DNA of 64,000 nt from Branchiostoma floridae (lineage: Eukaryota > Chordata > Leptocardii > Amphioxiformes > Branchiostomatidae), in contig NC_049981.1 of NCBI RefSeq assembly GCF_000003815.2, forward strand, positions 2,929,905 to 2,993,904. Direction: 5' to 3'. Below the pieces are notes generated by a model that was not told the origin of the DNA, did no database searches, and saw only the letters and a list, made by a program, of their open reading frames with translations. Positions 1 through 64,000 of this stretch are shown here, piece after piece; within the stretch, counting starts at the first letter, position 1, and every line of letters begins with the position of its first letter. Made by a program: the position numbers and the translations under genes.

Positions 1-419
1 CGTGTGTGGCTCATGTATGTGTTTGTTGTTGTTGTTGTTGATTGTTATTGTTTATTGTTGTTCAGAACTGTACAGTGATGCAGGCTGCAGTGGCGTTTGA
101 GCTGCCCCGTGTGTGGCTGATGTATGTGTTTGTTGTTGTTGTTGATTGTTATTGTTTATTGTTGTTCAGGACTGTAGAATGATGCAGGCTGCAGTAGCGT
201 TTGAGCTGCCCCGTGTGTGGCTGATGTATGTTGTTGTTGTTGTTGATTGTTATTGTTTATTGTTGTTCAGGACTGTAGAATGATGCAGGCTGCGGTAGTG
301 TTTGAACTGCCCCGTGTGTGGCTCATGTATGTGTTTGTTGTTGTTGTTGTTGATTGTTATTGTTTATTGTTGTTCAGAACTGTACAGTGATGCAGGCTGC
401 AGTGGCGTTTGAGCTGCCC
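1..419. repeat. Tandem array of a ~101-107 bp unit containing an exon boundary
   Basis: Four tandem units start near positions 1, 108, 212 and 313. Each carries the start of the same exon (about 65 bp, through the codons for ELPRVWLMYV), a TTG-rich stretch and a polypyrimidine-like run ending in an AG acceptor. The last unit runs into the full terminal exon at 378-506. Units differ by a few substitutions and by the number of TTG triplets. The array continues to the left edge, so its full extent is unknown. Confidence 0.85.
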
Positions 420-506
420 CGTGTGTGGCTGATGTATGTGTTCCTGTGGATGGTGGCGATGACTGGCAGCTACATGCTCGGCTGTATGACCGTTCATCAG
501 ACGTGA
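378..506 (+). CDS. Terminal exon of an unidentified, probably membrane, protein (partial)
   Basis: I do not recognise this gene. The acceptor (TTGTTGTTCAG) precedes 378, and the frame runs 42 codons to TGA at 504-506. The peptide contains one strongly hydrophobic stretch of about 20 residues (from VWLMYVFLW to YMLGCM) followed by a short polar tail, which looks like a last transmembrane segment with a short C-terminus. Upstream exons are outside the window. The upstream tandem units hold near-identical copies of the first part of this exon in the same frame, for example with DCRMMQ in place of NCTVMQ, but they run into TTG repeats instead of continuing. The call rests on the open frame, the acceptor and hydrophobicity only. 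Confidence 0.4.
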   Translation, partial: NCTVMQAAVAFELPRVWLMYVFLWMVAMTGSYMLGCMTVHQT

Positions 507-731
507 GCCACCTTTCATGTTGTTCGTTTGTATGAAAATCTGAGTTGTAGTACGATGATAAACTTTCTTCCAAAACAAAGGTATACACGGATCGAATTTT
601 CAACGACTACTGTCGCAAGTTATTCAGGATGATACAATGCAAAATGTTGGGCATTTTTTTTGGCATGCGCACAGCACTTTGGGGTTCCAGAGGATGTCAT
701 CCATATAATCAAATCAACATGGCGTATTGTT

Positions 732-1755
732 GTATTGCACTACCCGGCAAACCGCCCTGAGGCGTAACACACCAGGTGTATTGAACAGTGCAAAATGCAT
801 ATCCGGACCGATTTATTTCATCCACTCACACAACTAGACCTCCATTTAACGTCCTAACCGAGTGACGCCCCTAATCAGAGCTAGGTACTCATTTTCACCC
901 GAGTGAAGTGAGGCAATAGTGCAAATTAGTGCCTATCACAAGTGCACAACTTGAGAAATCAGAACCCAGTAATTTTGGACCAAACTTCCTAGGTGATATC
1001 ATAAAGCCACAGCACGTAAATTCTATTTTCTGACATTCTCTGCAGACTGCAAAAATAATGAGACAGGGCTATTAAAAACAACTTGGTTAAAAAATGGCTA
1101 CATTTTCAAAATAGAGAATTAAAGTGACAAAACATGGTATCACAGCTAACAAAGCATATATTCCTGTATTGAAGAAGTGTACTAGTGTGGTAAAAGTGAC
1201 ACAAGTGAGGTAGGCTGGTATCACTTGCAAAGTTGGCAACTACACTCGTGGCTTCCATATTGGCACTTTTACAGTTGTATCCAACTAGTTTCGCTGCCGA
1301 CTACAGTCATGGATACCTCACTAGTGTCAATTCTAAATGTACAATTATTTGGCAACCTGTAGCCCAATAAATGTACATTTTGGTACAGTAACTTTATCAT
1401 TATGTTGACCGTCCTCTAGGAGGAAAATCAGACGCCAAAACATACATCACTTCTTCCTTACATTACAAACTATCTGCCACCAAAAAATCAAGACCATAGC
1501 ATGTCCAGGTCAAAATATACACACACAAAAATCGAATTTCTGCTGCAGTACAAAGGTCACACACCAGAAGGCACAAAATCGACTATGACCTTCGGCTTTG
1601 CAACACCTACCCACATACCAAATATGATTACAACCCATCCAGAGGTTCTAGAGTTATATGGTCACCACAAATATCCGGAAACACAGACACACACACAGAG
1701 ACATACACACACACACACACACACAGACATACACACTGACACACACACAGACACA

Positions 1756-1787
<32 letters not shown>

Positions 1788-2365
1788 GCCTGTGACACAC
1801 ATACAGACAGGCAGACAGACTGCCCCAAAACTATACCTCCATTTTTTTATGGAGGTAATTAATGAGAGAGCTGATGTCATCCATAGAATTTACTTGTAGT
1901 ACGTATTGATATCCTATTTATTCACTTCACCTGTCGTTTCATCTGCAGACGGCTGTCTGGCTCCTTAGTAATTACGTCCACAGCAAGTACATTTTATGGA
2001 TGACATCCACGCGCTCATTGATTTTTCCATGACTTTAGAAAAAAGAAACAAGAATTTTTATTCTTTGGAGATGGTCATCATGATAAAAGAAACTGCCAAA
2101 CTGAGAATATGTTGTGTCGTAGCCTAATGATTGTACTTGTAGAGGTGACACTAGCGAAGTAGCCATGACTGTAAGTGAAACTAGGTTTCTTGATTGGGAA
2201 GAGCCACAGTATTAAAGGGCCCACCACACGTAACTAAAAAAAGTGGGGGTCAAACCGGTACCAGGCTAGAGTGGATCAAATAAATCTGTCCGGACATGCA
2301 GCCTGTACTCTTCAATACACCTAGTGTGTTACGCCTTAAGTCGGTTTACCTGGCTATGCGATACA
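732..2365. repeat. Inverted ~95 bp arms enclosing a possible DNA element
   Basis: 732-827 and 2269-2365 are diverged inverted copies of one sequence. Shared landmarks are GGCGTAACACAC, AGGTGTATTGAA, a TCCGGAC motif, GATTTATTT and a final ATCCACTC. They could be the ends of one ~1.6 kb element or two independent insertions. A further fragment of the family lies near 38240-38290. No gene is seen inside; the only long frame, at 1501-1899, reads through a CA repeat. Confidence 0.5.
1676..1800. repeat. CA-rich microsatellite
   Basis: Interrupted (CA)n with GACA variants. It gives long spurious frames of His/Thr on one strand and Val/Cys on the other. Confidence 0.9.
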
Positions 2366-3284
2366 AACAAACAAACAGACAAACAAACAAACAAAATCCG
2401 ACGTATTTCTGACGCAATACTCTCATTTGTTCACTACTACAATCCGGTCTACAACAAAGAGTTGCCTCATCGTGAAATCGACAGACCGATAAACATATGA
2501 CCTTAGGCCAGCATTTCTTCCATGCTCGCCTTTGTTCTCAGTGGATGCAAAGTGTCACATTTCTGATTTATAGGGTTGGTGTCGCCGAGTGACTCTGTGG
2601 CTGTGTATCATTATAGGGTGTGGGCCAATCATGTCTATTGTACTGAACAATACAAGGACAGTCTGTTCTTTCAGGTCACTAGTCAGGGCGACACTATCTT
2701 CTCCTTCTTGTCCAAGAAATCGGTTCATGACGTAATCAACAAAACACATGCGTACAAGTGTAACATGAAAACGTGAAAAAACGTGGTGTTTAAAGGGGTA
2801 CTGAACTCCAGATAGGAGTGTTATTTTTCAAAAGATTTTGCATCAAGGAATACGTAATAAGCTGACTTTTGCAGAATGTTACTTGTAGTGAATTACATAA
2901 CGTGAGTTTGTAAAATAACATGGCTCTCACGGAACCCATTCAGACCCTTCCTTTATAGTGAACATTTTTGTCATGAAAGAGAGGTGATAAGCACACCAAG
3001 AAGGCCAAGTGTTCACAAGATATCAAACAAAAAATAACAAAAGAAAAGTTTTCCTATCGCCGCTTAAATTGGCTCCGTCGGGCCCTGTCAGACACATTTT
3101 ATTCCTTGTATATCACACATACAAGTAAAGTTGATTTACTAACATGGTAACGCGCGTTACTGTAAGTATGGAAATATTAGAAAGAGCAAACCGTTGAAAC
3201 ATGCAGTGTTTAATCACCGTTTTTGGTAACGCCTCGGGGACGAGCCAAATAGTATACCATTCTTCTTGTTATCCCTGCTCACAG

Positions 3285-5302
3285 GTTGTACCAGTATGGC
3301 TGGAATTTTCAACCTCGTGGGCCGTCTGCATACATTGAGAACAGCTCTCTTCAGTTGGAGTCTCTAAAGGTTAGTTATGTTGCTTTCTGGTAGGGAAACA
3401 TATGATTTCATCAGGTTGGTAGGTCATAGGATAGTAGAGTTTTTATTTTCTCTTTTACACAATCAGTTAATTTTACTTAATCTTGTATTGATCGAATGTC
3501 TATAACTTTTGAAGGATAAAGAAAAACACTACGGTCCATGGCCTGGGAATAACAGCTGGCGAGAGCTTCATTTCAAGTCGTCGGACATAATCAGGTGAGA
3601 AGATTCAAGTATACGTATTATAACAGTCATTTTCAGGATGGATACGAATTATAATTAGGGGGAATCAATTGCAGCCTCGTTTTGGTGCTTGGTCCCGGGA
3701 AATTCAAAATGGCTGCCGTATTTGGAAGGAGGCTAATTCATTACATTTATACATTTGCTTAAAAAACAATTGATAGGAACAAATAGTTGTCTTGTTGTGT
3801 GGTATTTATATTTTACAAGAGCAAGCCGTACTCGGGGTCTAGTACGTATATGAGGCCGCTATGTTGGATATAATTTCATTTCAGTGAAATTCATTGTTCA
3901 ATGATATTTTTTTGCAGAAAAACAGTCAGTGAAGTTTTTACACCAGAACGAGATATCGTACTCTTCTCAAATTTCGACAAAGACACGGAAAGTTGCCATC
4001 TCCATGGCGAACCTTATCAGGAGTGTCGGGGCATCACGCCAATCAAACGGTACAGGACATGCGCAGTAGTGGGCGGAAGCGGCATCATCAAAGGCACCGG
4101 CTGTGGACCGGAAATCGACCGCCATGATTTCGTCATCCGATTCAATATGGCGCCCATCACTGGATATGCAAATGACGTAGGGGTCAAAGTTGACATGGTA
4201 GTGGTTGGTACCTTCAAGCTGCACATGATGAAAAATACCCTGGAAGCCGATCCAGACAGCCTCCACACTTTAGCAAAATGGAAGCCAGAGAAGTACATGT
4301 CCAGCATAGAGGAAATCCTATCCAGACTCAAATCATACAACAATTCGATCTTCTTTTATCCCAAGCCAATTTTTGACCCTTTGTCGGGACGAGGAAGGGG
4401 GCCGGATATGCATCTGAACGCTTTGAATAACATGTGGAGAGACATTGGCTTAAACATCACCATTACGTACAACCTCTTTAACCTCAGGGATCTGACAGTC
4501 CAGTGAGTATTTGTTGGTGTTTTTCTTCATTACTACCTGTTCATGATGATGTGAGGATATCTCACTGGGCCCTGTGATTGTTGTTGACTGTTTGCGAAAG
4601 ACATTCGCTTACAGTTTTGCAAGTTTTTTTTCCATTCAGTGACAACATTGCAATTTCCAATAAAGTTGTCTTGAATTTTATTTGCGACCGAAAATGAGGT
4701 TGTGACATTCTGGGAGCAGCCATTTTGTCTCTAGAGGTCACATGTTTTACCCATTTGCCGCAATTTGGCAAAAAATAACAAACACGCAATACTTCGTCCC
4801 AAAATGGTGCTACCCAGTGAGATACCCGCTTAACGGATAGGATGAGATAATCTTAGTGACTTTTCCGTCTTGAATTAGTGTTTGAAGAAAATTCAAACAG
4901 TTCTTTAGTCTTCTTCAATTGTTTCCATGGTTTGTATTTTGTCAAGCAAAGCAAGAATTTAAAACTTCAGTGACGAATTAACAGTCTTTTCGCAAAACTT
5001 TTTTTTTCAGAATGCTTGAACAGCTCTACCCAAAGTTCCGAGCGCCCTCTGTCGGAATTATTACGTACCTGCAAGCTCTCACGTTCTGCGACCACGTGAA
5101 CCTATACGGGTTCTACCCACTGCCAAGGGACCCACTGAACAGAGTGGTCCCTTTCCACTACCACGACGATCTTTTGCCTGGTAACGGAAAAATACAGAAG
5201 CCACATTTCTACCAGTTAGAATATGATTTAATGAGAGAACTGGACGATAAAGGGGTACTTAATTACTATATAGATAAATGCGTTCAAGAACCAACATCGT
5301 GA
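3285..5302 (+). CDS. Alpha-2,8-sialyltransferase (GT29, ST8Sia-like), 5'-partial
   Basis: Golgi type II enzyme expected to move sialic acid from CMP-sialic acid onto a sialylated glycan. Four exons join in phase: 3285-3369, 3515-3594, 3918-4502 and 5011-5302 (TGA at 5300). Sialylmotif L lies in the third exon, from RTCAVVGGSG to the VDMVVVG segment. Sialylmotif S is in the fourth, around PSVGIITYLQALTFCDHVNLYG. It is followed by motif III (FHYHDD) and motif VS (PHFYQLEYDL, H-x4-E). The two cysteines that form the conserved disulphide (RTCAVV and TFCDHV) are present. About 348 residues are covered, so only the N-terminal cytoplasmic tail and signal anchor are missing. I found no convincing first exon between 506 and 3284; it may lie there or left of the window. 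The ST8Sia subfamily cannot be assigned by eye. A possible polyadenylation signal (AATAAA) is near 5922. Confidence 0.9.
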
Positions 5303-6821
5303 TATTTGCTCCACACAGCGTGGGCTGTGCAATTTTATGTTTCGGCACAAATTCATCTGTGTTGTAATACTGTATAGTAGATATTTTACTTCGTTTCTCA
5401 GTTTATCAAATACATATAGATATTCAGTGAATGTACAATGTATATCCATACAATTATTATGATGTTGACAATAGTAGTATTCTGATGTAGTCATTTTAAG
5501 TCTAAAAATGTATGAAAAAAAAGAAGACAATCTCTACCCGGATCTATTTTCTTCAAGAACTGCAGGGTTCGAAAACTTACCCAACGAATTTCAGAGATAA
5601 AGAACAAGTTGTCTTACGTTTTGTGCATTTAGTTGTCTTCTAAGTTATACTTTTACGTATTACGTTATATCTAAATTATAAAAAAATCGGCGAAAATCAC
5701 ATAACAGTGCGGCAGTGAACGAACCTCGCAGTGCCGTACCGGCGCCCCAAATACACAGGAATACCGCCTTTAAACGTGAGACGACGGAAGAAGCAATGGT
5801 TTGTTAAAACGAGGAATATTGCTTTTTAAAAGCTTTTTTTTGACCAACGGATTTCACAATATCTTATATAGATGAACCAAATGTACCAACACTAAGGTGT
5901 AGGCTTCTCTGGTATTCTGAAATAAACAACATATCGTATATTCTGTATACATCTCTGATTATCATTTCACGACCGATGTTTTCATGTGTGACAGTCTGCT
6001 CAGTTTTATAGATAATAGATTTATATGACCTTGACGTCACAATGACGTGATTTTTAATGCTTGAATGTGATTCAGGAAATCATTCAGTGATTGTTGAAAG
6101 TCGTTTGGATTTCAAAAATTATTTAGTTACCTTGCTACAACAAGACTTTCAATGTTTCAGGGTACATGATGTAATATTACTGTATATTCAAAAATTTCAA
6201 ACGTAATGGTGTCAAAATTTCAATTTGTACGTTACTTTTCTCACTTGGATTGCAAAGTTAGACCCGAGGACAGAGAGTAGAAAACTAGTTGACTGCTAGA
6301 AATTGCTTCCTTAGGTTTATACAAGGCTTAAAAACTGTTGGATCAGCCGCGAATGTCGGGGATCCGGAAGGCTCCATTTCTATTTGAGACGTCATGACGT
6401 AAAGATGACGTCATGAGCGTTAGTTATGAAACTTCAATGCATAAATTAGCCGTTTGGTGCCGTAATTATATACAACACACAGTTGTAAGTGTTCGATAGT
6501 TCTTTTAGTTGTAAGTGTTCGTTAGCGCTAGCGGTGAACATATACTCGAGCTAAGGTGAACTTTACTCGAGAATATCTCGACAAGAAAGCACGATCTTTC
6601 AAGGCGGTTTGCGGATTACAAGGGACCTACACAACGATACCAAGTTGAACTTGCCGAAAGATCGTTTAAGATTGCGGAACTCCATCGTATAAACGCACGT
6701 ATGTACGCGCGTAAGTGTTCGTTATAGGTCCACCTTTCTACCGACTAACGAACACTTGAAAACAAAACCCTTTCTGGACATTGTCATGCAAATCGAAACA
6801 ATGGTCGAGACAAGGACTGTT
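5303..6821. other. 3' UTR and intergenic DNA
   Basis: The first ~620 bp are probably sialyltransferase 3' UTR. Beyond that I see no coding frame, only short direct repeats of GTAAGTGTTCG near 6485-6520 and again at 6711. Confidence 0.5.
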
Positions 6822-7521
6822 TAGAGTCCATTCCAAGACACCATGCGGATGTTTGTTGCCATTGTTTGGAATTGATTTTAAAGTTTTGTAATTATATGTC
6901 TAGGACATTTGATACTTCAGAAATATTTTTAACACTGTTTCAACTTTATAAATATTTCCCTGGTCCTGTAAAACTTTGGAAATATTCATGGTGTGCAATT
7001 GGATACTTCTAATGGTTTCTAAATAATGATAACAGCATTCTACCATTATTTACCATTTTCTACCATTTTTTGTAAATGAATCGGTGGGCTGGGAAGATAG
7101 CAATTCACACATCCTTGCAAAGTATAGTTGGGTGCCATGCAACAATGGCCCACCACAAAGGATCCACCAGTGCCTAGCAGTGAAATCTAAAAATATACAG
7201 ATGCAACAATAGGGCTTACTTTTATGGGGGCAATAAACTAATTTTACCATTTGGACAGGTTTACCATTTTTTGTAAATATTTGTAAATGTGAAATAATCA
7301 CAGAGAGGTTTCACAATTATTCTAAATAAAGATATTTTTCTACAGTTACTTTCAAAATGTTTCTAAAATATTCAAAGAAATTCAAATAAATGAGTATTTT
7401 CTTAGTCAATTTTTTGAAAATAATTTAATTATTGTGGCTCAGATATTCTTTTATTCAAAATAATTCAGACTAATTATAAATATCGCCTAAAAACCCTCAT
7501 GGTGTCTTGGAATGGACTCTA
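6822..7521. mobile_element. TA-flanked MITE with 22-24 bp terminal inverted repeats
   Basis: The ends are perfect inverted repeats: left 6822-6845 (TAGAGTCCATTCCAAGACAC then CATG), right 7498-7521. Reading the outer TA as the target duplication suggests a Tc1/mariner-type non-autonomous element. The interior (~650 bp) is AT-rich with repeated TACCATTT motifs and no transposase. Confidence 0.8.
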
Positions 7522-10190
7522 GAGTAGAGTAGAGTAGAGTAGAGTTCTTCAGGCTCAGGTAGGAACTGCAGTTCCAGTTTAGGCCGCTCTTTCCTTTCTA
7601 AGTCACTGACATCCCAGGTAATTGCGGGTCGTCCAGGGCTCTAAAGTTGTAATACACGCTGTGTTTCTTCATGTGCTTGTCTAGTCTTTCCTTAAAGCAG
7701 TTTACACTTGGGGATGTCACCACCAGCTCTGGTAGATTGTTCCACCATGAGACAACTCTGATGCAGAAGAAGTGTGATCTTCTGTTACTTTTCGACGCTT
7801 GTCTCTTAATCCGGAGGCAGTGACCCCTTGTTCTTGTGCTCGTATTTAACTCAAACGGACATGAAGTGTCGTATATCCCATGTAGGAACTTGTAGGTGTT
7901 TATCAGGTCCCCCCTAAGTCTCCTATAGACCAGCGTAGGTAAGTTTAGAGCCTTCAGTCTCTCTTCATAGGGTAGACTTCTAAGGCCGGGAACTCTCTTC
8001 GTTGCTCTCTTCTGTACCCTTTCTAGATCCAGGGCCAGCTTCCATGTGTAGGGGGACCATGCAGGAGCCCCATACTCCAGCTGGGGACGAATGAGCGACT
8101 TATATAGGAGTAGGAACACCTCCTTATCTACATAGGCAAAAGTCCTCCATATGAGACCTGCGATCTGATTTGCCTTATTACAAATGTTGGATATATGTTT
8201 GCTGAAACTCAGCTCCTTGTCAACAGTAATACCCAAGTCCTTTTCCTGTTGTGTAAATTCCAGTAGGGTACGAGTCTCATTATCCAACATTGAGTATGTG
8301 TAGTCAGGGTGTCCTTTTCCCAGTCTTATTACTGTACATTTCATGGGATGAAAGCTCAACTGCCATTTTATTGCCCAGTCCTGAAGTACTTGAAGGTCCC
8401 TCTGCAATTTGTTGCATTCTTCCCTTTGTACTACTGATCTATATAACTTAGTGTCGTCTGCAAAGAGCTTCAGCTTACTCTGCACAATTTCCGGCATGTC
8501 GTTGACAAAAATAGTGAAGAGCACCGGACCCAGGACGCTCCCCTGGGGAACTCCGCTTGTTACTTCGGCCCATTCTGATTTTTCCCCATTGACACAGACT
8601 CTCTGTCTCCGTCCTGACAAAAAAGATTCAATCCAATTTAAAAGGTTTCCCGTGATCCCGTAGCTTTGTATTTTGGCTAATAGTCTCTTAATTGGTACTG
8701 AATCAAAAGCCTTGCGGAAGTCGAGATAGACCGCGTCAACGGGTGTTCCTCGGTCAAGCCACTCAGTCCACTCGTCTAAGCACTCCAACATCTGAGTGGT
8801 AGTAGATCTTCCTGGCAAGAAGCCATGTTGGTGTGGTGTAAAGAGATTGTTTACCTTCATATGCTTGACAATGGCGTCTCTAATCAACCCTTCCAGAATT
8901 TTTCCTACTACTGAGGTCAGGCTAACCGGGCGGTAGTTACCGGGTGATTTCTTACAACCCTTTTTGTAAATTGGCGTGACATTAGCGGTTTTCCAGGCAT
9001 CGGGGAGTTTGCCTTCTTGTACAGTCTTGACGTAGAGAATCTGCAGTGGAACCGCCAGGGTGTCCGCCAATTCCTTTAACACTCTAGGGTGTACGTTGTC
9101 GGGCCCCATTGCCTTGTTTGGGTTAAGGTTTTTCAATCTTTGTTGGACCTCCTCGAAACAAATGTCAATGTCAGTTATCTCTTCATTGTAGTGTCTTTCA
9201 GTTGGTATTGGGATGTGTTGTAGGTCTTCCTTAGTAAAGGTGCTTACAAAAAACTTGTTGAGTAACTCAGCTTTTTCTGTATCAGATTGTGCCACTGAGG
9301 ATCCATCTTCCAAGTCTGGAATGCCTTGGCGCACTTTGGATTTTGAGTTTACATATTTCCAGAAGATTTTGGCATTGCCTTTGATGTTTCTCGCTTTCTC
9401 CTTTTCATATGTTTTGACCGCTTTTCTTGTGGCCCATCTGACCTGGTTTCTCGCCCTCGTGTATTTAATGTAGTCATCCTTTGTCCTAGATTCACAGTAT
9501 TTCTTCCAAAGTTTCTGCTTTTTGTTCATTTTTTTATTAACTTCCCTGTCTCTCCAAGATAGTTTCCTCTTCTTTTTTCTTGAGGAGACTTTGGGTACAT
9601 TCCTGTTCGCACTTTCAGCTACTTTGCCCGAGAAGACCTCCCAGCAATCTTCAACATTCAACTTGCCTAGAATTTCCTGCCAGTCCAGTGACAGTTCCTC
9701 CCTCATTTTATCATAGTCCCCCTTGTTGTACTGGCATGTCTCATTTTTGTATTGTGTTCTGTTTGCATAACAGTTGATCTTAAAATTTAATACCACATGG
9801 TCGCTCTTGCCGATGGGGGGTCTCATGATTAGGTCACTTATCATGTCACCCTCATTAGTCAATAATAAGTCCAGTACATTACTTTCTTGTCTAAGTTGAT
9901 GTCTCGTTGCTTCACAAATGTGCTGGTACAAGTATGCGTCGTTCGTAGCTTCAAGGAACTTAAATGCCTCGTTTTTGTTAGACTGGCCGGTGTTTCCTGC
10001 CCCTTCACTCCATTGTATTTCTGGGTGGTTAAAGTCCCCAACAATGAGAATATGCGAGTATCCCAGGGTATTTATATTGCGTATCAGTGTATTGATTTTT
10101 TCGTTGTTCTCAGGTGTAGAGTTTGGACTCCTGTACACTGCAATAAGTAGGAGTTTGTCATTGTTCCTCAACTTAATTTCAATTTAGAAT
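7522..10190 (-). mobile_element. 5'-truncated non-LTR retrotransposon (CR1/Jockey group)
   Basis: The 3' end on the minus strand is a short (CTCTA)n microsatellite at about 7516-7546, as in CR1/L2-type LINEs that end in short tandem repeats rather than poly(A). The 5' end is cut within the endonuclease domain at about 10190. The element lies in the spacer between the sialyltransferase and dae4. Confidence 0.85.
7598..10171 (-). CDS. LINE ORF2 fragment: endonuclease C-terminal part plus reverse transcriptase
   Basis: 857 residues with no stop or frameshift. The N-terminal ~140 residues are the end of an exonuclease-endonuclease-phosphatase domain, with YRSP near residue 14, GDFN near 47 and SDH (GKSDHVVLNF) near 125-130. 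The first part of that domain is missing, including its metal-binding glutamate. A basic linker rich in K and R follows. The reverse transcriptase has NYRPVSLTSV, AFDSVP, GVPQGSVLGP and the catalytic FADD (near residue 570). The C-terminal domain is CR1/Jockey-like (RPQLEYGAPAW, RRLRGDLI). The open frame suggests recent insertion, but the copy cannot be autonomous without a full endonuclease. The ATG used is simply the first in the remaining frame. Confidence 0.93.
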   Translation of the reverse strand: MRNNDKLLLIAVYRSPNSTPENNEKINTLIRNINTLGYSHILIVGDFNHPEIQWSEGAGNTGQSNKNEAFKFLEATNDAYLYQHICEATRHQLRQESNVLDLLLTNEGDMISDLIMRPPIGKSDHVVLNFKINCYANRTQYKNETCQYNKGDYDKMREELSLDWQEILGKLNVEDCWEVFSGKVAESANRNVPKVSSRKKKRKLSWRDREVNKKMNKKQKLWKKYCESRTKDDYIKYTRARNQVRWATRKAVKTYEKEKARNIKGNAKIFWKYVNSKSKVRQGIPDLEDGSSVAQSDTEKAELLNKFFVSTFTKEDLQHIPIPTERHYNEEITDIDICFEEVQQRLKNLNPNKAMGPDNVHPRVLKELADTLAVPLQILYVKTVQEGKLPDAWKTANVTPIYKKGCKKSPGNYRPVSLTSVVGKILEGLIRDAIVKHMKVNNLFTPHQHGFLPGRSTTTQMLECLDEWTEWLDRGTPVDAVYLDFRKAFDSVPIKRLLAKIQSYGITGNLLNWIESFLSGRRQRVCVNGEKSEWAEVTSGVPQGSVLGPVLFTIFVNDMPEIVQSKLKLFADDTKLYRSVVQREECNKLQRDLQVLQDWAIKWQLSFHPMKCTVIRLGKGHPDYTYSMLDNETRTLLEFTQQEKDLGITVDKELSFSKHISNICNKANQIAGLIWRTFAYVDKEVFLLLYKSLIRPQLEYGAPAWSPYTWKLALDLERVQKRATKRVPGLRSLPYEERLKALNLPTLVYRRLRGDLINTYKFLHGIYDTSCPFELNTSTRTRGHCLRIKRQASKSNRRSHFFCIRVVSWWNNLPELVVTSPSVNCFKERLDKHMKKHSVYYNFRALDDPQLPGMSVT

Positions 10191-11880
10191 TTCGGGGCCT
10201 TACTTTATGGCATATTAACTAGAATTCCAGTCGCCGCACATGCGTTCTGATCTCTGTGAAAGGATTTATTAAAAAAAAAACTTACTTATGGGTAACGAGG
10301 AAGCCACCAACCTCAGACATTTGTGTAACACCAGGTCGCCAGTGACGTCACCCTCGTGATTCTTGTTCAATATTTCCTTGAAATGACGAAAATCCTGGTG
10401 ACGGTGCCACGTGCCCGAATTTCAACAAAAGAAGCCCAACATATTTCTTATAAGTCCACAACAGACACCGCATTCCTAGACTGCAAGTAGTATCCAAGTG
10501 AAGTTACAGATCTGAAAACAAATGCGATTCGCAATGTGTGTTTTGTTCGGTCCCGGCGCCATCTTAGATGCCCGCAGTCTCGTACCCAGGACACTGCGTG
10601 ATAATCTAACCTGGACAAGAGAGGAGAGAATATAGGCTTTTTATTGACGTCATATTAATTATAATTTGAATACTCCGACGACCATGTTGGCGGGTAATTG
10701 AATTAAGCAGTAGCATCTTCGTGTGGTTAACAGACGTAGGCTGTAATCCAACATGGCGCAGATGACGTCAAATGAAAAACCTGTATAGCTGGGTTCCAAT
10801 TCCTCGATAATTCACCGCTTCGTTTAATAGTGAGCAGAAAATGAATGTAATATGATATAGAAATAGTTGGGCAGCGATACGGTGATTTTTAGCAGGGCAG
10901 TCCGATTGTTTCCGGCCCTTCTAACTTTGTTCCCCCTTTGAAAATTGCCCCCCAGAGATTCTTGGTTCCAATCCGTTGATATTCCACCGACCTTGTGCCC
11001 TTCGGAAAGCTAAAGGCAGTCACTTCAGATCAAAGTTGCGATTCAGCCCCGCCTATTATTGGCCTTTCCCGTCTACGTATACGTACTGTGAACAGTATCA
11101 TAAGATGCACACGTACACTATGATATTGGATGATTATTTTTTTTTTTTACTTCCAAGCATTAAACAAAAAACCTGTCGGCATTGCTGAAAATCAATGTTT
11201 ACATCTGTTCATTTTGTAGTGATATATTTGAGGATTATGAGAAGGTAAAATATTACTTTCCTCAACAGCAGTTAACCTTAAGCTTAAAGCACGGAAGTAT
11301 CAGTTTGTCAGAAACTACAGTTAGGCTAAGCGCATCCCTCTACAAACAGCTACATTACGTTATTTGCACCTGTTACAAAGTTCAACATGGAAATTATCTT
11401 TTATGATGAGGTTAACGGTTTTACATCTGAGTACGCATGCGGCATTCACAACGAAGTGCTTTGTGAATAAAATGTCAAACGAGAAGCCCCCTAATTTGTA
11501 ACGTTTCTAATCTGGCCTATTGTCTATATTCACATAGCAAGATCCAAACGTGTCATATTTCCTTTGACATATTGCCCACAACCGATTTGTTAGCGTCTAA
11601 CAACGGCAAATAGCTAAATGAAAACTTAGTACATGTATATAGAACTGAATTCACTAAACTTTGTGCCAATCCTATTAATAGTCCTCGGTAATTAAAAGTG
11701 ACGGTATATCCATTCTACTTGATGAACCTGGCTATATATACATAGTATTACATACATTATCCATTAGAAGCCGGGACCAGGCTAGTACATATCTCACTAC
11801 ATAAATCCCTATCTAACATCAATATAGACATATACTAGTCTGTGGATTAATGGCGTTTTTTTAATGGCGACCGATTTGTC
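10191..11880. other. Intergenic DNA without a supported gene
   Basis: Short frames only, none with exon-like borders or recognisable motifs. A sequence near 11773-11825 (CCAGGCTAGTACATAT) recurs near 48291, which marks an interspersed repeat. Confidence 0.5.
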
Positions 11881-14555
11881 CTAGAACTCGAAGAGTCTGA
11901 TGTTGCTGCAGGCGCTGAAGTAGCAGTTCCCGGCACAGTCGGAGCCGTCCCACAGGTCCACGTGGCCGGTCGCTGCCTGGAAGCCGCAGTTCTGGAACAC
12001 GATGATGCCCTGTTTCCCCTGTTAGCATGGAGAACACACAGTTGGTGACAAGAAAAACAAAGAAACACCATCCTTTTCAGCACTCAGTTCCAGTGTGCTT
12101 TTAACAGCAGTTTTTTTGTTTTTTTTAGCAGTTGAATACCTTTCAGATCAAGGTCTAAAAGAATCTGAATGTTGGCATTATTGCAGATGATGCGCGGCGC
12201 TCACAAATAATTCTAATACTAAATAATCATAATGATACCGTAACGTGTAAAGAAAATAGTGAGCCTAGCGCACATAGTCTTCCACTGGTCGTAACAGAGA
12301 GGACAGACGTATTTACAGGTACAGTATTTACAGGTTCGTTATACCATGGGATTTTCCCTACTTCTTTTCGACAAGCACAACTGTACGGTGGACCACGGCT
12401 TAACGTCCTGTCCTGAGGACTGTAACCCTTTCCGGTAGCGTGCATGTCAGGTGAGCGACACAGCCGGAATCGAGCTCACGGCGTCTACTTCCAGAGGCAG
12501 GGCCGCTAACCACTGGACTACGCACAATGGATTCTGGGCAGAAATTAAAATGTTACTGGAAGTTGGTTATGAACTTATGGTTCAAGAGTGGACTTTTTTC
12601 TGGCGGACTCTTACCCGGAAGCTGCTCTCACTACTTCCGGTGACGTCAGCAGGACCGTACTGGTTCTCCAGGTAACAGCGCATGGTGCCCACACGGATGA
12701 TGTAAGGCCGGCGCTCTCTGTCTCTCACGCCGGACCAGTTACAGGACCCCGGTACAATCTGCCTTCCTGTAGGTGAAATATCACAATTAGAGGCATGCGC
12801 GTACATGGGTCGTTAAAATAAGTGTAAGAAGCAAGGATTGGGCTATTTGATAAAAATAATAGACTTTAACCAAGTTTAGGGTGTCCTAGGGTCTAAGTGC
12901 AGTTTGGAGGCGTTCATTTTTTTTGTCTAGAGAGATCAAGGGTAATCAGAGTTCCGGTGATGAAGCAACGCTTTTCACCGTTAAAATATCACTAGATGGC
13001 ATGGACACGTTAGACTATGCTGCAAATGTGAACTCATATGACTTTTCACAATCCTGTTGTCCATGTGGCCATGGCACTAATAATAATCACAACTAGCCGT
13101 CGCAGACTTATGGAGCGAAGACCATTTTTTTGGGGGGGGGGGGGATAAGGTTGGCCCCCTCCCCTAATAATAAACGCCCCTTGCAGAAGTCTACGAAGGA
13201 GGCTAATGATTGATGAGTGTTCACAGAGATAGAGAAGTCGCCTTACCTGAGTGAGTGAGCGCCCGACTGACCCTCATGGCGCAGGTGTTCTTGTCCGTCA
13301 CGTCCTTCAGCCAGGCGGGCAGACCCTCATCGTCCACCAGCTCATCCCAACTCCTTCCCCCGAAGAAGACGCCTGGGTAAGCAGGGTAGTTGCTCTCCAG
13401 CTGGGAGAAGCTCGGCCAACCTTTAATAACAGAAAAAGGTAAAAATGTTAGTTGATGTCGTGGTGTCGTCCGTGGCGTACTGTAAATGCATTTAAGTTCG
13501 CGGGGATTTAATTTCGCGGTAGAGGGAACTCTCAACTCTCAATAGTGTACTGGACAAAGCCCTCAATTAGAGCATCACGTCCAAAAGGGAAAAAGGACTT
13601 TTCGCGGTGGTTTTAATTTCGCGGTAACACCATAGACTGCAGTCTAATACCATAATAGAAAAATGTTCGCGGTGGTTTTAAGTTCGCGGTAAAGAGTCAC
13701 CGCAAAGACCGCGAACATCAATCCACCGCGAACATTTCTGCATTTACAGTAACTTGTACAGTGTTGGGCTCGAGTGTTGAACCTAGAGGTCCCTGGTTCG
13801 ATACTCGCAGTCCCCTCGACATTGTGCCTTTGGGAAAGGCATTTTACATGACCTTCCTCACTTAACCTACATGTATGTGTAAGAATGGCCCCGGGAACCT
13901 GACTTCGGTCGGGGAGGTATACTACTAATACTACTCTTACCCTCTGTCTGTACTTTGTATCTGTTAAAATAAATTACTAACTTGTGCCACGTGGTCACAA
14001 AAATGTCACTCAAGTTCACCTCTTTTTTTTTTTAGAATAGGAGACTGTTACGAATATGAACAAAGCAATGATCTTTTAAAGTAAATCGCTAAATCGTCGT
14101 GTTCCAAGGAATACGTATAGGCTGACTTTATGAATGTATGGCTGTATACTGTATACTAAGTGACAGAAATCGTCATTGCTCACACGTTTCGTACTTCACT
14201 GGTGCATATTCTAATGCGACCTCTATGCATAAACTAGGGGCACGACAGGGTAGCCAGCCCGGCCTTTTCCGTAAACCCGTAGCTACACTAAAGTCTACCA
14301 CATTTAGTATCACTTCAAATCTACAATGAAACTCAAGGCTACCGTACATTTAATTCACATGTACAAGTTAACTCAACGCTGCTACACAACGTAGTTTCCC
14401 AATTTCCCACTTCTTACAGAAATCTCACCTGATCTGGGTCTCGAGCCCGAGCTTGAACCCGAACTTGAACTTGAGCTTGAGAAAAGCCACGCGCTGCTTC
14501 CGTGCCAAACGCAGGCAAAGAGCACGGCGACGAACCACACTGTCGTCTTCAGCAT
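11881..14555 (-). CDS. Secreted Tae4-like peptidoglycan amidase (domesticated amidase effector)
   Basis: Four exons join in phase: 14555-14429, 13420-13247, 12766-12615 and 12018-11881 (TAG), giving 196 residues. Residues 1-22 are a signal peptide (MLKTTVWFVAVLFACVWHGS), followed by a serine-rich stretch to about residue 42. The rest matches the Tae4 amidase family of type VI secretion: W-P-SFSQLESNYP at 44-55, the catalytic-cysteine block NTCAMRVSRAL with Cys89, RPYIIRVGTM in exon 3, and the catalytic-histidine block ATGHVDLWDG with His170. Asp178 or Asp172 may be the third catalytic residue. Extra cysteines (114, 162, 179, 183, 188) suggest disulphides suited to an extracellular protein. 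The family cleaves the gamma-D-glutamyl-mDAP bond of bacterial peptidoglycan. Introns, signal peptide and TATA box argue for a eukaryotic gene of bacterial origin. A variant poly(A) signal (ATTAAA) lies about 20 bp past the stop. Confidence 0.88.
12425..12530 (-). mobile_element. tRNA-derived SINE fragment
   Basis: On the minus strand an A-box-like TAGTCCAGTGGTTAGCGGCC is followed by a B-box-like GAGCTCGATTCC. It sits in intron 3 of the dae4-like gene. The rest does not pair as a full cloverleaf, so it is a SINE head rather than a tRNA gene. Confidence 0.6.
13478..13751. mobile_element. CGCGAA-rich MITE, copy A
   Basis: Ends TACTGTAAATGCA / TGCATTTACAGTA. The interior repeats TTCGCGG and CCGCGAA in both orientations and can fold back on itself. 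It lies in the intron between coding exons 1 and 2 of the dae4-like gene. Three more copies lie at 27440, 56656 and 62962. Confidence 0.85.
13757..13995 (+). mobile_element. tRNA-derived SINE
   Basis: The head carries GGGCTCGAGTGTTGAACC and a B box GGTTCGATACTC. The body, with CTTTGGGAAAGGCA, CCTTCCTCACTTAACCT and GGTCGGGGAGGTAT, is echoed by sequences near 52500-52580 and 59560-59610. It directly follows the MITE at 13478-13751. Confidence 0.65.
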
Positions 14556-14622
14556 GTTGTCCTTTGAAGCAAGGTAAAGTCGACTTTAAGATGTTCACCG
14601 ATGTTCTTGGTTGGTGGTGGAT

Positions 14623-15500
14623 TCTGAAACCAGACGTGAAAAATTAGCCGACAATATGTCTTCAAAATTATCCTACGTAAACAACCAACCAACTTACGAA
14701 CGGGCGCCAATACCTAATCTACGTCTTCCAAGCGCTATCAAAGATAACGGCTAGGGGTGGGTACCAAAACTTTAGAAAAAGACGGACCTGATAAAATTAA
14801 TCAGTAGACCGGAACTTGGACAGATTAGACGCTTGGGAGCTTTAATACAACTGGGAACTTACTTACTGGGAACAAACTCCCACAGTCAAAATGGTCTCAA
14901 GACTATCACTTTAAGTCCGCTACGAAATTTGTATTCCCCATAGAGACGACGGCACGTTTTTTTGAGGCCGCTTATGTGTGACCACCCGGACTCGAGGTCA
15001 GGACGCAAGTTTTCATAGACAATCAGGTTCAGGTCCGGACTGGACCTGATCCTCTGGGCCTGGACCCGACCTGAATTTTGTGTACCGGTAGCTACCCCTA
15101 TAGTCACGACCATATACAGAACAAGAGATATCAAACCCAGAAATGCCACTCAAGCACCATAATACGGCGTAAGCTGACCTCGAATTTGAAGGTTTAACTT
15201 ATAAAAACCTACCCACGTACCAAATATCAAAACAATCCATCCATGGCCAGGCATTTTCTAGGTACCTTGCGCACAGATATTATCATCTCAGTAACAAGCT
15301 CATTGTAGTCACTACTGTAACAATACCTTCGTTTCACGGAGGTAACTAAACGAACATGAAAAGAGCGCTGTAAACATGACAGGCGGCAGAGGAAAGCAAG
15401 GATTTACACACCTGTAGAATTGCACGGAAGTTGTCAGAGCTGCGTCACTCTGCGTCCTCTGCACGAATGAAGACTTGTGGAGAACTTCTGGCCTTTTATA
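14623..15500 (-). promoter_or_regulatory. dae4 promoter, 5' UTR exon and 5' UTR intron (predicted)
   Basis: On the minus strand a TATA box (TATAAAAG) occupies 15500-15493, so transcription should start near 15465-15470. A short untranslated exon would end at 15412 (CTACAG, then GTGTGT). An acceptor (TCTGGTTTCAG) at 14624 joins it to the exon carrying the ATG at 14555. A defined TATA promoter fits an inducible or tissue-specific gene. This is inferred from motifs only; no transcript was seen. Confidence 0.6.
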
Positions 15501-17854
15501 CGTTTCCTCTCTGTGGGCTTGGCACAAAGCCATGCATATCTTATCGGAGCTCCTGGTCAGCTAACAGCAGGGATTTACATGTGGTTTGCATTTTAGGACA
15601 CGCTTCCTGTTAGGTTTCTAGTACCTTGGTCAAAAACTTATCGTCGGATTTTGCTTGATATTGCAAACAGTGGATTTTGACCCAGAACCCAGATATGCAG
15701 AAAACGCTGACGCTTAAAATTTGCGAATTCAAGTTAAAAGGGTCCCTTTCAAAAGACTCTATCCTTGCTGTAGGTTTTCTTGTCTTCCTTGGCCCACCCC
15801 TAATTTCCCAGCAGTCCCTTCGCCGGGTCAATGACCTCAAAGGTAGAGACGACGGTGAACATTTCTGGCTGACAAAGGAGCACCGGGACTTCCTTCTAAG
15901 AAACTTAACGGTGCTCAAATTTGCACCTTTGGGCTTGTCTTGCTTCCGCTTGGTTTCTTGGACGTAAGCTTAAGCCCATATGATAATTCTGTACAAATAA
16001 CAAATAGAACCATTGTTTCTAAAATCCCTCATGTCGGCATTTAATGATTAAATCAACAATTATGCAAATATTCATTACTAGCTTACATAAACAAGTACAA
16101 AAATGCCCTCGCACTCTCACAGAAATCTGTTAATCATGTTTCTCTCGTCAAATGGCTTTTGGCGCTTAGGATCTCGGACATTTTATACTGTTAGTTTTAG
16201 CAGTGAGTGTCGCGCAGTAGGCGGCATAAAATATCCTATTAAAAGGATTGAAATAAGGGTTAGTGCTTTTCTGAAGCCTTTTTGTATTGTATTCATGTCT
16301 TCCTATGGACAGCAGGTCTCAATGTGGTATCTGCCCAGTAAGTTACCAAACACAATAACGGAACCCTTATAGTAACGGATTCACTGCTTCATAAGGTGCT
16401 TTCCTCTCCTCACAGGGGGTTTCGCCCCTTAGCAGGACCGGTACTCACGCCACACCCCGCCCCCGAGGTTCAAGGTGGCGCAAGCTGGTATTCTCTAGTC
16501 GACGTGATGTTTCCCTTCTTTTTCTGAGCTCCATAATCTGCGCAACGACTGCCCCGCTTCATCCGCTAGCCTTCTGGTTGCTCAATCCTTTTGTCTTCTT
16601 CCCTCCGCTCCCGATGCCCCCTCCCCTCCCCCCAACTTGATTGACACTGAGCTCTTCCAACCGCTGTCAAGAATTGTATTGTTTGAGGACAAATCTAAAT
16701 CTAATTGTCTTATCCTCACCTCTGCTATCTATAAGAATTGATAAACAGCTACAAAGACAGTCAGGAAAGATTATTACTCAGCAATACCCATACAAGTTTT
16801 GACGGACGTGTAGGATGCTACGCAATGTTTATATTATACAGAGTGCAGTCTCTCGGAAGTTATCCATTTTGCGTCCCTATGAATTTCATGTGCGCGCATT
16901 CTAACACACACACACACAAACGCATTTCATACCATAGTATACACCTTTTTCTACTATGAAATACACGATAGAACAGAAAATGTCCGTCTCTAAACCTGTC
17001 CATGGTGCTGATATAACGTTCCCACGATGATTCTTGCGACGGAATATATTTCGCCATTGAGTCCGGCAAAGCCTTATTCTTCCTTATCCAATTCATATGT
17101 ATGTCTATCTCTTGTGTCTGCTCCAAGCCGTTAATCCGCCCTCTCAGAGGATGACCCTTGACACTCTCTATTATCCCGAAATTGTTCGAAGATAATCCGA
17201 CAAATAATATCTGACGTACGTCCTTTAGTGCAAGTTGACCAAGACGACAACTACGGCTATGCCGTCCTGTTCTGTACGGGAACAGTATTTTCCTTAGTAA
17301 TACATATTTGCATACCTTACCTTTGGAATTGCACCGCCAAAGCTATCTATGTAAATGTCTAAATGCCTTACGTTTGGGATCGCACCTGTCAGTTGCGACA
17401 CCTAACTGCAGTGCTGCATATCACAGGACCAGTCACATATATGTAAAAAATTAATATTAAACAGGTATGTAATTGCCTTACCTGTCTATAATTTTCGATT
17501 TTTTATAAAGACTAATAGACTGACCGTTATCTTTGCTATAGCAATATTTATTTATGAAACAAGGCAAGGTCTAAAAATTATGTAGCACATCAAATAGTAT
17601 CTGTACATTGATTACCTTCGATAGCGATTACAAGTAGTACAAAGTTCATTGTGTTGACTCACAAATTATTCTAACTTTTTTAAAACCTTAACAAAACTAG
17701 AATAGACTCACAAGCCATAAGAATAGAATAAAAAAAAGTAGCTTAGCACTATGAAATACACGCACATGCCTGTCCCTCATGATATAATGGTTAACACACG
17801 TCTGTCCCTCATGATCCAATGATACAAGCTTTTCTATCCCTCGTGATCTAATAC
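15501..17854. other. Intergenic DNA without a supported gene
   Basis: Several open frames of 60-100 codons occur, none with exon borders or motifs. A short CA run lies at about 16902-16918. Nothing else is recognised. Confidence 0.5.
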
Positions 17855-18245
17855 GGCCATGTTGCTTTAATTGTATGGATAACATCCACGCGTGCGTCAA
17901 TTTTTTGGCCATTTCCAAAAAAGACGTTTCCAACTACACTACAAATTATACAAGGCGACTGTAAAATGAGCAAAGATATGCTGTAGATTGCAAAAAAGAA
18001 TATCGAAAAACGTCTACTTATGTCATAGAATAGCAAGTTCAAATCCAAGGTCATAGAAGAAGATGTGAAAGAATAACAAAAAATAAGGATCTATTGTTCG
18101 TCACAACATGCTCTGTTTTTTTTCAGTAAGATGTTCAACCTTCCTATCCACTAAGATTTTATCATAAAGGCAACTTTTCTTGGCCAAACTTCTTTCATTG
18201 GTACTTCTATAAGAGGATGTCATCCATATAATCAAATCAATTAAA
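17855..18245. mobile_element. MITE with GGCCATG...CATCC ends, copy near the MARVEL gene 3' end
   Basis: The left end resembles GGCCATGTTGATTTGATT and the right end GATGTCATCCATATAATCAA, inverted to each other. Better preserved copies are at 25219-25563 and 54892-55288. Single ends also lie near 693-722. This copy is diverged. Confidence 0.6.
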
Positions 18246-18263
18246 TACACACTTGTCCGTCCC

Positions 18264-21155
18264 TCATGATCTAATGATGAAAACACACTTGCACAGTTTC
18301 AGCATCAGCAGAAGGTCAGCACAGTACACCACAGCTGTTCCAACCGCAAAGGACTGTAAAACACAACATTTCAGGCTAGGGCACTATCTGATTCATAATG
18401 TTAGGGAAATGATAAACTAAACGCTTCTAATTCTACGCGATTTGTACATGTATATCTTTCCACAGTCCGTTATCATTTTCACACTTTTATGGGTTTGTTA
18501 GCATTGGAATCGAAACCTCTAACCAAGTACCATCGTTCAGCATGCATGTACTAAGATGAAGAAAAGCCCCATACGCGAGGCTTGTAATTTTGAGCCTTTA
18601 CTACCCGTTTTAGGATTGCGATTTTCAAAAAGATTAAAAAAAAAAGAGTCGTAATTCCGAGCGACAAATTGAGCCGGTTGTCGCCACTTTGCGAATACCT
18701 GGCGCAGTTTGGCGTGATTTGGCTCAGTCCAGTGGTATACCCGCTCAATGTACAAGTATGGTTGTCTAAATAGCTATCACTAGTTCACCTTTATCCGAGG
18801 GGTAACCTATATCCGTTGTATTCAATAAAAAAAAGCTATGTACAGGGTCTTTGGGGATATGAAGTCGACGGATGCTAGTTTCAAAATATGAAAGTTTGAA
18901 ACTCCCGTCCGGTGACTTGATATCTCTAGATACCCTGTTTTAAATACAACGGATATAGGATACCCCCCGGATAAAGGTGACCTAGCATAAGTGGTGAACT
19001 CACGGCGGAGATGATGTGTCTCTCGTAGATGGTGTATGCCCGCCCGTAGTTCCTGTTGGCGTTCCAACACTGGATCACCGCGGCGGCGACATAGGCTGCG
19101 GCGGCCAGGATTCCGTACACCAGATTCTAGCAACAGAAAGCCTGATTATCACAACATCATCCTACCTGCTACACTGCCCCTGTATTCTGACCATATACAA
19201 GATATATATCAAACGAAAGAAACGTCCTTTTTGAAAATATACAACATATGTTCCCAAATTTCCGATACTTGAATACCACGGAAAAAGTCATATTTCTCAT
19301 GCAATTAGATAAACCATATATTATTGATTCCATTTGTCCTTTATGTTTATAACTGTTTTAAGAAGCGGGAAGAAGTTGAACTTGTATATACTTGAATGTA
19401 TTAGCATATGTAGAGATGATAAGATACCTTTTTTTGTCAAAATTGTACCTTATCACTAGCGCTACGACCTGTACTTAGCTTGTTTGAGCACAAGTGTACA
19501 ATAAAGGTCATTCATTCATTCATTCATTAAACGTCTTTGGACCAACGCAGCAAACTTAGTCTCCAAGCAGATCCTCAGCACGGTAGCATAAGATAGTATC
19601 AAAGCTGGCAAAGGAGTGTAACGGGCCTAGGAGTGTTCAAATTCGGTCGCCAAAGAACACACCTAGGCCGGCTACATTTTGATACTATCTAATAGTAGCG
19701 TAGGATCTGCTTGGAGATTACAGAAAACTCATCTCCATCTTCGTACAGAGACGTCTTACAGTTCTCTAATACTCCAGGGTTCACGATCGTCGGGTATCCC
19801 ATTGGGCTTCGCCTGTTGGCGGCAAATTATTGCGACAAGTTTGCGAATTCTTCGCCAATATATAAATTTTCCCTTGCTGTCTCACTGTCTTGCGACAAAT
19901 AAGCAGTGATCGCGGTTGTTGGCGACAATTGCTGTCCCATAGCTGATATACTGACACAACAAGGGAACTATACAAACTGTGCCATTAGCCCTACAAGGGT
20001 CTGGACCAACGAACAAAGGAACGAAAAGCGCAGGGGGTGTAGAACTTACCACAGTGTCGTTTGAGAATTTTCCCGACCCCGCCAGCACCATGAGCAGAAG
20101 CGTCGCCAGCGAGCACGTGACACAGGCCGCCATGACGTAATGTTGTCCCCACCACATCCCAGCAAACGTGCCGTGGACAGTCGCCAAAACGGCCCACGCT
20201 ACGATACCGAAAACCTAAGAAATACAAATGAATATGTGACAAATGAATATGCCATCATTTAAACACCAAAATTGATGGATTTTCTTATCAATTACTTAAT
20301 TTAGGTTATGCGATTTGCATCAGTCATATCCATTAATGAAGCAAGTTACATGGGTGTGAATTATGATACATGTACTATCATTGAAAAGTCGGTAGTTTTG
20401 CTGCAGTGTCATAGAAGGTCGCTAGGAGTCTCTTGATAGAACTTGCCCTTCATTTTGCTAACATCTCCCAACATTACAAATAAGATGATGAACATTTGTC
20501 TACAACATGCGCACACACGAACATGCATAGAAATGAACATACATAAAAGCATGCATGCCTCCAAAACAAACCATTTTTTTTGCGAATTAAGGTAAAGAAG
20601 ATTAATATGTCGGGTCTTTGTTTGTTTGTTTGAACATGATAAACCCAAATCAGCAGGCCGCTTTTCATTGAGGTCATGGGGGAGGTAGGGCTGAGATAAA
20701 ATATGACAGAGGTACAGATTACATTGAGTCCTAATAAACCCATCAACATATATCACTACATATACATGGCACAAAACATTGTTTGACCAAAAGCTCAGGT
20801 CTACGGTTTTGAAAGCATATTCACCACAAAGCGATTCTTTCAAGACTTCTGTATCAGCACCACGGATTCTTTAGCACGGATTTATAGCACCACAAACATC
20901 ACACTTTCTATGCGACCTTTCATCATTGGACTAGTATCAGCATATGTTATTTTATCTTCAAAGGCCGGTCATATACACAATTGATTTGAGTCCACAATGC
21001 CACGTACGGCTCAAGTTGCACTAACCACTCATCGACAACAATGTTTAAACATCCCTTCTAGAAAGATTCTAGAAAGTGTAGGAGGTACTCACCAATTCCA
21101 TAAGCTTGACAAGGATGTTGACCCTCCCTCCAAGTCGAGCCTCATACAGTGACAT
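18264..21155 (-). CDS. MARVEL-domain four-helix membrane protein, MAL/plasmolipin-like
   Basis: Four exons join in phase 0: 21155-21093, 20214-20050, 19126-19004 and 18353-18264 (TGA), giving 146 residues, a usual length for MAL-type proteins. The transmembrane segments are LMELVFGIVAWAVLATV (about 19-35), YVMAACVTCSLATLLLMVL (about 47-65), LVYGILAAAAYVAAAVIQCW (about 78-97) and FAVGTAVVYCADLLLMLKL (about 119-137). N- and C-termini are short and should face the cytosol. The RVNILVKLMELVFG start and an aspartate in helix 4 are common in MARVEL proteins, which act in membrane apposition and vesicle sorting. The start is the first ATG of exon 1 and gives the expected short N-terminus. I cannot tell MAL, plasmolipin and CMTM subfamilies apart by eye. 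A MITE hairpin sits in intron 2. Confidence 0.82.
19561..19716. mobile_element. Hairpin MITE in an intron of the MARVEL gene
   Basis: The arms are inverted repeats. CTCCAAGCAGATCCT at the left pairs with AGGATCTGCTTGGAG at the right, with further inner pairing (AGATAGTATCAAA with TTTGATACTATCT). About 156 bp, non-coding. Confidence 0.75.
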
Positions 21156-21354
21156 GATTGTCCTTAGTCTAACGGTCCGTGTGACAGTGTTCTACAGTGA
21201 TACTCCCTACACAATAAGACCGTTGGACCCTTAGACCGTATCGATATTTACATAAGGGTGTGACGCCATTTGTTGGAATTGTTCATTGGTAACATGTTAA
21301 AGAGAGTGTAAAGAAAGGGCGATGTAAGAGATAGCCAGTGTGCGAAACATATGC

Positions 21355-21535
21355 GGAATACTACACAGTGGAAACTCCGTTTAATTACATTTGCCAGCAT
21401 ATTTCGTGCACTTATCCGGGTAGTGCAAGAAAGCGAAATTATCCAGCTGCATCGCAACGCCCCGGGATTCGGAGATTCCGCACAATTAACACAAGTGTGC
21501 GGTTATCAGTTGTGCAATTTACTGGCTTTCACTGA
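21355..21535. mobile_element. Diverged pogo/Tigger-like MITE
   Basis: Contains CACAGTGGAAACTCCGT at the left and ACTGGCTTTCACTG at the right, with internal GTGCA and TTAATT motifs resembling the better copy at 61760-61925. Confidence 0.4.
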
Positions 21536-21560
21536 ACGTCTTAACAAGGAACTTTCATGA

Positions 21561-24500
21561 TCTATCAAAGAGGTGGGAGACGAAAACGAACTTCATCTCA
21601 AATTGTTAATTCAATAAAATCTGCGATGAAAGAGCAATTATTATATTGTTTTAAAAAGTTATCATAACAAACCCAATATTTCTCATACTCTCGGACGAAG
21701 AGAAAGCGAATTGTAGACTTTTCTTCGAGAAATGTAGCTTTCTGTCTTGCGTTTCAAGGAAGTCAAAACAGTTTAGATACATGTACATTGTATAGCCCAC
21801 ACTCGATAAATCTCTTGTTACAACAATACTAATGTCAATCAACTGTCCATTGTCACACGTATGTCTCCAATGTTTCTACCATTGCAATTAGCATCAACGC
21901 ATCAACTTTCATTAAACGTACTCGTCCATCGATTGAGGAATTATAGTTTTGTCATTATAGAATAAGTATTATGGCAGACTATTATCAGTTTTTATACACT
22001 TGGCATCGGTACGAAAAAGCTTTAAGTTAAGCCTCTCCTCGCTAAAACACAGCACGCATTTGAATAGGTGTTAGTTTTGCCTCTAGTTGTAAAGATAACG
22101 ATAACTAGAGTTCCTCGAACACATATCTTCGCCAAATAAACAATTTCTATGGAAGATAGTTCTTTTTGAATGATTAATGTGTATAAGTCCATATGTTATC
22201 TAGTCACATCATGTAGTGGTTGGTTGGATTATGAACATTGTGAGTAGATTAGTCTATTCTGTCGGTGTACATAATGCAGCAAATGTTTTGGCGATGTGAA
22301 TGAATGTCTTTGCATAATCAGAACAATTTGTACAGGTATGAGGTTACTGTTCTATTTTGTGTTGTCATAATTACTTTCGGAGAGCTGGTTATGTTTTGGG
22401 TAGCGTTTGTATGTATGTATGTATGTATGTATGTATGTATGTATGTAGAAACCAGCAAATTGAAGACCGGCTGAATGGATTGAAGTGATATTTGGTATGT
22501 GGGTAGGTCTTGGAAACCTGGAAACCACAGGAAGTCACGCCGATAATTGCATTCGTCACTCACCAAACCCCGGCCACTGTAACAGTTGTTCCTTCCAATT
22601 TACGGAACTTTTTAACTCACCAAGGGTCATCTAAGGGCCATATGTAAGGATTGCTACGACCCCCGCCTTGGTGAACGTTTGTTTCAATCTCATGAAAATA
22701 GAAAGTAAAGTTTTGCAGTCGCGAGTTAAGTCAGAGGTATTTTACAGAGTCCAAGGTTATGATTTCTGCGACTGTCCGATGACAGCCGCCTGTCACCTTT
22801 GGCGATTTGTATTTCTCGCAATGATGTCAGTTCTTTCTAGCCGACCTTTCCCTTACAACATGACATCTCTGTTAAGAGTTGAGGAATGCGTGGATAATTG
22901 ACGGTGACCCTTTTGACCTAAGTGCTGTTCTTCAACATGTTGGGTTTGTCTTGTCCCAGCACTTGGTCACTTGTTGTTTTAACCTAGTTCACAGATGTAA
23001 GTACTATGTGTTACAAGCCGTCATTGTTCAATTCTGTTATATTACTGACTTTACATAGTACTTATTCGTTTGTTTAGACCCATGTAGTGTTACTGGCACA
23101 TGGAACACCAAGTTTCCTTGCAGTCCATCATAAGAAAATACACCTGAAGTGTCTCGTAGATATTAGCTCTACATCTTTATATCAAGTGATATTCGTCAAG
23201 TTCCCTCTACTACATTTTTACCGTTCCCATGATATAGTGTTGCTTTTATTGTTGATCTGTATATAGATATAAGCAACACTTGTATATAGATATGTTATAT
23301 TTCAACTGCTATGAATCCTTTGCTGTGTGCCGTCGTATTGACATCAATTCAGCAAGCTATTTAATTGCTTAATTTTATAGATACGTGTTGGACACGGTCA
23401 GGCTTTGTATTTTGCTAACATGAACCATGACCATTTATAGGCATTTTTCAGCCAGTAGTCTCTACCAGACTCCATCCTGGCGGAATAGTACACGGATGAC
23501 CTAGTAACATCCCTGGTCAATCAGAATTTCATGCTTCCAAGACAACGTCTGCTTATCAGGGAGCCCCTGCTTCCACTGGCTCCTTTGACCTACTTCCTCT
23601 CTATTTTTAGACATCTATGGGTCGATTCAAGTCCTTTCAGGTGACTCCGTCACAAGTATTTTTCAACCGTTATAGAAGTTTCCCTAAGTAATTATATTAA
23701 ATACAGAGTGATTTATATAATTTGCATCTCATTATGTTGATAATCATCCAAAGTACCTACCTACCAAAAACAAAAAAATATCCATCAATCCCCTCAGGAG
23801 TTAACCATCTAAAAAGTTACGAAATATAACACCCACTGCAATTCCAAACAAGCTGCTAGGGGGCCCAAAATTAGACCATTGACTCCTAGTACCAACAGCT
23901 ATCCACCAGTAAAAAATCACGAACCTGGCACTTCTGGAAAATTTAGGCGCAAACTTTGATGCTCACTTGCAGTACCAAAACAATTTGCCAGGAGGCCCAT
24001 TATCGAACTTGACCTTCCTTTCTGTGTCCCCTACCTATCAACCAAATATCATTAACATCCATCAAGAACATCTCGAGTTATCTTGCTTACAGACAAACGC
24101 ACTTACATACAAAGCCAGCTACAGCACCATAGGTAAAAGGTAGCTAAACCATTCTCGCACATGGCAATCCTTTCCACAGCCGCTACAGACCTGCCAAATA
24201 CCGTGGAAATCGCCCAGCTACATTTTGACTTATGCCTCCCGAAAAAACACCAAAAAAAATACCAAGCTCGCTAATGTACCATAGGAAAACGCCAGGTAAC
24301 CCATTTTCGAACTAGGCATGCCTTTAAACAACCGCTACACACCTGCAAAAAATAAAAAAGTTCCATCCACAATTTCTCGAGTTATATCCTGTTGACCTAC
24401 ATACATACCCAAGTCGGCAAAAACATAAGCTTCTTGGCGAAGCTAATAAAAGTTGCACGGAAATGTTTGTACCTTTGATACATCCTGGAGACGGTGGAGT

Positions 24501-25218
24501 GCCCACTGTGTGTTTGGGGGTGGGGCGGGGGAGTGGGTTCTCGTAGTATGTGTGCATTATTGTCACGATACCCCGTAAAACTTAAGAAACGCAAAGACTC
24601 TTGCAAGAAAGGCGAAGAAACCGTCACAGCTAGGTCGCTAATATTGAAGTCATCATTCATGTACAAGTTCTTCTAGTTTGTTTGTATCCGAAAACATGTC
24701 GAGTTGTGTAGCAGTCAGAGTGTAATATGTTTAAGAGGCTCTCCCTTGCTAACTTCCCACAGCAAAATATATTTCCAGCAAATTATAGAAAACCTTACTC
24801 TGGTAAATAAACAGGTCAGATATTTGGACTCATTTTTATGCAGAATGTCGTTATAGGCATTCCTTTAATCAACTAGGTAAAACCCTAGCTAATTTCACAT
24901 CTATTTACACATACACACAAAATCTACAGCAGTTGGTCATTTGACAGAATCAGCTATTTTGCTGGTAGTGATTGTGGGTACAGTCGGTGATTCTACAGTG
25001 AACAATTCGTAGAGAATTTGGAATCGATGTTGCAAACTTATAACCCTATCTCTAACCCTAACATAGTGTAAACCTGTATGGGAAGTTTCATATTAAACAA
25101 ATTCTACATTATATAATAAACAGTGTAATAACATATGCAGTTAGTTTCTAAAGGGTCTTTCTGGTACTCATTGGTGGACAATAAGGTAAGAATCTGTTCA
25201 ATTTTGGATAGTACAGTT
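21561..25218. other. Intergenic DNA, no supported gene
   Basis: AT-rich spacer between the divergently oriented ends of neighbouring genes. It holds a (TATG)n microsatellite at about 22409-22446. A fragment near 23495-23550 (TCCCTGGTCAATCAGAATTT) recurs near 47235. No exon-like frames were found. Confidence 0.5.
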
Positions 25219-25563
25219 AAGGCCATGTTGATTTGATTCTATGGATGACATCCTCTGGGAACAACAAAACTGATGTGAGGGTGCAAATAATAATATGGCT
25301 GGTCAGGAAGGTTGAACAAATTACTGGACACACAGAATAACGTATACCGAATAATAGATTCTATATTTTTATTATTTCACATCTTCTTCTTTGAGTTGGC
25401 ATTCGATGACATCAGTCTCCTTTTTCTTTGATTTTTCAATCTGACAATTCATGGAATACATTTGCTAATTTTGTAGCTGCTTTGTACTATGGTCAAAACT
25501 TTTTTGGAAAACCGACAAAAGCTGACGTGAGGGTAGCTGTCACGTGATCAAATCAACATGGCC
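25219..25563. mobile_element. MITE with AAGGCCATGTTGATTTGATT ends
   Basis: Inverted ends AAGGCCATGTTGATTTGATT / AATCAAATCAACATGGCC enclose ~345 bp of AT-rich non-coding DNA. Same family as 54892-55288 and 17855-18245. Confidence 0.75.
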
Positions 25564-25769
25564 AAATATACAGCAGTGTACATAGCCAACTCATCCACAA
25601 TTTCCTACAGAACCGTTCTGCTATTTTTCTTAAAACTGACAACCATTTGAATGGAATGTCCTTCCCAATATCTTATAATGCAATGAGGATGACTATACCT
25701 GTAATAAACCACACAGCCAGTACAATAATGAAATGCATCTAAAATTTATCAATAATTGTACTGCTTATT

Positions 25770-25854
25770 TAGCCTGGTATCCAGCCGTAATATAGCTCTC
25801 GAGTCTCTTGAGAGAAGAGACTCGGGAGCTATATTACGTCTGGATACCAGGCTA
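25770..25854. mobile_element. 85-bp hairpin MITE with a perfect 9-bp target duplication
   Basis: Nearly the whole element is one inverted repeat (TAGCCTGGTATCCAG at the left, CTGGATACCAGGCTA at the right). The 9-bp sequence CTGCTTATT flanks it on both sides (25761-25769 and 25855-25863). A 9-bp duplication suggests mobilisation by a Mutator-like transposase. Confidence 0.85.
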
Positions 25855-25863
25855 CTGCTTATT

Positions 25864-27439
25864 GTCTATTGTCATTTACCCAGGCCGCCTTTGTATTGTT
25901 TACACGCCCATAACATGAGGTTAACAGACATACAAATGTAAATGCTGTGCATTAATTGTCCCTATTTTTACAGAAAAGACATATAAATTCACCAGTCCTG
26001 TGTTCCCAGTAAGACCTAAGGAAGAAAATGTTGCATTTCCAATAACATTCCTGAAAAAAATAGGGTAGAAGGTATAGGGACTCTCTCCTGTTTTTCAATT
26101 TATCTGACAAATACAGAGTAACAAACCAAAATGCAACAGGACACTGGTATCTTCAACTTAGTACACAGATATACATGTACATTGGACAAACACAAGGATA
26201 TTGATACATATACATGTACTAAATAAGTAATACACCAACAGTTCAAATGCCAGATTGATGATTCTATGTCCCATGTGAACAGCAGACAAAAAAAATAGAC
26301 CAGGGTCGGCAGTTATCAGTCTTGTAACCAACATTTTTTCCCTAGGCTTTAGCAATAATAGCCATCTCAATACATATGAATAACAATATAGGAACAATAT
26401 GCGTCACATAAACTGGCATGGAATGAAATGTCATGACTTATGCACATAATGCAAATATGGCATTATAATGTTGAAATATCAGTTGTCATTGAACCAATTG
26501 TTTATTACTATCATTTGATGAATAAAGATATGCATAAACTATTCCTTATAAGTCTGTATTTATGTTTTGGCTCTTTGCATCTAATGCATACATGTTATCA
26601 GTTCCCAGCTTTCACCATGTCAATTTTACCACTTATTTCTTATAGGTATCTGTACTTTCTAAAACAAATTAATTTTTGAATAAAGCCACGACTTAAATGA
26701 ACCATAGCTGGCAAAATTGATCACTACTTAATATACTCTAATCATAACTTCCTTCTGTTCCGCACCACAAATTCATACATTTTTTTGTCTCAGTCTATAT
26801 TATGCTAAATATACAGTGTTTACCATTTACAACTTACATGTATCTTCAGATACATGATTTAATGCTTTAAAAATTTTCTACTCAGATTGCTAAGTCATCG
26901 ACCAACCCCCATAACTTTTGAAAATACATGTACTATGTACTAGCTGACATTGCAAATCCAAACTGTGTGGTTTTCTTTTAATCCTGTATACACAATAAGA
27001 CCTGTCAACAATGGTGATTATCAAAGTATTAATAAATGACAAATTTGTACCACTTTTAGTTCATTTTTTTCTTTATCTTAACAAATTGAGGGCTTGAAGT
27101 TGGACCTTATAATATTTTTCTGGAATCCTTCTGTGCATAGCTAAACTTCTTAGATTAACCTCTACTTTTCAACGTAGAGTTTTCCCCTTCTGAGGTGTCT
27201 TTACAAGTAGTTATAGACCTTAGATGAGTGTTACTGTATAAATTGATTACTGTTGCCTTACATTGTACCATGTACAAATGTTGCGCAATCAAGTTCATTC
27301 ATTTCTTCATTCATAAACATTAATGAGCTTGCCTTTTCTGCACCAGCTAATCAATATGGCGGGCATGCAGGCAGGTAAATTGAAGGCTTTTTTATCTTGC
27401 TTATTTTGGCTATCAGTCCATCTTGTTCACGGAGTGACA
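25864..27439. other. Intergenic DNA downstream of GABPB
   Basis: AT-rich, no supported gene. Part of it may be GABPB 3' UTR or termination region. Confidence 0.4.
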
Positions 27440-27651
27440 TACTGTAAATGCAGAAATGTTCGCGGTGGATTAATGTTTGCGGTTTTCACAGTGACCACAT
27501 CACCGCAAACTTAAAACCACCGCGAACATTTTTCTATTATGGTATTAGACTGCAGTCTATGGTGTTACCGCGAACTTAAATCCACCGCGAAAAGTCCCTT
27601 TACCCGCTACTGCGAAATCAAATCCCCGCAAACTTAAATGCATTTACAGTA
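27440..27651. mobile_element. CGCGAA-rich MITE, copy B
   Basis: Ends TACTGTAAATGCAG / GCATTTACAGTA with alternating TTCGCGGT and ACCGCGAA inside. Lies ~500 bp past the GABPB stop codon. Confidence 0.85.
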
Positions 27652-28125
27652 GTTCTCGCGAGAGTTGCGAGAACTAGGTCAAGACTCTCTTTTCAGTTGT
27701 AAATCTATGATGCAGTGATTGCTGTCTTCCCGTAGATCTGACAGGTCTCAAATTTGGTACTCGATAAATGTTTTTGGATGCTGAAAGTACTAGTAAATCG
27801 CCTTTTAGGCCAACAGTATCTTGTGTTCACAGACTGTCTTGGTTATGAATATCAATGAGCTTGCCTTATTTAGCACAAGCCTTCCCATTGGACAACATAA
27901 AATAAGCATTTTTCTGATTGGCTGACCACTGGTATGTGGCCACAGAAGTATGAAAAACCTTGCCTAGAAAAGCAGAGGTGAATTCTAAGGATTTCTATAA
28001 TATGGACTCAGCTCTGCACAGAAGAATGTTTCGGATCTAATGTGTTGACATGTATAAGGCATCTGATTTGTGAACAAAAATCACAATCAAAACAAGAGAA
28101 ACATACATGTAGTACACGAATGAGT

Positions 28126-31100
28126 TTAACTATCCTTAGTCTTTGTTTTGCTGATCTCGGCGAGTTTCTGTTTGTACTTCTCCGCCTCTTGTTCTTTCCT
28201 GGCCAGCTGTTCCTTGTACCGCTCAGCCTCCTTCTGTGCAGCCTCCAGCTGTTTCTGTAGCATCTCCCTCTCTACACTTTCCTGGTTATGCTTTTCCTGG
28301 GGATGGAACAACATGTTTATTATTAGCTATAAATTATAATATTTCTTATTAGCATTTGTGTCTGTGTCTGTCACAGTAATTTGAGAATGCCTGGATGGAC
28401 CATCTTTATATTCGGTTTTGGTGACACCTCAAATGATGTCAGTGTCACTGATGAAAGATACCAGATGGTTGCCTGAAGTGTCCGACCACTTCCAAAATCA
28501 TATCCAGTTGCTTGAGTAACTGCTTTTTGGTGCACCGTATTACCTGGATTTTTAACCTGATCGACAATGAGATTTTGAATCCTCTAGTAGCTTTGTATGG
28601 CACTGCAGCAGAACTTCTGGCTTTGATAACATATTTTCTGGACAAGCTATGGTCACAATTTTTGGGGTTAACTAATACTATAGATAGATCTTGTGGTCGG
28701 GAAGAAGTGACATAAGTCTGGGCCCTCTTGCAGCTTTCTTTGGAATTGCAGGGGGCACTTTGCAAGGGATAAATAAATATTGATGACTTTTGACCAGTAG
28801 GTAACTTGAAGACTGACATAATGACATGCTAATTATGCAAATAAGGATCAAATTTGCATAATCAATTCTTATACATAGTTGAGCTACATGTACATTTGTA
28901 GTACAAGAAATATAATTTACTTGATGAATTTGATTTCTCCTAGCTTTTTGTGACAGTGAAAATGTACAGTCATATGAAAGAGAATCAAAGGTTTCTCCAA
29001 ATTTAAAAAAAAAAGGATCACTAATACTAATAGGTGTATGACCTAAGGATATATAAGTCACTATGGCTTAAATTTGTTGCAATGACAAATAAGAAGAATA
29101 ATTTGTACCTTGAGCCAGTTGAGCTGTGCATTGTCTGCATCACTGTCTCCCCTCATTCTCTTACTGGGAGGGTCGTTGTCAGTGGTCACATTTCCAGCCG
29201 AGGTTCTCTCCTGGGCTGCTACAGTCACTACTGCAGGACCTGTCAATGGTACAAACTTCTGTTACTTCTTCCCACCCTTCCAAAGCTCAGTTCAATAGTC
29301 GAGAGTCAGGGGAAACACTGGAGAAACACACCCAGTAGACTAGGAGATATCTCCTGTGTGTAGATGTCCCTAGTCAGAGGTTCCCAATGTTTACTTTGGA
29401 GGATACATATCTGAAAGATTTCCTTATCGCAAATCAGAGACTGTCATTCCAATGTGTTTCTCTTGAGTTTCATGGTAATGAATCACTCCTAGAAGGAGAG
29501 CATAGCAGACAGCAGGTCCTTGTGTTTTTGCGGGTGGAGCAATTGGTCATGGATATTAGCTATGTTTTCCATTGAGTATAATCTACCAACCAACCAACCA
29601 AACAACGTTACCATAGTTTGTCCAGATTTCAGATTGTCCAGTTCTTCTGCAGTACAATAGAAGGCTGATTGGAGGCCCAAAAATCTAATCATTTTGAGAT
29701 CTCGTCATAACCTATGCACATAACAAGTATCAAGACAATTATTTGAGATATTCTCGAGCATTGACACACACACACAAATATTTCCCAAAACATGACCTTC
29801 TTGGTGAAGGTAAAAAGCTGGGCTCTAGCCAGCACCCGTTTTCCCATCAATTGACAGAACTTTGCTGTGTGTGATGGAAAAAAAATCTAAAACCAATCCA
29901 TCAACCTTGACGGACAAAAATTGTGAGAACAGAGAGAAATGAACCACAGCAACAACCCCATAGAATTTTAGCTGTGGAAGGATTTTTATGTTAATGGGAC
30001 TTGGGTTGACAGAAAAAAAATCGAGCTGGCTAGAGCCCTTGTAAAAAAAGGCACCATAAGTCTCTGACGTGTACCTTGATGGTCCCCTGTTGCCATGGCA
30101 ACCATTATGGGTGTGTTGGTGGCGGCAGTAGGCACGACCGTGGTCTGCAGCGCCGGGATCTGACCCTGGTCTGCTACTATGGTGATGACCCTCTGACCCG
30201 ACGGTGATCCGACCATCTGACCAATCCCTGATTGGCTCTGGCTTTCTGCCTCCGAGGTAGCTTCCTCCACTTGCCCTAAATACGAAAAAAAGAGGTACAG
30301 ATTTTTAAAATATTTATTAAAATTTCTAGTTAGCTTATACATGTATCAGTCAACAATTTATTAGTACTTGGATTCCTGCCAGGGAACAACAGAGCAGTAA
30401 GTAAACAGGGCACCGTCTGTCACCTTCTCCTGGATTTCAGGAATTTTGCAATTCTGACTGGTTCACATTGTACTGCAGCACAGGTGTTGCTGCTTACAGT
30501 TCAAATGTGGTCACAAATGTTAAGTAATTTACATAGCAACAAGGTATGCATATGGAAGACAGGGAGAACATTTGGCAAACTAGAAGAACGTATGAAAACA
30601 GTATTACAAATGGTTTCTTCTACGATCACAAAAGAAAAGAGCTTTTTAAAGAAGCCACTAAATTCCTCCCAAATATCCCCATGTTTACAGACAAAAAGAA
30701 AACAACCTTCCCTCCTAACATCACAGAACCCACACATTGTAGAAAAGGTGGGATCCTTCGTCTTCCACTGTTTAGGAAAAGAAGTCGAACCCAAAAGTTA
30801 CAGTTTAGAGTTAGCTTTCAGACTAGAGTAGACATATCCTATACTGTTCTACACTATTTGTTTGTTTGTCCCCTTTCATGTTGCCTGCAATTAGCCTTCG
30901 GGCAGGAATTTGCAATAAACTATAATATCCTAAGCCAATTTGGATGGCTTGATAATTGTTACTGTACCTGTTGTCTGATTGGTGAGCTTGAGTGCGAGTT
31001 TGCCTGCCTCTGTCAGTGTGAGAGTCTGTCCACTCTCTATGGTGATGGTGTGGGGGGAGGAGGCACCTGTTGTGGTGGTCTGGATCCCCTGGGACTCCAG

Positions 31101-34100
31101 CCACGACAAAACTTCTTGCGCACTACCTGCAAATATCAACAGGATGGTGGTCAGTAATATCTGTATTGTTGTCATCCATACCATTCTAGCTAGTAAAATA
31201 GTACATTAGTAGAACATGTACAGAACCCTAACTAACAGGGATGGACAAGTCCACTAGCCCGATTGTCCGGGGCAAGTGATAGTGCCCAACGGGCAATCAC
31301 ATGTCCTACCCCACTTCCCGATCAGGCAAGTAAGATTTGTCCATTAGTAAGATTCTGATATACTTATAACTTTTTCTTATGGCATTTAAACATTGGTCGA
31401 CACAGAAAAATGGCAATGTTAAAAAAATTCCATTGCTGGAAGTGAAAGTGCTTTAGACAAAAGTCATTTGCAGTGAAACTTTGGTTGGCCAAGTGAATTT
31501 TCTAATGTACTTGCCTGATAGGACAAGTGAATTTTAGAAAACTTGTCTAATACAAATACAAATACAAATTGTAGTAGTAGTAGTACATATGATAACAGGC
31601 CAAGAAACAATTACGATCAACAGAACTATTTTCAAATTTTTTTGCTGACTTGATATAAAACACAGAACAGATATCCAGACCTTGCACAGTCGTAGGTGTA
31701 GTGAGGGGTGCAGAAGCCTCGGCTAGTGCTGCCAACGTTGCCAGTACTGACGTGGATCCCGTCTCTGTAGATGTCGTTCCTATCATGGGAATCATATCAA
31801 ATTTAAGATTAGCAAGGTCATAGACATAAATGAGAATAGATACAGACTAATTATAATAAGAAAGCCGCTTGGATCAGAATTTGGAAATATATTTTGAAAA
31901 CATGTATATAGTAGAGTAGATTCATCCCTCAAGCTACCGACATCTTGCACACTGCAGTCGTCCCTCAGAAAGACATTTGGAGAAAACATGGTTTGCCCCT
32001 TCTGAGAGGATGGGCACTTACTAACTGCCAGCCAATCTGCATGACGTGTGTTTTATTTTATTTTATTTATTTATTCGTTCGGCTGTGTACAGACAGCCAG
32101 GGCTGCCCAACTAGCCATAGGCTATTGCCAAGGGCTAGCCCTGTTTTATTATTAGGTTATTGCTTAAATTTATGTAGTGCACCCAAAAATTTTGGGTGCA
32201 CCCAATTTTTTAAGCTGGGTGCACCAGTGCACCTAATCCCAAAAATGAATTTCGAGCCCTGATGTAACTGCAGCACAACCTCAATCACAACCATAGCAGA
32301 ATGTTCCCCCAAGGTGGTTTGACAGTTCTTTCTGCATCCATGTTTATCAGGTACCAAATTTGAGAATTGTCAGATCTACGGGTCCAAGCAAAATACCAGA
32401 GACAAACAACTATTCCCTAAAACTTTAGTAAAAGAATCTAAAGCCTTCAACTTGCCAGACTGCATTCAAACCACACTGGAAACTTGAAGTCCCAGTCACT
32501 GATTACTGATTGGCTTGTACCAAAAAAGGCAAGCTCATTTCAATATTAAAAATGTAACATGTGAAGAAACCCAAGAAGATGAGATGAAAACCCTGTCTGG
32601 AAAAGCAGAGTTGAATCAGAGGAGTTCTATGATGTGGATTCAGCTCTGCATTGGAAGTGTTCTAAGGAAAAATGTGGTAAGCAGTCAGGGCTCTAGGTAG
32701 CTCGAAATTTTTTTCCGTCAGCCAATTCCCATTGTCGCGAAAATCGCGAAAACACTCTTCCATGAGTTAGAAAGACTGAACTGAGACCTTGAAAAACGGG
32801 TTTTTAATGAGATTATTGTATGCTAAAGGGCGCCAACACACTTCATCAACAATAATAACAATAGCAAAACAAACAGTGTGTGGCTTTTACGGCCGTGGAC
32901 GGCGTCCCCAAGCCGCCTGTAGCTTCCACCAAGGATTTTTGTCCATCAAGGTTGACGGATTGGTTTTAAAATTTTTCCGTCACACGCAGCAAATTTCTGT
33001 CAATGGACGGAAAAACCGTCGCTGGCTAGAGCCCTGCATGCAGTACTAAGAGAGTATTAACTTACTGGCCCCAGTGTTGGTCTTGTTGGAAGGTGTTGAT
33101 GTGACAAGAGTAGCTATATTCCCACCTGCTGGCAGGAACACAGGTGTTGCCGCACCGCTGGTCTGGGTCAGGTAGATGGTGGTGGGGGTCGCTGAGGTAG
33201 ACAGCCTCTCTGTGCTGCTGCCATTCACATTGCCTTGCTGTTGGAAAAAACAGAAACAAGACAGGTCGATGTAGGTTAGACATCCAGGTAATAAGATACA
33301 CCAAAAAGTAGCAGAGGCGGCGGCACCGTTTTTCAGTTGTGGGGGCGAATATTTGTCATATCACTAAATCGAGGGCCGAAGGCCCGAGTCTTCGCGCCGG
33401 AGGCGCGACCCTTCTAGGGTGGTCCGGGGGCATGCACCCCCGGAAAAAATTCAAATCTAAACCCTCTGAAACGCTATTTCCTGCATTTTGAGGGGCAAAT
33501 TTTGCTGCCAGATTAAGCTAACTTCAATGGCATTTCTATCAAAAATACATGTATAGTTATATTTCAGCCATACCATAGGTATGGTGAAATATATTGTATT
33601 CGTAATGTTTCTTTCTCCTGTCAAATCTTCAAATCGATTCAACTCCGTCGTTCCTGGACCAAATTACTTGAAATTTGGCACAAGGGTAGAGTAGGTCAAT
33701 ACCCAGGTGCTTTTTCTCATTTTGTTCATATCTTCCTTTAAGATGATTTTATTCATGTTTTTTGCAATTTTTATGTACATTTTGCCCCCCTGTTCCCTGG
33801 TGTTACAGCCGAATGACCTAAAATTTGGTACAGAGGTGCCTTGATCATATGCCCACAAAATGCAAAAAAAAAAATTGGCATACGGTACAGCAAAATGCTT
33901 AATTTTGGCATTTTTTTGCATTTTTTGCCCCAGAAATGACATTTTTTGGCTCCTATACCCCCATTTTACAACCAAATGACCTGAAATTTGGTATAGGAGT
34001 GCCGTCTACATATGCGCACATGAATTCATTGACAACTTTGGCATACGGTACAACAAAATGCTTAATTTTGGAATTTTTTGGCCATTGTTTGACCAAAAAC

Positions 34101-37100
34101 GTACGCCTTTGGCTCCTGTTCCCTGGTCTTGTAACCAAATGACCTACATTTTGGTAAATAGGTGCTCTAGATATTCATTCAAATGACCCATGCATAATTT
34201 TTGGCATAAACAACTTCAAAATGATATATTTGGCGAATTTTTTTGGTAATTCTCCACTGGCCAGAGGGTCAACGGCCTCAAGGTCGTTGACCTCTCCCAC
34301 CTGAAGACAGCATGTGCACGTCTATATATACTAGTAACTTGATTAAAGAGGCAACCAATCACGTAGCCTGAGTCAACATCCCGAAGGGGATTGGCAGCCA
34401 ATCAGTGAGCCCGGTGTTATCTGGATGAGTCTATTCTGGCACGGAGGGGGTACATATTTTTTTTTAATTCATCTTTGGACTGTTGATAATATAATGTCTC
34501 TCAGTGGGAGTATTTTTGAACTGGACTATTTTGCAATTTTACATGGGGTGTACTGGAAGAGTCCATTCTTGCATGGAGGGGGGCATTTTTTTAAAATTTG
34601 TTTATGGACTTGGTGATTTGATATGTCAAAGTGTTTCAGTGTGGTTATTTTTTGACTGGTCAACTTTGCAATTTTACATAGGTTGTGCTGGGATAGTCCA
34701 TCCTTGCATGGGGGGATTTTTAAAATCCATTGTTGGGACTTTGGTGATTACGTCCAAGTCCAATTTTACCGGATGTATTTTTGGACTGCACCACTTTACA
34801 TAGGGGCATCGCAAGAAGAGTCCATTCTTGAATGGGGATGTTTTCAAATTTAGTTTTAGAAAGGTGATGATTCAATATTCTATTTTTAGTGGAAGTGTTT
34901 TTGGACTGGTCTATTTTACCTTTTCATGCCTTTTTTTGCTTAGTTCAACCTTGGCCATGTTTTGAGTGGGAGTATTTCTGGACTGGTCTATTGTGCAAAT
35001 CCACATGGGATGTACTGGAAGAGTCCATTCTTGCACTAGGAATTTTGTAAGATTCATTTTTGGGTGTCATTAAGTGTCATTAGTGGAAGTGACTTTTAAA
35101 CAAAAGTGTTCGATTTTTGCACATGGGTGATTTTGGAATAGTCTATTGTTGCATTGGGAGGGAGATGGCTGAAATATGCTGCATTTGCTCTCAAGCAAAT
35201 GTCGGCCTTTCTAGTTTTAACTTTAGTTATTGAGGGCGACACCCCCAACATATTTTCACTATCTCGAGCGGCGAAGGTACGAGCCGTTGCAGGGTAGGTT
35301 CTGGAAATTTTTTAAATCTAGACCCTCTGAAACGCCATTTCCTGTATTTTGAGGGACAAATTTTGCAGACAGACTAAGCTGAACTTAATTAAACTTCTAG
35401 TAGAGAAAACGATTTTTGAGGGCGACGACCCACGCACCAACATATTTTGCACTACGTCGTCGTGAGCCCCGAAGACGCAAGCCGCCGCAAGGACGTTCTG
35501 GAGAAATTTTTAAATCAGGACACTTTGATTGCCGTTTCAAGTAGGGGGAACATTTTGCTTGTAAACAAATCTAAAGTTTGATAATGAAATTTCTACCAGA
35601 GAAAGGTTGTGGGGGACGACGCTCCGGTAGCATTTTCCCACCATGTCCTGAGTGCCGAAGGCGCGAATCCTCACAAGGGAGGTCCTTTGAAATTTTGAAA
35701 TATGGACCCTCTGAAACGTCATTTCCTGCATTTTCAGGGCCAAATTTTGCCAGTAGACTAGCGAGATTTGATGAAATTTCCATTAGTGAAAATATACGCA
35801 AGAGTTTCAGTTGATTTTGTGTGTTTCAGCTTATTTTATCGTGGGGGCGACGCCCCCACGACCTATTTTTTGTGGGGGCGACCGCCCCCACTGCCCCCAC
35901 GGTGCCGCCGCCACTGAGTAGTTACTCAAAAAACTGGATATGGTTTTGGAAACGGTCAGACGTTTCAGATAGAATCCACTATCCTTTGTCAGTGACACTG
36001 TTCGGAAGTGATCTGGAAGAAACAGGTCTTTTATACTCTAACTATGAATGAAGACAATTTCAAATGTCCAATAGGAAACGTAGTTAGACAATTCAGACAG
36101 AAGACAATTTGGATTCCAAAGAAAACAAAGGTAAGGAGAGAATATACAATCCCACCCTCAACAGGAAAGGGGACATAGCACTACCCCCCAGGGAAATTAG
36201 AATTTAGTTGGTTGTGGCGAGTGTGATTGGTATCATGATTCTCTCTAGAGGAGAAAAAAAAGTTAAGCCGCGAAGCTTGGTGGGCGTTACTCCACTGTTA
36301 AAGAAAGTCAATGCTTTTCCCAGAATCCCACAGGTACAATGTCAGGGAAATGGTGAATATCAAACAGAGAATCTTTACATACTGAGCCAAACTTCAGTTT
36401 GATTGTTGTAATATATAATGAGCTCTGTCTAACAAAGATGAGATCCTTTTAGCATTTGTGTGTGGCACATGATTATATTGTACATGGCCTGGTGTCTTAC
36501 ACCACGAGGTGGTTTACTAGGTATGCAAATAAGAAAAAGCAAGAACAAATTCTTACCCTAAGTAGGTTGAGCATTTCATCATCACCTTTGTCCAATGTTA
36601 TGTCAAACGCAGTCTTTTCAAACTGGAAAAAAATCATTCCATTAGTAAGTGCCACAACAGGATTTTCAAAAGTATGAAAAGAGCAGTGTTAGATGCACGT
36701 GTACACAGGGTTCTCCCCAGAATTCTTTAGTGTAGTGGAGGGTTTGTTGATGGATGTGCTGCCCCTACGGCCGGTGAGGCTATGGGACCGGTGAGGTGAG
36801 GTGAGTGAGGGTTTGCAAAAATAATCCAAACCAACACGCTGCGCTTTCATGACAATGGGTTCATTGTGCAATTACAGAGGGTGTCAAATACTACAAGTAT
36901 AATGATTCCTTTGTTGTGAAGTGGCAAAACGACTATTGTTTTGATCATCGCCCATTCACAAGTACTTGCAGACAATACCCACTGGAAAAGTGATGCCACT
37001 TGGCACAAAAATCTGTGAATTTTCATTAATTTTAGCAAAACTAACCAAGAAAATATGTAAGAAACACACTAAATTTCAAAAGTAGTATAGTGGACCTGGG

Positions 37101-40100
37101 CTAGGAGTATAGTGTCGGGCCTCCGTTATTCCATCCTCTGGGGAGGACTCTGTGTACACCTGTACATGTTCTTTCCATCAGTTAGCACCCTTACTGAGTC
37201 ACTATATGGTTTCTAACTAACAATCCGAAAAGGCTGGGGGTTGTGTGAGACATTTCTACTTGACAGTGAAAACAATGAGAAGTCCTCACCTTACTCTCTA
37301 CATAGAGTTCAGCTCCATTCCTCATCAGGCACTTGGCTATATCCTTATGGCCAGCCTCAACTGCCCAGTGGAGGGGGGTCATCCTCAGCTACATGGTACA
37401 AGTTCAAATTCAAATTCAGAATGAAAAGATATCTGTTTTGCAGTTTTGACATATAAACAAAGTTTAGCATCGGCAAAATATTTGTAGCAGTTGCTTGCGT
37501 AATGGAAAATTTGGTGTATCTTATTACCTGGATGTCTAACCTTCATTTGTAACAGTTTGTACACATCTACAAAGAACGGGGTACCATTTTTCCATTGCCC
37601 ATTTGAGTGCTATGGTATTGGTCCAGTTACATGCTTTAAACTAATTAAAAGTAGATATATTTGCGAGTACATTTTTCAAGGATCATCTAACCCCATTTCA
37701 CAGCATTGTGTTTTATCTAACATTTCAAACAAAAAAAAAAGTCATATGCTATTTTGATGCCTACCATGTCTTTGGCATTGACATCAGCTCCATTCTTGAG
37801 GAGCATCTCCACAATGTCCAGATGTCCCTCCTGTGCTGCCATGTGAAGGGGTGTCCTGTCCACCTTTGTCCTGGATGCAGCAAGGACAACATTCAATGCA
37901 AGACGTAGAAAACACAAAACACATATCATATTTTCTTCATTTCAGTACAAAATTGCAACCCCCAATTGGGGCAAATATCAGAAAATCTGTCACAATGGGA
38001 CTGAAACATAAATCTTTTGAGGAAAAAATTCAAATAATGAGTACCTAGCTTCGGCCTTAGGGCCGTCCCTCAAATAGGACATTAAATGACGGTCCCATGT
38101 TTGAGGTGAGACACACTTCAAACACGTAAAAGAACCACACGACACTTATTGAAAAAAATAGGGGTCCCTCTCGGAGTGAGTAGACCAATTCAATCTGCCA
38201 GATATGTAACTTGTAGTACTCTTTAGCACAAACCTGGCGTGTTAAGGCAGTTTACCGGGGATGCAATACAAACGAATACAAACAAACATGTAGGGTGTAT
38301 CTGGGTGTACGCTGAACTGACCTTGCATCCCGACTGACCCCTGCCCTCAGTAAGACCTCTGCAGTGGACGTGTGCCCGTGTTGGGCTGCAAAGTGGAGCG
38401 GGGAGGTTCCCAGCTGCATCAAAATACATCACAACATGTCAGTACTAGATCTATGTGACAAAAAATATAGAGTCAGTTAAAGACTAGACCTAGTTTACAT
38501 TTCTTGCATTTTGCCTCCTCTCCTCTCCTCTAGATATAGAAAAAACAACAAAATTCTGCCAATTTCAGGATCAGACTTGAACTTTAACTTTCAAGCAATT
38601 TGACTAATACCAACTCCAGTCTTTGTCATTGCTTCTAAAGCATCAAAAGGGACTTTCTGCAACTTATGATCCACTGCTTTAGCTATAGAAATTACAACAC
38701 GGTGTATTACGTATCACCCAAGGTACAAGCCTGACTGTGGGTGATACAAAATACACCGTGTTGTATTTTACTCATGTCATAACCTGGTCGGAAAACACTG
38801 ATTTAATTGCCAAACTACTAATAAGAAAAAGGATCTATAGAATTTGACAAATTGTTTCAACAGTGCGCAAAAAGCTTCTTTAATTAAGAACATCGATTCA
38901 AACAAAACTTCCTCAAAAGAACTTCCTTTGCTTACACTAAGTTACAGTAGAGTGTGTGGAGGGCATTCTATTTAATCAATGGAAGCCTGTGTGATGCAAC
39001 TAAGAAGCATATATGTGATACAGAAATCATCACCTAGTCTGGGACACCTGTATTGAACGTTATCGTGGCCCAGGTGTGACATAACCACCAGTGTTTCCGC
39101 CAGAGGGGCGTCCACCCGTCCATTGACGGTCTCATTTCGTTTTGGACGGCTTGAACGCAAACAGAGGCCGTCCTCATTAAAAAAATGCGACCCACATTTT
39201 GCCGAGAAATCTGTACAAAGTCGATAAATGTAAACCGCAGTTTTGTGTTTTGTATTGAAGCAAGACGCTTGGGGACGCCGTCCACAGTCAGAAAGCCGCT
39301 TACTGTTTGTTTTGCTATTGTTATGATTGTTGACAAATGTGTGTCGGTGCATACGATAATCTCATTAAAACCCGTTTTTCAAGGTCTCAGTTATGCGAAT
39401 TTTCCCTGCCACATTTCGAAAACTTGGCGGTAGGTCGATCTCGCTATTACACTACAAACTAATAGTTGTTATTGGGAGAAATAACTTAATAAGAAAACAC
39501 ACTAACTAATTGTCTAGATATTAAAAACTTTAGTCTCTGTTTTCATCATCAATCATCGTAAACAAAACAAAACACGATGAACAGAAACATGTGCCCACCG
39601 GGTGCTTGGCACGGGAAATCCAAGACCTCTTTCAAGTTAGTTATCGGCAACACAGCGGAAAAATAAAGTGTTCACATAAGAGGTGATGGACGTAAAAACA
39701 TCAAGTATAACTTTGGTTCCTTTTTATGTGAGTTTTGAGCCCGCAAAATCTCCGAAAACGGCAGAAATTTTCGGGATAAATACGCATCAAAAATGGCGGT
39801 CGGTAGTTGTTGTGTATCCTAGCCAATCACAGCGCTAGTTTCCCGTGACGTCGCTAGCTTTCCCAGATCTCGCGAGAAGTCACCACGTGAGATTGCGGGA
39901 TTTCGGCCGCCATTACGCACACTGTCGCCGATAGACGATGTTTTTCGTCATTTCTGAACGCAAATTTCTCGATCTATGGAAGGTTTTAGATGATTTATAA
40001 GTATACTACAACATAAAAGAGAATAGATACAAATGCTATTTCTTTGTTGAAAGCCCAAGAACCGTTTCTAGAACTTTTTAAAAGTCGTAGTACCCGTTCG

Positions 40101-40550
40101 ATGCGGCATACCGGTACGCGGCACAGATCATAACACTTCGGCACTGAACTTAATCGGACGTTAGTTGTTTTGTTTTTTCTTGCGACAGTTAACCATTAAC
40201 TTTAATTTTCGCGATTTTACAATTAAATTTAATTTTCGCGGTTTTACAATTAAATTTAATGTTCGCGGTTTTGCAATTAAATTTAATTTTCGCGGTTTTC
40301 GCGCCCCAAGGTGGACGGCCTCCCAGCTGAGGTCTGGCGGAAACACTGATAACCACTGTTAACTAACAGTTTAAGAGTGTATTGGAGTTCTCACCCAGTC
40401 CGTAGTGAAAGGTGCCCCGTTAGACATGAGCATCCTGACTTCTTCATCATGGCCCTTCCTGGCAGCATCCAGCAGTCTCTTCCCCAGGTCCACCAGGGTC
40501 AGAGCTGCTGCCTGCCCCGGGGTGGGGTTCACGTTGGCTGCCAGGGACAT
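28126..40550 (-). CDS. GA-binding protein beta subunit (GABP beta)
   Basis: Nuclear partner of the ETS factor GABP alpha in the alpha2-beta2 regulator of housekeeping and mitochondrial genes. Eleven exons join in phase: 40550-40395, 38413-38322, 37870-37765, 37388-37290, 36622-36557, 33237-33066, 31779-31681, 31126-30968, 30275-30075, 29239-29109 and 28296-28126 (TAA), giving 483 residues. Ankyrin repeats fill residues ~20-170 ([42 protein letters not shown]) and bind GABP alpha. A Ser/Thr/Gln-rich middle contains [14 protein letters not shown] (243-256), a GABP beta signature in the transactivation region. A basic PSKRMR stretch (408-413) is a likely nuclear signal. The last exon is a charged coiled coil ([20 protein letters not shown]) for dimerisation. 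The N-terminus carries about 16 extra residues before [15 protein letters not shown]. An acceptor-like CCACAG lies just before the ATG, so the promoter is further upstream. Introns 1 and 5 hold large transposons. Confidence 0.95.
28435..28565. repeat. Foldback repeat copy (GGTTTTGGAAAC family)
   Basis: Contains AAATCATATCCAGTTGCTTG, AGTAACTGCTTTTTGGTGCA and ACCTGGAT, matching the copy at 47766-47950. Lies in the last intron of GABPB. Confidence 0.65.
29821..30038. mobile_element. MITE with GGCTCTAGCCAGC / GCTGGCTAGAGCC ends
   Basis: Inverted ends around ~190 bp that include TCAACCTTGACGGACAAAAA. A longer relative lies at 32686-33036. Located in the GABPB intron between exons 9 and 10. Confidence 0.7.
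32152..32261. repeat. Partial GGGTGCACC / TTTCGAGCCCTG repeat
   Basis: One half of the family seen complete at 49783-50105. It has inverted GGGTGCACC motifs and the diagnostic end ATTTCGAGCCCTG. Confidence 0.6.
32686..33036. mobile_element. hAT-like MITE in GABPB intron 5
   Basis: Ends CAGGGCTCTAG / CTAGAGCCCTG. The flanking octamers TAAGCAGT and CATGCAGT match at 6 of 8 positions, as a decayed 8-bp duplication would. Its interior (about 32779-32920) is an inverted relative of 39245-39390 in another element. Confidence 0.65.
33312..35916. mobile_element. 2.6-kb TIR element with 5-bp target duplication (AGTAG)
   Basis: Ends CAGAGGCGGCGGCACCG / CGGTGCCGCCGCCACTG. AGTAG flanks both sides (33307-33311 and 35917-35921). 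The interior has no long coding frame. It has four diverged copies of a block with ACCCTCTGAAACG and TTTCCTGCATTTTGAGG (about 33455, 35320, 35520 and 35700). It also has several copies of a GGCATACGGTACA block (about 33875-34215), a tandem array at 34410-35200, and C-rich GGGGGCGACGCCCCC palindromes near the right end. The superfamily is not assigned. Confidence 0.75.
34410..35200. repeat. Diverged tandem repeat array
   Basis: About six copies of a ~110-150 bp unit with TTTTTGGACTGG, TTTTACATGGG, TGTACTGGAAGAGTCCATTC and TTGCATGGGG. It lies inside the 2.6-kb element. Confidence 0.7.
38694..38764. mobile_element. 71-bp hairpin MITE in GABPB intron 1-2 region
   Basis: ACAACACGGTGTATTACGTA plus TCACCC at the left is inverted at the right as GGGTGATACAAAATACACCG plus TGTTGT. 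The loop is ~20 bp. Lies in the intron between GABPB coding exons 1 and 2. Confidence 0.7.
39089..40348. mobile_element. Non-autonomous hAT-type transposon, 1260 bp, in GABPB intron 1
   Basis: The 16-bp ends are perfect inverted repeats (CAGTGTTTCCGCCAGA), followed by imperfect inner pairing (GGCGTCCACC). An exact 8-bp duplication, ATAACCAC, flanks it at 39081-39088 and 40349-40356. The 8-bp duplication and CAGTG start are typical of hAT elements. No transposase is seen. The right part has four near-identical ~30-bp units around TTTAATTTTCGCGGTTTT (40195-40300). The element ends 47 bp from the donor of GABPB coding exon 1. Confidence 0.9.
39780..39930. promoter_or_regulatory. Promoter-like motif cluster inside the hAT element
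   Basis: Within 150 bp lie a CCAAT box (AGCCAATCACAG, about 39822), a CRE-like GTGACGTCGC (about 39845), the palindrome TCTCGCGAGA (39868-39877), an E-box CACGTG (about 39883) and GGCCGCCATTA (about 39905). Such clusters mark CpG-type housekeeping promoters. Activity is inferred from motifs only. Confidence 0.45.
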
Positions 40551-42092
40551 CCTGTGGTCACCGGATAACAAGGTTCTTTATCAGTTTATTCACAACCAGC
40601 ATCTATGTACAATATAGGGTTAATGATATAGTGTATAGTGTATATGGTGCCATAATTCATGCCCGCTGACGGGTTCCTATATATAAGTACAACCACCGAA
40701 TGATCGAGTCCGAATGTACACCGAAGGAAAGTGGGACATTAACGTTATTATCATATAGACATTGTAATGTCTATCCGTGACGCACTAACTCCGGATGGTG
40801 CATTTCATTATGTAGACGAGATCCGGCTTTTGTTCGTCCGGCCTTTTATCTTGCAGTCGCTGTGAACAATTATTATGCGGTCCCAAACATAATTTAAGAA
40901 CTGTTACTGTTGTAAATGCGAATTCAAACCGTTTGAATTGAACAGTTAGGGAAATTAGACAATAAAAATGCAGTCCGAAACTTGACTGGGTCGACAAGTA
41001 CCACCCCCCCCTCCCTCAAATAGCGGTTCATGACAGGACTATATTTTCTCATCCAAACAGCCTCTTTTAATCAAATGGAGAGCACTGCATTTTAGATTGT
41101 CATCCTCTCTTACTCTTTCAGTCTTTGGCTCTTCATCTATCTTCTTTCTGCTGTCTCAGTGTAAGTATGACACACTTCTTTCTTGTGATGTGGTCTTACA
41201 CTTCTGATTTGTGGTCACATTAGATGTTAAACTTAAAGTCCTTGTACTTGGTACTTGTATATACTGGATGTACATTTGTAGTATATGATGGTGGCCAACT
41301 CCGTCTGTAGCACTTGGGCTACACAACTTGAACAACTCCCTTGGCCATAAGCTAGTTCACAAGTACACATGTGCAGCGACATGAACCGTGCGCAATATAT
41401 CAAAGGTGAAGGCACCTAACCTGTAAACAGATATTGTCTCAACATTCTCTAAATTTGGGGTAAGGGGAAAGAACGGTATATTTTATATGTACCCGTATAT
41501 GTACACCAGTACACCCCCCTTGTGCGGATCTACCAATCCAACAAGCACCGGGAAGTCGCGCCTCCTGGCGTAATACCCTGGAATCCCAAATTTACACATG
41601 CTTCGAGTTCGATTACAAACTCTCGAATATTATCAATAAAGGATCACATAAACATGACTTGTACTTTTGTCCCTTATAAGTTATATATTCCATGTTTGTA
41701 GAGTAAGTTACAAGCATATATTCTAGCATTTCATAGATGGTCTGGCAATCTTACAAGCTGCCGTAACGTTACATGTCATTGCAGCGGACACTGCGCTACA
41801 GATGGTTTTTGGAACGTTCCATCGCAAAAATGTGTGCCCTATAAATCCCAAACTATGCAACTACAGTAGGATTTCTGGACATAGTCAAGTATTTAAAACA
41901 CCAAAACTCATGTTTTGTTTCTGTCTCAGACTCAGAGGCCTTCACCTTTGACAAACCACCAACGATTCGAACATATAACGCATGTATGTGGTTGTGCATG
42001 TGTACTCTTAAGTGTTGTACTCATCATTTTTGGTGCAACAGTTATGTCAACTTACAAATAAAGGTTTAAAAAAAATGTATGTGGTCATTATG

Positions 42093-42213
42093 TAGCCTGA
42101 GTACCATCCTCTGTAGTGACCGCTGGCTCAATCCTGGCTTCACTGGCTCAATCCTTTGCAAGCAAGCAAAAGCATTGAGCCAGCGGTCACTACAGAGGAT
42201 GGTTCTCAAGCTA
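42093..42213. mobile_element. 121-bp hairpin MITE, TAGCCTG family
   Basis: Left arm TAGCCTGAGTACCATCCTCT, right arm AGAGGATGGTTCTCAAGCTA, inner arms GTAGTGACCGCTGGCTCAA inverted. Flanks GTCATTATG and GTCATTATT match at 8 of 9 positions. Related in end sequence and duplication length to 25770-25854. It lies upstream of GABPB. Confidence 0.8.
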
Positions 42214-43299
42214 GTCATTATTATTATGTTGATGACAGAGTGTAGTACAAATATGACTATGAGTGCTCAGGCATTTTATCTGAACACATTTACTCAAGAT
42301 TGTCAATGTGAAACATGATCTGTGTCCAGATCACTCTAAAAAATATTTCAAAACTCGTGCTATACTGTCCTATACTTAATCTTAAATTAAAGTTAAAAAA
42401 TAAAAGACAAATACATAGCAGAATCGTGGCATTTATTGCTATTTTATTCATCAGTGATAGTGTACGATAATCACTTATGCAACATCTCTAGTAGTGTCTC
42501 AATGATCATGGTAACATGAACAAAGTGTGCAAAATATTTTCCAAAAAGTCTGTCAGTGAATGAATTATCATTGCAGGAAAACCCACATATGCAATGCACT
42601 GCTAACACAAACAGATTGCAATGGACTACCAAACATGCCAGGTCAGCAGCATAGACATTTCCAGACAAAAATAAATTAATAATGACACTGTTTTGTTGTC
42701 CAGTCCTGTCTACAAAAGAAGGAAGCATGATGTAGTCCTCAGTTGTCCAGGTTTACCTTGAGAAAATATCAAAGCCGGCAAAATTTCCAGGTGTCCATTT
42801 GAGGTCCAGACAGGTGGCCTGGTAACCTATCCTGGTGGCCCGTACGGCCTCACAGACACAACCCTGGTCTGGCTTTTCCGTAACCCCATCCCAGACACTC
42901 CCAGACGCTGGTCCATTTTATACGCCCTTTCTAACAATCCTGGCAAAATTTTGCAAAGGAATAACATCTAGTCTACATCTGTATGCAGCCCTATATCCTA
43001 CAAACAACCACGGTCTCAGTGAGGGGCTAACTTGGCGCTCTGTTGAGGATCTTTTAGCCAGAAATTCCCGGTAAAGATGGACGAGAAAATGTCCCAAAAG
43101 CGGAAATCGAGCCCTACGGAAAGGGCACATCCGGCTGGAAGCTTGACCTGGAAAAAGATCGTTGAAACAAACTAAAACTATTTTCTAAAGGGCTATAAAT
43201 TTTTTCAGATATTTTTACACATACCTTTTCTTGTTTAGAGTCCGCAAAAGTGGAGTTTAGGAGCAGGAATGGTCAGTTTTTGCCCGTACAAGGAGAAAT

Positions 43300-43900
43300 A
43301 TTTTCTAGGCGGCCGGAAGTCTGTTTGTTATTTCCGGAAGCACATGGCGTAGGCAGAAGCCTGTTCACATTTGTCTGGCGCGGATGGTTAATTCAGGACA
43401 GAAAATATTGTACAAAATACGGAATTAAGATTAAGTTAGCCAACTTATTACGTAGACAATATCATGTATATCCATATGTCTAAACTCTCAGTATAAATGT
43501 TAACAGGCATACATACTTTTCGCACAAAATAGCTACTATTTTGTAACGCGGAGTGACACAGATTGAAGAAAGGTATAAAACAGGTCGTGGTGACGTAGCG
43601 TTACATCTAATTATAAAAAGGAAATTCTAATTTTAAAACGTATGATATCATACTTACTATTCATAAAATTAATTTTGATTAATCTTTTGTGCTTCAAATA
43701 CAAAAGTGTACAACATGTTGCCAACCATTTAGTTCGGTGACGTCATTACATAGATTTCACCAACAAGACAAGATGGCGGCGCTTGTTACGATTTTGGATG
43801 CGGAAGTAAAAGCAAAGTGAATGTTTGCGAGTTTTAGTAAAGTTGGTTCCCTGTCAGCCTGGTGACTGCAATTCGGAGGTGTGCTACCATCTGTTGTAAG
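43300..43900. promoter_or_regulatory. Divergent GABPB/USP8 promoter region
   Basis: GABPB starts leftward at 40550 and USP8 rightward at 45050. Between them are a canonical ETS/GABP site CCGGAAGT (43314-43321) with a second TTTCCGGAAG about 25 bp on. There is also a full CRE TGACGTCA (43738-43745), a YY1-type ACAAGATGGCGGC (43768-43780) and another ETS core GCGGAAGT (43800-43807). The YY1 element probably marks the USP8 start. A predicted untranslated exon ends at 43895 (CTGTT, then GTAAGT) and would splice to the acceptor before 45028. The YY1 site also contains an ATG opening a 15-codon upstream frame (MAALVTILDAEVKAK). GABP sites here would allow GABP to regulate its own beta subunit. Confidence 0.6.
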
Positions 43901-44208
43901 TCTTTATTTCTATCCTTAAGTCACCTGTATAACTTGGGTATCACTTTTATATAAATCTATGGTATCTCCAAGCAGACGTTTTCTGACAGCAATCCGTCGG
44001 TGTGCACAAAGGGGCCAGTTTAACGTGACGATCTCCCACAAAAACATCAGCTTGGCAATTCGATGGTCGACATGACATGTGATGTTGTTAACAAATTCTT
44101 CCTATATACAGAGTTCTCATTTTGATGCCATCAGCTATCGATCTGCACTATGTGGATTAAAGTATCTGTAAAATATAATAGGTGCTATACATTGCTTGAT
44201 CCAATTAC

Positions 44209-44325
44209 GACAAGTCCTTCAGCTGGTGAATGTGATCAAGGAGGCTGATGACAAATCCGGAGTGACTGTCAATAACAATAACCTGCTCGGCAATGTGCTA
44301 CACTCCACTGGCACACAACTGTGAT
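44209..44325 (+). other. Exon-like open stretch, unidentified
   Basis: A frame ending in TGA at 44323-44325 reads LVNVIKEADDKSGVTVNNNN and LLGNVLHSTGTQL. It has normal-looking amino-acid composition and a possible CTTCAG acceptor before it at 44223. It lies inside the predicted 5' UTR intron of USP8. I do not recognise it; it could be a terminal exon of another transcript or a gene relic. Confidence 0.3.
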
Positions 44326-45049
44326 AGGTTGGTCTGGTGCATTTATGACAAAACGCCCGATGTGGGCAGTTGTACCGTCAATTTTTAAAATTTTCATCCG
44401 GGAACCTTAGAGGGGCGTAAAAGGAACGCGCCATCTTTGTGAGGCATATGTTTTTGGATTGTTTGGCTGAAATGAAGTCAGTTTCAAGGTACGTCTGCCA
44501 TTTTTCTACGTCCCAACTTTGAAATGATGTAGAAAAATTTCTCAAAGAACATCAAATGATATTCACAGGTAGTTAAATTCAATTACGAATATAATGCCGA
44601 AAATCGCAAGTTCTTACCACTTTGAGAAAATGAGAGCTAGAGAGGTCCGACTCCAAGAGTGAGGTAGTAGGCCAAGGTGTGTTGTCGGATCGCCCAGCAG
44701 GCTGAAATGCCTGGGTAGGTGTTCCGAGTGTGACCCGAAATTCGAGTACGTTGTACTCGGGATTACCCGAGTGGGTGCCGAACGTTCTGACGGAGATTTC
44801 CAACGGATGCAGAAGGTACCAGAAGTGCGATTTTGCGACAATCCCCGACTGACGGCACACCCACGGCACGCATTGCACACGTGACCAAAAGACAACAAAT
44901 TCTCATATGGCCTATGAGGTAAGTGTGCCCGTGCACTTTCACTCTCACTCATGGCAGAGCATGGGTTTGGTCTGTCATTGGCAAAAGGTATAGTTCATTA
45001 ATTGAGGTTGTGTTTCTTATGTTCCAGATCTGTTCCAAACATTGACATC

Positions 45050-63455
<18,406 letters not shown>

Positions 63456-63990
63456 GTACCAGAATGATATTGTTGGGCCTAGGGAAAAAATATAATGTTT
63501 CCTGTTTCAGTCCTAAAACATTAGGGTCTGTAGGTAGGGATTATCTTGATAATGTTTCAATATTTTTTAGACTTTGGCTCACACTCTTAGACTTAGTGAT
63601 GAACCGATGCAGTACATTTTAACAATTTAAAGTAAAACTGAAATGCATGAGGACACATATTGTCAAACTTTATTAATTTTGTGATCCGATATATTTATCC
63701 TTCATTTATATAGGACAAGCAGAATTTTTTTTCTTGAATAGGAAGTAAGCAGTGAATAAAAATTCTAACTGGAAACTATTGACTCCACTGCCCACCTAAG
63801 AAAGGCTGTGGTTATGAATTAAGAACCTTTTGCTACAGTCATTTACCAACTTGATAGAGAATTATTCATTGACTATCAAAATTTGTGACATGAACCACGG
63901 TATGTACTTCAGAATTGGATACTAGCAATCTCATTGTTACTTTAAGCCTTTAAAAATGTTCTTTTTAGTTGTATTGAACAAAGATGCACA

Positions 63991-64000
63991 TTTTTTCCAG
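63991..64000 (+). other. Splice acceptor of USP8 exon 22 at the window edge
   Basis: The window ends TTTTTTCCAG, a strong acceptor in phase with the phase-0 end of exon 21. Exon 22 should start at the first base beyond the window. Confidence 0.6.

What the first reader, a model, noticed from the sequence alone, without database searches (positions are those of the whole stretch)
11881..14555. A complete, intron-bearing, secreted Tae4-type amidase gene in a chordate
Four phase-consistent exons encode a signal peptide, a Ser-rich linker and a Tae4-like domain with both catalytic blocks (Cys89 in NTCAMR, His170 in TGHVDLW). Established: Tae4 enzymes are type VI secretion effectors that cut peptidoglycan peptides, and domesticated (dae) homologues, including Tae4-like ones in lancelets as I recall, have been reported in eukaryotes. 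Inference: this copy is an active antibacterial effector. The spliced gene rules out simple bacterial contamination.
Basis: partly seen in the sequence, partly recalled or inferred. Interest (0 to 1): 0.9.

Follow-up and report, generated by a model that had tools for sequence, protein, structure and literature searches.

The report
Bacterial cell-wall-cutting gene in lancelet
An animal genome, probably a lancelet's, carries a small family of spliced genes for predicted secreted proteins related to a bacterial cell-wall-cutting enzyme; this copy keeps the predicted cutting site, so it is probably an antibacterial enzyme of a kind already known from other animals.

Summary
Confirmed. It is a chromosomal gene, not contamination. 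The host genome has Tae4 exons at seven loci on four contigs; five loci have exons 2, 3 and 4 with introns at the same places. New details: (i) the third catalytic residue is predicted to be Asp172 (His+2), the Serratia Ssp1/Agrobacterium triad type, with Gly at His+11, although the family sits in the tree beside a clade of the His+11 type; (ii) cysteines 109, 131, 162 and 188, invariant in the four aligned family proteins, occur together in 0 of 40 bacterial rows, which suggests added disulfides; (iii) short upstream blocks and a TATA motif recur before the C15 paralog, while introns 1 and 2 do not align. Best reading: a secreted peptidoglycan DL-endopeptidase, a 'dae4'. Transfer of such genes to eukaryotes is published (Chou 2015, seen only as cited elsewhere); that lancelets were included is recalled. 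Expression and activity are untested. Interest is moderate: a known kind with useful new anatomy.

The parts
14429..14555 (-). coding exon 1: start codon, signal peptide (about residues 1-22) and Ser/Gly-rich linker; ends in phase 1
   Evidence: the signal-peptide part is conserved in C15A (72% over residues 1-29, E 8.5e-5; 55 of 62 bases)
13247..13420 (-). coding exon 2: N-terminal part of the Tae4 fold and catalytic Cys89 (codon 13283-13281); ends in phase 1
12615..12766 (-). coding exon 3; family-specific Cys109 (12743-12741) and Cys131 (12677-12675); ends in phase 0
11881..12018 (-). coding exon 4 and stop: His170 (11964-11962), Asp172 (11958-11956), Cys179/Cys183 loop, family-specific Cys162 (11988-11986) and Cys188 (11910-11908)
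13421..14428 (-). intron 1 (GT-AG, 1008 bases)
12767..13246 (-). intron 2 (GT-AG, 480 bases)
12019..12614 (-). intron 3 (GT-AG, 596 bases)
14556..14623 (-). predicted 5' untranslated part of the exon that holds the start codon (acceptor TTTCAG)
   Evidence: consensus only
15412..15470 (-). predicted non-coding first exon (start inferred about 30 bases after the TATA motif; donor CAG|GTGTGT)
   Evidence: inference
15492..15500 (-). TATA motif TATAAAAGG; C15A has TATAAAAAGG in the corresponding order, found as a motif and not inside a significant alignment
15577..15594 (-). upstream block AAAATGCAAACCACATGT, identical in C15A (E 3e-4)
15643..15675 (-). upstream block, 28 of 33 bases shared with C15A (E 2.5e-5)
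15868..15962 (-). upstream block, 80 of 98 aligned columns shared with C15A (E 1.6e-20); contains TTCTTAGAA, which resembles a STAT site (motif recalled); copies also on C7 and C10
11860..11865 (-). ATTAAA 15 bases after the stop codon, a possible but weak poly(A) signal

Best explanation
The gene is a domesticated Tae4 (a 'dae4'). A bacterial type VI amidase gene entered an ancestor of this animal, gained a signal-peptide exon and three coding introns, and was then copied to four contigs. [quoted passage not shown] No Tai4 inhibitor was found, and extra cysteines probably form disulfides suited to the extracellular space. Shown here: gene structure, family, triad positions, paralogs, tree, purifying selection against one paralog. 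Inferred: secretion, activity, disulfides, antibacterial role, direction of transfer.
For: Pfam and PDB matches over the catalytic domain. Cys89, His170 and Asp172 are invariant in the 4 aligned family proteins; exon 4 of the other three loci also reads GHVDLW. Published structures describe two Tae4 triads, Asp at His+11 (Enterobacter, Salmonella) and at His+2 (Serratia Ssp1, Agrobacterium) (passages of PMC6277958, and PMC3852654); in 40 bacterial rows 28 have D at +2 without D at +11, 10 have T at +2 with D at +11, 1 has both, 1 neither. Signal peptide conserved in C15A. Intron phases 1,1,0 in the window gene and C15A; introns 2 and 3 alike in C8a, b and c. dN/dS 0.29 between window and C15A over 171 codons. 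Upstream blocks align to C15A while introns 1 and 2 show no match at 1e-3. Family clade 100/100, inside a larger Tae4 group with support 95/91. No Tai4 match in the host, whereas 6 of 9 Tae4-bearing bacterial genomes gave one.
Against: No transcript, protein or assay. His+11 is Gly; if Asp172 did not serve as third residue the enzyme would be weak, since the Asp137-to-Ala variant of Salmonella Tae4 lost its effect on growth (passage of PMC3695027). Two of seven loci show no exon 3, one of them with assembly gaps, so part of the family is decaying or incomplete. C8a-C8c has a higher dN/dS, 0.575 with few changes. The upstream region has copies on C7 and C10, where the Tae4 searches found no exon, so its conservation is not a clean argument for regulation. 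The Tai4 search had a silent built-in control and would miss a gene split by introns. NCBIfam gave no family.
Confidence: 0.75

Rival explanations
1. A digestive enzyme: the same secreted endopeptidase is used by a filter feeder to break up ingested bacteria as food, not for defence.
For: Signal peptide and conserved triad; amphioxus gut cells are reported to digest particles by phagocytosis (start of the abstract of PMC6015868 in the listing). Nothing in the sequence separates digestion from defence.
Against: No expression data either way. The same abstract start says that gut cells express many immune genes. Tick Dae2, another captured tae gene, is described as antibacterial in gut and saliva (passages of PMC11347951).
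Confidence: 0.3
2. A domesticated gene that no longer cuts peptidoglycan: a binding or sensing protein, or a gene on its way to loss.
For: Two of seven loci lack a detectable exon 3; Gly at the His+11 position that is Asp in one bacterial type.
Against: Cys, His and the His+2 Asp are kept in the 4 aligned proteins; dN/dS 0.29 to C15A; D at +2 without D at +11 is the commonest bacterial state, 28 of 40 rows.
Confidence: 0.12
3. Bacterial contamination or a recent stray insertion.
For: Domain otherwise bacterial.
Against: Three coding introns, at positions shared with paralogs; lies within a 34-Mb contig with a reverse-transcriptase frame and a sialyltransferase match nearby; only 30-32% identical over the aligned region to the three named bacterial rows (38-39% over residues 86-185).
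Confidence: 0.01

Closest known systems
Domesticated amidase effectors (dae), e.g. tick Dae2
   Same: a T6SS effector gene captured by an animal; passages describe Dae2 as antibacterial, present in gut and saliva, and induced through JAK/STAT
   Different: Dae2 is of the Tae2 kind (inferred from its name); this is Tae4. A lancelet dae4 in Chou et al. 2015 is recalled; the paper is not held
Bacterial Tae4 of Enterobacter (4hfk) and Salmonella (4hff, 4j30)
   Same: best-scoring solved relatives; Cys, His and the CxxxC loop kept; rows of the same His+11 type (Pantoea, Erwinia and others) lie in the neighbouring clade
   Different: third catalytic Asp at His+2 instead of His+11; signal peptide, introns, four additional cysteines, no Tai4 found
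Serratia Ssp1 and Agrobacterium Tae4
   Same: Cys-His-Asp triad with Asp at His+2 (passages)
   Different: more distant by sequence: 6ijf, which I recall as the Agrobacterium protein (the call lists only 'Tae4'), matches at 4.3e-8; Ssp1 was not compared
Tae4 of Giardia muris
   Same: laterally acquired eukaryotic Tae4 (passages of PMC7641422)
   Different: a protist, described there as a recent acquisition; not compared by sequence here

Membership tests
Tae4 (PF14113) | profile match above the curated cut-off | tested here: met
   74.9 bits against 27
Tae4 (PF14113) | catalytic Cys and His | tested here: met
   C89 and H170 align with the catalytic Cys and His
Tae4 (PF14113) | third catalytic Asp at one of the two known positions | tested here: met
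   D172 at His+2; G181 at His+11 (types)
Tae4 (PF14113) | loop cysteines (C135/C139 of Salmonella Tae4) | tested here: met
   C179 and C183 align; that they bond is not tested
Tae4 (PF14113) | cleaves gamma-D-Glu-mDAP | not testable with these tools
   needs an assay
Tae4 effector-immunity pair of a T6SS | cognate Tai4 gene nearby | tested here: not met
   0 PF16695 matches in the host, built-in control silent; 6 of 9 Tae4-bearing bacterial genomes have one; an exon-split Tai4 is not excluded
dae (domesticated amidase effector) | tae-derived gene in a eukaryotic nuclear genome, with introns | tested here: met
dae (domesticated amidase effector) | signal for secretion | tested here: inconclusive
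   hydrophobic N-terminus, conserved in C15A; no signal-peptide program was available
dae (domesticated amidase effector) | antibacterial activity in the host | not testable with these tools
   no assay or expression data

The most novel reading that the evidence does not exclude
This animal has turned one captured type VI amidase into its own secreted gene family. Its lineage kept the His+2 Asp and branched off before a neighbouring bacterial Tae4 clade moved that Asp to His+11. It then added two family-wide disulfides (perhaps C109-C131 and C162-C188), and the genes are driven by an inducible immune promoter whose conserved upstream block holds a STAT-like site, in parallel with the JAK/STAT-induced Dae2 of ticks.
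Probability: 0.15. Interest if true: 0.65.

Novelty: new member of a known kind. Interest (0 to 1): 0.4.

Why it matters
If active, it is a chordate that makes a weapon bacteria use on each other, from an ordinary animal gene. The Asp position, the extra cysteines and the missing immunity gene make the change from injected toxin to secreted enzyme testable with single-residue changes and RNA-seq.

Tried and rejected
Contamination: rejected by shared introns. Viral, phage or plasmid route: one viral-contig scan gave 42 pattern matches and no relative; phages gave one Tae4-like hit (E 4e-10) in a 1.4-kb record; plasmids gave 2 records; PHROGs, PADLOC and NCBIfam gave 0 families. Donor lineage: only Pseudomonadota were sampled (matches in 13 of 398, 13 of 369 and 8 of 295 genomes), so the donor is not named; Bacteroides ihuae rang as a control, but I had no handle for it and did not try. 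Host identity: the GFP family gave 0 matches with a silent control, slightly against a lancelet; ApeC gave 34 matches, in favour. The upstream block as a gene-specific regulatory element: weakened, since it has four copies. Exon 1 was not found for C8a, C8b, C8c or C15B; for C18 only a Ser/Gly-rich candidate was seen.

Rows dropped before counts: of 51 loci L036-L086, two repeat L036 (L042, L081), one had no match (L065), and eight were short or broken pieces (L057, L069, L070, L073, L075, L076, L078, L083); 40 were counted. Five divergent rows (L049, L050, L051, L053, L085) were also left out of the tree. Of the 22 matches, 21 belong to the seven loci; one on C19 at E 0.906, against the Ser-rich part, was set aside.

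Full report
What is there. On the minus strand of the window, four exons at 14555-14429, 13420-13247, 12766-12615 and 12018-11881 join in frame across GT-AG introns into a 196-residue protein that ends in a stop codon. It matches Pfam Tae4 at 74.9 bits (E 7.5e-21; cut-off 27) over residues 86-181, and by sequence the solved proteins 4hfk (6.2e-18), 4jur, 4hff, 4j30 and 6ijf (4.3e-8). The alignment with 6ijf starts at residue 46, so the Tae4 part begins soon after the linker. In a shuffle control, a paralog's protein hits all four exons in order (40.8 to 90.9 bits), while 500 shuffles gave 8 hits, the best 25.8 bits.

Host. The window lies in contig C3 of a 513,431,437-base genome of 431 contigs. 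C1-C3, C7, C8, C10, C15, C18 and C19 are 17-35 Mb and C20-C22 under 4 kb; contigs are not ordered by size (C146 reaches at least 18.7 kb), so I did not establish how many large ones there are. Branchiostoma floridae has 19 chromosomes (passages). ApeC, not detected in vertebrates or arthropods according to a passage of PMC12373286, gives 34 exon-level matches. A GFP-family search gave 0 matches, against expectation for a lancelet, with a control that was silent too. 'Lancelet' is thus an inference, and 'lancelet proteins' below means the proteins of this genome.

Family in the genome. Searches with PF14113 and with the protein found exons at seven loci: one on C3 (this one), two on C15, three on C8, one on C18 (both count only the best candidates). 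C15A is 78% identical and C8a and C8c 55% and 57%; C15A has a matching signal peptide (72% over residues 1-29, E 8.5e-5). Intron phases are 1, 1, 0 in the window gene and C15A, and introns 2 and 3 sit at the same places in C8a, b and c. C8a and C8b are a tandem duplication of about 4.1 kb at 99% identity. C15B has exons 2 and 4 but no exon 3, in a stretch without N; C18 also shows no exon 3, but two runs of 100 N lie between its exons. So five of seven loci have exons 2-4. Between the window gene and C15A dN/dS is 0.29 over 171 codons; comparisons with C8 are near saturation at synonymous sites; C8a against C8c gives 0.575 over 150 codons.

Active site. Two kinds of Tae4 triad are described: Asp at His+11 in Enterobacter and Salmonella, Asp at His+2 in Serratia Ssp1 and Agrobacterium (passages). 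The four aligned lancelet proteins have Asp at +2 (D172) and Gly at +11. In 40 bacterial rows, out of 51 fetched loci (exclusions under Tried and rejected), 28 have D at +2 without D at +11, 10 have T at +2 with D at +11, 1 has both and 1 has neither; Cys is kept in 40 and His in 38. The two positions thus largely replace each other, and the lancelet proteins belong to the His+2 type. The loop cysteines C179 and C183 are kept. In Salmonella Tae4 single changes of the matching pair abolished the growth effect according to the text, although a figure legend in the same output reads the other way.

Extra cysteines. C109, C131, C162 and C188 are invariant in the four lancelet proteins. Bacterial rows with Cys at these columns number 0, 0, 3 (L046, L047, L061) and 0 of 40, and L086 has one within three columns of 188. 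With C89, C179 and C183 the mature protein has seven cysteines: one catalytic and possibly three disulfides. The pairs C109-C131 and C162-C188 are a guess.

Tree. With 35 bacterial and 4 lancelet rows, the lancelet proteins form one clade (100/100); with L059, L082 and the ten-row His+11 clade they form a group of 16 rows with support 95/91. L059 and L082 have Asp at +2. The drawn root is a midpoint, so order is an inference: the simplest account is that the lancelet proteins kept the His+2 Asp and that the shift to His+11 happened in the neighbouring bacterial clade. Sampling covers Pseudomonadota only: matches in 13 of 398, 13 of 369 and 8 of 295 genomes, with three named Erwiniaceae loci from the one scan of genome contigs. 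The donor cannot be named.

Upstream region. A TATA motif at 15500-15492, a predicted non-coding exon ending at 15412 and an acceptor before 14623 suggest a promoter about 0.9 kb upstream of the start codon. C15A has TATAAAAAGG and three aligned blocks in the same order (E 1.6e-20, 2.5e-5, 3e-4; a fourth match at 0.004 lies nearer the gene), while introns 1 and 2 show no match at 1e-3 and intron 3 only its last 32 bases. Against a simple reading: the largest block has four copies in the genome, two of them on C7 and C10, and the C7 copy extends over the promoter part (89.5% over 162 aligned columns), while neither Tae4 search found an exon on C7 or C10; the C10 piece is mostly N (1488 of 2201). 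The block contains TTCTTAGAA, which looks like a STAT site (motif recalled). A review passage says that tick dae2 expression is induced through JAK/STAT.

No immunity gene found. The host has no match to Tai4 (PF16695), with a silent built-in control. On nine Tae4-bearing bacterial genomes the same search found Tai4 in six, each time with one copy within 170 bases of a Tae4 match. A Tai4 broken by introns would be missed.

Mechanism. The most likely function is a secreted peptidoglycan DL-endopeptidase that acts outside the cell on bacteria. Family, triad positions and constraint against one paralog are shown; secretion, activity, substrate and role are inferred. Defence and digestion cannot be told apart from sequence.

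Literature. PMC4832377 (passages) states that T6SS effector genes were transferred to eukaryotes and augment innate immunity, citing Chou et al. 2015. That paper is not held, and my memory that it lists a lancelet dae4 is unverified. A search for any two of dae4, Branchiostoma and Tae4 found 0 papers; dae4 alone found 11, of which the 10 listed titles are unrelated. Giardia muris Tae4 (passages) is a second eukaryotic case. The further listings showed no title on lancelet Tae4. I therefore rate this a new member of a known kind; the seven-locus family, triad type, extra cysteines and upstream conservation are details that I did not meet in those searches, which cover only the open library and mostly as listings.

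Noticed in passing
window 7601-10183 (-): 861-aa open frame with endonuclease and reverse transcriptase matches (PF14529, PF00078), a retrotransposon without LTR evidence, next to the Tae4 gene on its 3' side.
   Followed up: no
window 3874-4503 (+): Match to sialyltransferases (PF00777, E 2.5e-22), probably an exon.
   Followed up: no
G000:C7:19589799-19590514 (L094) and C10:13982867-13983148 (L093): Copies of the window gene's upstream region; the C7 copy includes the promoter part (89.5% over 162 columns), but the genome searches found no Tae4 exon on C7 or C10. Possible promoter duplication or remnant.
   Followed up: partly
G000:C8, exon 4 of C8a and C8b (L009, L010): C8a and C8b carry an acidic C-terminal tail that C8c lacks; their 7 amino-acid differences all lie in that tail, with 0 synonymous changes over 183 codons.
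   Followed up: no
L008 3114-4402 (G000:C15): Paralog C15B has open exons 2 and 4 with the catalytic residues but no exon 3.
   Followed up: partly
window 40195-40299 and 13510-13625: Short sequences with TTTCGCGGT occur in a tandem array and inside intron 1.
   Followed up: no
G521 (L057, L067, L070, L072, L074, L076-L078) and G695 (L060, L068, L071, L073, L075): Two bacterial genomes carry 8 and 5 Tae4 matches, some of them broken or split.
   Followed up: no
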